Shown piece by piece: positions 1 to 64,000 of a stretch of DNA of 64,000 nt (positions are counted from its first letter, which is position 1; every line of letters starts with the position of its first letter). The position numbers and the translations under genes are program-made. This stretch comes from Petrimonas mucosa (GTDB lineage Bacteria > Bacteroidota > Bacteroidia > Bacteroidales > Dysgonomonadaceae). The notes beneath the pieces are model-generated. The model was not told where the DNA came from, searched no databases, and saw nothing but the letters and a program-made list of their open reading frames with translations. Where the stretch lies: NCBI RefSeq assembly GCF_900095795.1, contig NZ_LT608328.1:3651001-3715000 (forward strand). The letters are read 5' to 3'.

Positions 1-408
1 ACCGATTCGGCAGTTTCGCATTGGAAATGGCTGCAAACACCCAAAAAGGAGGGTGGAATCAATGGAGTAACCTACCCGGTTGTTGCCGATCACGCACTGA
101 CCATCTCGATGGCGTATGATGTACTGGCTGGAGAGTTCGACAGTGACGAGACAACCGGCGACCCGCTGTTTGTGGGATCTCCCGAAGCGTATCGCGGACT
201 GTTCCTGATCGACAAGTCTGGTATCGTCCGTCACCAGGTGGTGAACGACATGCCGCTGGGCAGAAGCGTAGACGAGATATTGAGAGTCATCGACGCCCTC
301 CAGTTTACAGAAGAGTATGGCGAGGTATGTCCCGCCAACTGGCACAAAGGTGAAAAGGGACTCAGCGCAACCCAGGAGGGTATCGCCTCCTATCTTTCCG
401 AAAAGTAA
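1..408 (+). CDS. 2-Cys peroxiredoxin (AhpC/Prx1 type), C-terminal part
   Basis: Cytoplasmic thiol peroxidase that reduces hydrogen peroxide and organic hydroperoxides. The frame is open from the first base, so the start codon and the peroxidatic-cysteine region lie upstream and only about 135 residues are visible. These show the thioredoxin-fold core: a VVADHALTIS stretch, the strand GLFLIDKSGIVRH, and GEVCPANWHKG, which carries the resolving cysteine of typical 2-Cys enzymes. A strong terminator follows within 25 bases, so this is the last gene of its transcript. The VCPANW motif argues against a 1-Cys (Prx6) enzyme. Confidence 0.9.
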   Translation, partial: TDSAVSHWKWLQTPKKEGGINGVTYPVVADHALTISMAYDVLAGEFDSDETTGDPLFVGSPEAYRGLFLIDKSGIVRHQVVNDMPLGRSVDEILRVIDALQFTEEYGEVCPANWHKGEKGLSATQEGIASYLSEK

Positions 409-432
409 TTCCCGCTACGGATATCTCTATCG

Positions 433-473
433 ACAGCACCGGTTGGTCTACCCAGCGGTGCTGTTCCTTTTTA
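433..473 (+). terminator. intrinsic terminator of the peroxiredoxin gene
   Basis: The arms ACAGCACCG (433-441) and CGGTGCTGT (456-464) are a perfect 9-base inverted repeat. A T-rich run follows in the + direction. Confidence 0.85.
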
Positions 474-626
474 TCTATAGCCATCTATACCGATCAGACA
501 GAGAGATGCTGCCAGGGTAGTGAGAAAATAACAGCAGCGAGGCGGTCCGAGCTGCAGACAAGTGTATTTTTGAACCATTTTAGCATTGTTTTTGAGAAAA
601 TAGACAACAATATCCGGTTTTTTGAT

Positions 627-634
627 TACTTTTG
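627..634 (+). promoter_or_regulatory. Bacteroidota-type -7 element (TACTTTTG) for the aminotransferase gene
   Basis: Matches TAnnTTTG exactly and lies 69 bases before the ATG at 703. No TTTG is found at the usual 19-20 base distance upstream, so the -33 half is weak. Confidence 0.55.
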
Positions 635-650
635 CAATCAAATCACGATG

Positions 651-670
651 GATCTCCGGCAACGGAGATC
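651..670 (+). other. GNRA-capped hairpin in the leader of the aminotransferase mRNA
   Basis: GATCTCCG (651-658) and CGGAGATC (663-670) pair perfectly around a GCAA loop (659-662). With transcription starting about 5 bases after the promoter element at 627-634, the hairpin would sit close to the mRNA 5' end, a position typical of transcript-stabilising stems. Function is inferred. Confidence 0.5.
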
Positions 671-702
671 TTACCTCAATCAACAAACAACTTCTCATAC
701 GT

Positions 703-1896
703 ATGCATCCGTTATCAGCACGATTACAGTCGCTCTCTCCGTCCGAAACTTTTGCGATGGCACAAAAGAGCAACGAGCTCAAGGCTCAAGGAATTGATGT
801 AATTAACATGAGTGTGGGCGAACCCGACTTCTCTACCCCCTACCATATCAAGGAGGCGGCAAAGGAGGCGATCGACCGGAATTTCTCGTTCTATTCACCC
901 GTTGCAGGTTTTCCAGAACTGAGAAGGGCCATTTGCACGAAGCTGAAAAACGAAAATGGCCTCGATTTCGATCCGGCCCGGATAGTGGTTTCGAACGGTG
1001 CCAAGCAGTCGCTCTGCAATGTCATTCTGACCATTGTAAACAAGGGGGAGGAGGTGATTATCCCCGCACCCTACTGGGTAAGTTATCCCGAGATGGTGAA
1101 AATCGCCGAAGGGAAACCGGTATATCTCTATGCGGGCATTGAACAGGAGTACAAGATCACGGCCAAACAGCTGGAGGCAGCCATCACCCCCAATACACGT
1201 GCATTGATCCTCTGCTCTCCCTCCAACCCCACAGGGAGTGTCTATACGCGGGAGGAGCTGCAGTCACTTGCCGAAGTGCTGGAAAGGTATCCTGACATCT
1301 ATATCATCTCCGACGAGATCTATGAGAAGATTAATTATGTAGGGAAACATGAGAGTATCGCCCAGTTTGAACCGATTCGCGAACGGGTGATCGTGGTCAA
1401 CGGCGTCTCCAAGGGGTATGCTATGACAGGGTGGCGCATCGGGTGGATCGCGGCGGCAAAATGGATTGCCACAGCATGTGGTTTGCTGCAGGGACAGTAC
1501 ACTTCGGGCCCGTCGTCAATCTCGCAGAAAGCGGCCGAAGCAGCCTACACCGGCAGTCAGGATTGCGTGGAAGAGATGCGTCTAGCTTTTGAAAGGAGAA
1601 AAAACCTGATCACCAGGCTACTGAAGGAGATTCCCGATCTGAAGGTAAATGACCCCAAGGGTGCCTTCTATACCTTTGTGGAATGCAGCCGCTACCTGGG
1701 TAAGGTGTTCGGGGAAAAACGGATCGATACGGCAACCGACCTGGCCATGTTCCTTCTGGAGGAGGGACACGTTGCCTGTGTGGGCGGCGACGCGTTCGGT
1801 GCTCCCGGACACTTGCGATTCTCTTATGCCACCTCCGACGAGAAGATCGAAGCAGCCATCTCCCGGGTGAAAGAGGCACTGAAGAAACTGAGATAA
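703..1896 (+). CDS. PLP-dependent aminotransferase (aspartate/aromatic aminotransferase family)
   Basis: Class I/II (fold type I) aminotransferase of 397 residues, the usual family length. It most likely transfers the amino group between aspartate (or a related amino acid) and 2-oxoglutarate in the cytoplasm. Visible motifs are SVGEPDF near the N-terminus, the CSPSNPTGS turn, SDEIYEKI and NGVSKGYAMTGWRIGW, in which Lys237 is the predicted PLP Schiff-base lysine. Start chosen at ATG 703 (MHPLSARL), the usual N-terminus of this subgroup; the frame is open further upstream, but that part overlaps the promoter element and leader hairpin. It is monocistronic, with a terminator on its 3' side. The family assignment is firm, the precise substrate is not. 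Confidence 0.9.
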   Translation: MHPLSARLQSLSPSETFAMAQKSNELKAQGIDVINMSVGEPDFSTPYHIKEAAKEAIDRNFSFYSPVAGFPELRRAICTKLKNENGLDFDPARIVVSNGAKQSLCNVILTIVNKGEEVIIPAPYWVSYPEMVKIAEGKPVYLYAGIEQEYKITAKQLEAAITPNTRALILCSPSNPTGSVYTREELQSLAEVLERYPDIYIISDEIYEKINYVGKHESIAQFEPIRERVIVVNGVSKGYAMTGWRIGWIAAAKWIATACGLLQGQYTSGPSSISQKAAEAAYTGSQDCVEEMRLAFERRKNLITRLLKEIPDLKVNDPKGAFYTFVECSRYLGKVFGEKRIDTATDLAMFLLEEGHVACVGGDAFGAPGHLRFSYATSDEKIEAAISRVKEALKKLR

Positions 1897-1913
1897 TGAG
1901 ACAGTGAGACAAC

Positions 1914-1950
1914 AAAAAAAAGAAGCGGTCGAAAGCCGCTTCTTTTTTTT
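1914..1950. terminator. bidirectional terminator between converging genes
   Basis: AGAAGCGG (1921-1928) and CCGCTTCT (1936-1943) form the stem. It is flanked by A7 on the left and T7 on the right, so it can stop transcription from both the aminotransferase gene (+) and the endonuclease-like gene (-). Confidence 0.9.
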
Positions 1951-1960
1951 GTTTGCCACT

Positions 1961-2815
1961 TTAGAAGGTGACATTGACCAAAACCGGGAAATGGTCGGAC
2001 GGGAAACGGTAGTAGGGCATCATGTTCAAGACACCATACTTGTTGACCGTCACCCCTTCAGTAACCCAGACGTAGTCGATCCTCTCCTTGAGGGGAGAAT
2101 CTTGGCGAAAGCCGTTAAAGGTCCCCTCGGTACCATAAGGCGGTTGGGCCGTAACCAGGTAGGAATCTTTCAACCGGCCATCCTCCCTCAATATCCTGAT
2201 CGGCTCATCATCGGGAGTGGCGTTAAAATCGCCGGTACAGAAAACCACACCCTTTCCTCCGGTAATCTCCTCAATCTTCTTCAACAGCAACAACGAGGAG
2301 TTCCTTCGCGCTTCGAGACCCTCGTGATCATAATGGGAATTGAAAACAAAAAATTGCTTTCCGCTCTCTTTCTCCTTGAACTTGGCCCAGGAACAGATCC
2401 GGTTGCAACAGGTAGCATCCCAACCTTTTCCCGGCACATCGGGTGTTTCGGAATACCAGAAATCGCCGCTGTCCAGCAGTTCGAAGCGATCCTTCTTGTA
2501 GAGAATGGCCGAATGTTCACCGCCATCCTTGCCGTCGTCGCGACCCGAACCGGTGTAGGCGTAATTTCCAAGTTCGAGAATATCGTTCAATTGATGCTGA
2601 AAGGCCTCCTGTGTACCCACGATGTCGAAATCGTGAAACCGGATGATCTCTTTTACCATCTCGCGGCGATACTTCCAGGCATTCGGATGGTCACGCTTGG
2701 TATCCATCAGGATGTTGTAGGAGGCGACATTCATCGTAAGGCTTTTCTTTGCAGTGGAACAGCCAACAAAGGTCATGCTGGAAAACAGCAGAAAAAAATA
2801 GAATAATCGTTTCAT
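1961..2815 (-). CDS. endonuclease/exonuclease/phosphatase-family lipoprotein
   Basis: Metal-dependent phosphodiesterase-fold (EEP) protein of 284 residues exported as a lipoprotein: the N-terminus MKRLFYFFLLFSSMTFVGC ends in a lipobox cysteine at position 19. The EEP signature residues are present: NxxxMD near residue 37, GTQEAF (the metal-binding glutamate), SHYDHEG, GDFNATPDD and the terminal SDHFPV. Such Bacteroidales proteins are thought to cleave phosphodiesters or phosphate esters outside the cytoplasmic membrane; the substrate here is unknown. It is a single-gene unit with a TAnnTTTG element upstream and a shared terminator downstream. Confidence 0.85.
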   Translation of the reverse strand: MKRLFYFFLLFSSMTFVGCSTAKKSLTMNVASYNILMDTKRDHPNAWKYRREMVKEIIRFHDFDIVGTQEAFQHQLNDILELGNYAYTGSGRDDGKDGGEHSAILYKKDRFELLDSGDFWYSETPDVPGKGWDATCCNRICSWAKFKEKESGKQFFVFNSHYDHEGLEARRNSSLLLLKKIEEITGGKGVVFCTGDFNATPDDEPIRILREDGRLKDSYLVTAQPPYGTEGTFNGFRQDSPLKERIDYVWVTEGVTVNKYGVLNMMPYYRFPSDHFPVLVNVTF

Positions 2816-2861
2816 CTCTGTATCTCTTCATTTATGGTTGTCAACCCTGAGGTTTAGCGCC

Positions 2862-2869
2862 CAAAAATA
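2862..2869 (-). promoter_or_regulatory. -7 element (TATTTTTG on the minus strand) for the EEP lipoprotein gene
   Basis: The + strand reads CAAAAATA, so the minus strand has TATTTTTG, an exact TAnnTTTG match 47 bases before the ATG at 2815. No clear -33 TTTG at the right spacing. Confidence 0.5.
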
Positions 2870-3011
2870 CAATTAAAAAAAATATTTGCGAAGGTATCAC
2901 AAAATAAATCGGCACCATTCTGGCATCGGAAATCTCTAAAAAGAACGTTTCTAAATAAGGAGGGGCGACAAATTAATACTCCATTTATTCTTTTTTGACG
3001 CGATAAAATGC

Positions 3012-3019
3012 TATTTTTG
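3012..3019 (+). promoter_or_regulatory. -7 element (TATTTTTG) of the sdh operon
   Basis: Exact TAnnTTTG match 108 bases before sdhC. The implied leader of about 100 bases is AT-rich, with no recognisable riboswitch. A TTTG lies only 14 bases upstream, closer than the usual spacing. Confidence 0.5.
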
Positions 3020-3126
3020 TGCTCTCATTTACATTACCAAATTCCTATAGATCAAATTTATAGTTTTTTAAACCAGTGCGATTGAAAATCAAATAATTAT
3101 TAAATACAATTTTAAACAATAACTCT

Positions 3127-3813
3127 ATGAGCTGGCTAATTAATTCTTCTATTGGACGGAAACTCATCATGAGTATTTCCGGTTTGTTTCTCGTCCTCTT
3201 TCTGATGTTCCACAGTTTGATGAATTTTGTAGTGATCATCTCGGCCGATGCATACAATACCATCGCCGCGACACTGGGTGCCAACTGGTACGCCCTTATC
3301 GCGACCGGCATTCTGGCGTTGGGCTTTATTTTCCACATCATCTATGCGTTGATCCTGTCACTCCAGAACCTGAAGGCAAGAGGTGCAAGCAGATATGCCG
3401 TTAGCGATTCTCAAAAGAACGTTTCATGGGCTTCAAAAAATATGTTGGTCCTGGGTATCATCGTCCTGGGATTCCTTGCGCTTCACCTGATCCACTTCTG
3501 GTCGAAGATGCAATTGGTTGAACTGATGCACGGACACAACTATGCAGCTGCAGGTTACCACGATCCGACCGACGGAGCCTATTTCATCCGTGAACTCTTC
3601 ACCCAGCCGCTTTACAGCAGCATCTATATCGTATGGCTCGTTGCACTGTGGTATCATCTTACACACGGTTTCTGGAGCGCCATGCAGACACTGGGATTGA
3701 ACAACAAGACCTGGCTGCCCCGCATAAAGAAGATCTCCTATGTATTAGCTACCATTATCTGCCTGCTGTTCATTTCCGTTCCGGTTTATTATCTGCTTGG
3801 CTTTGGAGCCTGA
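3127..3813 (+). CDS. sdhC: succinate dehydrogenase/fumarate reductase cytochrome b subunit
   Basis: Membrane anchor of complex II, 228 residues with five predicted membrane segments, the size of the single fused anchor (type B) found in Bacteroidota and epsilonproteobacteria. Histidines suited to bind two hemes are seen in FHSLMNF, FHIIYAL, LHLIHFW and YHLTHGFW. It passes electrons between the quinone pool and the flavoprotein. First gene of sdhC-sdhA-sdhB, 28 bases before sdhA. In anaerobic Bacteroidales the complex mainly runs as fumarate reductase (frdC is an equally good name). Confidence 0.93.
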   Translation: MSWLINSSIGRKLIMSISGLFLVLFLMFHSLMNFVVIISADAYNTIAATLGANWYALIATGILALGFIFHIIYALILSLQNLKARGASRYAVSDSQKNVSWASKNMLVLGIIVLGFLALHLIHFWSKMQLVELMHGHNYAAAGYHDPTDGAYFIRELFTQPLYSSIYIVWLVALWYHLTHGFWSAMQTLGLNNKTWLPRIKKISYVLATIICLLFISVPVYYLLGFGA

Positions 3814-3841
3814 TTTTTACTAAAAAAAAATTGATAACATT

Positions 3842-5845
3842 ATGATAAACAAAGAAGACGAAACTGTAAAAGTAGAAAACAACACTACTATGACAGACAA
3901 TACGATAAAGCTGGATTCAAAAATTCCAAAAGGGCCGTTGGCCGAGAAATGGTCGAACTACAAGGCAACCCAGAAACTGGTGAACCCCGCCAACAAACGC
4001 CGTCTCGACATCATTGTCGTGGGAACCGGTCTTGCCGGTGCATCGGCTGCGGCATCACTGGGTGAATTGGGATTCAATGTATTGAACTTCTGTATCCAGG
4101 ACTCTCCCCGTCGCGCACACTCCATTGCCGCCCAGGGAGGAATCAACGCTGCCAAGAACTATCAGAACGACGGCGACTCCGTTTACCGTCTCTTCTACGA
4201 TACGATCAAAGGGGGCGACTACAGGGCGCGCGAAGCAAACGTCTACCGCCTTGCCGAAGTCTCCAACAACATCATCGACCAGTGCGTGGCCCAAGGTGTT
4301 CCTTTTGCCCGCGAATATGGAGGATTGCTAGACAACCGCTCCTTCGGCGGTGCTCAGGTGTCACGTACCTTCTATGCCCGCGGACAGACGGGCCAACAGC
4401 TGCTTCTTGGCGCCTACAGCGCTTTGAGCCGTGCGGTGAACAAGAATCAGGTAAAACTCTATACCCGTTACGAAATGGTGGATCTCGTAATTATCGACGG
4501 TCGCGCCCGCGGTATCATCGCCCGTAATCTCGTAACCGGCAAACTGGAAAGATTTGCGGCCCATGCCGTGGTTATCGCCACCGGCGGATATGGTAACACC
4601 TTCTTCCTCTCAACCAACGCCATGGGTTCAAACGGATCTGCCGCATGGCAATGTTACAAGAAGGGTGCATACTTTGCAAATCCCTGTATGGCGCAAATTC
4701 ACCCGACCTGTATCCCGGTTCACGGCGAGTTCCAGTCGAAACTGACATTGATGTCGGAATCGCTGCGTAATGACGGTAGAATCTGGGTGCCCAAGAAACT
4801 TGAAGACGCCAAGGCTATCAGAGAAGGGAAACTGAGGCCGACAGATATAAAGGAAGAGGATCGCGACTACTATCTCGAACGCCGTTATCCCGCATTCGGA
4901 AACCTTGTTCCCCGCGACGTGGCCTCACGTGCAGCCAAAGAGCGGTGCGACGCAGGCTATGGAGTAGGCACAACGGGACTGGCTGTATACCTCGATTTTG
5001 CGGATGCCATCAAACGTCTTGGCAAGGATGTGGTGGAAGCCCGCTACGGCAACCTGTTCCAGATGTATGAAAAGATTGTCGACGACAATCCGTACGAAAC
5101 CCCGATGATGATCTACCCGGCCATCCACTACACCATGGGGGGACTTTGGGTCGATTACGAACTGATGACCTCCATCCCCGGACTCTTCGCCATAGGTGAG
5201 GCCAACTTCTCCGACCATGGAGCAAACCGGTTGGGTGCTTCCGCACTGATGCAGGGGCTGGCAGACGGTTATTTCGTGCTGCCCTATACCATCCAGAGCT
5301 ATCTGTCCGACCAGATCCGGGTACCCAGGTTCAGCACCGACAGCCCCGAGTTCGAAGAGGCGGAGAAGGGAGTAAATGCACGGATGGACAGGCTGATGAG
5401 CATCAAGGGAACCCATTCGGTAGACTATTTCCACAAGAAACTGGGCCACATCATGTGGGACTTTGTGGGAATGGCCCGCGAAGCTGAGGGTCTGAAAAAA
5501 GCGATCGGATCGCTCAAGGAACTGAAACGTGAGTTCTGGTCGGATGTACGGATTCCGGGTGAAAAAAATTCGTTGAACGTTGAGTTGGAGAAGGCGATCC
5601 GTCTGGCCGATTTTATCGAGATTGGAGAGCTGATGGCTCACGATGCGCTCGACAGGGAAGAATCGTGCGGTGGACACTTCCGCGTAGAACATCAGACCGA
5701 GGAGGGAGAAGCCTTGCGTCATGACGACAAGTTCGCCTATGTCTCCTGCTGGGAATATCAGGGCGAGGAGAAAGATCCCGTAATGTACAAGGAGCCTCTC
5801 AACTATGAATTTATCGAGAGACAACAACGCAATTATAAGTCGTAA
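3842..5845 (+). CDS. sdhA: succinate dehydrogenase/fumarate reductase flavoprotein subunit
   Basis: Catalytic FAD subunit interconverting succinate and fumarate. The dinucleotide fold [20 protein letters not shown] is near residue 60. The covalent-FAD motif [10 protein letters not shown] follows, then the substrate-binding [11 protein letters not shown] and [11 protein letters not shown], and the C-terminal flavoprotein domain. ATG 3842 gives 667 residues; a second in-frame ATG at 3890 ([13 protein letters not shown]) gives 651 and is equally plausible, as the first 16 residues are low-complexity. Second gene of the operon, with sdhB starting 19 bases after its stop. Confidence 0.95.
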
Positions 5846-5864
5846 TTTAAAATCGTATCACCCT

Positions 5865-6620
5865 ATGGACAAAAATATAAACATCAACGTAAAAGTATGG
5901 CGTCAAAAAGGTCCGAAAGAGAAAGGACATTTTGAGACCTACGCATTGAAAGATATCTCGCAAGGCAGTTCATTCCTCGAAATGATGGATATCCTGAATG
6001 AGCAGCTGATCAACGAAGGAAAGGATCCGGTTGTATTCGACCACGATTGCCGCGAAGGCATTTGCGGAATGTGCAGCCTCTATATCAACGGACATCCGCA
6101 CGGACCCGATGAAGATATCACTACTTGCCAGCTCCACATGCGTAAATTCAACGACGGAGACACCATCACTGTAGAGCCGTGGCGTTCGGCCGGTTTCCCG
6201 GTTATCCGCGACCTGATGGTAGATAGGAGCGCATTCGACAAGATTATCCAGGCTGGAGGTTATGTCTCGGTAAACACAGGCGGTGTTCCCGACGGTAATG
6301 CTATACCCATTCCAAAACATATTGCCGACGAGGCGATGGATGCTGCTGCATGTATCGGTTGCGGGGCCTGCGTGGCAACCTGCAAGAACGGATCGGCCAT
6401 GCTCTTTGTTGCGGCAAAAGTGAGCCAGCTGGCTCTGCTCCCGCAGGGACAGGTTGAGCGGGCAAAACGGGCCAAGGCGATGGTGGCCAAGATGGATGAG
6501 CTCGGTTTTGGTAACTGTACCAACACGGGAGCCTGCGAACAGGAGTGCCCGAAGAATATCTCCATCAGCCACATTGCACGGTTGAACCGCGAATATTTGA
6601 AAGCAAAGATCAAAGATTAA
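5865..6620 (+). CDS. sdhB: succinate dehydrogenase/fumarate reductase iron-sulfur subunit
   Basis: Electron-transfer subunit linking the FAD of SdhA to the hemes of SdhC, 251 residues. The 2Fe-2S ferredoxin domain carries [12 protein letters not shown] and a later TTC; the C-terminal domain carries [11 protein letters not shown] and [12 protein letters not shown] for the 4Fe-4S and 3Fe-4S centres. Start chosen at ATG 5865 ([12 protein letters not shown]) after the sdhA stop; the frame runs further upstream only as overlap with sdhA. Last gene of the operon, followed by a strong hairpin terminator. Confidence 0.94.
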
Positions 6621-6640
6621 TCTTCTTAATATCAATAGAT

Positions 6641-6680
6641 AAAGCGTTTTGCCCTATCATGGGGCAGAACGCTTTTCTTT
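6641..6680 (+). terminator. terminator of the sdh operon
   Basis: AAAGCGTTTTGCCC (6641-6654) pairs with GGGCAGAACGCTTT with one mismatch, followed by a T-rich run in the + direction. Confidence 0.88.
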
Positions 6681-6755
6681 TCTGCAAGAGTACCGGTGAT
6701 TGAATTAATTTGAAATTTTGTTTCAACTTTTTCCCGTTTTAACTGTCATAGTATG

Positions 6756-6763
6756 TAGATTTG
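6756..6763 (+). promoter_or_regulatory. -7 element (TAGATTTG) of the barrel protein gene
   Basis: Exact TAnnTTTG match, 41 bases before ATG 6804. No good -33 TTTG at the expected distance. Confidence 0.45.
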
Positions 6764-6803
6764 CAACTGGAAACGGAATGATTCACATTTAAAAGCTTCT
6801 ACA

Positions 6804-7430
6804 ATGAAATTGAACAAATCTTGGATTATCTGCCTGTTCGTCCTGCTTTTGACAGGTGGTACTGCCAGTGCTCAATTGCGCTTTGGCATAAGGGGAGAGG
6901 TGGGTGTCAACAAGCCATCCTTTACCAAGGATCTCTTCTCGGTGGAGAACATGAATGATTTTAAGGTGGGGCCAACAGTCGAGTTGCTGCTCCCGGTGGC
7001 CGATTTTGGCTTTGATGCGTCTATCCTCTATAGCAACGGGAAGATGAACGTAAAGAGAATTGATCAGGATGGGATTGGAAGCTTGATTGAAGATGTTTCA
7101 AGCCACTCCATCGACGTTCCGGTGAACCTGAAATACAGGGCTGATCTGATCTCCTCGCTGGCTGCATTCTTTGCGGCCGGTCCCTACATCAATGTCCTGC
7201 TATCGGAAGATGAGTTGACTTATGACGATTTTGTCGACATGGTTAAGGCAAAAAACTTCCAGGCAGGGATCAACCTGGGTGCCGGCGTGGAGCTGTTTGA
7301 GCGACTGGCCGTGGGATTCAACTACAGGATTAAGATGACCGACGATTACTCGGTAAGTGAACCCGACTTTGAAGAGCTCTTCAACCAGAAGAAGGGAATC
7401 TGGTCGGTCACCGCTACCCTCTTCTTCTAA
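6804..7430 (+). CDS. outer-membrane beta-barrel (porin-like) protein
   Basis: 208 residues with a signal peptide (MKLNKSWIICLFVLLLTGGTASAQ, cleavage expected after ASA) and a body of alternating hydrophobic strands typical of small 8-stranded OmpA/OmpX-like or PorT-like barrels of Bacteroidota. It ends in an aromatic residue (ATLFF), the usual recognition tail for outer-membrane insertion. It stands alone behind its own promoter and ends 13 bases before priA. A specific function cannot be read from the sequence. Confidence 0.8.
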   Translation: MKLNKSWIICLFVLLLTGGTASAQLRFGIRGEVGVNKPSFTKDLFSVENMNDFKVGPTVELLLPVADFGFDASILYSNGKMNVKRIDQDGIGSLIEDVSSHSIDVPVNLKYRADLISSLAAFFAAGPYINVLLSEDELTYDDFVDMVKAKNFQAGINLGAGVELFERLAVGFNYRIKMTDDYSVSEPDFEELFNQKKGIWSVTATLFF

Positions 7431-7443
7431 AGCCAGTTGAGTG

Positions 7444-9681
7444 ATGCTGTATGCCGATGTAGTCCTGCCGCTCCCTTTAGCCGATACTTTTACCTACTCC
7501 GTACCCGAGGAGATGGAACGGGAGATAGGTATCGGATTCAGGGTAGTTGTTCCCTTCGGTAACCGGAAACACTATACGGCAATTGTCTTGAAACTCCACC
7601 GGAACGCTCCGGCGGGTGTTGAAGTGAAGAGGATCTACTCCCTCACCGATAGAGATCCCGTCTTAAACGGATACCAGATCAGGTTGTGGGAGTGGATCGC
7701 CTATTATTATCTCTCGCCCCTGGGGGATGTATTTAGGGCGGCACTGCCGTCGGTGATGAAGCCCCGCAACCTGGAGGAGAGATACAGGTCGAAAAGGGAA
7801 ATCCATGTCCGGATCAACCGGGATATCGCAGATAGCGATCGGCTAACCGCCCGGAGCAAAAAGCAGGCAGCACTTCTGCAGTCACTGAAGAGGCTGTTTG
7901 AAGAGGAGGGGATAGCAAGCCTTCCCCAAAAGGAGATACCGGTCAGAACCGGATTCAGCAATGCGGTACTGCAAGGATTGATTGAGAAAGGTCTGGTGAT
8001 CCGGTACACCGAGGAGGTCAGCCGGCTCGAGACGCACCCCTCGTCGCAGCGCAAGAGCTTCGAGCTGAACAGCTATCAGCAGAAGGCACTCGATGAGGTG
8101 AACCGCTGTTTTGAGGAGAAGAGGGTCTGCCTGTTGCACGGCGTAACATCGAGCGGAAAGACCGAGATCTATATCCACCTTATCGAACAGCAGCTGAAAG
8201 AGGGGAAACAGACGCTATACCTGGTTCCCGAGATTGCCCTCACCACACAACTGATGTCGAGGCTCAGCCACGTTTTCGGAGATCAGCTGGGGATCTATCA
8301 CTCAAAGATCAACGACAACGAACGTACCGAGATCTGGCAGAAGATGGCCTCCGATTCTCCTTACAAGATCATCATCGGTGTCCGCTCGTCGCTCTTCCTG
8401 CCGTTCAGCCGTTTGGGACTGGTGATCGTGGACGAGGAGCATGAAACGGGTTACAAACAACAGGAGCCTGCACCCCGGTACCACGCACGCGACACCGCCA
8501 TCGTACTGGCACAACTGTTTGGAGCCAGCACCTTGCTGGGATCGGCCACACCCTCGATCGAAAGCTACCATAACGCCGTAACCGGGAAATATGGACTGGT
8601 GAGTCTCGAAAAGAGGTTTGAGGATATTGAGCATCCCGTCATCTCGTTCGAAAACACACGGGAGCTGCAGCGGAAGAGGAAGATGAAGGAACTGCTCGCA
8701 CCGGGATTGATCGAGAAAATCGATAACGCGTTGAAACGGGGGGAGCAGGTGATTCTCTTCCGCAACCGGCGTGGATTTGCACCGATGCTCGAGTGCCGGC
8801 TCTGTGGCTGGATACCGAAATGCAGCAGTTGCGACGTATCCCTTACCTACCATAAAAATAGCAAGGAGCTGAAATGCCACTACTGCAACAGGAGTTTTAA
8901 ACCTGCCGCGGAATGTCCGGTCTGCCATGAACAGAGCGTTGAGCCGGTAGGAACAGGTACCGAAAAATTGGAGGAGGAGGTGGCAAAACTCTTCCCCGAT
9001 GCCGTTGTGGCGCGGATGGATACCGATACCACACGCGGAAAGCATTCCTACGAAAAGATCATCGCCGATTTTCAACAGAAGCGGGTGCAGATCCTGGTAG
9101 GGACCCAGATGCTGGCAAAGGGTCTCGATTTCGACAATGTGGGTGTCGTGGGGATCATTGCCGCCGACGGGCTGCTCAATCACCCCGATTTCAGGTCGCA
9201 TGAGCGGGGTTTTCAACTGATGCTTCAGGCGGCTGGACGGGCCGGCAGAAAAAAGAGGCAAGGGGAGGTGGTCATCCAGACTGCCGATCCCGAACAACCG
9301 GTCTACCGCTACCTGCGGGCAAACGATTATGATGGGTTCTACCGCTCACAGCTGGCCGAACGGAAACTGTTCGGCTACCCGCCCTACAAACGGCTGATCA
9401 CGATCCTATTCAAGCACAAGGAAGAGGAGAGGGTGGAATCGGGTGCCAAATATTTTGCCCGGTTGCTGAAACAATCACTCGGCGAGATGGTGCTGGGCCC
9501 CAACAAACCGCTCATCGGCCGTATCAGGCAGTACCATATCCGGCAGGTGCTGTTGAAACTCGATACCCATCTCTCTCCCTCCAAAACACGAGATTTCATC
9601 AAATCGGTCGAGGCCCGTTTCCGGGAGAACCCCAGCTACAGGTATCTCCTTCTCCATTACGACGTGGACAGTCTCTCATAG
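7444..9681 (+). CDS. priA: primosomal protein N' (replication restart helicase)
   Basis: PriA reloads the replisome at collapsed forks by binding branched DNA, unwinding 3' to 5' and recruiting the helicase loader. The 745-residue protein has the N-terminal 3'-DNA-binding domain (YADVVLPLPLADTFTYSVP), Walker A GVTSSGKTEIY, the DEEH box in VDEEHETGYKQQE, and the zinc module with cysteine pairs CRLCGWIPKCSSC and CHYC...CPVC. The helicase C-terminal motif is LVGTQMLAKGLDFDNV. A GTG directly precedes ATG 7444; ATG is preferred. The stop codon lies only 5 bases from the 3' end of the group II intron. Confidence 0.96.
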   Translation: MLYADVVLPLPLADTFTYSVPEEMEREIGIGFRVVVPFGNRKHYTAIVLKLHRNAPAGVEVKRIYSLTDRDPVLNGYQIRLWEWIAYYYLSPLGDVFRAALPSVMKPRNLEERYRSKREIHVRINRDIADSDRLTARSKKQAALLQSLKRLFEEEGIASLPQKEIPVRTGFSNAVLQGLIEKGLVIRYTEEVSRLETHPSSQRKSFELNSYQQKALDEVNRCFEEKRVCLLHGVTSSGKTEIYIHLIEQQLKEGKQTLYLVPEIALTTQLMSRLSHVFGDQLGIYHSKINDNERTEIWQKMASDSPYKIIIGVRSSLFLPFSRLGLVIVDEEHETGYKQQEPAPRYHARDTAIVLAQLFGASTLLGSATPSIESYHNAVTGKYGLVSLEKRFEDIEHPVISFENTRELQRKRKMKELLAPGLIEKIDNALKRGEQVILFRNRRGFAPMLECRLCGWIPKCSSCDVSLTYHKNSKELKCHYCNRSFKPAAECPVCHEQSVEPVGTGTEKLEEEVAKLFPDAVVARMDTDTTRGKHSYEKIIADFQQKRVQILVGTQMLAKGLDFDNVGVVGIIAADGLLNHPDFRSHERGFQLMLQAAGRAGRKKRQGEVVIQTADPEQPVYRYLRANDYDGFYRSQLAERKLFGYPPYKRLITILFKHKEEERVESGAKYFARLLKQSLGEMVLGPNKPLIGRIRQYHIRQVLLKLDTHLSPSKTRDFIKSVEARFRENPSYRYLLLHYDVDSLS

Positions 9682-9686
9682 AGACA

Positions 9687-9772
9687 ATCGAGTAGGATGC
9701 AAAGATAGGTAATTACTCCTAACTTTGCTATCCTCTCACACCACCCAACGTACGTCTCTCGTATTAGGCGGT
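9687..9772 (-). other. group II intron catalytic domains V and VI
   Basis: On the minus strand, domain V runs from ACCGCC (9772) to GGGTGGT (9740), a hairpin with an AGAG loop and a CGC in the position of the catalytic triad. Domain VI follows: GGAT..GCAAAG pairs with CTTTGC..ATCC, and the GAGAGG/CCTACTC base leaves a bulged A, the expected branch point, seven bases from the 3' end. Confidence 0.82.
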
Positions 9773-9783
9773 TTCTTCAATGT

Positions 9784-11178
9784 TTAACCGTAATTGGCCG
9801 TTAAACTGTAAAGTCCCGTTTTCTTGAACCATTCAAGGTTCATTCCCTCGTGTGCAGCGTGGGTCATTGACAGTCTAAACCATCCCTTAGAACTTCCCGC
9901 CGTTGTCCAGCTCCGGTTCCAAGGAACGCCCAACTTGGTCAAGAACCTGGCTATGCCCAACGCCCGTTTGCATTGTTTTAAACGATAGCATCTTAATCTA
10001 CGACGAAGCCAAGCTTCAAGGTTGCGAAGACGACTTTTCATCTTTGCGTGCTTGAAGTAGTTTAGCCAGCCTCGTAGAACGGGATTTAGCTCGCTTATTA
10101 ACTGATCGAAGCTAATGCCCCTGTTGCGTTTGGTAAGCGATTTTAGTTTCGCCTTGAAGCGTTGTTCGCTCTTTCGGCTTAATCCTAAACTCCCGCCTTT
10201 TAAGATAGTATGGCCGAGATAATTGAGTTGATGAGGACGGACGATATGGCTCTTTTCCTTGTTTATTCTTAATCGCATCCGATTTTCGATAAACTTGGAG
10301 AGGCTTTGCATCGATCGCTCCGCGGCTGGTTCGCTTCCGACCATTATGATAATATCATCGGCGTAGCGTACAAAGCAGTGTCCTCTCCGCTCTAACTCCT
10401 TGTCCAGTTCGTCTAAGACGATATTCGACAACAGGGGTGATAGTGGGCTGCCTTGCGGTGTCCCTTTCACCCGTTGATTGGCCATCCCCCCGATTAGCAT
10501 TCCTGCTCGAAGAAATTTACCTATCAACTTAAGTACGCGCTTGTCACCAACGCGAGTACTTAACTGCCAAAGCAATCGGTCGTGATTCACCTCGTCAAAG
10601 AATTTTGCCAAGTCTATGTCGATAACCCAATCCTTTCCTTCGGCCACGTATTCGCCCGCTTTACGTAATGCTTGATGAGCGTTACGCCGTGGACGAAAAC
10701 CGTAGCTGTATTCGGAGAATATAGGGTCATAACGTTTCGACAGTACTTGGCTTATCGCTTGTTGTACCAAGCGATCTTTGACCGTGGGAATACCCAGTTG
10801 GCGTTTCCCGCCATCAGGCTTCGGGATTAATACCTCTTTAACTGCCGTAACTTGGTATGTGCCTGTCATTAACTGGCGTTGAAGTTCTCGGTGGTGGCTG
10901 TTAAGCCAATCTCTAAGTTCGTCAACGGTCATCCCGTCAATGCCCGCACTTCCCCTGTTACTGATTACTTGCCGCAATGCGGCATCAAGATTCTTTAAGT
11001 CCGTTATATCACTCATTAAATCTTGGGTTAAGGCTCGTTCCTCTTTGCAACCTGACAACCACTCGTCCCGTACCAAACCGCTTCCTGAACTGAATACGTC
11101 AGTCCCCTTCACCTTTTGGCCACGCTCCCATTCGTCAAAAAGACTCATCTGTAAGTTCCCGTGTTTACCTGGGTTCAT
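9784..11178 (-). CDS. ltrA: group II intron reverse transcriptase/maturase
   Basis: Intron-encoded protein of 464 residues that helps the intron RNA fold and splice, and copies it into DNA. RT blocks in order are GSAGIDGMTVDELRDW, IPKPDGGKRQLGIPTVKDR, SYGFRPRRNAHQA, DIDLAKFFDEVNHD, GTPQGSPLSPLLSNIVLDEL, the catalytic CFVRYADDIII, and KSHIVRPHQLNYLGHT. The group II maturase-specific (X) domain then follows, with LNPVLRGWLNYFK. The chain ends LYSLTANYG with no HNH endonuclease, as in IIC elements. Start taken at ATG 11178. The flanking domain V/VI shows this is not a retron, DGR or defence reverse transcriptase. Confidence 0.93.
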   Translation of the reverse strand: MNPGKHGNLQMSLFDEWERGQKVKGTDVFSSGSGLVRDEWLSGCKEERALTQDLMSDITDLKNLDAALRQVISNRGSAGIDGMTVDELRDWLNSHHRELQRQLMTGTYQVTAVKEVLIPKPDGGKRQLGIPTVKDRLVQQAISQVLSKRYDPIFSEYSYGFRPRRNAHQALRKAGEYVAEGKDWVIDIDLAKFFDEVNHDRLLWQLSTRVGDKRVLKLIGKFLRAGMLIGGMANQRVKGTPQGSPLSPLLSNIVLDELDKELERRGHCFVRYADDIIIMVGSEPAAERSMQSLSKFIENRMRLRINKEKSHIVRPHQLNYLGHTILKGGSLGLSRKSEQRFKAKLKSLTKRNRGISFDQLISELNPVLRGWLNYFKHAKMKSRLRNLEAWLRRRLRCYRLKQCKRALGIARFLTKLGVPWNRSWTTAGSSKGWFRLSMTHAAHEGMNLEWFKKTGLYSLTANYG

Positions 11179-11579
11179 AATGGTCGTTACAATTTACAAA
11201 ATAACTGCTCCTTAATTGAAAATTCAGCCCTTCCCTGTATTGACGTTACTCAATATTTATAGCGGTACTATGGCCTCTGCTGACTTCTCTGCCCCTTTCG
11301 GGTTAGAGACCTCCTACGTTAAGTGCATTATCTTCCTGTTAATACTACTGCATTTACTACCCCGGGTTACGGACGGCTTTAGGGCGTCTGTGTTTATTGC
11401 CACATTACCCCCCGGGTAAGCCTTAGTATGCAGTTTCTGTTCGTTAGTACCAACTTTTGTTTTAGGCTTCTTTCAGGTTATACCTCGCGGTAACACCCTT
11501 GCCATCAACTAACGGTTCTCGCCAAAATAAGCCCGCTCGGGACTTTAACCCTATAGATAATGAACATGCATAGCAAACA

Positions 11580-11611
11580 AAAAACCGAACTGCCTTTGCA
11601 ATTCGGTTTTT
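11580..11611. terminator. bidirectional intrinsic terminator downstream of rng
   Basis: AAAAACCGAA (11580-11589) and TTCGGTTTTT (11602-11611) form a perfect 10-base stem with A and T runs built into the arms. On the minus strand it ends the rng transcript about 27 bases after the stop codon. The group II intron begins immediately beyond it. Confidence 0.9.
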
Positions 11612-11618
11612 ACTTGTC

Positions 11619-11636
11619 GTTCCGCATCTGCGGAAC
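11619..11636. repeat. short perfect hairpin after the rng stop codon
   Basis: GTTCCGC (11619-11625) and GCGGAAC (11630-11636) pair around a 4-base loop, placed between the rng stop and the terminator hairpin. It has no T run of its own and may protect the 3' end of the message. Confidence 0.5.
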
Positions 11637-11637
11637 T

Positions 11638-13206
11638 TTATTTCATTTCAACCTCTTCTTTCAGGTCTATCTCGTTGTTGTCCTTATCGTAGAACTGGTA
11701 TTGCAGGAATCCCAGACTTTGGTTGGGTATCACTTTCATTGCAACGCCATATTTCTTTTTCCATTTGTATTTCAACGAAATAAGACCCTGTTGTACATAA
11801 GCCGCAACATATGGATGTATGTGCAGACTGAATTTCTTCACTTTTAATTTGTTGGCCAGATAGTCGATCTTTCCTTCCAATGTGTCGGTAAATAGAATGG
11901 AGGATTTGATCTTTCCTTTTCCAAAGCAGGTGGGGCATACCTCGCTTGTAGCCAGTTCCATTTCGGGACGCACGCGTTGGCGCGTGATTTGCATCAACCC
12001 GAACTTACTCAATGGGAGAATCTTATGTTTTGCCCTGTCGGATGCCAGCAGCTCGTTCATCTTGTTGAAGAGCTTGTTGCGATGTTCGCCCGAGGTCATG
12101 TCGATGAAGTCGACTACAATGATACCTCCCATATCGCGAAGACGCAACTGGCGGGCAATCTCCTCGGCAGCTGCCAAATTCACCTCAAATGCGCTCTCTT
12201 CCTGTCCGAGCGACTGCTTGTTCCGGTTGCCGCTGTTCACGTCGATGACGTGAAGGGCTTCGGTGTGCTCGATAATGAGATAAGCGCCGTTCTTGAATGT
12301 AACGGTTTTGCCAAAGAGCGATTTAATCTGTTTGGTTACGCCAAAGTTGTCCAAGATGGGCGTTGCTCCGTTATAATGCTTTACCACGTTTTTTCGGTCG
12401 GGAGCAATGATGCTGACATACTCGGCGATCTGTTTTGCCACACCCGGATCATTGATGTGGATCTGCTCAAACGAAGGGCTGAAAATATCTCGAAGCAGAC
12501 CTACTGTCCGTCCTGTTTCTTCGAAAACCAGTGATGGAGCTTTTGCCTTGGGCAACTTCTCTGCAGTCTCCTCCCACCGTTTGACCAATACTTTTAACTC
12601 TGCATCAAGTTCTGCTACTCTTTTGCCTTCGGCATTGGTACGTATGATCACGCCGAAGTTTTTAGGCTTGATGCTCTGTACGAGTTGACGAAGACGCGCA
12701 CGTTCCTCGCGTGACTTGATTTTCTGCGAGACCGATACCCTCTCTATAAACGGAATCAAGACCATGAATCTACCGGCAAATGAAATTTCGGCAGTCAATC
12801 TTGGGCCTTTGGTTGAGATAGGCTCTTTTGCAATCTGCACCAGCACCTCCTGTCCAACCTTCAACTTGTCCGATATGGAACCCTCTTTCTCGATCTCGGG
12901 CAGCAGCTTCATTTTCTGCAATAATGGTATCTTCTTCTTGTCTTGTACCGTCTTCAGAAAACTCGCAACAGAATTAAATTCTACCCCTAAATCCAAATAG
13001 TGAAGAAAAGCGTCCTTTTTGTGTCCTACATCTACAAATGCAGCATTCAGCGCAGGCATCAACTTTTTGACCCTGCCTAAATAGATGTTTCCAACCGCAA
13101 AAGATTCATCCTGGCTCTCTTGCTGTAACTCGACCAGTTTCTTGTTATCGAGCACCGCCAGCGTGATCTCCTTAGGCTGAACATCCACTACAAGTTCGCT
13201 TGCCAC
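11638..13206 (-). CDS. rng: ribonuclease E/G family endoribonuclease
   Basis: Single-strand-specific endoribonuclease involved in mRNA decay and rRNA 5'-end maturation, 522 residues, RNase G-like in lacking the long C-terminal scaffold of RNase E. It has an S1 RNA-binding domain (GNIYLGRVKKLMPALNAAFVDVG), the 5'-sensor and RNase H-like parts, catalytic-site aspartates in HVIDVNSG and VVDFIDM, and a CPTCFGKG zinc-link motif. The start appears to be GTG at 13206, giving MASELVVDVQPKE, the normal N-terminus. Upstream on the same strand are a tiny basic protein gene and HU, an arrangement common in Bacteroidota. Confidence 0.94.
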   Translation of the reverse strand: MASELVVDVQPKEITLAVLDNKKLVELQQESQDESFAVGNIYLGRVKKLMPALNAAFVDVGHKKDAFLHYLDLGVEFNSVASFLKTVQDKKKIPLLQKMKLLPEIEKEGSISDKLKVGQEVLVQIAKEPISTKGPRLTAEISFAGRFMVLIPFIERVSVSQKIKSREERARLRQLVQSIKPKNFGVIIRTNAEGKRVAELDAELKVLVKRWEETAEKLPKAKAPSLVFEETGRTVGLLRDIFSPSFEQIHINDPGVAKQIAEYVSIIAPDRKNVVKHYNGATPILDNFGVTKQIKSLFGKTVTFKNGAYLIIEHTEALHVIDVNSGNRNKQSLGQEESAFEVNLAAAEEIARQLRLRDMGGIIVVDFIDMTSGEHRNKLFNKMNELLASDRAKHKILPLSKFGLMQITRQRVRPEMELATSEVCPTCFGKGKIKSSILFTDTLEGKIDYLANKLKVKKFSLHIHPYVAAYVQQGLISLKYKWKKKYGVAMKVIPNQSLGFLQYQFYDKDNNEIDLKEEVEMK

Positions 13207-13238
13207 AATTTATATAGTTTAAATAATTAATAATCAGG

Positions 13239-13262
13239 CTTTCTGCTCCGCTGAGCAGAAAG
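13239..13262 (-). promoter_or_regulatory. hairpin in the rng leader
   Basis: CTTTCTGCT (13239-13247) and AGCAGAAAG (13254-13262) form a 9-base perfect stem with a 6-base loop, 33 bases before the GTG start of rng. It could be a 5'-leader structure used in autoregulation, as known for enterobacterial RNase E; that role is inference. Confidence 0.4.
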
Positions 13263-13306
13263 CTGTGTTCTCTCGAACACTCTCCAATAAAATGGTTATA
13301 CACAAA

Positions 13307-13342
13307 GAACAAACTTGTTCGATACAATCTTTAAGTTTGTTC
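13307..13342 (-). terminator. possible attenuator/terminator between the small basic protein gene and rng
   Basis: GAACAAACTT (13307-13316) and AAGTTTGTTC (13333-13342) are a perfect 10-base inverted repeat with a 16-base loop. On the minus strand the stem is followed by TTTGTGT, a modest T run, about 36 bases after the stop of the 30-residue gene. Confidence 0.45.
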
Positions 13343-13378
13343 TTGTATGTAAGTGTGTTAAGTAAAAGTTTAAAAAGA

Positions 13379-13471
13379 CTACTTCTTCTTTTTATGTCTG
13401 TTTTTTCTCAGTCTTTTTTTCCTTTTGTGAACAGCCATTTTATGCCTTTTTCTTTTCTTTCCGCTTGGCAT
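13379..13471 (-). CDS. AURKAIP1/COX24-domain small basic protein (bS22-like)
   Basis: A 30-residue protein beginning MPSGKKRKRHKMAVHKRKK and ending in four lysines, so nearly all residues are Lys, Arg or His. This is the recognised pattern of the tiny AURKAIP1/COX24-domain proteins of Bacteroidota, related to the mitochondrial mS38 and mycobacterial bS22 ribosomal proteins, and it probably binds the small ribosomal subunit. ATG at 13471, stop TAG at 13379-13381. It lies between the HU gene and rng on the same strand. The identification rests on sequence pattern and position. Confidence 0.82.
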   Translation of the reverse strand: MPSGKKRKRHKMAVHKRKKRLRKNRHKKKK

Positions 13472-13507
13472 CTTCTTTAGTTTTTAAATTTTACGTAATT
13501 CTGCTAT

Positions 13508-13795
13508 TTATTTGGTGGTGTTATCCTTTACCTGAGCAACAAAAGTCTTTGCCGGTTTGAAGGCAGGTATATTGTGTGCGGGTATAATGATGGTGGTGTT
13601 CTTTGAAATGTTGCGAGCAGTCTTTTCGGCTCTTTTCTTTACGATAAAGCTACCGAAACCTCTTAAATAAACGTTCTCATTATTTGCCAACGAATCCTTT
13701 ACAACCTCCATAAAAGACTCAACCGTAGCCAAAACAGATGCTTTATCCACACCCGTATTCTTCGCAATTTCGTTTACAATGTCTGCCTTAGTCAT
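13508..13795 (-). CDS. HU-family DNA-binding protein
   Basis: Nucleoid-associated histone-like protein, 95 residues, the usual HU/IHF length. It bends and compacts DNA as a dimer. The N-terminal helix MTKADIVNEIAKNTG, the strand VYLRGFGSFIVKKRAEKTARN and the DNA-binding arm around IIIPAHNIPAFKPAKTF match the family. It is first in the HU, small basic protein, rng series on the minus strand, with its own promoter upstream. Confidence 0.94.
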   Translation of the reverse strand: MTKADIVNEIAKNTGVDKASVLATVESFMEVVKDSLANNENVYLRGFGSFIVKKRAEKTARNISKNTTIIIPAHNIPAFKPAKTFVAQVKDNTTK

Positions 13796-13851
13796 TTTAT
13801 TATTTTTTTAATGTTAATGATAATATAGTTAATTCTTAAAATTTTGGACTG

Positions 13852-13880
13852 CAAATATATAGCTTTTTTTTCATCCCAAA
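13852..13880 (-). promoter_or_regulatory. promoter of the HU gene
   Basis: On the minus strand a TTTG (13880-13877) is followed after 17 bases by TATATTTG (13859-13852), close to the consensus spacing of 19-20. It lies 57 bases before the ATG. Confidence 0.6.
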
Positions 13881-13968
13881 AAATAAATGGGATTTTATTT
13901 TATTTTTTTCACTCATTTTCTCCTATATACCTTTTTTTGACGTAGTTTTGCAACTGATTCCCGTCAAA

Positions 13969-15039
13969 ATGAACAAACAAAGCAACGACAACCTGCTCAG
14001 CAGACAATTGCAGGAGTGGTACCGCCAATACCGGCGAGACTTGCCCTGGAGAGACTCGAACAATCCCTATGCCGTATGGGTTTCGGAGATCATCTTACAG
14101 CAAACCCGTGTAAATCAGGGACGCGACTATTTCCTCCGGTTCATGGAGAGGTTTCCCGATATCGAGTCGCTGGCGAAGGCTCCCGAGGATGAGGTGATGA
14201 AGTGTTGGGAGGGACTGGGTTATTACTCCCGCGCAAGGAACCTACATGCTGCAGCCAGACAGGTGGTGGAGGAGTTTAAGGGCCACTTTCCGGCATCGCA
14301 TGACGAGATGCTTCGGCTCAAGGGCGTGGGAGAATACACTGCAGCAGCAGTTGCATCGATCGTGTTCGGGCAACCCTACCCTGTTGTCGACGGGAATGTT
14401 TTCAGGGTATTATCGCGGCTCTTTGCCATTAAAGAGCCGATTGACACCTCAACCGGAAGAAAACTTTTTACCGGAACGGCCGCAGCCATTCTCGACCCGC
14501 AGGACCCCGGCACCCATAACCAGGCCATCATGGAACTTGGCGCACTTGTCTGCACGCCCCGGCTCCCCCGGTGCGGAGAATGTCCGCTACAACACTACTG
14601 CATGGCTTTTGAGAGAGGGGAGGTCTCCGCCTTCCCCGTAAAAAAGGGGAAGCCGGTTTTGAGGAGACGCTACCTCAACTACTTCCATATTGAACAGGAC
14701 GGATTTACCTTTATCAGGAGAAGAGAAGATGCCGACATCTGGAGAAATCTCTATGAGTTTCCGCTGATCGAGACCGAAACCGAAAGTGACCTTGCTGCAT
14801 TGCAGTCCGATCCCCGGTTTCACACCCTGTTTCCTCCCGACAGTGAGGTCAGTTTCAGGCATGTGTGCCGGCTCAAGCATCTGTTGACGCACCGGATTAT
14901 CCACGCCGATTTCTACCGGGTGGAACTTCCCGGAACGAAATTTCCCGCTCTGGAAGGGGACTTTCTCCGGATCGGGAGTGCCTCCCTGTCTGAATATCCG
15001 GTATCACGGCTGCTCCAGAGATATCTCGAAACAATTTAA
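13969..15039 (+). CDS. mutY: A/G-specific adenine DNA glycosylase
   Basis: Removes adenine mispaired with 8-oxoguanine, starting base-excision repair. The 356-residue protein has the HhH-GPD fold (LKGVGEYTAAAVASI) with the catalytic aspartate in VVDGNVFRV. Its 4Fe-4S loop has Cys195, Cys202, Cys205 and Cys211 in the C-x6-C-x2-C-x5-C spacing, and a C-terminal NUDIX-like domain recognises 8-oxoguanine. Start chosen at ATG 13969; a TTG seven codons upstream overlaps a promoter-like TAGTTTTG. It leads into ssb and gldE, an order also known from flavobacteria. Confidence 0.95.
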   Translation: MNKQSNDNLLSRQLQEWYRQYRRDLPWRDSNNPYAVWVSEIILQQTRVNQGRDYFLRFMERFPDIESLAKAPEDEVMKCWEGLGYYSRARNLHAAARQVVEEFKGHFPASHDEMLRLKGVGEYTAAAVASIVFGQPYPVVDGNVFRVLSRLFAIKEPIDTSTGRKLFTGTAAAILDPQDPGTHNQAIMELGALVCTPRLPRCGECPLQHYCMAFERGEVSAFPVKKGKPVLRRRYLNYFHIEQDGFTFIRRREDADIWRNLYEFPLIETETESDLAALQSDPRFHTLFPPDSEVSFRHVCRLKHLLTHRIIHADFYRVELPGTKFPALEGDFLRIGSASLSEYPVSRLLQRYLETI

Positions 15040-15047
15040 ATGTAAAA

Positions 15048-15078
15048 CTTGCAGGAATCAAAATAATCACTAATTTTG
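15048..15078 (+). promoter_or_regulatory. promoter of ssb
   Basis: CTTG (15048-15051) and TAATTTTG (15071-15078) are separated by exactly 19 bases, one mismatch from the full Bacteroidota consensus. ssb starts 40 bases further on. Confidence 0.65.
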
Positions 15079-15117
15079 TTTTGAATTGATTATTGAGTTA
15101 AACCAAATTTTTAAGCT

Positions 15118-15558
15118 ATGTCGGTAAATAAAGTTATTTTAGTAGGGAATGTGGGGAAAGATCCGGAGATCAAGTATTTTGACAACGACAACGTAAAAGC
15201 GAATTTCCCACTGGCAACCAGTGAGCGGGGGTACACGGCGGCAAACGGGACACAGGTTCCGGAACGCACGGAATGGCACAACATTGTTTGTTGGAGAGGG
15301 TTGGCACAGATAGTTGAAAAATTTGTGAGAAAAGGCACTCAACTCTATATCGAGGGAAAGATCCGTTCGCGTTCATATGACGACCAGAACGGTGTGAAAA
15401 GATATATCACTGAGATCTATGCCGATAACGTGGAGATGCTGAACCGCAAGGCAGGATCAGCCGAAGGCTCAGGTCTTCAGAGTGATAAACACGAAACTCA
15501 CTTCACGGGACCGGTCGATTTAGGCGACAACTCCGAAACTGATGATTTGCCGTTTTAA
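15118..15558 (+). CDS. ssb: single-stranded DNA-binding protein
   Basis: Coats single-stranded DNA during replication and repair and recruits partner proteins. The 146-residue protein has the N-terminal OB fold (MSVNKVILVGNVGKDPEIKY, ERTEWHNIVCWRGLAQIVEK, GTQLYIEGKIRSRSY) and a flexible tail ending in DDLPF, the conserved protein-interaction tip. The last codons overlap the -33 element of a perfect promoter for the region downstream. Confidence 0.96.
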   Translation: MSVNKVILVGNVGKDPEIKYFDNDNVKANFPLATSERGYTAANGTQVPERTEWHNIVCWRGLAQIVEKFVRKGTQLYIEGKIRSRSYDDQNGVKRYITEIYADNVEMLNRKAGSAEGSGLQSDKHETHFTGPVDLGDNSETDDLPF

Positions 15559-15576
15559 AAAAAGATTGTAATTTTG
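15546..15576 (+). promoter_or_regulatory. consensus Bacteroidota promoter inside the end of ssb
   Basis: TTTG (15546-15549), exactly 19 bases, then TAATTTTG (15569-15576): a full match to TTTG-N19-TAnnTTTG. Transcription should start near 15581, just where a large foldable region begins. Confidence 0.8.
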
Positions 15577-15580
15577 CGGG

Positions 15581-15790
15581 GAGTGATTTGTGCTTACCTG
15601 ACGGGGGGCCGATGACGGGAGAGAAAAGTTTTCGGCTTCCCGTTCTCCTGAGCACAAACCATTCTCTTTTGTATTATTAACTCAACTTTCGCGAGCATCG
15701 GTCAAAAGGTCTTGTAGGTTAACAACAAGATCATAGGCACGCAAGCGACAAATGGGTCGCAGATGCCTGCGAAACTAAAAATCACTAAAT
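15581..15790 (+). ncRNA. candidate structured RNA between ssb and gldE (own promoter)
   Basis: The region from the predicted start to just before gldE can fold into a closed multi-branch structure. AGTGATTT (15582-15589) pairs perfectly with AAATCACT (15779-15786). Directly inside, GTGCT (15590-15594) pairs with AGCAC (15651-15655), enclosing a hairpin with ACGGGA (15615-15620) and TCCCGT (15638-15643). A second domain is closed by TTTCGC (15687-15692) plus GCATC (15695-15699) with GATGC (15762-15766) plus GCGAAA (15769-15774). It holds the hairpins TCTTGT/ACAAGA (15710-15730) and GCGAC/GTCGC (15745-15760). It could be a free-standing RNA or the leader of gldE. No known RNA family was recognised. 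Confidence 0.5.
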
Positions 15791-15799
15791 TTAGCCCCC

Positions 15800-17128
15800 T
15801 TGGATCCTGATCCGTTTTCATTGCTACATCCAGAAGCACAGGCAGCCGTACTTTCTGCTGCCGACTACCTGCTGATTGTGCTCACCCCGATTCTTATATT
15901 CATCGATGCGATCATTTCAGGCGCAGAGGTTGCATTCTTCTCCCTCAATCAGGAAGAGACCGAAGAGATCCATACCGATACCGATCCGAAATCAAAGCGG
16001 GTTTCCCGCCTGCTCAAGAATCCGGAGAGGTTGATGAGCGCCTTGGTCATTGCATACAACCTGCTGAACATAACGCTTATCGTATTGCTCTTCCACCTGC
16101 TGGGGCTCATCCCCCACTTTGCCGGTAATCCCGGCAGCACCATACTTTCGCTGCTGATAATCGCACTCTTTCTCTTCTTGCTGGTTGAGATCGTACCCAA
16201 GATGTACGCGTCACAACGTTCACTGCTCTTTGCCCGTCGCCACTCCCGGGTTATCGGGATCATAAACCGCCTTATGGAGCCCTTCACGTCGTGGATGGTA
16301 AATCGAAGCATCGGTTTCGGCAAAAGTGCCATCGGGAAAAGGTATGAAATCTCGATGGACGACCTCTCCAAGGCGCTTGAAATCACATCGGGAGAGATCC
16401 AGCAGGAACAGGAGAAGGAGATGCTGGAGGGTATCATCCGATTCAAGGACAAGACAGTGGAGGATATCCTGGTCTCAAGGAGCGACATGGTGGCCCTCGA
16501 CATTACCACTTCATTCAGGGAGGTGATCAGGTTTATCGTGGAGGCGGGTTTTTCCCGGATCCCTGTTTTCGAGGAGAGTCCGGACAACATCAAAGGTATC
16601 CTCTATGTCAAGGACCTGCTGCCACACCTTATCAAGACAGACAATTTCCGCTGGCAGTCCCTGATCCGCCCCGCCTACTTTGTACCGGGGACAAAACGGA
16701 TCGACGACCTGCTCGAGGAGTTCAGGGCCAACAAGAACCACATGGCCATTGTGGTGGACGAATATGGTGGCACATCTGGACTGGTGACGATGGAAGATAT
16801 CCTGGAGGAGATTGTTGGAGATATCAGCGATGAGTACGACGAAGAGGCAAAACCTTTCTACACGCTCGCCCCGGACGGCTCATACATCTTTGAAGGGAAG
16901 ACGTCGCTCGACGATTTCATCGAGGTGACCGGCGTTCCGGAGAGGGATTTTGAAAAGTTGCAGGAGGAGGCTGATACCATAGCTGGATTGGTGCTGGAGC
17001 TAAAGGGAGACTTCCCCAAACGGAAGGAGCTGGTGGAGTACAAGCGGTATGGATTCCAGGCGGAAGAGATGAGCAAGCGGAGGATCGTGAAGGTCCGCTA
17101 TATCCCTCCAAAAGAGGAGAACAACTGA
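15800..17128 (+). CDS. gldE: GldE-type CBS-domain membrane protein (HlyC/CorC family)
   Basis: 442 residues: an N-terminal CNNM/DUF21 membrane domain (YLLIVLTPILIFIDAIISGAEVAFFSLN and further segments to about residue 150), two CBS domains (around MVALDITTSFREVIRF and MAIVVDEYGGTSGLVTMEDILEEIVGDI), and a C-terminal CorC_HlyC domain. Related proteins act in divalent-cation export; in Flavobacterium gldE is linked to gliding through gldD, but non-gliding Bacteroidales keep it. The start is taken as TTG 15800, giving a DPDPFSLL N-terminus, since no ATG lies before the first membrane segment. The next gene starts 4 bases after its stop. Confidence 0.85.
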   Translation: MDPDPFSLLHPEAQAAVLSAADYLLIVLTPILIFIDAIISGAEVAFFSLNQEETEEIHTDTDPKSKRVSRLLKNPERLMSALVIAYNLLNITLIVLLFHLLGLIPHFAGNPGSTILSLLIIALFLFLLVEIVPKMYASQRSLLFARRHSRVIGIINRLMEPFTSWMVNRSIGFGKSAIGKRYEISMDDLSKALEITSGEIQQEQEKEMLEGIIRFKDKTVEDILVSRSDMVALDITTSFREVIRFIVEAGFSRIPVFEESPDNIKGILYVKDLLPHLIKTDNFRWQSLIRPAYFVPGTKRIDDLLEEFRANKNHMAIVVDEYGGTSGLVTMEDILEEIVGDISDEYDEEAKPFYTLAPDGSYIFEGKTSLDDFIEVTGVPERDFEKLQEEADTIAGLVLELKGDFPKRKELVEYKRYGFQAEEMSKRRIVKVRYIPPKEENN

Positions 17129-17132
17129 GACG

Positions 17133-17765
17133 ATGCTGCTACGCAAGGAACATATCGACGATGGCGGTCTGATCGGGATCGGAACGATAAGCGGCGATTA
17201 CCGGGAGCTGCTCCGGTTGCTTCCCGCGGGACAGCTGCAGGCGGCGAAGGAGGTCATCTCCAAGATGCGCTCCGAGAGAAGGGTCATGGAGTGGCTGACC
17301 ACCAGGGTTTTGCTATTCGAACTGCTGGGAGAGGAGAAGATCATCGATAACCAACCCGATGGAAGGCCGTTTCTGGTAGATGGATCCTACAAAATAAGCA
17401 TATCCCACACAAGGGAGTATGCGGCGCTGCTGCTACATAGGGAGTGTCCCGTGGGAATTGATGTAGAGACCATCTCGGAACGGGTAAAGAGATTGTCGGA
17501 AAAATTTATCTCGGAGCACGAATATATCGACCCCTCTCAACAAGTCATCCATCAACTGCTGCACTGGTCGGCCAAAGAGACAATGTTCAAGGTAATGGAG
17601 GAGAGGGAGATCGACTTCAAGATCCACCTACGTGTACACCCTTTTCAGCCTGGAATGAAGGGCCATTTCCAAGCCAGCGAATCAAAGACGCTGCAAAGAA
17701 AAACCTACCAGATACATTATGAGATACTGCCCGGCGCTGTACTAACCTGGGTTGTGGACAGATAA
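17133..17765 (+). CDS. 4'-phosphopantetheinyl transferase superfamily protein
   Basis: Transfers the phosphopantetheine arm of CoA onto acyl- or peptidyl-carrier proteins. The 210-residue protein has the Sfp-type signatures KISISHTREYAALLL, PVGIDVETISERVKRL (Mg-binding aspartate and glutamate) and HWSAKETMFKVMEE. It follows gldE by 4 bases, so it is probably cotranscribed. Its last 24 bases overlap the 3' end of recQ on the other strand. A Sfp-type role is inferred; the target carrier protein is unknown. Confidence 0.88.
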   Translation: MLLRKEHIDDGGLIGIGTISGDYRELLRLLPAGQLQAAKEVISKMRSERRVMEWLTTRVLLFELLGEEKIIDNQPDGRPFLVDGSYKISISHTREYAALLLHRECPVGIDVETISERVKRLSEKFISEHEYIDPSQQVIHQLLHWSAKETMFKVMEEREIDFKIHLRVHPFQPGMKGHFQASESKTLQRKTYQIHYEILPGAVLTWVVDR

Positions 17766-19664
17766 GGCGATCTCGTCGTCATTCAAGGAGAATCTGCCCC
17801 TGTCGACCAGAAAACGGATTACCCTGATCACTTTTTCGGCAGGGAAGCCGGGAAGCGATCTCAGCAGGTCGTCCAACCGCTGCGGCGAGCTGCTCTCCAG
17901 CGATCGGGTCAGCAACGATTCGATTTCGCGGAATTCATAGTTAGAGAGGCCCGACTCACTCTTCCTGAGGCAAACATCGCAGTAACCGCAATCTTTAGGG
18001 TCTGGCTCATCGAAATAGATCAGCAGCATCCTGCCACGACAGATTTCCAGATTCTCGGCATAATCGGCCATTGCCACAATCCTCTTCTCGAATCGTCGCC
18101 TACGCTCCTCGTAGACGGAACGGGGAATCGACACAAATGGAGTATCTTCACGGGAAGAGGTATAGACGATAAAGGGGGTTCTCTTTTGCGGCACATACTG
18201 TATGTAGCGCAACCGGGCCAGGTGAAGCAGCATCTGATAGATCTCGTCGCGCGACTTGCCAAGACGGATCGCCAACATTGCCTCGTCGATATAGGCATCT
18301 TCCGAAAAGATGCCGGTATAACTCCTGAGGATGACATGAATCAGCTCATCGTACTCTTTCGACAGATCGAGGGAATATAGCTCGTCGCGATATAGCAGGA
18401 ATCTCAGCCTCGAGCGGGCATCCACCTCCTCGGTATACTCGATGTAGCCGGCCAGCTCAAGGATTTTCAACGCATGATACGCCTGGAGGTGGGGAAACCT
18501 GAAGGCATGACAGAACTCATGCAGGTTGAAGTCGTACACGGCGTTGAGTCCCGACCCGACAGCAATCTGGAAATAGTTGCCCAGCGCCTCGTAAACCCGC
18601 ACGATAAATTCCTTCTGGGGAAACGAATCGGTGATCCGCTTTTTCAATTTTGCACTATCGGCCTTCGTATACAACACAACGGCATAAGCACGCTCACCGT
18701 CGCGACCGGCACGTCCGGCCTCCTGGTAATACTCCTCCAGCGAGTTGGGCAGATCCATATGGATTACCAGTCTCACGTCGGGTTTATCGATACCCATGCC
18801 AAAAGCGTTTGTTGATACAATGACGCGGCACTCTCCCGTTTTCCAGGCATTCTGTTTGTAAACCTTCTCTTCGTGGGATAGGCCGGCATGGAAGAAATCG
18901 GCCGAAATCTTCGCTTTCTGCAACGCAACGGCGATCTCCCTCGTCTCCTTTCGGCTGCGGACATAAACTATGCCCGACCCGTTCACCGATCTCAGGATAT
19001 GGACCAGCTCCGCGATCTTGTTTTCGGTGGTGCGAACCACATAGGAGAGATTCTCGCGCTTGAAGCTTGTCCTCAGGACATTCTTAGCCTTGAAATGGAG
19101 TTTTTCCTGAATATCGTCCGCCACTTCACGGGTAGCCGTTGCCGTAAGCGCCAATACGGGAACATGCGGAAGGGTGTCGCGGATGGCAGCGATCTTCAGA
19201 TAGGAGGGGCGGAAATCATATCCCCATTGGGAGATGCAATGAGACTCATCCACCACCAGCAGGCAGATGTTCATGGCCTGAAGTTTTACCAGGAAGATCT
19301 CTGAAGAGAGTCTCTCAGGTGAGACATAGAGAAATTTATAATCGCCGAAAATGCAGTTTTCGAGTGCGGTAAGGATCTCATCCCGCGACATTCCTGAATA
19401 GACCGCCGTTGCTTTTATCCCCTTCTCCCGAAGGTTGTCTACCTGGTCCTTCATCAATGCTATCAGCGGTGTGACAACCAGACAGAGTCCATCCATGCCC
19501 AGTGCGGGAACCTGGAAGGTGAGCGACTTGCCGCCGCCCGTTGGCATCAGGCCCAGCGTATCCCGCCGTTCCCAGACCGACTGGATAATCTCTTCCTGGA
19601 GGGGCCGGAACGAATCGTAGCCCCAGTACTCCTTAAGAATACCGTGAAACAGTGCCGACTCCAT
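17742..19664 (-). CDS. recQ: RecQ-family ATP-dependent DNA helicase
   Basis: 3'-5' DNA helicase in recombinational repair, 640 residues. It has Walker A LMPTGGGKSLTFQVPAL, the DEAH-like VVDESHCISQWGYDFR (including the RecQ aromatic-rich loop), helicase motif VI HMDLPNSLEEYYQEAGRAGRDG, and the zinc-binding RQC region with cysteines in CRGRML and CGYCDVC. No clear HRDC domain is seen. It lies 30 bases after recJ on the same strand, so the pair probably forms one repair operon. Confidence 0.94.
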   Translation of the reverse strand: MESALFHGILKEYWGYDSFRPLQEEIIQSVWERRDTLGLMPTGGGKSLTFQVPALGMDGLCLVVTPLIALMKDQVDNLREKGIKATAVYSGMSRDEILTALENCIFGDYKFLYVSPERLSSEIFLVKLQAMNICLLVVDESHCISQWGYDFRPSYLKIAAIRDTLPHVPVLALTATATREVADDIQEKLHFKAKNVLRTSFKRENLSYVVRTTENKIAELVHILRSVNGSGIVYVRSRKETREIAVALQKAKISADFFHAGLSHEEKVYKQNAWKTGECRVIVSTNAFGMGIDKPDVRLVIHMDLPNSLEEYYQEAGRAGRDGERAYAVVLYTKADSAKLKKRITDSFPQKEFIVRVYEALGNYFQIAVGSGLNAVYDFNLHEFCHAFRFPHLQAYHALKILELAGYIEYTEEVDARSRLRFLLYRDELYSLDLSKEYDELIHVILRSYTGIFSEDAYIDEAMLAIRLGKSRDEIYQMLLHLARLRYIQYVPQKRTPFIVYTSSREDTPFVSIPRSVYEERRRRFEKRIVAMADYAENLEICRGRMLLIYFDEPDPKDCGYCDVCLRKSESGLSNYEFREIESLLTRSLESSSPQRLDDLLRSLPGFPAEKVIRVIRFLVDRGRFSLNDDEIALSVHNPG

Positions 19665-19694
19665 TATTTTTCGTTTTAGGGACCGTAAGAAGAG

Positions 19695-21410
19695 CTAACC
19701 CATGATATCCTTGATCAACAACTGCGTATAGCTGCTTCCACCGTGACGGTTCTCCTCAATGGTGTAACAAATATCTACTGGCTGCTTCTCCTTGATCTTC
19801 TTGAAATGGGTATCGGAGCTGAAGGCAATGGCCTGTACAGGTTCGGAAACCGTTCTGTCCACCAGTTCCAGCTTGATATGGTGGAATCCGCGTCCCACCA
19901 GCTTGCTCCCTCCGGCATCCTGTACACCACGGGTCACAAAAACCGGATTCTCGTTTTCCGGGCCGAAAGGGTTGAAAAGTGACAAACCCTGCACGAACTT
20001 CGGAGTTATGGCGTTCAGGGAGATCTCGGCATCGACCGTTATTTGCGGTTGCATCATCTTGCTCTCGATCCCTTCGAAAGAGATCTCATCGAACCTCCGC
20101 ATGAACTCATGAAGATTTTCCTCCTTCAGCGTAAGACCGGCAGCATAGGTGTGGCCGCCGAAATTCTCGAGAATATCCTTGCAGGCCTCAATGGCCTTGT
20201 AAACGTCGAAATTGTTGACCGACCTCGCCGACCCGGAGATCAGTCCCCCCGACTTGGTCAGCACGATTGCCGGACGATAGTACTTCTCAGTCAGCCTTGA
20301 GGCGACAATACCGATAATGCCCTTGTGCCATGTCTCGTTGTAGAGGACGATACTCTTATGTTCGGCAATATTGAACCGGTTATCCACAAAATCTACCGCC
20401 TCGTCGGTAATCCGCTTGTCCAGTTCGCGACGGTCCTCATTGTATTTGTCGATATTGATCGCCTTCTCCCTGGCTTGCGTCATATCGCTGGCCAACATCA
20501 GGTCTACCGCCTCCTTGCCATTCATCATCCTCCCCGAAGCGTTGATCCTCGGTCCGATCTTAAAGGCGATATCATTTACCGTAATGGTCTTCTTGCTCAA
20601 TCCGCAGATTTCGATGATTCCGCGCAGTCCAAAGCTTGGATTGGAGTTGAGCCGTTTCAGACCGAAGTGCATCATCACCCGATTCTCACCCGTGATAGGG
20701 ACAATATCGGCCGCAATGCTCACCGCCACGAGATCCAGCAACGGCTCGATATCCGAAAACGAGAGACCGTTGCGTATGGAAAAGGCGTGAACCAGCTTGA
20801 AGCCGACTCCGCAACCTGAAAGTTCATTGTAGGGATAGATCGAATCTGCCCGCTTGGCATCAACTACTGCCACAGCATCGGGCAACTCCTCGTCGGGCAT
20901 ATGGTGGTCACATATGATAAAATCGATTCCGTGCTCCTTGGCATATGCCACCTTCTTTATTGCCTTTATGCCACAATCGAGAGAGATAATAAGCTTGACA
21001 CCTGTTTCAACGGCATAGTCGATTCCCTGAATCGAGATGCCATACCCTTCATCATACCGGTCCGGGATATAATAATCAATATTATTGGTTATTTTCCGCA
21101 AAAACTTGTAAACCAACGAAACGGCAGTCGTACCATCTACATCGTAATCACCGTAGATAAGAATTCGCTCCTTGTTTCCGATTGCCTGCTCGATTCGCAT
21201 AATCGCCTTCTCCATATCCGGCAGCAAAAAAGGATCATGCAAATCGCTGAGACTTGGATACAAAAATTTATGGGCCTCTTCCACGCTTGAAATGCCTCGT
21301 TTCAGCAACAATTCTATCAGTACGGGATCTAGTTGTATCTCTTTCGTCAGCTCATCTTTTTTAATTTTCTGGTCGGTTGTAAGGGTTAGATAATTCCATT
21401 TGTAGGTCAT
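19695..21410 (-). CDS. recJ: single-stranded-DNA-specific exonuclease RecJ
   Basis: 5'-3' exonuclease acting on single-stranded DNA in recombination, base-excision and mismatch repair. The 571-residue protein has the DHH phosphoesterase motifs IYGDYDVDGTTA, SLDCGIK and IICDHHMPDEE, the DHHA1 motif GIIGIVASRLTEKYYRPAIVL with SGSARSV and GGHTYAAGLTL, and a C-terminal OB-like domain. ATG 21410 is the only reasonable start. It is first of the recJ-recQ pair. Confidence 0.95.
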   Translation of the reverse strand: MTYKWNYLTLTTDQKIKKDELTKEIQLDPVLIELLLKRGISSVEEAHKFLYPSLSDLHDPFLLPDMEKAIMRIEQAIGNKERILIYGDYDVDGTTAVSLVYKFLRKITNNIDYYIPDRYDEGYGISIQGIDYAVETGVKLIISLDCGIKAIKKVAYAKEHGIDFIICDHHMPDEELPDAVAVVDAKRADSIYPYNELSGCGVGFKLVHAFSIRNGLSFSDIEPLLDLVAVSIAADIVPITGENRVMMHFGLKRLNSNPSFGLRGIIEICGLSKKTITVNDIAFKIGPRINASGRMMNGKEAVDLMLASDMTQAREKAINIDKYNEDRRELDKRITDEAVDFVDNRFNIAEHKSIVLYNETWHKGIIGIVASRLTEKYYRPAIVLTKSGGLISGSARSVNNFDVYKAIEACKDILENFGGHTYAAGLTLKEENLHEFMRRFDEISFEGIESKMMQPQITVDAEISLNAITPKFVQGLSLFNPFGPENENPVFVTRGVQDAGGSKLVGRGFHHIKLELVDRTVSEPVQAIAFSSDTHFKKIKEKQPVDICYTIEENRHGGSSYTQLLIKDIMG

Positions 21411-21611
21411 TTATATCGTTTTTTTCTTTCTCTCGGGAACCGGAACTCATCCGGTGAAAAAGCAACTCCTCCGTTTTTCTAAAACGCTGTTGCCCCGTGC
21501 AATTGCAACTTTTTTTACCGCTATTGCAACATATCAATCTGTAAAGTTAGAAAAAAACTTTGGAAAAATGGATATAAATTCTTTCGAATATAAAAAAACG
21601 TCGGTTTCTTC

Positions 21612-23147
21612 CTACCTTATACCGTGCATCAATTTCTGGAGCGTCCGGGACAGCGCAAACAGCACCAGGGCAGCCAAGGCGGACATGATCACAAAAATCA
21701 TGAAGAAATCGAACAGCGTGGCGATCTCCATCCCAAGAAACATCTTGCTCTTTCCCGCTTCGGGATAGAGTGAACTCAACGAGCCTGCCAGCTTGTTTGC
21801 CGTGGCCATCGAGAGATACCAGACACCCATCAGCAGTGAGGCAAAGCGTACCGGCGAGAGCTTGTTGACCATCGACAATCCGATGGGCGAGAGGGTCAGT
21901 TCACCCATGGTGTGGATAAAATAGAGCCCGACAAGCCAGAGCATGCTCACCTTCATACCCGGAGCCACATTTCTGACACCAAGCGCAATAAGCAGATATC
22001 CCAGCGAGAGCAGGAAGAGTCCGATAGCCTGCTTGGCGGGTGAGGAGGGTTCCCGGTTTTTCTCGCCCAACCGGATCCAGAGCGAGGAGAATAGCGGAGC
22101 CAGCAACACTACAAAGACAGCGTTGAACGATTGGAACCAGCTGGCCGGCATGGTCCATCCAAGCAGGTTGCGCCTGGTCTGCTCCTCGGCGAAGTAGGTG
22201 AGCGAGATTCCCGCCTGTTCAAATGCAGCCCAGAAGAAAATGACGAAAAATGCAATGATATAGATCACCAGGATCCGTTGACGCTCGATCCTGTTCAGCG
22301 AGGGATCGGAGATGACAAAGCCTGGAACGACAATACAGGCCGAATAGATCAGCGCGCCGATAAAATCGCCCTCGCCTCCTCTCAAAAAAAGCAGGAAGAG
22401 CACGATACCGCCTGTTATCCAAAGGGCCAGCTGCCAAAGATTCAGTTTTTGCTGCGGCCTGCCCGTTCTCTCACGCCGTTCGCCACCTCCCCTGTTGGCA
22501 GGCACAACCCCGATGGGCTCCCCGTCGGGTCCCACCAGATAGCGGTTCTTCCTGGCAATATAGAAGAGCAGGCTGACCACCATAATCACTGCCGCGGCAA
22601 GAAAGCCCCACTTGAAGTCGGCCGGATTCCCGGTATCGCCCAGGAAGCCGCACAGCAGCGGTGCCATGAAAGCGCCCAGGTTTACCCCCATATAGAAGAT
22701 GGTGTAGGCCGAATCAAGCCTTTTGTCACCCGGTTCATATAGCCGGCCGACAATCGACGAGATATTGGGCTTGAAGAAGCCGTTGCCAAGAATCAGTCCG
22801 CCAAGTCCCCCATACATCAGCCACTTGGCCACCTCCACATTTTCGTAGTTGAGCGCACTGAAAAACATCAGGAACTGTCCCAACACCATCATCAAGGCTC
22901 CCCAGAGGATGGAACGGCGCATCCCCAGGTAGCGGTCGGCCACATACCCTCCAATCAGCGGAGTGAGATAGACCAGACCGGTATAGTTGCCGTAGATGGC
23001 CGAGGTAAACTCCTTGTCGAGCATCAGCGCATTGATGAGATAGAGGGTGAATATGGCACGCATCCCGTAATAGCTGAAGCGTTCAGACATGCCGGTGACG
23101 AAGATGAAGTAGAGCCCTTTCGGGTGGGCAGGGTGATTTGTTGACAT
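21612..23147 (-). CDS. proton-dependent oligopeptide (POT) family MFS transporter
   Basis: Inner-membrane importer of di- and tripeptides driven by protons, 511 residues with about 12-14 membrane helices. POT features are FVTGMSERFSYYGMRAIFTLYL (the ExxER-type helix 1), GGYVADRYLGMRRSI and GNGFFKPNISSIVGRLY. Start chosen at ATG 23147 (MSTNHPAHPKG); the frame remains open upstream, but that part crosses the promoter region shared with mnmA. Divergent from mnmA. Confidence 0.9.
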   Translation of the reverse strand: MSTNHPAHPKGLYFIFVTGMSERFSYYGMRAIFTLYLINALMLDKEFTSAIYGNYTGLVYLTPLIGGYVADRYLGMRRSILWGALMMVLGQFLMFFSALNYENVEVAKWLMYGGLGGLILGNGFFKPNISSIVGRLYEPGDKRLDSAYTIFYMGVNLGAFMAPLLCGFLGDTGNPADFKWGFLAAAVIMVVSLLFYIARKNRYLVGPDGEPIGVVPANRGGGERRERTGRPQQKLNLWQLALWITGGIVLFLLFLRGGEGDFIGALIYSACIVVPGFVISDPSLNRIERQRILVIYIIAFFVIFFWAAFEQAGISLTYFAEEQTRRNLLGWTMPASWFQSFNAVFVVLLAPLFSSLWIRLGEKNREPSSPAKQAIGLFLLSLGYLLIALGVRNVAPGMKVSMLWLVGLYFIHTMGELTLSPIGLSMVNKLSPVRFASLLMGVWYLSMATANKLAGSLSSLYPEAGKSKMFLGMEIATLFDFFMIFVIMSALAALVLFALSRTLQKLMHGIR

Positions 23148-23169
23148 AATGTTTGTTGATTTGAAGCGG

Positions 23170-23177
23170 CAAAAATA
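23170..23177 (-). promoter_or_regulatory. -7 element (TATTTTTG, minus strand) of the POT transporter gene
   Basis: Exact TAnnTTTG match on the minus strand, 22 bases before the ATG at 23147. Confidence 0.5.
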
Positions 23178-23221
23178 CAATTTTTTGGCAGAAAGATTGA
23201 ACCTAACTCTCAACAATTTCG

Positions 23222-23229
23222 TAACTTTG
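23222..23229 (+). promoter_or_regulatory. -7 element (TAACTTTG) of mnmA
   Basis: Exact TAnnTTTG match, 20 bases before the mnmA ATG. An ATTG 22 bases upstream may act as the -33 element. Confidence 0.55.
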
Positions 23230-23249
23230 CATCGAAAAGTAAAAACTGG

Positions 23250-24314
23250 ATGGAAATTGCAGCATTGGTGTCGGGCGGAGTGGACAGCTCCGTGGTGGTT
23301 CATCGACTGAAGGAGATGGGTTACGACCCCACCATTTTCTATATCAAGATCGGCATGGAGGACGAGGAGGGATATATCGATTGCCCCTCGGAAGAAGATA
23401 TCGAGATCGTAACCTTTATTGCCAAAAAGTACGGTTGCCGCTTTGAAATTGTTTCACTACACGAAGAGTACTGGAACAGTGTCGTGCACTACACCATCGA
23501 ATCGGTCAAGCGCGGTTTGACCCCCAACCCCGACATGATGTGCAACAAGCTTATCAAGTTTGGCACCTTCGAGCAGAAATGGGGTCACCAGTTCGACAGG
23601 ATTGCTACCGGCCATTACGCCACAACCACCCAGTCTGAAGGGTTGACATGGCTCTCCACCGCAAAGGATCATGTAAAGGATCAGACCTATTTCCTTGGGC
23701 AGGTAAGTTATGTACAGGTCTCAAAACTGATGTTCCCGATTGGGGACCTGTTGAAATCGGAGGTCCGGGAGATCGCTGCGGAGAACAGGCTCCCGTCGGC
23801 CCAGCGGAAAGACAGTCAGGGAATCTGCTTCCTGGGGAAAGTCAACTACAACCGTTTCATCGAACGCTACCTCGGCAAGAAAGAGGGACTGATTGTTGAA
23901 CTGGAGACCGGGAATATCATCGGCCGGCACCAGGGATACTGGTTTCACACCATCGGCCAGCGGAAAGGTCTTGGCTTGAGCGGTGGTCCGTGGTTTGTGA
24001 TCAAAAAGGATGTCAATCGAAATATTGTCTATGTATCAAAGGGATATGACACCAAATACCAGTATGGCAACGTGATCAACCTTCAGGGATTTTCATTTAT
24101 CACCAAAGATCCCTGGGGTGATTTCGAAGGGGAAAAAGAGATCACATTCAAGATACGTCACACACCCGAATTTACCAGGGGACATATTTCAAAAAAGGGC
24201 GATCTCTATACCATCTCCTCCGAGTTGCCCGTTCAAGGCATCGCTGCCGGTCAGTTCGGCGTGGTGTACGATCTGGAGAGCAGGATTTGTCTGGGAAGCG
24301 GAATGATCATATGA
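23250..24314 (+). CDS. mnmA: tRNA-specific 2-thiouridylase MnmA
   Basis: Makes 2-thiouridine at position 34 of Lys, Glu and Gln tRNAs. The 354-residue protein has the PP-loop [16 protein letters not shown], the nucleophilic Cys region [14 protein letters not shown], the tRNA-binding DQTYFLGQV and the second catalytic cysteine in [16 protein letters not shown]. The body between the PP-loop and the first cysteine is shorter and more divergent than in E. coli, a form common in Bacteroidota. Its stop overlaps the next start in an ATGA, so the two are translationally coupled. Confidence 0.92.
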
Positions 24315-24949
24315 TTGAGTTTGTTGGACATGTCCGTTTTGTGGATATCATCGAGTTCCTTGGAACATTTGCATTCGCCATCAGCGGGGTCCGGATGGCT
24401 TCGACCAAAAATTTCGACCTGTTCGGCGCATTTACGATCGGATTTGTGACGGCGATTGGTGGCGGAACGCTCCGCGATCTATTTATCGGCGTGACTCCTT
24501 TCTGGATGCTGAACCATGTCTATTTATGGGCGACACTGCTGGCCCTCCTGTTTGTGATTCTGTTCAAAAGCAAGGTGGTAAAGCTCCAGTATACCTTTTT
24601 CCTTTTCGACAGCATCGGATTGGGACTTTTTGTGGTGGTTGGAACGGAAAAAACGCTGGCAATGGAATTTGCGCCCTGGGTTGCAGTGATCATGGGCACA
24701 ATTACCGGTTCTTTCGGGGGGATGCTCCGCGATATACTGATTACCCAGATTCCACTCATCTTCAGAAAAGAGATCTATGCACTTGCATGTGTTGTAGGGG
24801 CTATCTTTTTCACCATTGGATATGCCAGCGGGATGAATATTGTTATCAATGAGGTGGCTACGGCATCCATTGTCATACTCACCCGGATACTGGCGGTGAA
24901 GTTCAAGTGGCACCTGCCGACCTTGAAAGGAGAAAAGAGTTACGATTAG
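24311..24949 (+). CDS. trimeric intracellular cation channel (TRIC/UPF0126) family protein
   Basis: Inner-membrane protein of 212 residues with about seven helices arranged as two related halves. Each half carries the family's glycine-rich pattern: [16 protein letters not shown] and [16 protein letters not shown]. Prokaryotic relatives form potassium-permeable trimers. Start ATG 24311 overlaps the mnmA stop by 4 bases (ATGA). Its physiological role in bacteria is not established. Confidence 0.85.
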
Positions 24950-24960
24950 TTGATTTGGAG

Positions 24961-25461
24961 ATGAAAAGAGTTATCGGGTTATCTGTTCTGTTGCTTGTCC
25001 TCTATTCAGCTGTCGCTTTCGCACAATTTGAGGGGACCGTCGGAGTGGGGGTGCATGCCGGATACGGCAACAGTGCCGGAAATATCGGGGCAGGCCTCCA
25101 TCTGCATTATTACCATACCAACCAGTTGCGGTTTTCGCCGGCATATACCCGTTACCTGCCGGGGAAAGGGGTGAGCATGTGGGAGGTAGATGCTGACGCA
25201 CATTACCTGATTCCCGTTACATGGCTCTTCTCATTTTATCCGGTGGCTGGTCTGAACTATTCCAACCGGAAGTTCGACTCATCCAAAATGGATGGATCCG
25301 ACCCGGTCGACATTACAAGGCGACGCATTGGAGCTAACCTGGGGATGGGGCTTCAGTATGACTTCGGCTACAAGACAAGGGTCAGTTTCGAATATCGGCA
25401 CCGGTTTATCAGGGACTTTTCGCACTCCTGTTTCATGGCGGGAATCGGATTCTGGATATGA
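24961..25461 (+). CDS. small outer-membrane beta-barrel protein
   Basis: 166 residues with signal peptide MKRVIGLSVLLLVLYSAVAFAQ and a strand-rich body that ends in an aromatic-containing tail (IGFWI). It resembles 8-stranded barrels of the OmpA/OmpX-like class. It begins 11 bases after the channel gene; the frame is open upstream, but the signal peptide fixes the start at 24961. I do not recognise a specific family. Confidence 0.7.
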   Translation: MKRVIGLSVLLLVLYSAVAFAQFEGTVGVGVHAGYGNSAGNIGAGLHLHYYHTNQLRFSPAYTRYLPGKGVSMWEVDADAHYLIPVTWLFSFYPVAGLNYSNRKFDSSKMDGSDPVDITRRRIGANLGMGLQYDFGYKTRVSFEYRHRFIRDFSHSCFMAGIGFWI

Positions 25462-25492
25462 TTGAATAACTCAACATTGGCAACTCTACAGG

Positions 25493-26725
25493 ATGAAAGA
25501 CTTTATTACAAGTGAGATAAAAAACGAAAACGCGGTATTGGTCGGGTTGATCACCCCTGACCAGGGAGAGGAGAAGGTCAACGAGTATCTGGACGAGCTG
25601 GCTTTCCTGGCGGAAACGGCAGGGCTCTATCCCGGCAAACGATTCGTCCAGCGCCTCGAGATGCCCAACTCGGTCACTTTTGTCGGCACTGGCAAATTGA
25701 AAGAGATTGCCGAATATGTGCTGGATGAAGATAATCGGGTAGGTGTAGTTATTTTCGATGATGAGTTATCGGCAAAGCAGATACGGAATATTGAAAAAGA
25801 ACTGAAGCTCAGGATTCTCGACAGGACAAGCCTGATTCTCGATATCTTCGCGATGCGCGCACAGACATCGCATGCGAAAGCGCAGGTTGAGCTGGCCCAA
25901 TATCAATACCTGTTACCCCGGCTCACCAGGCTGTGGACCCACCTGGAGCGCCAGCGAGGCGGAGGTGGAGTCATCATGCGCGGACCGGGGGAGACACAGC
26001 TGGAAACCGACCGCCGGATTATTCTCGACCGCATTTCACGGCTGAAGAACGAACTCAAGGAGATTGACAAGCAGAAATCGGTTCAGCGTAAAAACAGGGG
26101 GAAGCTTGTGCGGGCAGCGCTTGTCGGCTACACCAATGTGGGCAAATCTACACTGATGAACCTGTTGAGCAAATCGGAAGTATTTGCAGAGAACAAACTG
26201 TTTGCCACCCTCGACACCACCGTCAGAAAGATTACTATTGAGAACCTGCCCCTGCTGTTGACCGATACGGTGGGATTTATCAGGAAACTGCCCACCAACC
26301 TGATCGAGTCGTTCAAATCGACCCTCGATGAGGTGCGTGAAGCCGACATCCTGATCCATGTGGTGGATATTTCACATCCGGCGTTCGAGGAGCAGATAGA
26401 GGTGGTTGAAAAGACACTTTACGAAATCGACAAAACCGAAAAACCTACCATATTGGTTTTCAATAAAATAGATGCATTTAGCCACATTGAAAAAGAGGAG
26501 GACGACTTGACCCCCAGGACACGGCAGAACAGATCTCTCGAGGAACTGAAACAGTCGTGGATGGGTAAACTTAAGGAGAATGCCATTTTCATTTCAGCAA
26601 AGAACAAAACCAATATTGATGAACTGAAAACGCTCATCTACACAAAAGCACGTGAAATACATATCCAGCGGTTTCCCTACAACGATTTTCTGTATCAGAC
26701 TTACGACGAAGAGACGGAAATGTAA
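25493..26725 (+). CDS. hflX: GTPase HflX
   Basis: Ribosome-associated GTPase that splits stalled or hibernating 70S ribosomes during stress. The 410-residue protein has the N-terminal HflX domain (ITPDQGEEKVNEYLDELAF), the RGPGETQLETDRR linker, and G-domain motifs GYTNVGKST (G1), DTVGFIRKLP (G3) and NKID (G4). It starts 31 bases after the barrel gene and is probably the last gene of the mnmA transcript. Confidence 0.95.
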   Translation: MKDFITSEIKNENAVLVGLITPDQGEEKVNEYLDELAFLAETAGLYPGKRFVQRLEMPNSVTFVGTGKLKEIAEYVLDEDNRVGVVIFDDELSAKQIRNIEKELKLRILDRTSLILDIFAMRAQTSHAKAQVELAQYQYLLPRLTRLWTHLERQRGGGGVIMRGPGETQLETDRRIILDRISRLKNELKEIDKQKSVQRKNRGKLVRAALVGYTNVGKSTLMNLLSKSEVFAENKLFATLDTTVRKITIENLPLLLTDTVGFIRKLPTNLIESFKSTLDEVREADILIHVVDISHPAFEEQIEVVEKTLYEIDKTEKPTILVFNKIDAFSHIEKEEDDLTPRTRQNRSLEELKQSWMGKLKENAIFISAKNKTNIDELKTLIYTKAREIHIQRFPYNDFLYQTYDEETEM

Positions 26726-26731
26726 CCCCTC

Positions 26732-26763
26732 GTCTGCCCGGGAGATTACCTCCCGGGGCAGAC
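26732..26763. terminator. strong GC-rich hairpin after hflX
   Basis: GTCTGCCCGGGAG (26732-26744) pairs with CTCCCGGGGCAGAC (26750-26763) with one bulge. No T run follows, so it may act with Rho or as a 3'-end stabiliser. The 180 bases between this hairpin and creD show nothing else recognisable. Confidence 0.55.
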
Positions 26764-26943
26764 TACTGGAGATGCTCACTGGCTTACTGTTCATTTCACA
26801 GGAATGGAGATTGACCCATAACTATCCGCTCTTCATTCTGGTTGGAAAAGTTGACTGCGGGATGTTTGAAAAGGAGCCCCCTCTATTGTAGCGGTAACGG
26901 TTGTCCGGAGAAGCCGGTACGTCCCGTAACCAGCCCAATGCCA

Positions 26944-28341
26944 TCACCTCAACTGCTTCGAATAGTACATGATCACCGCCAGGATGACAAAGAGTCCCAG
27001 ACTGCCGGCAAGGAGGGCATAGCTCTCCATCTGGATCAGCAGGAAGAGGAAGAGATAAAGGAAGAGGAGCAACACTCCAATCTGCACTCCCTGCCTTTGA
27101 CTGCCGAGGATACTTCCCATATGGAGCGAGATCAGCAGGGTGGTCATGACTGCCGCGATCAGGTAGGCCAGATTGAACCCGAGCAATTCCGACATGGAGA
27201 GCAGCAGGGTGTAGAAGAGGAGAAGCGCCAATCCGACGAGGAGATACTGGAAGGGGTTGATCCGCCTCTTCCGCATCAGTTCAATAAAGAGTACCGCGAC
27301 AAACGTGAGCAGGAGAACGAGAATGCCATACTTCACACTCCTCATGTTCTGCCGGTACTGGTCCACCGCCTGGATAAACCGGACGCCAAACCGCGAAGCA
27401 GCCATCTGGTTGAGGGTATTGCTGTTGTCTGAACGGATAACCTGTCCGAAACTCCGGTTAAGGTCGAGTACTCTCCACTCTGCCACAAATCCCTTGTCGC
27501 TGATCTCCCGGGTCTGGGGAAGGAATTCCCCGTCGAAACTGGGTGTTGTCCAGTCCGACTGGATGGATGCGGTGGTTGTCTTGCCCGCTGGCACGACATA
27601 GATGCCCCGTGAACCGTTGAGTCGCATGGCGACGGAAAAGGGGTAGATCTCCTGCAGGGCCGAATCGGGAGTTGGGAAAGCGGGTTTCGCATTCAAGCCC
27701 ACACTGAACAGTTCATAGAGCATGTTGTCTGACGCACTCCCTCTTCCGGGTTCCAGGTTTTCCACAGGAATCCCCGGTTCGAAAATGGTGACCTCCCCGT
27801 CCTGTTCCAACGAGACCTGCTCCTGTATTCCTTTCAAATCGGAGAGGCCAATAATCATCCGCACATCGTTCCACTTCACTTGAGAGGGATTCAGATTTTG
27901 CCGGGCGATCACCGAAATGTCGAACTCTCCTGTCAACAGGATATTCGACCTGTAGACCGACGCATCATAGATACCCCGTCTCCTCTCCTCCACACTGGTG
28001 GAGATTTTCGCATCCAGCGTTTCAGGCAGTAGCAGCAGGTTCCTTCTTTCAACGATCTCCCGCTTCTCTTCTACCCGAATCTCCTCATAAGGAATCACCA
28101 GGCACGGTCCGGTGATCGTCTGCTCCCCGCCCCACTTCGACGTAATCTCCCTTACCACCTCCTGTCGGGTGTTCTGCCGTTCCCCGATCAGTGACTGGAT
28201 CATGGCGAGCGGGATAAGCAGCATCAGCGTGAGCATAGCCACAAAAAAGAGTTTTATGGTTGTAGCGTAGCGCTCAACGAGACCCGGCTTCTCTTCCCCT
28301 TGAGGGAAGTGGTTCATTTGTTCTTTTTTTTCTGTTTCCAT
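26944..28341 (-). CDS. creD: cell-envelope integrity protein CreD
   Basis: Inner-membrane protein of 465 residues: one N-terminal helix (IKLFFVAMLTLMLLIPLAMIQ), a large extracytoplasmic domain (about residues 55-320, with GPCLVIPYEE near its start) and a C-terminal bundle of about five helices. CreD is known in gammaproteobacteria as a CreBC-controlled envelope-stress protein; the biochemical role is unknown. Here it lies downstream of a winged-helix regulator and a small membrane protein, an arrangement that suggests control by that regulator and not by CreBC. Confidence 0.88.
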   Translation of the reverse strand: METEKKEQMNHFPQGEEKPGLVERYATTIKLFFVAMLTLMLLIPLAMIQSLIGERQNTRQEVVREITSKWGGEQTITGPCLVIPYEEIRVEEKREIVERRNLLLLPETLDAKISTSVEERRRGIYDASVYRSNILLTGEFDISVIARQNLNPSQVKWNDVRMIIGLSDLKGIQEQVSLEQDGEVTIFEPGIPVENLEPGRGSASDNMLYELFSVGLNAKPAFPTPDSALQEIYPFSVAMRLNGSRGIYVVPAGKTTTASIQSDWTTPSFDGEFLPQTREISDKGFVAEWRVLDLNRSFGQVIRSDNSNTLNQMAASRFGVRFIQAVDQYRQNMRSVKYGILVLLLTFVAVLFIELMRKRRINPFQYLLVGLALLLFYTLLLSMSELLGFNLAYLIAAVMTTLLISLHMGSILGSQRQGVQIGVLLLFLYLFLFLLIQMESYALLAGSLGLFVILAVIMYYSKQLR

Positions 28342-28417
28342 ATTGTTATTGATTATTGACCCATCTTACGGAAGCATCCGACATTCGCTCCAGGGTGGCG
28401 TCAAACAGAGAGGGCGT

Positions 28418-28720
28418 CTAGTCGGCCGTCTGCCTGATCAGTGCCTCCAGGGCCTGCAGATGCACCTTGAATGCCTGTTCGCCTGCTGGCGACCTGGAAT
28501 AGGTGGTTCGCGGCTTCCGATCGACAAACTGCTTTTTCACATCAATATACCCCAGACCTTCCAACGTCTTGAGATGGCTGGCCAGGTTACCGTCGGTAAG
28601 TCCCAACATCTCCTTGAAGGTGTTGAACTCCACCTCGTCATTGACCATCAGCATCGACATGATTCCCAGGCGCACCTTGCTTTCAAAGGCTTTGTTGATA
28701 TCGTCGAGATACTCCTTCAC
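28418..28720 (-). CDS. winged-helix DNA-binding regulator (ArsR/MarR-like)
   Basis: 100-residue transcription regulator. A winged-helix domain fills it: helices in KVRLGIMSMLMVNDEVEFNTFK, recognition region LTDGNLASHLKTLEGLGYI and wing VKKQFVDRKPRTTYS. Such one-domain proteins bind short palindromes as dimers. Its ATG overlaps the stop of the upstream membrane-protein gene by 4 bases, and creD follows 76 bases later. The 8-base inverted repeat at 29340-29358, in front of the operon, is a candidate operator for autoregulation. Confidence 0.85.
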   Translation of the reverse strand: MKEYLDDINKAFESKVRLGIMSMLMVNDEVEFNTFKEMLGLTDGNLASHLKTLEGLGYIDVKKQFVDRKPRTTYSRSPAGEQAFKVHLQALEALIRQTAD

Positions 28721-29331
28721 GATTTACCCTCTTTTCTTTCAACAGTGACGTAGAAATAGATTCCATACAAAATATGGAGCAGACCGAAACCGGCAGCCCA
28801 GAAACACAATCCTTCGGCAGGGAAAAATGCGGCCAGCAAGCCCAGCACCATCTCCGCACACCCTAAACCGAAGATATTGCCGTAGGTGTACTTGGAGGCG
28901 TTGATCAATGAGACACCGTAAAACAGCAATGTGGCTGGCAAGATCAGCTCAAAGTACCCGTTAAGGAGCAGGGCCCCGCAAAAAAGGGCTCCTGCCGCAA
29001 GGGGCAGAAAAAAGTTGAAAAAGGTACGGTATGCCGGCTTGTTGAAGAATGGGTGTTGCCTCCTCCTCGCTTTTCTGATCGAGAAGAAGAGGATTGTCGA
29101 CAGCGACAGCACAAATAGCAGGAGGGCGGTAACAAACAGCCAAGAAACGATGCGATAATTGTCGGCTGTGAAACTGGCCGATGCGAGGAGATTCCTGGCG
29201 ATAAATGATCCGACAAGGGCATAGAGGCCGACAAGGATGGTGGAGGTTCCGCTGAAGGAGATGAAGCGGGTCGACCGCTCCATCATCGAGCGGATCTCCT
29301 TTACTGCTTCTAAAGCTTCACGATTTTTCAT
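28717..29331 (-). CDS. conserved membrane protein preceding the winged-helix regulator
   Basis: 204 residues, a short charged N-terminus (MKNREALEAVKEIRSMMERS) and about five or six membrane helices; no catalytic motif recognised. The N-terminal segment resembles those of other Bacteroidota membrane proteins that are paired with a small winged-helix protein. It is first gene of the three-gene minus-strand operon ending in creD. The pairing suggests it senses or accompanies envelope stress; this is inference. Confidence 0.75.
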   Translation of the reverse strand: MKNREALEAVKEIRSMMERSTRFISFSGTSTILVGLYALVGSFIARNLLASASFTADNYRIVSWLFVTALLLFVLSLSTILFFSIRKARRRQHPFFNKPAYRTFFNFFLPLAAGALFCGALLLNGYFELILPATLLFYGVSLINASKYTYGNIFGLGCAEMVLGLLAAFFPAEGLCFWAAGFGLLHILYGIYFYVTVERKEGKS

Positions 29332-29339
29332 ATAAAAAG

Positions 29340-29358
29340 TACTTTGTCGTACAAAGTA
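29340..29358. promoter_or_regulatory. palindromic operator candidate in front of the membrane protein/regulator/creD operon
   Basis: TACTTTGT (29340-29347), spacer CGT, ACAAAGTA (29351-29358): a perfect 8-base inverted repeat only 9 bases upstream of the ATG at 29331. Its size and symmetry suit a winged-helix dimer. Confidence 0.5.
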
Positions 29359-29372
29359 AATAAGAAAATTGT

Positions 29373-29399
29373 AAAGCCGGTACGCACGGTACCGACTTT
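29373..29399 (-). terminator. hairpin after the GH106 gene
   Basis: AAAG and CGGTAC on one arm pair with GTACCG and CTTT on the other, with a single C/A mismatch. On the minus strand a T-rich stretch follows 13 bases after the GH106 stop. Confidence 0.6.
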
Positions 29400-29411
29400 A
29401 ACTTATTTTAA

Positions 29412-32400
29412 TCATTGCGGTTGGCCGGTACGTACAATGGTAACCGGACCGAGGAGACCATACTCCTTTAACGGGAGATCCGGTCGGGGACCCTCAATGG
29501 TCCAGGTCTTCCGCTCTGCTTCGGGCAGACCGGCGTCGTAGACCAGGCGGTTGAACCAGGTGCTGGTGACCTCCACCCGGAGGCTATTCTCACCCTCCTG
29601 TAGGTAGCCGGTGATCTCCAGCAGGTAGGGAGAACTCCAGCGCCTGCCCGCATCCCTGCCGTTTACCGTTACCCGGGCGATCATCTCCACCCTGCCCAGA
29701 TCAAGAAAGTAGGCGCTGCTCTCCTCAATCCGGTCCAGCCGGAAGGTGGTTTCATAGGCGGCAGTTCCGGAGAAAGCTTTTCCCTCATCCGTCAGCGGAA
29801 GCTCCTTCCAGGGCTGCAACCGGTCGATAGTCACTGGCGACTGCTCCACGCCCCATCCTTCGGGGAAGTGGATCTTCCAGGCGGCCTGGCCAAGGTGGGC
29901 AACCGGAATGGATACCGGCTGTTTCACCGGTTTCACCGATTTTTCTCTGCTGATCCTCAGGAAGCAGGAGTTCCCGGCTGGAATATCCACCTCAACTTCA
30001 GTATAACCGCCCAAGGTACGGGAGGGGAGGGCAAAGATCTCGCCAGTCATGGGATCCCACATCTCTACATTTCCCGACACACGGAAGGCCACGACTCCGC
30101 TATACCCCTCTTCAGGAGGCATCGAAAGGAAATAGATGTCGGACTGGCCGGTCTGCCGGTGCAGCCAGCGAAGCTTCGGTGAGCGGGCCGCCAGATCGGG
30201 CAGGATCTCCTCTGTCTCCAGCACCCGGGCAATATCGGATGTGGAGTATACCCTTCCTTTTCCCAGGGTAAGCTGCTCCTGCGAACCGTCTCCCCAGAGT
30301 TTCCTGACTGCCATGTCGAACCTCCGCCGGGCAACGTCACCTCCGCTCAAGGTGGCGAGACCAGCAGGAGGATCGCCGGCAACGATCGCTCCGGCCTCGA
30401 CAAGCGAAGCAATCTTCTCCAGGGTTTCGGGCAACATCCGCTTGCAGTCGTACAGCCAGAGCAGACGGTAGCTGATTCCTTCGGGAGTGACCAGCTGGCC
30501 GTCACGAACCGACAGGCGATTCAGCAATATGTCGGGATTGCAATAGTCATAAGAGTACCCCTCGGGGAAGGGAAGATTCTGGAGCGGTTTGTGATTCTGC
30601 TCGTCACCCAGGTACATCAAAACGTCAGATACCGGCCTGCCCGCTTCCAGCATGTAGTTACACCTGGCCAGGTAGTCGGTGAAACCGGGCATGTGTTGCC
30701 ACCAGGTCTGCAGGCGCAGAAACGGGGTCCCGATTCCGGTCCCGAACGAAGAACCGGGCGGCAGGAAGTCGGTTCTCGGATTGTGGGTATAGGTGTGGAA
30801 CACCAGGTGGGTCACCCCGCGGGCAAAATGGTCGTCGGCAAAATCCTTCAGAAATCGGGGATGCTCATTCCAGGTAAGTTCGAACGAGGTGAACGCTTCG
30901 GCGGCCACCCGTTTTTTGCCGTAGCCTCTGGCGGCGGATACCGCCGGCTTTACCGGCTTGAATTCGATGCTTCCCACAAAGGAGTCGGAACGTGGCTGCC
31001 AGAACTCGCACATCGGAATGTCGGCATGCTTGTAATACTCCAGGATATCACCGGGGAAGACATCGCCCGAGGCGGTCTCGAACGAGACTGTCAGCCCATG
31101 CTCATTGGCCAGCCGCTTCATCTCGCCGAAGAAATTCTCTACCAGCAGATCGTTCAGGGTCACCCGCCAGTCGCGCAGGAATCGGGCGGTATTTTCAGGA
31201 TTCTCCAGGACATATCCGAACAGGGCAGGCAGCATGGGATGGAGCGGATAGCTCCACTTCTGCCCGAAGAGCTCATCCAGACCGGGGGTCCAGGTTTGCC
31301 GTTTGCACTCCCAGCTGTCGAGCAGGACGCCCTGCAGTAATCCTCCATTGAGCACGCCATCATCCCTGATCAGCCGGCCGATATAGCCATTGAAATTGGT
31401 CCGGATGCCGTCGGGATGAAGTTTTGTGGCCTCCCAGCCTGTCGCCTCGGCGGGTGCCGGCCCGTTCTTCTGGCCGGTGTTGACATGGCCGATACGGAGG
31501 ATGGTCCACTCTCCGGCAGGAACATCCCAGATCAGTTTTCCGTTTGCATCCATCCGGTCGGTTATATCTCTCACCGTGGCGGGATCTACCCAGGCACGGG
31601 AATCTTGCCGGGGATAGGGCTCCCTCACGATCCGTCTTAACGTCCATGCAGCCTCCGACTCCCAGTTCTGCTGACGGGCTGCAGAGTAAAAGTTGATGTA
31701 GCGGAGAGTCATCTCATGGAGGTTGGCGATCTCGATCCGGTAGGAGTCGGATCTCACCTCTTCACAGGCGATCGAAACGGGCATATCGTCCTGCCAGTTG
31801 GCTGGCGGCATGTCGATAAAGGCAACCTCACGTCGTTCGCCACCGGGCAGGTTGGCATAGAGGGTTACCTTCACCCCCGGTTCATAGACCCAGGCATGGG
31901 AATAGGAGTCGATGGGGGGAAACTCGACGGTCCGCAGGGTGACCTGCTGGGGAAAGGTGATATCGATTGTGGCAGGCTCCTCTGCCGATGGAGCGAGGAT
32001 CAGCGGTTTTTGATCTACCAGGCAGTCACGCCAGGCCAGGTCGGACCGGTTAGCTGTAACTGTGGATGGAATCAACCGTTCACCGGTATCTCCCTCGGGT
32101 GTGGGAAAGGCGATCACGAACAGGTCGCGGTAGTCGCGCCATGGCTCCTCACTACCGCGGGGGTTGGACAGGATGGTGTCGGTCGTGGCTCCACCGGTGA
32201 GATCGGTCCGGGAGAATACCAGATGGCGCATGGAGTTCTCCGGCTCGATCCACGGTCCCCCGGCATACGACCATCCGGGGCAATTCTGCATGGTAAAGCG
32301 CAGATTCAACCGTTTGCACTCCTCCGCGGTCCATTGTACCAGCTCGTCCCAATCTTCACTCAAGGCCCCTATCTGCGGATCCACACCGGGCCATGCGCCG

Positions 32401-32666
32401 CCAAACTGACCATGAAAGAACTGGATACCGGAGATCCCGGCAGCGGCGATTGCCTCGAGATCGGCAGTTATTCCAGCCTTGGAGACGTTACCGCCAATAA
32501 AATGGTACCAGGTTTCGGGATAATGCTCCCTTCCAGGATTGCGGAACTCCGCTTCAGTGACATCCCGACTGGATCCTGTTCTGTTGCAGGATGCAACAAC
32601 AAGGCTGAACAAAAGCGGGAAGATCGCCAGGACAATGGTTGTCCGGCGAACAACATATGTTTTCAT
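29412..32666 (-). CDS. GH106-type glycoside hydrolase (alpha-L-rhamnosidase-like) lipoprotein
   Basis: Large surface or periplasmic glycosidase of 1,084 residues. The signal peptide has a lipobox (LLFSLVVASC), so it is lipid-anchored. The N-terminal TIM-barrel start WYHFIGGNVSKAGITADLEAIAAAGISGIQFFHG is the GH106 pattern; the C-terminal part holds galactose-binding-like beta-sandwiches (YFLDLGRVEMIARVTVNGRDAG and NSLRVEVTSTW). GH106 enzymes remove L-rhamnose from plant or bacterial glycans. No susC/susD genes are adjacent. ATG 32672 (two residues longer) is an equally possible start. Confidence 0.85.
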   Translation of the reverse strand: MKTYVVRRTTIVLAIFPLLFSLVVASCNRTGSSRDVTEAEFRNPGREHYPETWYHFIGGNVSKAGITADLEAIAAAGISGIQFFHGQFGGAWPGVDPQIGALSEDWDELVQWTAEECKRLNLRFTMQNCPGWSYAGGPWIEPENSMRHLVFSRTDLTGGATTDTILSNPRGSEEPWRDYRDLFVIAFPTPEGDTGERLIPSTVTANRSDLAWRDCLVDQKPLILAPSAEEPATIDITFPQQVTLRTVEFPPIDSYSHAWVYEPGVKVTLYANLPGGERREVAFIDMPPANWQDDMPVSIACEEVRSDSYRIEIANLHEMTLRYINFYSAARQQNWESEAAWTLRRIVREPYPRQDSRAWVDPATVRDITDRMDANGKLIWDVPAGEWTILRIGHVNTGQKNGPAPAEATGWEATKLHPDGIRTNFNGYIGRLIRDDGVLNGGLLQGVLLDSWECKRQTWTPGLDELFGQKWSYPLHPMLPALFGYVLENPENTARFLRDWRVTLNDLLVENFFGEMKRLANEHGLTVSFETASGDVFPGDILEYYKHADIPMCEFWQPRSDSFVGSIEFKPVKPAVSAARGYGKKRVAAEAFTSFELTWNEHPRFLKDFADDHFARGVTHLVFHTYTHNPRTDFLPPGSSFGTGIGTPFLRLQTWWQHMPGFTDYLARCNYMLEAGRPVSDVLMYLGDEQNHKPLQNLPFPEGYSYDYCNPDILLNRLSVRDGQLVTPEGISYRLLWLYDCKRMLPETLEKIASLVEAGAIVAGDPPAGLATLSGGDVARRRFDMAVRKLWGDGSQEQLTLGKGRVYSTSDIARVLETEEILPDLAARSPKLRWLHRQTGQSDIYFLSMPPEEGYSGVVAFRVSGNVEMWDPMTGEIFALPSRTLGGYTEVEVDIPAGNSCFLRISREKSVKPVKQPVSIPVAHLGQAAWKIHFPEGWGVEQSPVTIDRLQPWKELPLTDEGKAFSGTAAYETTFRLDRIEESSAYFLDLGRVEMIARVTVNGRDAGRRWSSPYLLEITGYLQEGENSLRVEVTSTWFNRLVYDAGLPEAERKTWTIEGPRPDLPLKEYGLLGPVTIVRTGQPQ

Positions 32667-32688
32667 AGGCATAACAAATAATATATCT

Positions 32689-34071
32689 CTATCTTTTACA
32701 GAGGGCCTCGTTAAGGGCTATCACACCCTCCTCGTAATGTTCACGCGAGATGACGAACTGCATGTTCACCTGCATCAGCGACTGGGCGAAACTCTCCACG
32801 TTTATACCCTTTTCGTGCAATGCCTTTGCGGCCCGGTAGAGGAAGCCGGGCATCGCGATATTGGTTCCCATGGCACAAATGATTGCCGCCGGCTTGACCG
32901 TAACCTGATAGAACACCTCCTTGAGTACGCGGATCAGCTCGCTGGCCCGTTCGTTGTCCCAGATCACCATGGTGATGGAGTTGGCATTGGTCGACTTCAG
33001 GATATAGCTGACGTTATGTTTCTGGAAATAGTGCATGATCCGGGCGTCGTAACCCACTTCACCCACCATCATCGGATCATGGATCTCCACGGCGATCACC
33101 TTGCGCGACCCCGATACGATCTCCACCCTCGGTTCGGGTGAGACATAGTCGCGGGAGATAAGGGTTCCCGGGTGTTCCGGCTCGAACGTGTTCTTGATCC
33201 GGATATTGATTCCCGCCAGCTCAAGGGGTTTAGCCGCTTTCGGATGGATCGCCTCCATCCCGATATCGGCCAGCTGGTCGGCAATGATGTAGTTGGTTTG
33301 TCCCACGGGGATGCTGTTCTCCACTCCCACAATCTTGGGATCTGCGCTGGAGAGGTGGTACTCCTTGTGTATGACCGCCTCGTCGGCCTTCACTTCAACC
33401 GCAATCTTGCTGAAGGTGACCTCCGAGTAACCCCGGTCGAATGCCCGCATGATCCCCTCGGTTCCCTTGGTATAGCCAGTAGCGACACAAACGATATTGC
33501 TGAAATCTACCCCTGCAAATTCGCGATGGATCCGCTGGTCGATAGTCAGCGGTTCGTTGTCGTTAAAACCGCAAAGATCGATAAACCGCGCGTTGATGCC
33601 GTTGTTGTTCAGGATGTTCACCGAATTCCATCCCGAGTGCGCCTCGCCGATAGAGGCCAGGATCTCCCTGGCAGCCAGGTGTATATCAGCCATATTCACA
33701 TATCCCGATGCCAGCACCTTGCCCAAGCTGTAGAGCAGTGTCTTGGCCTGGTCGATCCTGAAACGGATGAAGTCGCGCGCCTCCTTCAGATCCAGCCCGA
33801 TATCGGCAAATCCGTCGTTGATCAGTAACAGTCGCTGACAAAATGAATCGAGTGCGCTGCTGTAATCCTCGCCCCTGAGGAACTTGTTATAGATTCCGGG
33901 TTCACCTGTTTTCTTGTGTTCCAGTAACCAGTTGGTGACGTTATTGTATGCCGAGACGACAAATATCCGGTTGTAATACTCATCGCCCTTGCGGTTGCCC
34001 TTAATGATGTTTTGCAACACATCCTGAAACTGCGACATGGATGTTCCGCCGATTTTTTCTACTGTAAGCAT
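32689..34071 (-). CDS. aspartate kinase
   Basis: Phosphorylates aspartate at the entry to lysine, threonine and methionine synthesis. The 460-residue protein has the amino-acid-kinase motif VEKIGGTSMS at the N-terminus, the substrate region VATGYTKGTEGIMRAFDRGYSEVTFS, and two C-terminal ACT domains (VSYILKSTNANSITMVI, and ICAMGTNIAMPGFLYRAAKALHEKGINV) for feedback control. Start chosen at ATG 34071 (MLTVEKIGG), which places the nucleotide-binding strand at the N-terminus as usual. It is a monofunctional enzyme with no homoserine dehydrogenase domain. Confidence 0.9.
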   Translation of the reverse strand: MLTVEKIGGTSMSQFQDVLQNIIKGNRKGDEYYNRIFVVSAYNNVTNWLLEHKKTGEPGIYNKFLRGEDYSSALDSFCQRLLLINDGFADIGLDLKEARDFIRFRIDQAKTLLYSLGKVLASGYVNMADIHLAAREILASIGEAHSGWNSVNILNNNGINARFIDLCGFNDNEPLTIDQRIHREFAGVDFSNIVCVATGYTKGTEGIMRAFDRGYSEVTFSKIAVEVKADEAVIHKEYHLSSADPKIVGVENSIPVGQTNYIIADQLADIGMEAIHPKAAKPLELAGINIRIKNTFEPEHPGTLISRDYVSPEPRVEIVSGSRKVIAVEIHDPMMVGEVGYDARIMHYFQKHNVSYILKSTNANSITMVIWDNERASELIRVLKEVFYQVTVKPAAIICAMGTNIAMPGFLYRAAKALHEKGINVESFAQSLMQVNMQFVISREHYEEGVIALNEALCKR

Positions 34072-34118
34072 CGTAATGTAATGATTTATTGGGAAGCACA
34101 AAGATAAAATATTTTTTC

Positions 34119-34715
34119 TTATTCGGTAACCCGATAGCCGAAACCCGATTTCAACTCTTCATAAAGGCGGTGGATAGGCAAACCCATCACGTTAAAGTAG
34201 GAGCCTTCGATCTTTTTCACCGCCACGTAGCCGATCCACTCCTGCACACCGTAGGCGCCCGCCTTGTCCATCGGGCTGTATTTTTCCACGTAGTATGCAA
34301 TCTCCTCCTCCGACAGGTCGGCAAAGGTCACCCGGGTAACTTCGGAGAAGGTTACCTGTTTGGTCAATGAGGTGAGGCAGACACCGGTAATGACCCGGTG
34401 CGTCTGTCCGGAAAGCTCGCGGAGCATCTCTTTTGCCCCGGCATTGTCGGTCGGTTTCCCGTAGACCTTTCCATCGAGCAACACAATGGTGTCGGCCGTG
34501 ATAAGGAGTTCATCCTCCTTCAGTTGCGACATATAGGCCGATGCTTTCTTCCCCGCGAGGAACTCTGCCACCTGCTCGGGAGAGAGATCGTCGCCGTACG
34601 ATTCATCTATATCGGGTAATGTTCTCACTTCATATCCGATATCGATACCGGAGAGAAGCTCTTTTCGCCGGGGGGAATTGGAGGCGAGAATCAGACGATA
34701 ATTTGCAATTGACAT
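34119..34715 (-). CDS. maf: Maf-family nucleotide pyrophosphatase
   Basis: House-cleaning enzyme that hydrolyses dTTP, UTP or modified nucleotides to monophosphates. The 198-residue protein has the Maf signature LILASNSPRRKELLSG, the catalytic ITADTIVLLDG and KAGAYGVQEW. Start chosen at ATG 34715 (MSIANYRLI). It lies 47 bases upstream of aspartate kinase on the same strand; in some Bacteroidota it sits next to yrbI-like genes, which are absent here. Confidence 0.9.
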   Translation of the reverse strand: MSIANYRLILASNSPRRKELLSGIDIGYEVRTLPDIDESYGDDLSPEQVAEFLAGKKASAYMSQLKEDELLITADTIVLLDGKVYGKPTDNAGAKEMLRELSGQTHRVITGVCLTSLTKQVTFSEVTRVTFADLSEEEIAYYVEKYSPMDKAGAYGVQEWIGYVAVKKIEGSYFNVMGLPIHRLYEELKSGFGYRVTE

Positions 34716-34730
34716 TCCTTGAATTTTACA

Positions 34731-34738
34731 CAAAGGTA
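34731..34738 (-). promoter_or_regulatory. -7 element (TACCTTTG, minus strand) of maf
   Basis: Exact TAnnTTTG on the minus strand, 15 bases before the ATG at 34715; implies a very short leader. Confidence 0.5.
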
Positions 34739-34759
34739 CAAAAACAAGTTTGTTTTTTG

Positions 34760-34767
34760 TAAATTTG
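34760..34767 (+). promoter_or_regulatory. -7 element (TAAATTTG) of the comB-like gene
   Basis: Exact TAnnTTTG match, 17 bases before ATG 34785, divergent from the maf promoter. Confidence 0.5.
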
Positions 34768-34784
34768 TGGCAAACTCACTGCTT

Positions 34785-35501
34785 ATGACTGTCGATATTT
34801 GCCTTTCACCGGTTCTTTACCCCCATTATCAACAAGAGAACGATCTGGTTGTGGTGGCCGATATATTCCGGGCTACCACTACCATGTGTACTGCATTCAA
34901 CAACGGAGCTGCAGCCATAATCCCGGTTGCCGACATCGAAGAGGCAAGGCGGTACCGGGCAGAAGGGTATCTGGTAGGAGCCGAACGGAAAACCCGCCGT
35001 GTGGAGTTTGCCGATTTCGGCAACTCACCGTTTGAATACAGGCCGGAAATAGTGGCGGGCCGTGAGATTGTCTTCACCACGACCAACGGCACAAGGGCCA
35101 TTGAGGCGGCAAAAGATTGTGACAGACTGTTAATCGGGGCATTTTCCAATATCGATGTAGTGGCCGATGCCTGTTTTTCGTCGGGAAAGAGGGTGGTTGT
35201 CTTGTGCGCCGGCTGGAACGGTAGAGTAAACCTGGAAGATACGCTGTTTGGCGGTGCGCTTCTGGAAAGGTTGTCGAAAAGGGATGAGGTGGTTTTCGGA
35301 TCGGATGCCGCACGGATAGCATTGGAGTTGTGGGGAAAGGCCAACCGCTCCCCCCTGGATTACCTGAAAAAGAGCGACCATTACAGTCGCCTTACAGCCA
35401 GCGGGGTGGAAGGAGATGCCGCCTACTGCCTGCAGCAGAACACAGCTCCGGTCTTACCCTGCTATAACCGGGAAAACGGGAAGTTGACCCTCTTGCGGTA
35501 A
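34785..35501 (+). CDS. 2-phosphosulfolactate phosphatase family protein (ComB-like)
   Basis: 238 residues of the ComB family, whose archaeal founder dephosphorylates 2-phosphosulfolactate on the way to coenzyme M. Recognisable family segments are VVVADIFRATTTMCTAFNNGA, VGAERKTRRVEFADFGNSP, FTTTNGTRAIEAA and VVLCAGWNGRVNLEDTLFGG. Bacteroidales do not make coenzyme M and no comA or comC is nearby, so the substrate here is unknown. Start at ATG 34785 behind a promoter element. It converges on hslR with a 3-base gap. Confidence 0.82.
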   Translation: MTVDICLSPVLYPHYQQENDLVVVADIFRATTTMCTAFNNGAAAIIPVADIEEARRYRAEGYLVGAERKTRRVEFADFGNSPFEYRPEIVAGREIVFTTTNGTRAIEAAKDCDRLLIGAFSNIDVVADACFSSGKRVVVLCAGWNGRVNLEDTLFGGALLERLSKRDEVVFGSDAARIALELWGKANRSPLDYLKKSDHYSRLTASGVEGDAAYCLQQNTAPVLPCYNRENGKLTLLR

Positions 35502-35504
35502 CCC

Positions 35505-35909
35505 CTAATCGTCCCAGTCCAATTCGTCGAAATCGAACATATCGGTAAACTGTTCCAGGTCGCGCCGCTCTTTTTTGGTGGGACGTCCTGTACCGCGCTG
35601 CCGGTCGACAAACCCGCTGATCTTGTTCAGTTCCAGAATCTCATACTGCTCGGGCGGGGTGACATTTTCCATGAATTGCGGAACCAGTTTTGCGCCCATC
35701 CGTTTATCGGTCAGCCCCAACACCTTGAACGAGAAGGTGACCGGTGGTTTTCGCACCTGCACAACATCTCCTGTACGGATCATCCTCGAGGGCTTCACCG
35801 GGAGGTCGCCGATCATCACGCGACCCTTCTTGCACGCCTCCGCCGCTGCGGTACGGGTTTTGAAAATCCGCACAGCCCACAGCCACTTATCGATACGAAC
35901 TTCATCCAT
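35505..35909 (-). CDS. hslR: S4-domain RNA-binding protein (Hsp15-like)
   Basis: 134 residues. The S4 RNA-binding fold fills the first 60 residues (RIDKWLWAVRIFKTRTAAAEACKKGRV, then MIRTGDVVQVR). Hsp15 binds dissociated 50S subunits that still carry nascent chains. The C-terminal half is charged, with GTGRPTKKERRDLE, typical of Bacteroidota relatives. It follows pth by 24 bases on the same strand, so rplY-pth-hslR is probably one translation-related operon. Confidence 0.85.
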   Translation of the reverse strand: MDEVRIDKWLWAVRIFKTRTAAAEACKKGRVMIGDLPVKPSRMIRTGDVVQVRKPPVTFSFKVLGLTDKRMGAKLVPQFMENVTPPEQYEILELNKISGFVDRQRGTGRPTKKERRDLEQFTDMFDFDELDWDD

Positions 35910-35933
35910 CTTGTCCGGAAACTCCCGTTCTGA

Positions 35934-36497
35934 CTATCTATTGTTATACTGATTCATTGTTATCTCTACCCCGGCCAGGCAAAAACTGCGAACAATCTCG
36001 GCAGCCTTCTCCAACCGCTCCGGAAGAGACTGCTTCTCTTCACCGGAAAACTCGTCCAGCACATAATCTACCTGTGCGCCGCGGGGAAAATCGTTTCCGA
36101 TACCGAACCTCAGCCTGGCATATTGCTGGGTACCCAATATCTGTTCAATATGTTTCAACCCGTTGTGACCGGCACTGCTCCCCTTCGATTTCAGTCGCAA
36201 TGTCCCAAATGGGAGGGCCAGGTCGTCCACGATGACAAGCAGGTTTTCCAACCCGATATTCTCCTTCTGCAACCAATAACGGACTGCATTCCCGCTCAAA
36301 TTCATAAAGGTGGATGGTTTCAGCAGCAGCAGCGACCGGTTCTTCACCCGGGTTTCGGCGACAAAACCGTAGCGCCTGTCCTGAAAAACAGTATTGGACG
36401 CCTTTGCAAAAGCGTCCAATACCATAAATCCTATGTTGTGGCGGGTATTCTCGTACTCCGGGCCGATATTGCCCAACCCCACAATCAAATACTTCAT
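35934..36497 (-). CDS. pth: peptidyl-tRNA hydrolase
   Basis: Recycles tRNA from peptidyl-tRNA released by abortive translation. The 187-residue protein has [21 protein letters not shown] with the catalytic histidine, [15 protein letters not shown], and [28 protein letters not shown]. It lies 21 bases after rplY, the usual partner gene. Confidence 0.95.
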
Positions 36498-36518
36498 TTC
36501 AATCTCTTCACTTTACCA

Positions 36519-37097
36519 TTACTGTCCCTTGGCTGCAGCACCTCTTGCGGCACGTGTCAGCTGAACGCGGCAAACAACGGCATTCTTGGCATTCAACAGC
36601 TCAAGTCCTTCGAAACTCAACTCACCAACCTGAATAGATTTGCCCAGTTCGAGATTCTCTACGTTGATAACCAGTTCCTGCGGCAATTTCTCAGCCAGAG
36701 CCCTAACTTTCAGCTTGCGCATATCGAGCGACAGTTTACCACCCGACTTGACACCGGCTGCCAATCCTTCCAACCGTACCGGAAGTTCAATTTCCACCGG
36801 AACATTAGGGAATACATGCAGGAAGTCGATATGGAGAATGTCATCCTTTACGGGATGGAACTGTATCTCCTTCAGAATCGCCATTGAAGGCTTCCCATCC
36901 AGAACAAGGTTGATCAGATAAACTTCGGGCGTATAGATGAGGTTGCGAACATCGCTGTTCTTCACCACAAAGTGGACATTGTTCTCATTGTTTCCACCAT
37001 ACACCACACACGGGATAAGCCCTTCACTGCGGTAGCTTCTCGCTGCTTTTTTTCCGAAATCTGCTCTGATTTCGCCTTTCAAATCGTACGTTTTCAT
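36519..37097 (-). CDS. rplY: 50S ribosomal protein L25/general stress protein Ctc
   Basis: 5S-rRNA-binding protein of the large subunit, 192 residues, the long CTC form with an N-terminal L25 domain (GEIRADFGKKAARSYRSEGLIPCVVYGG) and a C-terminal TL5-like beta domain (VPVEIELPVRLEGLAAGVKSGG). It is first of rplY-pth-hslR, behind a near-consensus promoter. Confidence 0.94.
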   Translation of the reverse strand: MKTYDLKGEIRADFGKKAARSYRSEGLIPCVVYGGNNENNVHFVVKNSDVRNLIYTPEVYLINLVLDGKPSMAILKEIQFHPVKDDILHIDFLHVFPNVPVEIELPVRLEGLAAGVKSGGKLSLDMRKLKVRALAEKLPQELVINVENLELGKSIQVGELSFEGLELLNAKNAVVCRVQLTRAARGAAAKGQ

Positions 37098-37186
37098 CCT
37101 TTTTAAATTTTGTTTGTGTTACTCAAAATAAAGCCAGTAGTTGCTTCTTTATTTCCCATCACACGAGGGAGCCTTCAAAAGCGGCG

Positions 37187-37218
37187 CAAAGATAGTGATA
37201 TTCTTTTTATTATGCAAA
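37187..37218 (-). promoter_or_regulatory. promoter of rplY-pth-hslR
   Basis: On the minus strand TTTG (37218-37215), 20 bases, then TATCTTTG (37194-37187), matching the Bacteroidota consensus. The start of rplY is 90 bases downstream. Confidence 0.72.
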
Positions 37219-37219
37219 T

Positions 37220-39124
37220 TCACCTGACTCTTTTCTTCAGCTCCTCCACCGGAATGCTCATCAGCCTTCCGATCGGCTTGCCATTGCGGTAGGTGATGAT
37301 GCGCATCAAGGATGCATCCCTGGGTATCGGTTGCGGGCTGTCGTACCTGGGATAGAAATTGTCGGGCGTGGAGCTGTCGAAACTGGTATAGATCTCCAAC
37401 CCGTCGATCTCCGTTGTCAGCGTTACGACATACTGCTCCCCTTCGCGGGTTACACGTATGATCGGGTCATAGATGGCCGGTGAATATTTAGTCTTGCCGT
37501 AATCTAGCCGGACAAAATGGTGCTCGGTCTTCGCAGCGAACCGCTTCCAATCTTTTTTCTCCTTCGGGGACCAAAGCGATTCGGCGATGGCAAAACCGCG
37601 TGGCCAGGTCATGTACTCCGCCTGACGGATATTGTAGACCTGTTCTGTCCAGAGGTTGGCCTGCCCTCCCAGAATAAACCGGGCATCGGCCCCTTCCGGA
37701 ACCGGATCGAACTTGTAGGTCTGGTTCAGCCGCAACGAGGCGTAGACCTTCGGTTCCGTGGAGATGTCACCCTGCATGTAATCGATATAGGCATAGGTGG
37801 TGGGACTCATCACGACAAAATGGGCCGACTTGGATGCCTCGATGCCATGATTTACACCGCGCCAGCTCATCAGGGCGGTGGTGGGGGTGATGCCTCCCTC
37901 CAGGATCTCGTCCCAGCCCATCATCTTCTTCCCTTTCGACTGGATGATCCGTTCGAGCCGTTTGCCGAAATAGGATTGAACGCCTGCCATATCCTTGATC
38001 CCCTCGCGCTCCATCAACCGTTTCACATCGGGACTCTTCTTCCAGTAAGTGTAGGGCGCCTCGTCGCCGCCAGTATGAATATACTCGAACGGGAAAAGTG
38101 CGGCCACCTCCCCCATCACCTTGTCGAGGTATTGATACACCTTCTCGTTGGCAGGATTCAGCGTGTTTTCATATAACGCTTCGGGACGTCCCCCCGTATT
38201 CCAGTCCATGAAAGGGGCCCCCGTACGAACCGCGTGCTCACCGCTTTCCGGGAAACAGGCCAGCTCGGGGTATGCCGCCAGGAAAGCCGAACTGTGCCCG
38301 GGAACATCGATCTCGGGCATCACCTCGATGTTCCGCTCCTTGGCATAACGCACAATCTCCTTCACCTCCTCCTGCGTATAGAAGCCACCGTAACTCTTCG
38401 GTGCGGCGGGATCGGGCAGGGAGAAGCCCCCAAACCAGCCGATCTGCTCCTGCCGCCATGCCCCAACCTCGGTCAGCCTGGGCAGGCTCTTGATCTCGAT
38501 ACGCCACCCCTCGTCGTCGGTAAGATGCCAGTGGAAGCGGTTGTATTTATACTTCACCATATTGTCCAGATAACGCTTCACCTCATCTACGGTAAAGAAG
38601 TGGCGGGCAACATCCAACATCAGTCCCCGCCAGGCCACCCTGGGATAATCAGTGATCTCCACCTGGGGAATCTGCCAGACTATCCCCGGCTCGGGGCGGT
38701 CACTCTCGATCTGGGGCGGGAGTAGCTGGAGCAGGGTCTGAACCCCATAGAGCAATCCGGCCGGCTTGTTTGCACTGATGCTGATCCTGCTGGAGGTGAC
38801 CGATAAAGCATACCCTTCGTCGCCAATGACCGGATCAGCCTTTTTATTGATATTCAGAACAATATCGGCATTGGACCCCTTGCTGTCCAGGGTTACCTGC
38901 TTGCCAGGTGCAACGGAAAGTTTTTTTATCAGGTATTCATTGACAATACCCATTCCATCTCCCCGGGGAGATGAGATCACTATCTTGTCGGGGAGCTGAT
39001 AGCTGCCACCCTTTCTTGTCACGGAAACTGGCTCCGGAATGATTGAAATTTCAGGTTCAACCTGCTGGCCAAAAGAGAGAAGAGCGAATAGAGAGACGGT
39101 AATTAATAGGAAAAACTTCTTCAT
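37220..39124 (-). CDS. beta-N-acetylhexosaminidase (GH20), secreted
   Basis: Removes terminal N-acetylglucosamine or N-acetylgalactosamine residues outside the cytoplasm. The 634-residue protein has a signal peptide (MKKFFLLITVSLFALLSFGQ), an N-terminal GH20b domain (ISIIPEPVSVTRKGGSYQL), the catalytic TIM barrel with FHWHLTDDEGWRIEI and the acid/base pair in YIHTGGDEAPYTYW, and a C-terminal beta domain starting near residue 555. Its 3' end comes within a few bases of the rplY promoter. Confidence 0.92.
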   Translation of the reverse strand: MKKFFLLITVSLFALLSFGQQVEPEISIIPEPVSVTRKGGSYQLPDKIVISSPRGDGMGIVNEYLIKKLSVAPGKQVTLDSKGSNADIVLNINKKADPVIGDEGYALSVTSSRISISANKPAGLLYGVQTLLQLLPPQIESDRPEPGIVWQIPQVEITDYPRVAWRGLMLDVARHFFTVDEVKRYLDNMVKYKYNRFHWHLTDDEGWRIEIKSLPRLTEVGAWRQEQIGWFGGFSLPDPAAPKSYGGFYTQEEVKEIVRYAKERNIEVMPEIDVPGHSSAFLAAYPELACFPESGEHAVRTGAPFMDWNTGGRPEALYENTLNPANEKVYQYLDKVMGEVAALFPFEYIHTGGDEAPYTYWKKSPDVKRLMEREGIKDMAGVQSYFGKRLERIIQSKGKKMMGWDEILEGGITPTTALMSWRGVNHGIEASKSAHFVVMSPTTYAYIDYMQGDISTEPKVYASLRLNQTYKFDPVPEGADARFILGGQANLWTEQVYNIRQAEYMTWPRGFAIAESLWSPKEKKDWKRFAAKTEHHFVRLDYGKTKYSPAIYDPIIRVTREGEQYVVTLTTEIDGLEIYTSFDSSTPDNFYPRYDSPQPIPRDASLMRIITYRNGKPIGRLMSIPVEELKKRVR

Positions 39125-39268
39125 TGTAATTATTTAATTATTTCAGTTTCGTATTTAGCGACCCATCTGTCGCTGATTTGCCAAGAGAAAAGAGCAAGTT
39201 CCGTTTCAGACAACAGCCATATATGTCGCCGTTACTGTTCAAGATCTGACAACGGTGCTTATCCATTG

Positions 39269-39276
39269 CAAATTTA
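39269..39276 (-). promoter_or_regulatory. -7 element (TAAATTTG, minus strand) of the GH20 gene
   Basis: Exact TAnnTTTG match on the minus strand, giving a leader of about 140 bases. The leader contains a 6-base hairpin (AGCGAC/GTCGCT, 39157-39174). The 259 bases between the GH20 gene and trpS hold only these promoter elements. Confidence 0.45.
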
Positions 39277-39350
39277 CTAAAAAAAGAGATGCTGCCGAGC
39301 AGTTTTGTCAAACATCGGCACGGATCAAAACCGAAATCGCAAATATTTAT

Positions 39351-39358
39351 TACCTTTG
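39351..39358 (+). promoter_or_regulatory. -7 element (TACCTTTG) of trpS
   Basis: Exact TAnnTTTG match 26 bases before ATG 39384. No T-box or other leader structure is seen. Confidence 0.55.
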
Positions 39359-39383
39359 CACACCAATATAACAGTTAATTTTT

Positions 39384-40373
39384 ATGGATACAGTACTTAG
39401 CGGAATCCGGTCGACGGGCAACCTCCATTTGGGAAATTATTTCGGTGCTTTACGCAACTTTATCCGGATGCAGGACGAAAACCGGTGTTTCTTTTTTATT
39501 GCCGACATTCATTCACTGACCACGCATCCCGACCCGAAGGAGCTGCACGGAAACGTCAAAAACGTATTGGTGGACTATCTGGCGGCGGGTATCGACCCCG
39601 AAAAATCGGTCATCTACATCCAAAGCGATGTGCCGGAAGTTGCCGAGCTGTATCTCTACCTGAACATGCATGCCTATATGGGAGAGTTGGCCAAGACCAC
39701 CTCGTTCAAGGAAAAGGCGAGAAAACAGCCGGAGAACGTGAATGCGGGACTCCTCACCTACCCCACACTGATGGCTGCAGATATCCTTATTCACAATGCC
39801 GACAAGGTACCGGTAGGGAAAGACCAGGAGCAGCACCTTGAGATGACCCGTAAATTTGCCCGCAGGTTCAACAACTTTTACGGCGTGGAATTTTTCAAGG
39901 AGCCGGTTGCTTACAATTTCGGGAAAGAGCTGGTGAAAATTCCGGGACTGGATGGCAGCGGAAAGATGGGAAAATCGGAAGGAAACGCCATCTATCTGGC
40001 AGATTCGCCCAAAGAGATCGAAAAGAAGGTGAAACGGGCCCTTACCGACTCCGGACCCACCGAGCCCAACTCCGTCAAGCCCGATTATATCGAGAATCTG
40101 TTTACCATTCTGCGTGTGGTCTCAACGCCCGAAGTGGTTCAACATTACGAGGAGAAATGGAACAGCTGCGAGATCCGGTATGGAGACCTGAAAAAACAGC
40201 TGGCCGAAGATATCATCAAAGTGACGACGCCCATCCGTGAACGGATCCTGGAGATTGAGCGGGACGACGCCTACCTGCGAAAAGTCACCCGTGAAGGGGC
40301 CGAAAAGGCACGGGAAAATGCGTTGAGAACCATTGTCCCCGTAAGAGAGATCATCGGGTTCAAGAAATTTTAG
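39384..40373 (+). CDS. trpS: tryptophan-tRNA ligase
   Basis: Charges tRNA-Trp. The 329-residue class Ic synthetase has the HIGH-type motif TGNLHLGNYFGALRNF, the substrate pocket region TYPTLMAADILIHNADKVPVGKDQEQH and the KMSKS loop as DGSGKMGKSEGN. Monocistronic: promoter in front, strong terminator behind. Confidence 0.95.
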   Translation: MDTVLSGIRSTGNLHLGNYFGALRNFIRMQDENRCFFFIADIHSLTTHPDPKELHGNVKNVLVDYLAAGIDPEKSVIYIQSDVPEVAELYLYLNMHAYMGELAKTTSFKEKARKQPENVNAGLLTYPTLMAADILIHNADKVPVGKDQEQHLEMTRKFARRFNNFYGVEFFKEPVAYNFGKELVKIPGLDGSGKMGKSEGNAIYLADSPKEIEKKVKRALTDSGPTEPNSVKPDYIENLFTILRVVSTPEVVQHYEEKWNSCEIRYGDLKKQLAEDIIKVTTPIRERILEIERDDAYLRKVTREGAEKARENALRTIVPVREIIGFKKF

Positions 40374-40402
40374 CACAGGATAAAAAAAGTGACCCAAATT
40401 TG

Positions 40403-40429
40403 AGGAATGACGGTGTCATTCCTTTTTTT
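40403..40429 (+). terminator. terminator of trpS
   Basis: AGGAATGAC (40403-40411) and GTCATTCCT (40415-40423) pair perfectly around GGT and run into seven T residues. Confidence 0.92.
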
Positions 40430-40485
40430 GTTAAACTTTTCGCATAAAAGATTGTTCAGACTCAGTAAGTACTAACAACCGTTTT

Positions 40486-41394
40486 ATGCTACCATTTAAG
40501 CCCATAGAGTTAAAAGATAAGGAGGTCATCAATTCCTATCTATGCAAACAGAATTACAGGGCATCCGACCTCTGCTTCACCAACCTGTTCTGTTGGGGTA
40601 AAAAGTTTGACACCCAATTTGCGACCAAAGGAGAATGGTTTTTCGTCAGGTTCAGGGATAACAACGGCCGGAACTCATACCTCAAACCAATTGGTGGCAG
40701 GAACATCAGGGAGGCTATCGACATGATCATGGATGATCACAAGCAGTTTGACACTGTATTCCAGATCAGGGGGTTGACCCGGGAGATGATGGATGAGATC
40801 GAAGCGGAGATGCCGGATATTTTCGATTACAAGTTCAATCGAAGTGTGTCTGACTATATCTACAGTTCGGAGAAACTGGTCAACCTCACCGGAAAGAAGT
40901 TACAGAGCAAGAGAAACCACATCAACCGGTTTAAGCGCGAGAATGAATGGGAGTATGGATCGCTTTCGGGAAATCCGTCACTGATAAAAGAGTGCAAGGA
41001 GATGCTCGACCAATGGATGGAGATCAACATGGCCGACAAGGATCCGTCGCTGGTTTACGATGATGTGGCCACCACACTGATGCTGGATAATTTTGAGTAC
41101 CTGGGGTTGAAGGGGGGGGGCATCCGGGTGAGGGGCAAGATCGTCGCATTCACCATCGGGGAGCCGCTTACCCGCGATACGTTTGTGGTACACGTGGAGA
41201 AGGCGTACACCTCCATTCATGGCGCCTACAGTATCATCAACCAGCAATTCGCCGAACATGAGACAACCGGGTTTACCTATATAAACCGTGAAGAGGATAT
41301 GGGTTTCGAGAACCTGAGAAATGCCAAACTCTCATATCAGCCCGATATCCTGCTCGAAAAGTACAACGCACGCCTAAAGGATCGATCGCGATGA
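40486..41394 (+). CDS. DUF2156 (phosphatidylglycerol lysyltransferase C-terminal-like) protein
   Basis: 302-residue cytoplasmic protein with the double-GNAT DUF2156 fold: N-terminal FKPIELKDKEVINSYLCKQNYRASDLCFTNL, middle KKLQSKRNHINRFKRENEWEYG, and C-terminal TGFTYINREEDMGFENLRNAKLSYQP. The related C-terminal part of MprF moves lysine from Lys-tRNA to lipids, but this protein lacks the membrane flippase half, so the acceptor is unknown. It overlaps the next GNAT gene by 4 bases (ATGA), a common pair in Bacteroidales. Confidence 0.85.
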   Translation: MLPFKPIELKDKEVINSYLCKQNYRASDLCFTNLFCWGKKFDTQFATKGEWFFVRFRDNNGRNSYLKPIGGRNIREAIDMIMDDHKQFDTVFQIRGLTREMMDEIEAEMPDIFDYKFNRSVSDYIYSSEKLVNLTGKKLQSKRNHINRFKRENEWEYGSLSGNPSLIKECKEMLDQWMEINMADKDPSLVYDDVATTLMLDNFEYLGLKGGGIRVRGKIVAFTIGEPLTRDTFVVHVEKAYTSIHGAYSIINQQFAEHETTGFTYINREEDMGFENLRNAKLSYQPDILLEKYNARLKDRSR

Positions 41395-42260
41395 TACGGT
41401 ATGCCGACAACAGTAGCCGTCAAGCGGTTTTCGACATGTGGAAAACCGTCTTCGGGGACTCGCCTGAATATATGGAGATCTATTTCAGGGAAAAATACAG
41501 GAACGAAAACACGCTGATCTATTTCGACAGCGGAAAGGCGGTCTCCTCCCTGCAAATGCTCCCATTCCGGTTCTCGTTTCATGGCCGGATGATTCCTGTT
41601 GCCTATTTTTCCGGACTATGTACCTTGCCCGAGGCGCGACGAAAAGGGTTTATGGGGGCCTTGATCCGAAGAGCTTTCGACGAATTGGAGAAAAGAGCCG
41701 TTCCCCTCGTCATGCTGGTTCCGCAGGATGAACCGGTAATGAACTACTACAGGCAGTTTGGCTTTGTTCAAACCTTCGACGAGGGAGTAGTGCTGCCCGA
41801 TCTGCATCAACTTCTATCCGGCTCGGAGAATCTTGATCTGGCATACGGGGAATTCAACTCCTTTTTCCGGCATCGCGATATGGCCATTCAACACAGTGTC
41901 GACCACTTCAGGGCAATAGCCGAAGAGGCTGCCCTCTTCGGCTATCCGCCAAAAAGAAGCTTGACGGGAATGTCGCGCGTGATCGATGCGGAGAAATTGC
42001 TGGCCATATTTGCCGCGGCCCATCCCGAAACGGCACTCACCCTGAAGGTGTCAGATTCCCTGATTGAAAGAAACAACGCTTATTTCCAGCTGGAGAACGG
42101 CAGGGTCTCAATCCCTGAAGAGGGAGCGGCTCCGAAACTGGAACTGGATGCCGGTGAACTGACGCGGCTGCTGACTGGCTACAGGATTGCTGAAATGGGA
42201 GAAGAGTACACCTTATATTTTCCTGAAAAAGAGCCGCTGATCGGTTACATGATGGAATAA
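41391..42260 (+). CDS. GNAT-family N-acetyltransferase (Eis-like)
   Basis: 289 residues. The N-terminal GNAT domain includes VAYFSGLCTLPEARRKGFMGALIRRAFDELEKR, where ARRKGFMG is the acetyl-CoA pyrophosphate loop; a second GNAT-like and an SCP2-like domain follow, as in Eis proteins. It is translationally coupled to the DUF2156 gene, implying a shared pathway. The acceptor is unknown. Confidence 0.85.
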   Translation: MIRYADNSSRQAVFDMWKTVFGDSPEYMEIYFREKYRNENTLIYFDSGKAVSSLQMLPFRFSFHGRMIPVAYFSGLCTLPEARRKGFMGALIRRAFDELEKRAVPLVMLVPQDEPVMNYYRQFGFVQTFDEGVVLPDLHQLLSGSENLDLAYGEFNSFFRHRDMAIQHSVDHFRAIAEEAALFGYPPKRSLTGMSRVIDAEKLLAIFAAAHPETALTLKVSDSLIERNNAYFQLENGRVSIPEEGAAPKLELDAGELTRLLTGYRIAEMGEEYTLYFPEKEPLIGYMME

Positions 42261-42264
42261 AAAA

Positions 42265-42294
42265 AGGTCACCTCGCTAGAGATGACCTCTTTTG
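42265..42294 (+). terminator. terminator after the GNAT gene
   Basis: AGGTCA (42265-42270) plus CTC pair with GAG plus TGACCT (42283-42288), followed by CTTTT. Confidence 0.8.
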
Positions 42295-42478
42295 TCTTCG
42301 GTTTATCCTGCTATTATCAATAAGGTAAAAAAGATTGTTTTAGGTTATCGATACAAAGATAGGTCACTTTAACCATACTTGCCAAATATTTTTACATGTT
42401 CTATAACATATTTTTCAATTTCTCCTCTTTTTTTTGCTTCCAAAGCCATCAGTCCATCAATTCTTGCTGGACGGGAAC

Positions 42479-42518
42479 AAAAAAGAGAGCTACGTTAAAC
42501 CCGTCGACTCTCTTTTTT
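42479..42518. terminator. terminator of rpsO, symmetrical
   Basis: AAAAAAGAGAG (42479-42489) and CTCTCTTTTTT (42508-42518) pair over 11 bases. On the minus strand it follows the rpsO stop by 18 bases. The 180 bases to the left, up to the GNAT terminator, hold nothing recognisable. Confidence 0.88.
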
Positions 42519-42536
42519 CTTTTTCCAGTGAAAATT

Positions 42537-42806
42537 TTATTTTCTCAGACCCAGCTCCTTAACAATGGCCCTATACCTCTCGATATCTTTTTCGACCAGG
42601 TAATCGAGCAAGCGACGACGCTTACCCACTAAAATTTTCAGTGCACGTTCAGTGTTATAATCTTTTTTATTTGACTTCAAATGTTCAGTCAAATGCGAAA
42701 TACGGTATGAAAACAATGCTATCTGCGCTTCAGGCGAGCCAGTGTCAGTGTTAGACTTCCCGTACTTGGCAAAGATTTCCTTCTTTTTTTCAGAGTCTAA
42801 ATACAT
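42537..42806 (-). CDS. rpsO: 30S ribosomal protein S15
   Basis: Primary 16S-rRNA-binding protein of the small-subunit platform, 89 residues, full family length. Family segments are [40 protein letters not shown] and [11 protein letters not shown]. Single gene with a consensus promoter and a strong terminator. In Bacteroidales it stands alone and is not next to pnp. Confidence 0.96.
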
Positions 42807-42849
42807 AAAACTTGTTTGTAAATAAAATTATATAAAAAGTTTCGGGTGG

Positions 42850-42880
42850 CAAAGATACAGCTAAATTTTCAGATTACAAA
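42850..42880 (-). promoter_or_regulatory. consensus promoter of rpsO
   Basis: On the minus strand TTTG (42880-42877), exactly 19 bases, then TATCTTTG (42857-42850): a full consensus match, 44 bases before the rpsO ATG. Confidence 0.82.
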
Positions 42881-42894
42881 CATTTTAGAACTAT

Positions 42895-44160
42895 TTATTC
42901 TGCACGCCGTATCAATCTCCCGCTCAACCTTCGTATGGCGTTGGTAATCTCAATATCAGGCTCAATCACGTTATATTCACCCCAGAAATCGGGATCCTGA
43001 AAGTGCTCCACCTTTTCAGCAATCACATCGGTAGACCGGATACGCTCCTCCCTCGGAAATTTGTTGACCCCATCCCGGTACCTGTCGGTAACGGCCATCT
43101 CGGAGTTGATGGTGTAGTTTGTGGCAAAAAGCCCAAAGAAGCGGTTGGTCCACCTCACCCTGAATCTGACCTGGGTGCTGCTGTAGTTGAAAAACCACTT
43201 TCCGTCATCTTCGATGAAATCGGCCACATAGCTGGCCTCCTCCACATCAACCTTCATCTTCGAGGGCTTCCGGCGGATGAAGATATTGGAAGCATCCCTC
43301 CTCCCCTCCACATTCATATTGAACTCCATCCGGCTGATGGCCAACGACTCCCTGTCGAGAAAGAGCTTCCCGCGGAAGAGAATATCGGTTATTCCCGGCA
43401 GGGGCAAGAAGCTAATCTCGTAATGCGGCTTGTTGTTGATGCTGACCATTCTTTCGATGGTGAAGTTATACTCATCGCCCCTTTCCCCAAATACTATTTC
43501 GGGATTCTTGGCCACATCCAGCATAAGAGCCGTACTGATTCCACCCTGAAATTTCAACAGCACGGTATCACGCGGGGAGATGTCGGTCGCCTTCCTGCCG
43601 ATATAGATCTTTGCCTGATCAGTCTCGTAGGAACGGTAGGAAGATTTGTAGACATCCAGCACAGTCTCCACCAGCGAGATATAATTGGAATTTTTCTTGA
43701 TCGACTCCCGATAGAACGCCACCATCATGGTGGGATCTACGGCATAGTTCTGCGGTATGCGGTTCAACGCCTCCCGTATCAGCTCGCGACCATTTCCCGA
43801 CACCACCTCTAATGTTCCCAGTTCAATGAACGAGGGCTGCAGCACGATGTGGTTATTAGGCTTGTCGATCAGTGTAACGACCGGAATCTCAAGGTTCTCG
43901 TATCCCAGGTATCGGATGATCAGTCTGGAGTTCCTGGCCGATTCCGGAACCCTAAGCGTAAAGTATCCATCCTGATTGGTTACGGTCGAAATATTCAGGG
44001 TTCCTACGGTCACACTCGCATTGGAGAGCGGTTCACGGTTATCGGCCGCCAATACCCTGCCACGCAACGTATAGCTCTCTGCCGGCAACAGATTATTGCC
44101 AAAGAGTTGAAAACTAAAGAGAAGAAGCATCAGCAAATGAGCCATCCGACTATTTTTCAT
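42895..44160 (-). CDS. carboxypeptidase-regulatory-like domain protein (outer-membrane associated)
   Basis: 421 residues with a signal peptide (MKNSRMAHLLMLLLFSFQLFGNNLLPAES). An N-terminal CarboxypepD_reg-like beta-sandwich follows (SYTLRGRVLAADNREPLSNASVTVGTLNISTVTNQDGYFTL), the domain that precedes TonB-dependent receptors and DUF5686 barrels. The remainder has no recognised catalytic motif and includes a long beta-rich stretch with DFIEDDGKWFFNYSSTQVRFRVRW. It is too short to contain a full DUF5686 barrel. Function unknown; envelope location inferred. Confidence 0.78.
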   Translation of the reverse strand: MKNSRMAHLLMLLLFSFQLFGNNLLPAESYTLRGRVLAADNREPLSNASVTVGTLNISTVTNQDGYFTLRVPESARNSRLIIRYLGYENLEIPVVTLIDKPNNHIVLQPSFIELGTLEVVSGNGRELIREALNRIPQNYAVDPTMMVAFYRESIKKNSNYISLVETVLDVYKSSYRSYETDQAKIYIGRKATDISPRDTVLLKFQGGISTALMLDVAKNPEIVFGERGDEYNFTIERMVSINNKPHYEISFLPLPGITDILFRGKLFLDRESLAISRMEFNMNVEGRRDASNIFIRRKPSKMKVDVEEASYVADFIEDDGKWFFNYSSTQVRFRVRWTNRFFGLFATNYTINSEMAVTDRYRDGVNKFPREERIRSTDVIAEKVEHFQDPDFWGEYNVIEPDIEITNAIRRLSGRLIRRAE

Positions 44161-44406
44161 TGAGATGGAAAGATTAAGTTGTTAGTCACAATCAGGATCC
44201 GAACGCTACACAAAGTAAATATTTTTAATGAAACAATCAAACTAAACCTCAATGTTTTAACTTTATTTTTTCATCAATCGCCATAGGCCGGGCTACTTCC
44301 CTTCTCCACCTTGCGGAGTGTGGTCTGTTCAGGCAACCGGAAGGTTTTGAATCTCCCGCCCTTCAATTAATGGGGCTGAGTCAGCAAATGGTAAACATTA
44401 ATTGCC

Positions 44407-44414
44407 TAAATTTG
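44407..44414 (+). promoter_or_regulatory. -7 element (TAAATTTG) of the nadB operon
   Basis: Exact TAnnTTTG match 24 bases before ATG 44438. The remaining 240 bases back to 44161 show no other clear element. Confidence 0.5.
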
Positions 44415-44437
44415 TAGAGAAAAACAGGAAAAAGAGC

Positions 44438-46018
44438 ATGGCGTACAAATACGATTTTCTGGTCATCGGATCGGGTATTGCAGGGATGAGCTACGCCCTG
44501 AAAGTGGCAAAATATGGCAAGGTGGCCATTGTTGCCAAGACTACACTCGAGGATGCCAACACCTTTTATGCCCAGGGAGGCATTGCATCGGTGACAAATC
44601 CCTGGGACAATTTCGAGAAGCACATTGCCGACACGCTCGATGCCGGGGCAGGTCTCTGCGACCTCCGGGTTGTGGAGCGTGTTGTAAAGGAGGCGCCTGC
44701 ACAAATCAAGGAGTTGATCAGCTGGGGGGTCGATTTCGACAAGGATGAGGAGGGAAATTTCGATCTGCACCGGGAGGGAGGACACTCCGAGTTCAGGATC
44801 CTGCACCATAAGGACAGTACCGGAGCCGAGATCCAGACAAGCCTGATCAAAGCCATCCGAAACCATCCCAACATTGATGTATTCGACAACCACTTTACCA
44901 TCGAGATACTGACCCAGCATCACTTGGGACAGGTGGTCACCCGCCACACTCCCGGAATTGAGTGTTACGGAGCCTATATCCTGGATTTACAGACACAGGA
45001 AGTATTGACATTCCTTTCACGCATAACGATGATGGCTACCGGAGGGATCGGGTGCATCTATCAGACGACCACCAATCCGCTGGTTGCCACCGGCGACGGC
45101 ATTGCAATGGTTGCACGGGCCAAGGGCGAGATAAGGGGCATGGAGTTTGTGCAGTTTCATCCCACCGCATTATATCATCCGGGTGTACGCCCTTCCTTCC
45201 TCATCACGGAGGCGATGCGTGGATACGGTGGCATATTGAGGACAAAGGATGGCAAGGAGTTCATGCAGAAGTACGACGAGCGGTTATCGCTTGCACCGCG
45301 TGATATCGTTGCCCGTGCCATCGATACGGAGATGAAGAACAGGGGCGATGATCACGTCTACCTGGATGTGACCCACAAGGATCCGGAGGAGACAAAAAAA
45401 CATTTCCCTACCATCTACGAGAAATGCCTGAGCTACGGCATCGACATCACCAGGGAGATGATCCCGGTAGCGCCCGCAGCGCACTACCTGTGCGGAGGCA
45501 TCCTGGTCAGCCTTGACGGAGAGACCAGCATTAACCGGCTTTACGCCAATGGCGAGTGTGCATGCACCGGCCTGCACGGAGCCAACCGCCTCGCTTCAAA
45601 CTCGCTCATCGAGGCGGTGGTCTTTGCCGACTCGGCGGCCAAACACTCCCTGCCCCGTTTCAGGAATTTCACTTTCCGGGAAGATATTCCCGACTGGAAT
45701 GCAGAAGGCACCACCTCCACCGAGGAGATGGTGCTTATCACTCAGAGCTACAAGGAGGTGGGTCAGATCATGTCTTCCTATGTAGGGATCGTCCGCTCCG
45801 ATATCCGTCTGCAGCGGGCCATGGACAGGCTGAACATCCTGTTTCGCGAGACCGAGAATCTGTTCCAGCGTTCGGTAGTATCACGCGAGATCTGTGAGCT
45901 CCGGAACATCATCAAGGTGGGATATATGGTCATCAAGCAGGCCATGGCACGCAAGGAGAGCCGCGGGCTGCACTATACCATCGATTATCCCGGCCAGAAC
46001 ACTGACTCAACCCTATAA
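44438..46018 (+). CDS. nadB: L-aspartate oxidase
   Basis: FAD enzyme oxidising aspartate to iminoaspartate for NAD synthesis, 526 residues. It has the FAD fold DFLVIGSGIAGMSYALKVA, the NTFYAQGGIASV motif, the substrate region EFVQFHPTALYHPG with the arginine of MRGYGGILR, and CTGLHGANRLASNSLIEAVVF near the C-terminal FAD contacts. Start at ATG 44438 (MAYKYDFLV). nadA and nadC are not adjacent. folP starts 11 bases after the stop. Confidence 0.93.
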   Translation: MAYKYDFLVIGSGIAGMSYALKVAKYGKVAIVAKTTLEDANTFYAQGGIASVTNPWDNFEKHIADTLDAGAGLCDLRVVERVVKEAPAQIKELISWGVDFDKDEEGNFDLHREGGHSEFRILHHKDSTGAEIQTSLIKAIRNHPNIDVFDNHFTIEILTQHHLGQVVTRHTPGIECYGAYILDLQTQEVLTFLSRITMMATGGIGCIYQTTTNPLVATGDGIAMVARAKGEIRGMEFVQFHPTALYHPGVRPSFLITEAMRGYGGILRTKDGKEFMQKYDERLSLAPRDIVARAIDTEMKNRGDDHVYLDVTHKDPEETKKHFPTIYEKCLSYGIDITREMIPVAPAAHYLCGGILVSLDGETSINRLYANGECACTGLHGANRLASNSLIEAVVFADSAAKHSLPRFRNFTFREDIPDWNAEGTTSTEEMVLITQSYKEVGQIMSSYVGIVRSDIRLQRAMDRLNILFRETENLFQRSVVSREICELRNIIKVGYMVIKQAMARKESRGLHYTIDYPGQNTDSTL

Positions 46019-46028
46019 CCGCCCATTC

Positions 46029-46889
46029 ATGAGACCATCCATCAACATAAACGGCAACCTGATCGACCTCTCCACACCGCTGGTCATGGGAATCGTGAAC
46101 ATAACGCCCGACTCCTTTTTCCAGGAGAGTAGAAAACAGTCGGAGAGCGAGATCGTCAATCGTGTCAGGCAGATTCTGGAAGAGGGTGGCAGGATCATCG
46201 ACATCGGAGGCCAATCCACATCACCCACCTCTTCACTGATTCCTGCAACTGAAGAGTTCAACCGGCTGGAACCGGCATTGCGGATCATCCGCAAGGAGTT
46301 TCCCGATGCCATCCTCTCCGTCGACACCTTCTATTCGGAAGTGGCCAAACCGGCAGTAGAAAAATATGGCGTAAACATCATCAACGATATCTCGGGCGGC
46401 CAGATCGACGGCAAGATGTTCGATACGGTTGCCCGGCTCAATGTACCCTACATCCTGATGCATATGCGCGGCACACCGCAAACCATGCAGCAGCATACCG
46501 GTTACGACAATCTTATCCAGGAGATTCTCTACTATTTTTCCGAGAGGATAGCCAAGCTGAACCTGCTGGGAGTGAACGACATCATCATAGATCCAGGCTT
46601 CGGGTTCAGTAAAACGATGGATCAGAATTATCAGTTGATGGCTTATTTAAAATATTTCAATATCTTTGAGGTACCGATCCTGGCAGGCATCTCCCGAAAA
46701 TCGATGATTTACAAATTATTGGAATGCTCACCACAGGAGAGCCTGAATGGGACAACGGTCCTGAATACCGTTGCCCTGTTGTCGGGAGCCGCCATCTTGC
46801 GCGTTCATGACGTGAAAGAGGCGGTGGAGTGTGTGAAAATTGCAAAAAAGATAAGCAACAGCGTCATATGTTCGAACACTTTGGAATAA
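46029..46889 (+). CDS. folP: dihydropteroate synthase
   Basis: Joins p-aminobenzoate to the pterin diphosphate in folate synthesis; the sulfonamide target. The 286-residue protein has VMGIVNITPDSFFQESRK, IIDIGGQSTSP, and the strand DIIIDPGFGFSKTMDQN with the barrel lysine region AGISRKSMIY. Start chosen at ATG 46029 after the nadB stop. Its last 22 bases overlap cdaA. Confidence 0.94.
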   Translation: MRPSININGNLIDLSTPLVMGIVNITPDSFFQESRKQSESEIVNRVRQILEEGGRIIDIGGQSTSPTSSLIPATEEFNRLEPALRIIRKEFPDAILSVDTFYSEVAKPAVEKYGVNIINDISGGQIDGKMFDTVARLNVPYILMHMRGTPQTMQQHTGYDNLIQEILYYFSERIAKLNLLGVNDIIIDPGFGFSKTMDQNYQLMAYLKYFNIFEVPILAGISRKSMIYKLLECSPQESLNGTTVLNTVALLSGAAILRVHDVKEAVECVKIAKKISNSVICSNTLE

Positions 46890-47629
46890 AAGATTTTATC
46901 GACATCCTGCTGGTAGCCGCACTGTTGTACTACCTGTTCAAGATGGTGAAGATATCGGGAATGCGCCCGCTCTTTATCGGAATTGTGGTCTTCATGATTA
47001 TCTGGGTACTGGTATCGCAAGTGTTCGACATGGTGCTTCTGGGCTCTATCCTCGATCAGTTTGTGGATATCGGACTGATATTGCTGGTGATCCTCTTTCA
47101 GGATGAGATCAGGAGATTCCTGATGTCGCTCGGCTCGAAGAAGGGATGGAAGTTCATCTCGAAACTCTTTGTGCCGGTCGACAAGCAGCAGAAAGACATC
47201 TCTCACATCACCTCGATCGTACTGGCCTGCATGAACATGTCGAAAGCCAAGGTCGGGGCACTGATCGTCATTCAGGGCGATCTTCAGCTCAGCCTGTATG
47301 AGCAGAGCGGTGAGATCATCAATGCCGATGTCTCCTCCCGGCTGATTGAGAATATTTTCTTCAAGAACAGTCCGTTGCACGATGGCGCCATGATCGTGGT
47401 AGGGAAGAAGATCAAGGCCGCCGGCTGCATTCTCCCCATCTCCCAGAACCCGAACATTCCCAAGCATATGGGACTCAGGCACCGTGCGGGACTGGGCATA
47501 ACGCAGGAGACCGACGCCAAGGTGATTGTCGTTTCGGAGGAGACCGGAAAAATAACATTTGCCGAGGAGGGAAGACTGAAGGTGAACGTAAATCCCGAAG
47601 AGTTGCAGCAGTTGATCCTGGCAGAATAG
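46868..47629 (+). CDS. cdaA: diadenylate cyclase (c-di-AMP synthase) CdaA
   Basis: Membrane-bound enzyme that condenses two ATP to c-di-AMP, a messenger in osmotic and wall control. The 253-residue protein has three N-terminal helices (DILLVAALLYYLFKMV and following) and the DAC domain with the hallmark DGAMIVVGKKI and the RHRAG motif in GLRHRAGLGITQETDA. Start chosen at ATG 46868 (MFEHFGIKDFID), inside the end of folP. This folP-cdaA linkage is common in Bacteroidota, whereas Firmicutes have cdaA-cdaR-glmM; no CdaR is seen here. Confidence 0.93.
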   Translation: MFEHFGIKDFIDILLVAALLYYLFKMVKISGMRPLFIGIVVFMIIWVLVSQVFDMVLLGSILDQFVDIGLILLVILFQDEIRRFLMSLGSKKGWKFISKLFVPVDKQQKDISHITSIVLACMNMSKAKVGALIVIQGDLQLSLYEQSGEIINADVSSRLIENIFFKNSPLHDGAMIVVGKKIKAAGCILPISQNPNIPKHMGLRHRAGLGITQETDAKVIVVSEETGKITFAEEGRLKVNVNPEELQQLILAE

Positions 47630-47639
47630 TATCGCTACA

Positions 47640-48746
47640 ATGACGTTACATCATCTATCCATCATCAATTATAAGAACCTGGCCCAGGTAGAACTGGAGT
47701 TGTCGCCCAAGATAAACTGCTTTGTGGGAAACAACGGCATGGGCAAGACCAATCTGCTGGATGCCGTCTACTACCTCTCGTTCTGCCGGAGTTACACCAA
47801 TCCTGTCGACAGCCAGATCATCAAGCACGATGCCGATGTCTGCATGATACAGGGAAGATACCTGATCGAGGGACAGGAGACGGAGGAGGAGATCTATTGC
47901 GGATTGCGCCGGCGACAGAAGAAACAGTTCAAGCGAAACAAAAAGGAGTACGAGAAATTGTCTGACCATATCGGTTTTATTCCGCTGGTAATGATCTCCC
48001 CGGCCGATATCGGGATTATCCAGGGAGGCAGCGACGAGCGGCGGAGGTTCATGGACATCGCCATCTCGCAGTTCGACAAAAGCTACATGCAGGCGCTGAT
48101 CCGGTACAACAATGCGCTGCAACAGCGTAACGCCACCCTGAAAATGGAGGGGAACGCAATCGATCACACCCTGCTGGAGCTCTGGGAAGAGCAGATGGTG
48201 ATGGACGGCGAGCTGATAGCTGAAAAACGGCAAGCATTCGTAAAGGAGTTTATCCCTGTTTTCGACGAGTTTTACAAAAGGATCAGTCTCTCCAACGAGA
48301 AAGCCACCTTCGACTATGTTTCGCAACTGAACGATGGCAACTTCAGGGAGATCCTTCGCCAAACCCGCCAACGCGATATGGCGCTGGGACACACTACCAC
48401 CGGTATTCACCGCGACGAACTGGAGATGCTGCTCGACGGGTTCCCAATAAAGAAGGTGGGGTCGCAGGGACAGAACAAAACCTATTTCGTATCGATGAAG
48501 CTGGCACAGTTCCATTACCTGCTCAAAACCGGGAAAAGGAGACCCATCCTGTTGCTCGACGATATTTTCGACCGGCTCGACGCCAACCGGGTGGAAGAGA
48601 TCGTGAAACTGGTATCAAGTGATGAGTTTGGCCAGATCTTCATCTCCGACACCAACCGGGAGTCGTTCGACAAGATATTGAGCCGCATCAACAACAGTCA
48701 GCATATCTATTCGGTAAAAAACGGAGAAGTTACGATTTATGGATAA
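47640..48746 (+). CDS. recF: DNA replication and repair protein RecF
   Basis: SMC-like ATPase that helps load RecA at single-strand gaps. The 368-residue protein has Walker A CFVGNNGMGKTNLLDAVYYLSF, the signature region VGSQGQNKTYFVSMKLAQ and Walker B RPILLLDDIFDRLDANR. It follows cdaA by 10 bases and overlaps the next gene by 8 bases. Confidence 0.95.
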   Translation: MTLHHLSIINYKNLAQVELELSPKINCFVGNNGMGKTNLLDAVYYLSFCRSYTNPVDSQIIKHDADVCMIQGRYLIEGQETEEEIYCGLRRRQKKQFKRNKKEYEKLSDHIGFIPLVMISPADIGIIQGGSDERRRFMDIAISQFDKSYMQALIRYNNALQQRNATLKMEGNAIDHTLLELWEEQMVMDGELIAEKRQAFVKEFIPVFDEFYKRISLSNEKATFDYVSQLNDGNFREILRQTRQRDMALGHTTTGIHRDELEMLLDGFPIKKVGSQGQNKTYFVSMKLAQFHYLLKTGKRRPILLLDDIFDRLDANRVEEIVKLVSSDEFGQIFISDTNRESFDKILSRINNSQHIYSVKNGEVTIYG

Positions 48747-49032
48747 GAAAAATGCCCAACCCATAGCAACCATCCTCTCGGCTTTCTTCGATGAGAATCC
48801 CGGGTTGAAGAGCTCGATGGCCGAACACCGTGCCGTATCGGCATGGCGGGAACTGCTGGGCGAGGGTGTCTCGCACTATACCAGGAATGTCTATTTCCGG
48901 CGGAACGTCCTCCATGTGCAACTGACATCGTCGGTGTTGCGGGCCGAACTGATCATGAACAAACAGAACCTGATCGACAAGCTGAACGAACATGCAGGAA
49001 TGGATGTAGTGAGCGACATCCTGTTCCATTAG
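48739..49032 (+). CDS. DUF721 (DciA-like) protein
   Basis: 97-residue protein of the DUF721 family. DciA members load the replicative helicase in bacteria without DnaC. Visible segments are LKSSMAEHRAVSAWRELLGEGVSHYTRNVYFRR and LHVQLTSSVLRAELIMNKQNLIDKLNEHAG, the KH-like core. The coding start overlaps the recF end by 8 bases, so the two are coupled; recF-dciA adjacency is widespread. Last gene of the nadB-folP-cdaA-recF series. Confidence 0.85.
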   Translation: MDKKNAQPIATILSAFFDENPGLKSSMAEHRAVSAWRELLGEGVSHYTRNVYFRRNVLHVQLTSSVLRAELIMNKQNLIDKLNEHAGMDVVSDILFH

Positions 49033-49054
49033 AGGCGGGCCTCCGGAATTCCGT

Positions 49055-50200
49055 TCACCCTCGGCGTAGTTTTCCTGTCAGATATCTGCGTACCGGCTCA
49101 TCGTAGAACTTAAGGAGAAGATAGGCCAACAGGATATTCCCCGCAAAGAGCAACAGGGCCACTGGCCAAGCCTGGGAGAAGAGAACTCCGTTGCCCCATA
49201 ACCAGGCATAGAAGAGATACATGAAGGGGTAGTGAACCGCGTAAAGCGGATAAGATATATCGCCCAACAATTTGCAAAGTTTCGAGCTTTTTTTGTCGGT
49301 GATCTTCCCCGAAGCACCGAGATAAACCAGAAGCGGGAAAACAATCAGGATAGAGACCGCATCATAGAGCCCGTTTTTCCAGGGAGCCGTTCCGTCACCG
49401 ATGTAGGGGACGGAGAGCAGGATGACGATCAGCAGCGCACAGATCCAGAAAGCGCCCCGGATCCGTACCGGCTTGAAATTTCGCGTCATCAGCAGGCCTG
49501 CCGAAAAGGAGAAGAGCAGACGAAGAGATCCGCCATACAGGTTGTAGTCGGCCATCGTCCATCCCACACCCAGATGCCCGAAACCGGAAAGGTTGAAGAG
49601 GGCAAACGAAGCCAATCCACCACCTGCAAGCAGCACAAGCAGCGTCAGGGCACCGGTAGGAAGGCGGCGGATGAAGAGTGCATACAGGATATTTCCAATA
49701 TACTCGAAGAAGAGTGACCATATCGGTCCGTTCAACGGGAACATCTCCCCGTTACCGCGCACCTCGACAGATGATCCGGGAGCCGCGGGAATCAGGAAGA
49801 GGCTCAGGAGCAGGGCAAGCATCACAAGAGCCGGAGAGACGGGTGTCCCGTCCCACTGTTCGCCACCATGAATAAAAAAGGTGATGGCGCCCAACAGAAA
49901 GCCCAGGATAATCATCGGATGCAGCCGGATCAATCTCCGCCGGAAGAAATCCTTCACTTTCAATCCACCCTTCCACCGATCGTCATAGGCATAACCGACA
50001 ACAAATCCGGAGAGGACGAAGAAGAAATCGACAGCCAGATATCCGTGGTTAAACCGCTAATCGATGGGGCTGGTTGCGAACCCTTCGAAAATATGGTAGA
50101 GAATGACCATCAGGGCTGCAACCCCGCGCAGTCCGTCGAGTATCTCATAGTGCGGTTTTCTATCTTGTACGAGGGAGGTTGAACCGGTAGTGTGGAACAT
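49055..50200 (-). pseudogene. membrane acyltransferase (OafA/Acyltransferase-3 family) with in-frame stop
   Basis: The frame from ATG 50200 to 49055 encodes 381 residues of an integral-membrane acyltransferase. It starts with EILDGLRGVAALMVILYHIF, the family motif carrying the catalytic histidine, and continues with DFFFVLSGFVVGYAY and about nine helices. It is interrupted by a single TAG at 50059-50057, after ATSPID and before RFNHGYLAVD. Homologues as I remember them carry glutamine there, so one C-to-T change explains it. Reading frame is otherwise intact on both sides. It is either a recent pseudogene or a sequencing error. Translation restarting after the stop would lose the catalytic N-terminus. 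Confidence 0.85.
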
Positions 50201-50235
50201 AAATGTTGATTTGAAAGGCAGGAAAGGATGGATAT

Positions 50236-50268
50236 GAAAAAGAGAGAAACGGTGAGCTTCTCTCTTTC
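50236..50268 (-). terminator. terminator of the secG-containing operon
   Basis: On the minus strand GAAAGAGAGAA and TTCTCTCTTTTTC form the stem, ending in a T run 25 bases after the secG stop. Confidence 0.8.
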
Positions 50269-50292
50269 ATCTATCGTCTTGATCGAATCGGT

Positions 50293-50625
50293 TTATTCCG
50301 ATGGAGGAGTAACCGGCAATACCGGAGCTACATCGGGCGCAGTGGCCGGATTGAGCGGAGCCGGTTGCTCTACTTCAACCTGCGATTCTGGAACAGTAGA
50401 TCTTGAAGTGGTATACTTCGCTGTCAGGATACTTAAAACGATGATCGTTGCAGCCAGTGTCCAAGTTGCCTTCTCCAAGAAGTCGGTAGTTTTGCGGACA
50501 CCCATTATCTGATTCGATGAAGAGAAACCTGCAGCCAATCCACCGCCTTTGGAGTTCTGCACCAACACGATGAGAATCATCAGGATGGCAGCAAGCAAAA
50601 TAAGGATGGTAATGAAGATATACAT
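50293..50625 (-). CDS. secG: preprotein translocase subunit SecG
   Basis: Small inner-membrane partner of SecYE, 110 residues. It has two helices (YIFITILILLAAILMILIVLVQ and ATWTLAATIIVLSILTAKY) joined by NSKGGGLAAGFSSSNQIMG, the conserved SecG loop. The C-terminal Pro/Ala/Val-rich tail is typical for Bacteroidota. It follows the TPR-like gene by 3 bases, last of a four-gene minus-strand operon. Confidence 0.92.
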   Translation of the reverse strand: MYIFITILILLAAILMILIVLVQNSKGGGLAAGFSSSNQIMGVRKTTDFLEKATWTLAATIIVLSILTAKYTTSRSTVPESQVEVEQPAPLNPATAPDVAPVLPVTPPSE

Positions 50626-50628
50626 GTT

Positions 50629-51372
50629 TTATTCTTTTTTATTTTTCTCGTTGAGTATCAAAAGTTCCAAAAAACGAATTTGGTCGGCAAAGTAAACACT
50701 TTTTTTTGGAAAATTCAAACTTAATTGCCTAATAATTGCCAACGCCTGTTCATATTTTTTCTGTTTGATGTAAATTGTTGCCAATGTTTCCGTTAAGAAT
50801 CCATTACCCCCAGGCATTTTCTCCACTTCACTGGGTTTAGCCGGCTCCGGTTCGCGCGAAGTTATCGTGATCTCATTGGCGGCAGCTTTCTCCAGAAAAG
50901 TGTCGATAATCTCCTGGTGCTTAAGTTCGGGCCGGGACGAATCCTCCTCTTTCGGCGACGACTCTCCCTCCAGGCTCTGCAGGTAGGAGAGATAGTCGGT
51001 AGAGATAATGTTTGTCTCGATCTCGGGCATCTTCTCCTCGGGCTCATCCAAAGAGAATGAATCCAGAAAGGCATCCAACAGGGTCTGGGTCCGGTCGGTC
51101 TCCTCCAGGGAGGAGGCTTTCGGGAAGAACCTGGCATACTTTTCATTATTGATCAGGTAAAAGAGCCGGCTCCGATCGGCACAGCAGACAGCCGCTTCGG
51201 GCAGGTGTTTCTCGAACTCCTCCCGACGGAATTGATAGCGACTCCTGGCCAACAACAGGTGTGCCGCCTGAAAACAGGGGTACTCCTCCACCAGCGCCTT
51301 CAACTCCTCCAGGCTGGTCTCGGTCAATTTTCCGTAGTCTGCAATATAACTGAAAAAATCCGATCGATCCAT
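50629..51372 (-). CDS. TPR-like hypothetical protein between lptE and secG
   Basis: 247 residues, soluble, no signal peptide. The N-terminal half resembles one tetratricopeptide-like helix pair (LEELKALVEEYPCFQAAHLLLARSRYQ). The middle is acidic and low complexity; the C-terminus has a second TPR-like unit (LTETLATIYIKQKKYEQALAIIRQLSLNFPKKS). Genes of this kind occupy this position in many Bacteroidales. No function is known; the tight packing with secG and lptE suggests an envelope-related or scaffold role. Confidence 0.75.
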   Translation of the reverse strand: MDRSDFFSYIADYGKLTETSLEELKALVEEYPCFQAAHLLLARSRYQFRREEFEKHLPEAAVCCADRSRLFYLINNEKYARFFPKASSLEETDRTQTLLDAFLDSFSLDEPEEKMPEIETNIISTDYLSYLQSLEGESSPKEEDSSRPELKHQEIIDTFLEKAAANEITITSREPEPAKPSEVEKMPGGNGFLTETLATIYIKQKKYEQALAIIRQLSLNFPKKSVYFADQIRFLELLILNEKNKKE

Positions 51373-51373
51373 T

Positions 51374-51883
51374 CTACCAGTTTGCCATTGTCGTATTGAA
51401 AATCTGATCCACTATCTCGTCGGTAAGCTCCTTTATCAGCTGATCCTGCACGTCAGTCAAGTTGACATTACTGGAGAAAGTGCGGTTGGCAGATATAGTC
51501 TCCTCCTTGTCCTGCCCCGGTATCTTGTTGTTGCGAAAACGCATGCGGACATTCATCGTCAAACGGGTCTCGGCTGCAAACGCATCTTCCTGCACCGCAA
51601 GCGGTGTAAGTTCGTACCCCACAATCTCGCCCTCGATCTCCATATCGCCATTCTGGTTCACAAATTGCAGACGGGTGTTGCGAGTGAACATATCTTTCAG
51701 GGCTTCATTGAAACGAGCCTCCAGCGGCGGATAAACCAAGGGGGCCTGGTTCACGAAATGACCCAGCTGCAACGTCTTGGTGAGGTTATAGTCGATGGAA
51801 GCCCCACTGAACTTGTAAGAGATGGAACAGGAGTTCAGCAGGAGCAACAGCGCTATTGCTATGTTGGTTGATCTTTTCATCAT
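51374..51883 (-). CDS. lptE: LptE-family lipoprotein (LPS assembly)
   Basis: Plugs the LptD barrel that inserts lipopolysaccharide in the outer membrane. The 169-residue protein has a lipobox (IALLLLLNSC), then SISYKFSGASIDYNLTKTLQLGHFVNQA and a family-typical helix-strand body with TFSSNVNLTDVQDQLIKELTDEIVDQI. It overlaps the sigma-54 activator upstream by 4 bases. lptD is not in the window. Confidence 0.85.
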   Translation of the reverse strand: MMKRSTNIAIALLLLLNSCSISYKFSGASIDYNLTKTLQLGHFVNQAPLVYPPLEARFNEALKDMFTRNTRLQFVNQNGDMEIEGEIVGYELTPLAVQEDAFAAETRLTMNVRMRFRNNKIPGQDKEETISANRTFSSNVNLTDVQDQLIKELTDEIVDQIFNTTMANW

Positions 51884-53142
51884 TTGTCTAGATTGTACTC
51901 CTTGATCTTCCGGTACAAGGTCCGTTCGGAAATACCCAGCTCACTGGCAGCCTGCTTACGCTTACCGTTATGTTTCTCCAACGCCAGCATGATCATCTCC
52001 TTCTCCGCCTCCTCCAGCGACAGGTTTGCAAACTCAACTTCAGTCGCCTCCTGGAACTCGGCATTGTCGTGCATTTCACCCAGGTGCATCTTCTTGTGCA
52101 TCAACTCGTCGTATTGCAACGGCAGGGCCACCGAAGGGTTCTCCTGCTGGGAGACGGAGGAATGGAATACGGTTTTATCCTCTTTCGGAACTGAAGATGC
52201 GGCATCCTCCAGTATGGTCTTCACCACATTTTTCAGGTCATTGATATCTTTCCGCATATCGAAAAGTACCTGATAGAGAATCTCCCGTTCGGACGAGAAA
52301 TTTTTCTGGTCTGCATCCCTGAACTGTGAAACCAATACAGGCAAGGCAGTTTCTGTTTTGGGTAGATATTTCTGCAGGATCTCGGAGGTGATCACCCGTT
52401 CATGTTCGATTACCGAGATCTGTTCCGTCACGTTTTTCAGTTGCCGTACATTGCCGGGCCAGCGGAAGTTTTTCAGCAACTCCTTGGCATCGTCGGTCAA
52501 AGTGATGGGCGGCATCATGTATTTCTCGGCACAGTCGCTCGCAAACTTTCTGAAGAGCAAGACAATATCCTCTTGTCTGTCACGAAGTGCAGGGATGCGG
52601 ATGGGGACAGAGTTCAACCGGTAATAGAGGTCTTCCCTGAATTTCCCCCGTTCAATGGCCTGGGCAATATTCACGTTGGTGGCCGCTACCACCCGGACAT
52701 CGCTTTTTTCCACCTGGGAAGATCCCACCTTGATAAACTCACCGGTCTCCAGCACACGCAACAACCGGGCCTGTGTAGACAACGGCAGCTCTCCCACCTC
52801 ATCGAGAAAGAGGGTGCCGCCGTTGGCCACTTCAAAATATCCCTTCCGTGTTGCCAGCGCCCCCGTAAACGACCCTTTCTCGTGACCGAAGAGCTCGGAG
52901 TCGATGGTTCCCTCGGGAATGGATCCGCAATTGATCGCAAAATAGGGACCGTGCTTGCGGCGACTGTACTGGTGGATAATCTGCGGAAAATTCTCCTTTC
53001 CGACACCACTCTCACCCGTAATCAGCACCGAAAGGTCGGTCGGTGCAACCTGCAAGGCGATATCGATCGCCCTGTCCAATCCGGGAGATACTCCAATAAT
53101 GCCGAAACGCTGCTTGACTTGTTGTATATTTTGTTTAGCCAT
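51880..53142 (-). CDS. sigma-54-dependent transcriptional activator
   Basis: 420 residues. It lacks an N-terminal receiver domain; the AAA+ domain starts almost at once, with Walker A GESGVGKENF, the sigma-54-contact loop as GSFTGA (Ser replaces the usual Ala of GAFTGA), Walker B GGTLFLDEVGELPL and the arginine-finger region YYRLNSVPIRIPALRDR. The C-terminus is a Fis-type helix-turn-helix (LEKHNGKRKQAASELGISERTLYRKIKEY). With no sensor domain, its activity is probably set by partners or by level. First gene of the lptE-TPR-secG operon, to which it is coupled by an ATGA overlap. Confidence 0.9.
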   Translation of the reverse strand: MAKQNIQQVKQRFGIIGVSPGLDRAIDIALQVAPTDLSVLITGESGVGKENFPQIIHQYSRRKHGPYFAINCGSIPEGTIDSELFGHEKGSFTGALATRKGYFEVANGGTLFLDEVGELPLSTQARLLRVLETGEFIKVGSSQVEKSDVRVVAATNVNIAQAIERGKFREDLYYRLNSVPIRIPALRDRQEDIVLLFRKFASDCAEKYMMPPITLTDDAKELLKNFRWPGNVRQLKNVTEQISVIEHERVITSEILQKYLPKTETALPVLVSQFRDADQKNFSSEREILYQVLFDMRKDINDLKNVVKTILEDAASSVPKEDKTVFHSSVSQQENPSVALPLQYDELMHKKMHLGEMHDNAEFQEATEVEFANLSLEEAEKEMIMLALEKHNGKRKQAASELGISERTLYRKIKEYNLDK

Positions 53143-53196
53143 TCTATTGAGACGATGAAAGCAGAGAGCAACAAGCAGTTGCCGACAATTGCAAAA

Positions 53197-54030
53197 TTAC
53201 CTTTTTTTTGCCAATGCGTAGGTCTTATCACGCAAAAAAACACCCAACTCATCCGTGCTGCCAAACGAACGGATCGTTTCGGGCATGATAGGCTCACCAA
53301 ACGTCAATGTCATCTCCTTCCCCCTCTTGTTGTACAGTTCGTGGCACAGGACAAGACTCTGCAGCTGCCAGCAGATAAAACGGGTAGCATAGAAGAGATA
53401 CCTGTTCCGACAATCGATGTAAAGCGGGATAACGGGTACCCGGGCCTTCTCAATGAGCTTGATTACCGAAGGTTGCCAGGTGCGGTCGTGGATCATAAGC
53501 CGCCCATTGCGGAATTTTAACCGGGAGACCGATCCTGCCGGGAAAAAGCCCATCGGGTTGCCTCCCCGCAAGTGGTCGATGCACTCCTTTATACCGGAGA
53601 GCGAGATGTGCTTCATCTTATCGGTATGCTTGTACGGATTGACCTTGATGAAGTTCTCATCCATCGTATCTACCAGTCCAAGAATGAAGTTGACCATCAC
53701 CTTGAAGTTGTCCACCCGGGAGGCAACGGTCTCGATGAGGGCGATCCCGTCGACGTGACCGTTGGGATGATTGGCGACCACAATAAATGGTTTAACCCTG
53801 AATGGCTCCAACACCTCGGCATTCACAACTGTACGCTTCAGGCCCAGCTTGTCGAGCAGATCGGTGCAGAAAGCTACGCCGGTAAGGTGTTTCGATCGGT
53901 CATAAATCTCGCAGGCATTTTTGAGCCCCGACAACTTCATTCCCCATTTTATGTACTTCTCTCCGTTCTTTCCACGAAAGATCGGATGAAACCTTCTTAT
54001 CTCGTCATCACTGATCAGGCGTTCTTTCAT
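53197..54030 (-). CDS. PlsC-like lysophospholipid acyltransferase
   Basis: 277 residues. The acyltransferase motif is VVANHPNGHVDGIALIE, with His and Asp in the H-x5-D spacing seen in hemolysin-like LPLATs, followed by the glycerol-phosphate pocket motif MGFFPAGSVSRLK and the VPVIPLYID strand. It transfers acyl chains to a lysolipid or an aminolipid precursor. Related enzymes make glycine or ornithine lipids with a GNAT partner, but no such partner gene is adjacent. Start chosen at ATG 54030 (MKERLISDD). Confidence 0.82.
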   Translation of the reverse strand: MKERLISDDEIRRFHPIFRGKNGEKYIKWGMKLSGLKNACEIYDRSKHLTGVAFCTDLLDKLGLKRTVVNAEVLEPFRVKPFIVVANHPNGHVDGIALIETVASRVDNFKVMVNFILGLVDTMDENFIKVNPYKHTDKMKHISLSGIKECIDHLRGGNPMGFFPAGSVSRLKFRNGRLMIHDRTWQPSVIKLIEKARVPVIPLYIDCRNRYLFYATRFICWQLQSLVLCHELYNKRGKEMTLTFGEPIMPETIRSFGSTDELGVFLRDKTYALAKKR

Positions 54031-54129
54031 GCGATATTGTCGTCTGTATTTCAACAAAAAATTACCGCAACTAAAACATCGGCTGTCTTAATATACGGTA
54101 ATCGATGAAATCAATCACTATTTCTCTTT

Positions 54130-55512
54130 TTATTTGAATTTTTCAATATATTCTATCATCTCTTTTCCGGCCGCTTCAGCCGCTTCAAGGGATTTTGCCT
54201 CCGAATAGATCCGGATAATCGGTTCGGTATTCGACTTGCGCAAGTGCACCCATTTATCGGGAAAATCGATCTTCACACCGTCGATATCGGTTACCTCCTC
54301 TCCGCTGTAGTGAGCCTTTATCTTTTGCAGTAGGGCATCGGTGTCGATATCGGGAGTAAGCTCGATCTTCTGTTTCGACATGAAGTAGCCGGGATAATCT
54401 GCCCTGAGTTCGCTTACCTTCTTCCCCGACTTAGCCAGATGGGTCAGAAAGAGAGCGATTCCCACCAACGCATCCCTTCCATAATGGGATGCCGGATAGA
54501 TTACTCCGCCGTTTCCTTCGCCTCCGATGACGGCACCAACCTCCTTCATTTTTGTCACCACGTTAACCTCACCTACTGCAGCTGCATAATATTTGCCGCC
54601 CCGTTGCAACGTAACATCACGCAAGGCACGGGTCGAGCTCAGGTTCGAAACCGTATTGCCAGGGGTGTGTTGCAGCACGTAGTCCGAAACGGCGACCAGG
54701 GTATACTCTTCGCCAAACGGCTCACCGTTCTCGCCATAGATTACCAGCCGGTCCACATCGGGATCGACGGCAAAGCCGACATCCGCCTTGGAGCTTTTCA
54801 TCAAGGAGGAGAGTTCAGTCAGGTTTTGAGGCAACGGCTCGGGGTTGTGCGAGAAATTGCCGTGCGGCGCACAATGCAACTTGAAGATCTCCTTTACACC
54901 CAATGCATAGAGCAACTCAGGAACAGCGTTTCCTCCAACCGAGTTAACCGCATCCACCGCAACCCTGAAGCGGGCAGCCTTAATGGCATCCGTATCCACG
55001 AGATCGAGTTTAAGTATCTCCTGGATATGGGCATGCAGGTATTGTTTGTAGCTCACCTCTCCCAGCTGGTCCACAGAAGCATATACGAAACTTTCCGACT
55101 CGGCCAGTTGCAGGATCAGGTTACCCTCTTCAGCATTGAGGAACTCCCCTTTGCCATTCAGCAATTTCAAGGCATTCCACTGTTTCGGGTTGTGACTGGC
55201 CGTTACGATGATACCGCCAGATGCAGCCTCTTTTACCACTGCCATCTCGGTGGTAGGCGTGGTTGCCATCCCAATATCCGTAACGTCGCACCCCATGCCG
55301 ATCAGGGTACCGGTTACAAGACTGTGTACCATACTGCCCGATATCCTTGCATCCCTTCCTACAACCACCCTTGGTCTTGGATTGCCGGTGGAGTTTTTGA
55401 TAAACAATGCATATGCCGATGTAAACTTTACTATATCGACCGGGGTGAGGTTTTCGCCCACAACCCCGCCAATGGTTCCCCTAATACCTGATATGGATTT
55501 GATTAGTGTCAT
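54130..55512 (-). CDS. glmM: phosphoglucosamine mutase
   Basis: Converts glucosamine-6-phosphate to glucosamine-1-phosphate for peptidoglycan and LPS. The 460-residue phosphohexomutase has the active-site serine in GGIIVTASHNPKQWNALKLL, the metal loop VGFAVDPDVDRLVIYGENG, the sugar loop VGGEGNGGVIYPASHYGRD and the phosphate-binding RKSNTEPIIRIYSEA near the C-terminus. It lies 6 bases after the DUF4827 gene, a pair seen across Bacteroidales. Confidence 0.9.
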   Translation of the reverse strand: MTLIKSISGIRGTIGGVVGENLTPVDIVKFTSAYALFIKNSTGNPRPRVVVGRDARISGSMVHSLVTGTLIGMGCDVTDIGMATTPTTEMAVVKEAASGGIIVTASHNPKQWNALKLLNGKGEFLNAEEGNLILQLAESESFVYASVDQLGEVSYKQYLHAHIQEILKLDLVDTDAIKAARFRVAVDAVNSVGGNAVPELLYALGVKEIFKLHCAPHGNFSHNPEPLPQNLTELSSLMKSSKADVGFAVDPDVDRLVIYGENGEPFGEEYTLVAVSDYVLQHTPGNTVSNLSSTRALRDVTLQRGGKYYAAAVGEVNVVTKMKEVGAVIGGEGNGGVIYPASHYGRDALVGIALFLTHLAKSGKKVSELRADYPGYFMSKQKIELTPDIDTDALLQKIKAHYSGEEVTDIDGVKIDFPDKWVHLRKSNTEPIIRIYSEAKSLEAAEAAGKEMIEYIEKFK

Positions 55513-55518
55513 ATCTTG

Positions 55519-56097
55519 TTATGATTGCGATTCAAACCTGTATTTAACATTGCCGTAATATGTTGTCGAATAGGATTGCTGGTCGGAAGAGGAGCCCATA
55601 TTGAACGGGACGATCATTTTCACCACACCAGTATGTCCAATATAGGTGAGCGGGACGACCCAACCGGGGGTTGTTCCTGAATAGAGGGAGCGGTTGGAGA
55701 CATTTACTGCTCCGCGGTAGATGAATGTTTCAGGAAAGGGGTTGGTTATCAGATTGTCGTTGCTATATTCGGTCGTGTCATTCGAAGAGGTGAAGTAGCG
55801 CAGGCCGCTGAACCTCACGTAGACCTCCTCGCCAATTTTCACCTTATGGGCGGTATCTCCCGGCACGATAATGTTGAAATATACGCCGGTAGCGGGGTCT
55901 CGATAGAACTCGTTGGGTTTGAAAACCAGATTCTCGGGAAATTCATCCAGGATGACCAGTTTATTTTCAAGGATGAACTTTTCGATTGCCCGGGTCTCAT
56001 CCTTGAGAAGCTCAGCATATGTCCTCCTCTTGTTGCAGGATGTGCCTACCAGCGCCAGGCCCAATAGACAAAATATAATGCAATATGTTTTTTTCAT
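55519..56097 (-). CDS. DUF4827 lipoprotein
   Basis: 192 residues with a lipobox (CLLGLALVGTSC), predicted lipid-anchored in the envelope. The body matches the Bacteroidales family DUF4827 in form, with YAELLKDETRAIEKFILENKLVIL and IGEEVYVRFSGLRYFTS. The overall plan resembles FKBP-like folds, without certainty. It is cotranscribed with glmM and has its own promoter element upstream. Confidence 0.82.
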   Translation of the reverse strand: MKKTYCIIFCLLGLALVGTSCNKRRTYAELLKDETRAIEKFILENKLVILDEFPENLVFKPNEFYRDPATGVYFNIIVPGDTAHKVKIGEEVYVRFSGLRYFTSSNDTTEYSNDNLITNPFPETFIYRGAVNVSNRSLYSGTTPGWVVPLTYIGHTGVVKMIVPFNMGSSSDQQSYSTTYYGNVKYRFESQS

Positions 56098-56128
56098 TGC
56101 GGAAAAATGAGAAAATTAAAATTGGCTA

Positions 56129-56136
56129 CAAATGTA
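56129..56136 (-). promoter_or_regulatory. -7 element (TACATTTG, minus strand) of DUF4827-glmM
   Basis: Exact TAnnTTTG match on the minus strand, 32 bases before the ATG at 56097. Confidence 0.5.
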
Positions 56137-56224
56137 AGCAATCCGCTTTAAAAAAAATGTTATTTGAGGCAAAATAAACGAAAACGTCTCCAGAGCCGAT
56201 CAGCCCCCAAAGTTATGACCTCGG

Positions 56225-56275
56225 CCGGAAAAAAAGAAAAGCCCCGGGCGATTTACCGGATAAACCGCTCCGGGA
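56225..56275 (-). terminator. terminator of the M23 peptidase-bactofilin operon
   Basis: CCCGG plus GCG (56243-56250) pair with CGC plus CCGGG (56266-56274) with one bulged T. On the minus strand the stem is followed by TTTTCTTTTTTT. Confidence 0.85.
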
Positions 56276-56319
56276 ACCCTATACAGTTAGTTACGGTCAC
56301 CGCCAGCTGAAAGAGAGTG

Positions 56320-56763
56320 TTATCCCTCAACCTTCTTGTTAAGCGGAACCATTTCGAGGGTCTTGCTCTTCATCTCGAGATCCTTATTGACAGCCTCGAT
56401 ATGGCTGATCTTCAAATTACCGTCGTAACGGCTACCCATTTCGATCTCCACTGCATCTGCCACAATATCTCCCTGAACGGAACAGGTGGACTTCAGGATA
56501 ACCTCTTTGCTTTTAATGTTTCCCTTGATGTGTCCGAAAAGGATGATGTAGTCGCTTTCCATATTCCCTTCCACATACGCCTTCTCACCCAGGATGATGC
56601 CCTGTTTCAGCGAGATGTTGCCTTCAACCTTGCCATCGATACGAATAACACTATCGCCAAAAAGATCGCCTTTAAAGACAATATCATTACCGACTATAGT
56701 GTTTATGGGCATGGAGTCCAAATTTGAGACGCCAGCCTCTTTTCTCCTTTCATCTTTAATCAT
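56320..56763 (-). CDS. bactofilin (polymer-forming cytoskeletal protein)
   Basis: 147 residues. The core is the right-handed beta-helix of bactofilins, with short repeats such as GDLFGDSVIRIDGKVEGNISLKQG, GEKAYVEGNMESDYIILFG and IKGNIKSKEVILKSTCSVQGDIVA. Bactofilins polymerise without nucleotides at the inner membrane and position wall enzymes. Start taken at ATG 56763 (MIKDERRK); ATG 56787 is possible but overlaps the peptidase more. The 8-base overlap with the M23 peptidase gene supports a shared role in cell shape. Confidence 0.9.
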   Translation of the reverse strand: MIKDERRKEAGVSNLDSMPINTIVGNDIVFKGDLFGDSVIRIDGKVEGNISLKQGIILGEKAYVEGNMESDYIILFGHIKGNIKSKEVILKSTCSVQGDIVADAVEIEMGSRYDGNLKISHIEAVNKDLEMKSKTLEMVPLNKKVEG

Positions 56764-57595
56764 AACTTTTTTCTTTTGTGTTAACATTTAAATACTCTTT
56801 GGGGTTAATTCGTTTGTTGTTAAATATTATCTCGTAATGAAGATGCGGTCCCGTACTCCTTCCGGTATTTCCCATCAAGCCGACTACCTCTGTATTTTCA
56901 ACTGTTTGACCCTCTTTTACCAATACCTTGTGAAGGTGTGCATAGAGTGTCTGTAAATTTTCATTATGCCGCACAATGACACATCCTCCAAGTCCCCCCT
57001 TATGACCTGCAAAGACAACCTTCCCCTTACCGGTAACCCGGATACTGTCGCCAACCTTCCCTTTTATATCCATGCCGGAATGGAACTCCCGCCCAACCCG
57101 TGTAAAGGGATTGCGACGGTATCCAAATTCGGAGGTGATCTTTCCTTCACATGGCTTTCCCAGGGGCAACATGTTCACCACCTCTTCCAATCCCTCTACC
57201 TGGTTCTCATAAAAGGTAGCGAACTCGTTGATGTTGATGATGTCGAAATCGGAACTCACCCCGCCCATATTGTCAATCTTCAATTTTTCCAACCCTCTCT
57301 CCTCGAGGAACATATTGAGCCGGTATATTCCGGAATCGATGGAGGCAAATGAGGCAAGCGCCTTGTTGACGTCGATCTGGCTCCGTATGAAGTTGGCTCT
57401 CTCGAGCCTTTCCTTGTATTGACGGCTGGTATTTTGGTAGATCATGAAACCGGAAACCAGAAAAAATGCAATTACCAGCAAGGCCGAAAACATTGCATAT
57501 TTACGCCAGTTCATGATGATATGGGTAGGAACTTGACGAACTTTACTCTCCCTGTCCTTAGAATTAACAATCAGTACCGAGGTTTTATGTATCAT
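56756..57595 (-). CDS. M23-family metallopeptidase (LytM-type), membrane-anchored
   Basis: 279 residues. A single N-terminal helix (YAMFSALLVIAFFLVSGFMIYQ) anchors it. A coiled-coil region follows, then the LytM domain with zinc ligands in REFHSGMDIKG (HxxxD) and GPHLHYEIIFN (HxH); both are intact, so it is probably an active endopeptidase that cuts peptidoglycan cross-bridges. It is coupled to the bactofilin gene, like the Csd1/CcmA pairs of other bacteria. Confidence 0.92.
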   Translation of the reverse strand: MIHKTSVLIVNSKDRESKVRQVPTHIIMNWRKYAMFSALLVIAFFLVSGFMIYQNTSRQYKERLERANFIRSQIDVNKALASFASIDSGIYRLNMFLEERGLEKLKIDNMGGVSSDFDIININEFATFYENQVEGLEEVVNMLPLGKPCEGKITSEFGYRRNPFTRVGREFHSGMDIKGKVGDSIRVTGKGKVVFAGHKGGLGGCVIVRHNENLQTLYAHLHKVLVKEGQTVENTEVVGLMGNTGRSTGPHLHYEIIFNNKRINPKEYLNVNTKEKSYD

Positions 57596-58266
57596 TGTAG
57601 ATGTTTCAGCTTTATGCGAACCTGCAAATAAAAAGATGTTCGCTGATTTATCCAGTTAATGTAATTAATTAAAAAACGAGTCTGACAGACATCGTATGGA
57701 GAAGGTTGTTCGGTTTATTGGCTGTTTTTGGTTTAAAACATCTCCACGATAATGACCCGCCATATCGTCCAGTAAAAATGAGCAACAGGTTTTTTCAACT
57801 CTTAAACAAAAAGCCCTTCACTGATTGCATACTCAAGACCATCCGGAATATCGACCGGCTTCCATACCAAAGTATGGTCGACCTATTTTTAACATATCAG
57901 CGACATGAACCATATACGCTACTATCCCTTAGAAACTAAGAACATATCAAAAAGCCCATAATATTTGTTGTACTATCCGGTTGCGAATGGCAAACACGAA
58001 AAGCTCCAAGGGTAATCACCTGTTACTGAAACACTATCCGGTAAAAGGAGAGACCTTGAAGAGAATAACAACTTGTACAGCAGGGGCTTACAGACATCTG
58101 TATCAATTTAAGCGACACGCCGTTTCTATTCGGAAAACAGGCAATGTCCATCTCAACTCATATTGTTGTCCAAATCCCAATGGGGGACTGGTTCGCAAAT
58201 ATAGATAAGAAATCTGAATTTCCGTCACAGAAAGTGATATTTTTTTAGCAGGCAGAGTCAAGCAGC
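57596..58266. other. 671-base stretch without a recognised gene
   Basis: Only short frames of 60-80 residues occur, with no family resemblance. It contains partially repeated words (ACTATCCGGT near 57974 and 58034; AACATATCA near 57891 and 57943) and a minus-strand TATATTTG (58203-58196). It borders the deleted IS30 element, so decayed insertion or gene remains are likely. Confidence 0.5.
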
Positions 58267-58275
58267 AAGTGCAAT

Positions 58276-58752
58276 TTACATTAATTGTTTGTAAAACTCA
58301 ACTTTGGGTGTGTTAAAGTCCAATTTTTTCCTCGGTCTTTCATTCAGCCTGTGCTGTATCCGCTTCAATCTGTCGGGTGGATAGTCCTTGAAGGACGCCC
58401 CCTTGGGGATGTATTGCCGGATGAGCTTGTTCGCGTTTTCGATCGATCCTTTTTGCCATGCCGAATAGGGGTCGGTGAAGTACACCGGGGCTTCCAGCAT
58501 CTCCGTGATCCATTCCGGGGTGGACCGGTTGCCGGGCAGGCGTTCCCTTCTCTCCATCGCCATCTCGTGGGCCAGTCGCCACGAGTAGCCCCCGCGCTTG
58601 TCCTTGTTGCGCTGCAACTCCCTGGACACCGCTGAAGGACTGACACCTATCAAGCTCGCGATCGTCCGCTGGGTGTCACCGTTTTCTAAACCTAAATAAA
58701 TCGCGTACCTTTGTTCTGAAGTTAACTGTTTGTATTTTTTCATAAGCAACAT
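58276..58752 (-). pseudogene. IS30-family transposase with an in-frame internal deletion
   Basis: 158 residues against roughly 320 for intact family members. The N-terminal helix-turn-helix is intact (LTSEQRYAIYLGLENGDTQRTIASLIGVSPSAVSRELQRN). The sequence then jumps, after TPEWITEMLEAP, to the end of the catalytic core VYFTDPYSAWQKGSIENANKL, which carries the DDE glutamate, and the normal C-terminus RIQHRLNERPRKKLDF. Both catalytic aspartates lie in the missing middle, so it cannot transpose by itself. The retained DNA-binding domain could still bind the element ends. Confidence 0.88.
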
Positions 58753-58767
58753 AATAGTTAATTTTAG

Positions 58768-58790
58768 GGAGACTTCGGTCTCCTTTTTCT
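58768..58790 (+). terminator. UUCG-loop terminator inside the IS end
   Basis: GGAGAC (58768-58773), TTCG loop, GTCTCC (58778-58783), then TTTTTCTTTT in the + direction. It would stop transcription leaving the transposase region toward the right or entering antisense to it. Confidence 0.85.
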
Positions 58791-58816
58791 TTTATGTTGC
58801 TGTCCGACTCTCTTCG

Positions 58817-58838
58817 GGGGCTTGCGCGCCCCCGGCCG
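58817..58838. repeat. GC-rich hairpin in the IS right end
   Basis: CGGGGGC and GCCCCCG arms around TTGCGC, about 80 bases before the right terminal repeat. Possibly a barrier to read-through from flanking genes into the transposase. Confidence 0.5.
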
Positions 58839-58949
58839 TTAGGCAAACCCCCCCGGTGTTTTTCATGATTGTTGTGAAGAATCATTTCAAAAAACAACAC
58901 GTGGATGTTGCACTTCTAAGTTGAACTTAGGGCAAATGATCATTTAATC

Positions 58950-60002
58950 CTACCTTGAGATGCTCCTCAGCTTGTCTGCATAGTGCGCGACCCCCTCCTC
59001 AAACCGGGCAAGAGCATCACTCAACGAACCGAAGAACTCTCCTCCCGAGGCGTTCAGATGCCCTCCGCCCTGAAAGAACTGCGCTGCAAATTCATTTGTG
59101 GGGAAAGAGCCTTGCGACCGGAACGAAAGTTTCACCATCTCCTCCTCTTCGCGGATAAAAACGGAAAAGATAATATCCTTGATGCTTAGCGGATAATTCA
59201 CAAACCCCTCGGTGTCGCCCTTGTTGTATCTGAACTGCTTCTGATCCTCGAGCGAGAGCCAGATGAGTGCCGTGTGCAGCTCGGGGTAAACCTTCATCCG
59301 TTGAGACAAGGTAAAGCCCAGAAGCCGAAAACGATCTTCGGTAAGGTTATTGTAGACAAGCGAATAGATTCGGTCCTTATCCACTCCCTTGCGGAGCAGC
59401 AGGCTTATTATCAGGTATATCTCCGGATTGTTGGAGTTGAATGTAAAACCTCCGGTATCGGTCATCATCCCGCAATAGATACACTCTGCCACGGTCCTGT
59501 CGATACCCTCATACCGGCCGGCCTGATATAGCAACCTGAAAATCAGTTCGCTTGTGGATGAAATAGCGGGATGGGAGATCACCACATCAAAGATGTCGCC
59601 GGGGAAAAGGTGATGATCGACAAGTATTTTGTGCGCGGACGATTTTTCCAGCAGCGGCGCCATGCCCCCCACCCGTTTCGGGATATTGTAATCGAGACAG
59701 AAAATCAGATCGGCATGATCAAAAATTACCTGTGCAGCCTTAGGGTTATACTCGTGAATGAGGATATCGTCGGAACCTTTCATCCACTTGAGGAAATAGG
59801 GAAACGAGTTGGGCACCATCAGCCTTACATCCTTCTGTTGCAGTTTCAGGTAATGATAGAGGGCTAGCGACGCCCCCAACGCATCCCCGTCGGGGGAGAG
59901 GTGTGTAGTGATCAAAATCTGCCGGCTCCTCTCCACCAGCTTAAACAGCCGCTGTAGAGCAGCCTTCTCTATAATCTCCGATAAGGGTTCGAAATAGTTC
60001 AT
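58950..60002 (-). CDS. nrnA: DHH-family phosphoesterase (NrnA-type oligoribonuclease/pAp phosphatase)
   Basis: 350 residues. DHH motifs are THLSPDGDALGASLALYHYL, LDYN, LVDHHLFPGD and GMMTDTGGF; the DHHA1 part has FVNYPLSIKDIIFSVF, KLSFRS and FFQGGGHLNASGGEF. NrnA enzymes degrade short RNA oligomers and pAp; some relatives cleave pApA, the product of c-di-AMP breakdown, which fits with cdaA being in the same region. Divergent or decayed sequence lies on its downstream side. The nearest upstream gene on the strand is comEC, 24 bases away. Confidence 0.9.
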   Translation of the reverse strand: MNYFEPLSEIIEKAALQRLFKLVERSRQILITTHLSPDGDALGASLALYHYLKLQQKDVRLMVPNSFPYFLKWMKGSDDILIHEYNPKAAQVIFDHADLIFCLDYNIPKRVGGMAPLLEKSSAHKILVDHHLFPGDIFDVVISHPAISSTSELIFRLLYQAGRYEGIDRTVAECIYCGMMTDTGGFTFNSNNPEIYLIISLLLRKGVDKDRIYSLVYNNLTEDRFRLLGFTLSQRMKVYPELHTALIWLSLEDQKQFRYNKGDTEGFVNYPLSIKDIIFSVFIREEEEMVKLSFRSQGSFPTNEFAAQFFQGGGHLNASGGEFFGSLSDALARFEEGVAHYADKLRSISR

Positions 60003-60026
60003 CTTTAATGAAAAAAGCCAAAATTA

Positions 60027-61988
60027 CTACAAATTTATGAAATATGCTCCATCCTGCCCTACATCATGGAAGGAGATTCCAAGTTTTTTACACTCTTCAA
60101 CCAGCCGGGATCTGCAGTGTGGAGGGAGGGAACTGTCCAGCACTATCTTGTCGGCACTGAAAATGGCACTCAACTGATTTATCGAGAAAGTGGGATCCCT
60201 TGAGAGAATCAGCAGATCGATCTCCATCGGCCGATCACTCTTCGCACCCATATAACGATTTTCGGAGAGCCGGACTATTTTTTTTGTCGGATGGGGTATA
60301 AAACCGTTTTCCTCAACTTCGAAGTAGATCCGTCTACCTCTCCCATAGAGGCCGATATCGCTGAACCCAGTTCTGTTAAAAACCGCCAACTGCATCTGAT
60401 CCCGGTACAGGTTACTAAAAGTGAGAGTCAGCATAAGGAGAAGCGAGCAGGTCAGGCCGGAGATCAGGGATCCCGCTTTTCTACAACCAAAAAAACGAAA
60501 CGTGAAGAAAACCATGAGTGACAACAAAAATGCCTGCAACGCGGAGAGCTGTTTTACAGCCAACTCTGCATAAGGCAGGGATTCGACAAGATAAACCACC
60601 TTCAGCACAAGATGGACCACCATCTTCAACCCCCATTCGCAAACCGGATAGAGGCCATCGGCAACGATATGAAAATGGGGCCTCATCCCCTCAAGGAGAA
60701 GTATCGGAACAGTAGCGTAGATCGCAATGCCTGTCAAGGGAACCACCACCATATTGGCAATAAAGAAATAGGTGGGAAAGGTTCCGAAATAGTACAACAC
60801 GATGGGAAAGACTCCCGCCTGGGCAGATATTGAAACCGAGAGGAGGCCCCATCCAAACTTACCGATTGAGCCACGTGGCCGAAAGAGCCTATCCATCACC
60901 GGCTTGTATAGAAGAATTGCCAGGACGGCTGCAAAACTCAACTGGAATCCAACATTGAAAAGGCTCATCGGATCAAAGAAGAGGATAAGAAAGGCTGCTG
61001 CCCCCAGTGAGTTGAGGGTAAACCCTTTTTTACCGGCAGCCCATCCGATGGAGGCAATAGTGAGCATCAGGGTTGCCCGGAGAACAGATGGGGAAAGTCC
61101 TGTAAGAAAGGCATAAAACCATAGCGCGACTACAATCAGCAGCTGTTTCAACACAGCCCGTGCACCGCTTTTCCCAAGGAAGGAAAAGAGAAAAGCAAAA
61201 ACTCCATAAACAATCCCCACATGCAGGCCGCTGACGGCCAGCACATGAGAAGTGCCTGAGGCCCGGAAAGCCTCCTTGAGTTCGTTTGTCAGCTCCTGCT
61301 TGTATCCCAAGGTAAGCGCGGAGACAAACGAGCGGGCATCCCGATCCAGCTCCAACTGCCGGTAGAATCTCAATACCCTGCTCCGCACTTTCTGTGCTGC
61401 AATATAGAAGGAAAAATGCTTTTTACCTGTAACGTGCCAGTTGGTGGATGAGAGAAAGGCATGGCCCGAAAAACCGTTGTTCCGCATAAACCGGGCGTAA
61501 TTGAAATCGTCGGGGTTTCCAAAATTCCTGAAAGGACGTATCGGGGCTACAAACCAAATCTCGTCGCCCGGACCGATACTCATTGCCCGCTCATCCTTCT
61601 GCAGATAAACCACAATCCGGCGTTGTAACGGATAGCCGATACGGACATTGCAGGCGTAGGTGCGTAACTTCTCTTCCGGAAAATCGGTCACCGTGGCGAT
61701 GCAGGCCAACGGAGTGTCGGAAAAAGCGTAGGCCGATTCCATCTCCTTTTGGCGGAACAGCATGGCGAAGAGAAAGAAGATCAACACAAAAAGCCCCCCA
61801 CCGAAGAGCCAGCGGCAGGCAAATTGCCGTTTCTCCGGGAGAAGTAAGGAGATGGCCACTACTCCCGCTCCCACAATGCATCCCAGCAGGGGAAATGGGA
61901 GTTCAACTAGAAATGCTGATACAGTTAATGAGGTTACAGCCGGGAGTAATAGCCTGAAAAAAGGTATCTTTTCCACCAACCCGCTCAT
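60027..61988 (-). CDS. comEC: ComEC/Rec2-family protein
   Basis: 653 residues. The N-terminal DUF4131/OB part (residues 1-200) is followed by the competence membrane domain (about ten helices) with SGTSHVLAVSGLHVGIVYGVF, the typical ComEC signature, and FLTGLSPSVLRATLMLTI. ComEC forms the inner-membrane channel for single-stranded DNA uptake. The C-terminal 120 residues show no HxHxDH metal motif of the usual beta-lactamase-like domain, so this part is degenerate or different. Start at ATG 61988; a GTG three codons earlier is possible. It ends 24 bases before nrnA and follows rpe by 37. Confidence 0.88.
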   Translation of the reverse strand: MSGLVEKIPFFRLLLPAVTSLTVSAFLVELPFPLLGCIVGAGVVAISLLLPEKRQFACRWLFGGGLFVLIFFLFAMLFRQKEMESAYAFSDTPLACIATVTDFPEEKLRTYACNVRIGYPLQRRIVVYLQKDERAMSIGPGDEIWFVAPIRPFRNFGNPDDFNYARFMRNNGFSGHAFLSSTNWHVTGKKHFSFYIAAQKVRSRVLRFYRQLELDRDARSFVSALTLGYKQELTNELKEAFRASGTSHVLAVSGLHVGIVYGVFAFLFSFLGKSGARAVLKQLLIVVALWFYAFLTGLSPSVLRATLMLTIASIGWAAGKKGFTLNSLGAAAFLILFFDPMSLFNVGFQLSFAAVLAILLYKPVMDRLFRPRGSIGKFGWGLLSVSISAQAGVFPIVLYYFGTFPTYFFIANMVVVPLTGIAIYATVPILLLEGMRPHFHIVADGLYPVCEWGLKMVVHLVLKVVYLVESLPYAELAVKQLSALQAFLLSLMVFFTFRFFGCRKAGSLISGLTCSLLLMLTLTFSNLYRDQMQLAVFNRTGFSDIGLYGRGRRIYFEVEENGFIPHPTKKIVRLSENRYMGAKSDRPMEIDLLILSRDPTFSINQLSAIFSADKIVLDSSLPPHCRSRLVEECKKLGISFHDVGQDGAYFINL

Positions 61989-62025
61989 AACTGTCACGCT
62001 TATGAGGGAGCGCAGCTATCCTGCG

Positions 62026-62676
62026 CTACAGCATCTTCAATTGATGGATGGTCTCGACAGGATCCTCGGAAGAGAAGACGAAATTTCCGGCCACCAGGAC
62101 ATCTGCCCCGGCATCCACCAGCCTTTTGCCGGTCTCAAGGTTCACTCCGCCGTCGACTTCGATAAGCGCATGGGCCCCCTTTCTGGCAATAAGCTGCTTC
62201 AAGGCTGCCACCTTCTCTACCGAATGTTCGATAAATCGTTGTCCCCCGAAACCGGGATTGACCGACATCAGCAGAACCATATCCAGGTCGCTGATAATCT
62301 CTTCGAGCAGCGACACGGGAGTATGCGGGTTGAGTGTAACCCCCGCTTTCATCCCGCGGTCCTTGATGGCATGGACCACGCGGTGCAGATGCGGACATGC
62401 CTCATAGTGCACGTTCATATACTCTGCACCCATTTCGGCTACCTCGTTGACAAACTTCTCCGGTTGAACAATCATCAGGTGTACATCCAGCGGTTTGGCT
62501 GTCTTCTCCTTCAACAGGTTCAGGATAGGGAACCCGAACGAGATGTTGGGGACAAAAACACCGTCCATTACATCGAGGTGTATCCAATCGGCTTCACTCC
62601 GATTCAGCATTTCAATATCTTTTTCAAGATGGAGGAAATCCGCCGACAAGAGCGACGGTGCAACCAGATGATTCAT
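62026..62676 (-). CDS. rpe: ribulose-phosphate 3-epimerase
   Basis: Interconverts ribulose-5-phosphate and xylulose-5-phosphate in the pentose phosphate pathway. The 216-residue TIM barrel has VAPSLLSADFLHLEKDIEML, WIHLDVMDGVFVPNISFG, VHLMIVQPEKF, VLLMSVNPGFGGQRFI and the phosphate-binding ADVLVAGNFVF. Metal-site His and Asp residues (in HLDVMDG and VHLM) are present. Start chosen at ATG 62676 (MNHLVAPSL), 22 bases after a promoter element. Confidence 0.95.
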   Translation of the reverse strand: MNHLVAPSLLSADFLHLEKDIEMLNRSEADWIHLDVMDGVFVPNISFGFPILNLLKEKTAKPLDVHLMIVQPEKFVNEVAEMGAEYMNVHYEACPHLHRVVHAIKDRGMKAGVTLNPHTPVSLLEEIISDLDMVLLMSVNPGFGGQRFIEHSVEKVAALKQLIARKGAHALIEVDGGVNLETGKRLVDAGADVLVAGNFVFSSEDPVETIHQLKML

Positions 62677-62697
62677 GTCGTTATCAATTTTGTAGGT

Positions 62698-62705
62698 CAA
62701 AGGTA
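62698..62705 (-). promoter_or_regulatory. -7 element (TACCTTTG, minus strand) of rpe
   Basis: Exact TAnnTTTG match on the minus strand, 21 bases before ATG 62676. Confidence 0.5.
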
Positions 62706-62715
62706 ATAAAAAAAA

Positions 62716-62868
62716 TCAATTGATCAGGAGGGAGGCCAGGCGTGGAGGCATATTTTTCACTATCCGCAACGATGCTGCATATTGCAGTACAATGCAGAGA
62801 GCCAGACGGTCGGGTCCTTTTTTATCGCCCTTTCCGGAGGAGGAGAATCGGCTGGATAGGTTGTACAT
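62716..62868 (-). CDS. possible 50-residue protein upstream of rpe
   Basis: ATG 62868 to a stop at 62716 gives MYNLSSRFSSSGKGDKKGPD followed by a mildly hydrophobic stretch with LALCIVLQYAASLRIVK. It is not recognised. It would overlap no other gene and end 11 bases before the rpe -7 element. It may equally be chance; the 290-base space between rpe and the next gene otherwise contains only promoter elements. Confidence 0.25.
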   Translation of the reverse strand: MYNLSSRFSSSGKGDKKGPDRLALCIVLQYAASLRIVKNMPPRLASLLIN

Positions 62869-62965
62869 GGCTATCTCGGTCTCTTTTAATAACGTCCTCT
62901 TACTCCATTTATTGTCCGGGCAGTAAAAAAAGTCCTGTAGATGAGTCAACTCTCTTAATTTTATC

Positions 62966-62973
62966 TATCTTTG
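62966..62973 (+). promoter_or_regulatory. -7 element (TATCTTTG) of the thiol-disulfide lipoprotein gene
   Basis: Exact TAnnTTTG match 28 bases before ATG 63001. Confidence 0.55.
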
Positions 62974-63000
62974 TATCGTTCACAAACTAAAAACAACCGT

Positions 63001-64000
63001 ATGAAGAAGATTTCATTGCTGTTTATCACAGCCCTTGTTTTGATCTCTTGTCAAAACAGCAAAAATTACAAGATTACCGGAACCGTTGCCGATCCTGCCT
63101 ACGAAGGCAAGTATGTATATGTTCAGGAGATGATGCAGAACCAGATGGTGTCGGTCGATACGACCTTGATTACCGATGGCAAATTCACCTTTGAAGGTAG
63201 TGCCGACTCAACTGTATTGCGCTTCATTGCCCTAGATGAAACGGTCAATCCACAACGGCCATCAAGAGTGCTCGCAGTTATTGAACCGGGAACCCTTCTC
63301 GTTCAGTTCGATTCCATATCCACTGTCTCAGGTACACCGCTGAATGACGCCTACATGACATTCAGGGAAGAACAGGACAAGATAAGGAAGCAGATCCGCT
63401 CACTTTCCGAACAGTATCAGGAAGCCGCCTCTACCGGCACAATGACCGATTCGCTGGATGCCGACCTTACCGCCCAATATGAGAAGTTGTCGGACGACAT
63501 CACTGCGAAGACAGCAGATTTTATCAAGTCCAACATCTCAAACCCGCTGGGAAAATTCCTCTTCATGACCTCTGCAGAGATGTTTGAACCTGAAACCCAA
63601 CGCGAGATCCTGGCGCTCACCGACGAGGCATACCGGTCTCAGGAGAATATCCAGCGCATCATCACTCGCCTTGAAAATGCCGAAAGGGTAGCCATCGGCC
63701 AGAAGTATATCGATTTCACAATGAAAGATCCGAAAGGAAACGACATCTCATTGTCTGACTATGCCGGTAAAGGGAAGGTGGTCCTGATCGATTTCTGGGC
63801 AGCATGGTGCGGTCCCTGCCGTGAGGAGATGCCCAATCTGGTTGCTGCTTACAACAACTACAAAAAGAGGGGGTTCGAGATTGTTGGTGTTTCTCTGGAC
63901 AGGGAGCAGGAGAAATGGCTGAGCGGTATTAAAGAGCTTAACATGACCTGGCCGCAGATGTCGGAACTGAAGTTCTGGAATACATCGGTGGTGGAACTCT
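63001..64000 (+). CDS. TlpA-like thiol-disulfide oxidoreductase lipoprotein with DUF4369 domain (3' end outside window)
   Basis: 333 residues are visible and the frame is open at the window edge. The N-terminus MKKISLLFITALVLISC is a lipoprotein signal with cysteine 17 as the lipid anchor. A DUF4369-like beta domain follows (KITGTVADPAYEGKYVYVQE to about residue 120), then a helical linker and a thioredoxin-like domain with KVVLIDFWAAWCGPCREEMPNL, in which Cys270 and Cys273 are the redox pair. Proteins of this plan reduce or exchange disulfides in the periplasm; the partner is unknown. It is probably missing only the last 30-40 residues. Confidence 0.9.
   Translation, partial: MKKISLLFITALVLISCQNSKNYKITGTVADPAYEGKYVYVQEMMQNQMVSVDTTLITDGKFTFEGSADSTVLRFIALDETVNPQRPSRVLAVIEPGTLLVQFDSISTVSGTPLNDAYMTFREEQDKIRKQIRSLSEQYQEAASTGTMTDSLDADLTAQYEKLSDDITAKTADFIKSNISNPLGKFLFMTSAEMFEPETQREILALTDEAYRSQENIQRIITRLENAERVAIGQKYIDFTMKDPKGNDISLSDYAGKGKVVLIDFWAAWCGPCREEMPNLVAAYNNYKKRGFEIVGVSLDREQEKWLSGIKELNMTWPQMSELKFWNTSVVEL

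Follow-up and report, generated by a model that had tools for sequence, protein, structure and literature searches.

The ssb–gldE locus

The window, a stretch of 64,000 nucleotides from the single-contig, 3.72-Mb genome of Petrimonas mucosa, contains the genes ssb and gldE in tandem on the forward strand; their nearest loci are of the Petrimonas type (e.g., Petrimonas sp. IBARAKI). A preliminary description of this DNA had noted a non-coding gap between the two genes and read it as one structured RNA of about 205 bases with its own promoter. The gap is real: ssb ends at 15558, the TTG start codon of gldE at 15800 is kept in the relatives, aligning as TTGGAYCC, and the 241 nt between them compare with mostly ~70–111 nt across the family. 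In the alignment, the typical family gap consists of TAnnTTTG, the inverted repeat GAGAATGTTTT...AAAACATTCTC, a U-rich stretch, TTTCACTAAA and the gldE TTG. The features of the locus are as follows.

15118–15558, + strand: ssb, single-stranded DNA-binding protein of 146 aa with C-terminus DDLPF (TIGR00621, 1.1e-39; Pfam SSB)
15546–15576, + strand: predicted Bacteroidetes-type promoter TTTG-N19-TAATTTTG, an exact match
15578–15667, + strand: hairpin with an outer stem homologous to GAGAATGTTTT/AAAACATTCTC and an apex enlarged here (covariance model, covariation)
15664–15672, + strand: U-rich stretch CTCTTTTGT on the 3' side of the hairpin, terminator-like but short (from sequence)
15673–15680, + strand: left target-site duplication ATTATTAA, degenerate (compared with ATCACTAA and the empty site TTCACTAA)
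15681–15780, + strand: MITE of 100 nt, degenerate and internally deleted, with IS4/ISPepr1-type ends CTCAACTTTCGC...GCGAAACTAAAA; absent in relatives, boundaries inferred and uncertain by ~1 nt
15687–15699, + strand: left terminal inverted repeat, homologous to MITE/IS ends and pairing with 15762–15774
15762–15774, + strand: right terminal inverted repeat (pairing; homology to MITE/IS ends)
15781–15788, + strand: right target-site duplication ATCACTAA; this copy runs on into the gldE leader (relatives: TTCACTAAATTT)
15800–17128, + strand: gldE, 442 aa (TIGR03520, 1.3e-137; alignment with relatives)

A conserved promoter at the end of ssb

The sigma-ABfr promoters of Bacteroidetes carry the boxes TTTG and TAnnTTTG (PMC7366714, PMC6847099), and the window shares both exactly, near −33 and −7 and with a spacer of 19 nt; the one described here is predicted from sequence and, unlike those promoters, has its −33 box within the coding sequence of ssb. 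This box sits in the last codons of the gene, those for Asp-Leu of the SSB tail DDLPF, and the −7 box lies in the gap. The exact pattern TTTG-N19-TAnnTTTG occurs three times in the window, with 0.10 occurrences expected from shuffles. Its place at the end of ssb, as first described, stands, and it is conserved across the family: both boxes are found in 30 of 38 hairpin-bearing homologues, with a spacing of 19–20 nt among the relatives, and the ssb–gldE gaps of Petrimonas, Proteiniphilum, Seramator and other Dysgonomonadaceae keep promoter and hairpin together. For the tail Leu, 34 of the 38 hairpin-bearing loci use the codon TTG, in contrast to 19 of the 42 remaining ssb loci and to 87 of the 227 other Leu codons of the same genes; the sequences are related and p-values for these counts are indicative only, while the placement of some long-loop loci in the "other" group makes the contrast conservative. 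From its sequence, we infer that this is the sigma-ABfr promoter of gldE.

A covarying hairpin next to the promoter

Directly 3' of the −7 box lies a covarying stem-loop that is found solely between ssb and gldE. The conserved unit is one hairpin, usually of ~50 nt, whose stem GAGAATGTTTT/AAAACATTCTC is paired in 91.7% of the cells in 38 homologues and shows changes on both sides in 10 of its 17 pairs; double-change cells number 45, against 14 in shuffles and 10–16 in slid controls. An alignment of ssb–gldE gaps from relatives, which the preliminary description had suggested as a check, reveals compensatory changes in the stem of the first hairpin, for example from GAGAATG/CATTCTC to GAGGATG/CATCCTC (L033, L045) or to GGGAATG/CATTCCC (L016). 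The arm core TGTT/AACA is close to invariant and the loop is free; several central stem pairs hardly vary, and the arms therefore seem constrained beyond pairing. The inner helix GTGCT/AGCAC proposed for the window also holds, with 15590–15594 and 15651–15655 pairing with a probability of ~1.0.

With the window, L005 and L009 left out of its construction, a covariance model still recovered all three, the match in the window spanning 15555–15698 (E 4.7e-5), and an enlarged hairpin apex is common to the same three loci. The exact palindrome pattern is present in 23 of 101 family genomes, one copy in each of the 23 that match. A search with the model across the order found the hairpin in one genome only, of the same family, with strict filters that also missed the copy in the window, so this search was insensitive. 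Across the homologues, the loop varies in sequence and in length, from a few to more than 100 nt. In L009 (3457–3639) and L012 (3445–3710), where the ssb–gldE gap measures 200 and 266 nt, the loop has grown and the outer arms are kept. As a second dispersed element, the apex of the window's hairpin yielded no significant copies elsewhere, and we kept it as a loop expansion, seen also in L005 and L009; a small ORF that the window and L005 share within the apex (reading MTGEKSF.. and MTDERSF.., respectively) was rejected, its substitutions being, by eye, mostly non-synonymous. The 8 nt after the stem contain two to seven T among the relatives, with seven in Petrimonas and two to five in L019, L023, L031, L034, L043, L046, L047 and L052, several of them Proteiniphilum-type.

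The claim that no RNA family matches was borne out by an Rfam covariance check of the locus in the window, with nothing at gathering threshold; the same was true of nine homologous loci, and at E 5, the hits mir-H1 and DUF805b were chance matches only. The literature yielded nothing on an ssb–gldE RNA.

A MITE in the gldE leader

The 3' half of the supposed RNA has a different origin. In the relatives, the site is empty (TTTTGTTTCACTAAATTT) and the sequence runs uninterrupted as CTCTTTTGT-TTCACTAA-ATTT, where the window has CTCTTTTGT-ATTATTAA-[100 nt]-ATCACTAA-ATTT; among the gaps examined, the element is found in the window genome only. The insertion was recognised when a DNA search in relatives matched just half of the region, in one congener. 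Because the ends match MITE/IS terminal repeats, the helix of 11 pairs thought to close a second RNA domain (15687–15699 with 15762–15774) is the pair of terminal inverted repeats of the MITE; its strands pair with a probability of ~0.95 at most positions. Aligned to a 216-bp copy, the MITE scores 63.8, against 3.9 ± 6.2 and a maximum of 31.6 for 1,000 shuffles; its inner motif GCAAGCGRCAAATGGGTCGCA occurs six times in its own genome and the reversed control not at all, and its end motif 10 times, against two for the control. The target duplication is identical at six of eight positions, against eight of eight in L180, L142 and L187, and with the element itself degenerate, the insertion is old. 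It would make the gldE leader 108 nt longer, and no selected role is evident for this folded addition. The literature yielded nothing on Petrimonas MITEs.

The 216-bp relative elsewhere in the genome has the same kind of ends and a perfect 8-bp duplication ATTTTTTA, and congener copies of 216 bp likewise have a perfect 8-bp duplication ATAAGAAT. The same chromosome holds intact insertion sequences (IS) of ~1588 bp. Their ends TTCAAGTTTCGCAAGT are identical over 16 bp, they are flanked by duplications of 8 bp (TCACTTAA, TTAAATAA), and they encode a transposase of 482 aa of the IS4 family (NF049925, 2.4e-116). The ISPepr1 subgroup is characterised by ends YT-AA-YTT---A, a length of 1500–1600 bp and duplications of 7–8 bp at AT-rich targets (PMC2266710), and judged by sequence, the IS elements agree with this subgroup on each of these points. 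The MITE in the window shares with the ISPepr1 MITEs of the IS4 family (PMC2266710) the end signature, an autonomous IS with ends of this kind in the genome and, in degenerate form (six of eight positions), an 8-bp AT-rich duplication, and differs from the 216-bp version in being 100 nt long, degenerate and internally deleted.

The inner part of the 216-bp MITE (~54–166; L180, G000:C1:405640-405855) recurs in many genomes of the family. In those of the Proteiniphilum type, it is an intergenic repeat of high copy number, with at least seven scored copies in each of G093, G094 and G102, so a REP-like palindrome may have been picked up by the MITE. Repeats arranged in tandem with a period of 166 bp (L225, G000:C1:271000-271800) share the MITE core motif GCAAGCGGCTGATGGGTCGC, and in L197 (1652–2602), a gene for an IS1595-family transposase adjoins an IS4-family copy of the same genome.

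Interpretation of the locus

The preliminary description envisaged one RNA of ~205 bases with paired ends, two domains and a GGGG/CCCC pairing that gates gldE. The region does fold strongly (−83.1 kcal/mol versus −62.9 for shuffles, z −4.3) and a promoter is located at its 5' end, but we regard a single RNA of this kind as highly improbable, as the second domain is missing from all homologous ssb–gldE gaps examined and is accounted for by the MITE. The helix expected to join the two ends (15582–15589/15779–15786) consists of complementary letters but has a pair probability of only 0.03–0.09, its 5' strand preferring the local conserved partner 15656–15664; moreover, it pairs a strand of the conserved stem with the MITE end and target duplication and cannot form in the relatives. 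The GGGG/CCCC pairing is possible in the window (up to 0.33), but the gate is not conserved: L004 and L005 have C-runs before the TTG but no GGGG, with GCAGAGAATG instead. The ~200 nt of apparent length recall 6S RNA and 6S-Flavo of Rfam, but neither matches even at E 5, and half of that length in the window is transposon remnant. What survives of the original interpretation is a promoter with a structured RNA close to its start; judged from the sequences compared, the rest is a conserved promoter-hairpin beside a transposon remnant of one genome. This removes a false candidate for a complex RNA, and MITE terminal repeats beside a genuine conserved hairpin can thus mimic a multi-domain RNA.

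As to function, the sequence suggests that the hairpin would be both a 5' stabiliser or attenuator for gldE and, for ssb transcripts, a 3' cap or weak terminator. The explanation that we favour, and consider probable, is a composite one in which the sigma-ABfr promoter would fire gldE transcription from a start at ~15578–15583, giving an mRNA with a 5'-terminal stem-loop that would protect it and/or partly terminate it; in read-through from ssb, the same stem-loop would cap the 3' end or terminate weakly and so separate ssb from gldE expression. The MITE has inserted downstream of the stem-loop, into the gldE leader. Stem-loops at the 5' end of mRNAs, of the ompA type, are stabilisers. The hairpin resembles these and intrinsic terminators in having its stem at the predicted +1 and, in part of the family, a U-rich stretch; on the other hand, its arm sequence is nearly fixed, its U-tract is not kept throughout and its role is predicted. 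A point against the composite explanation is that the promoter would impede its own transcript if the stem at +1 were a strong terminator.

That the hairpin is simply the intrinsic terminator of ssb and the promoter-like boxes incidental would fit its position immediately behind the ssb stop codon and, in Petrimonas, its TTTTGTTT, as well as the unrelated hairpins that occupy this position in some loci of the Bacteroidaceae type (L078, L080, L083). We think this unlikely, since both boxes are conserved, synonymous sites included, and several lineages are without a U-tract; the weakness of the U-tract in part of the family counts against a pure terminator and makes a leader structure likelier. 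The poor U-tract also speaks against a short, independent, trans-acting sRNA of ~55–95 nt, with its own promoter, one hairpin and its own U-tract terminator. Promoter and hairpin are conserved together, the arm core is nearly invariant beside a free loop, and the canonical intergenic sRNAs of B. thetaiotaomicron are marked by a start site and an intrinsic terminator (PMC7366714), but a loop varying in both sequence and length leaves no conserved single-stranded seed, and we rate such an sRNA slightly below the terminator. An undescribed, family-specific regulatory stem-loop at the gldE +1, with fixed arms and a free loop that tolerates large expansions, would couple ssb to gldE and could be protein-bound, cleaved by RNase or released as an sRNA; we hold this to be about as doubtful as the terminator. 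There remains a unit of promoter and covarying hairpin that Rfam lacks and that could be tested, as leader or as sRNA, in the culturable Petrimonas, Proteiniphilum or Seramator.

A group II intron elsewhere in the window

A group II intron lies on the − strand at 9784–11494, with matches to the Rfam D1–D4 domains at 11324–11494 and 11227–11322. These domains are followed by an ORF of 464 aa with a YADD motif (9784–11178), which adjoins a ribonuclease G-like gene.
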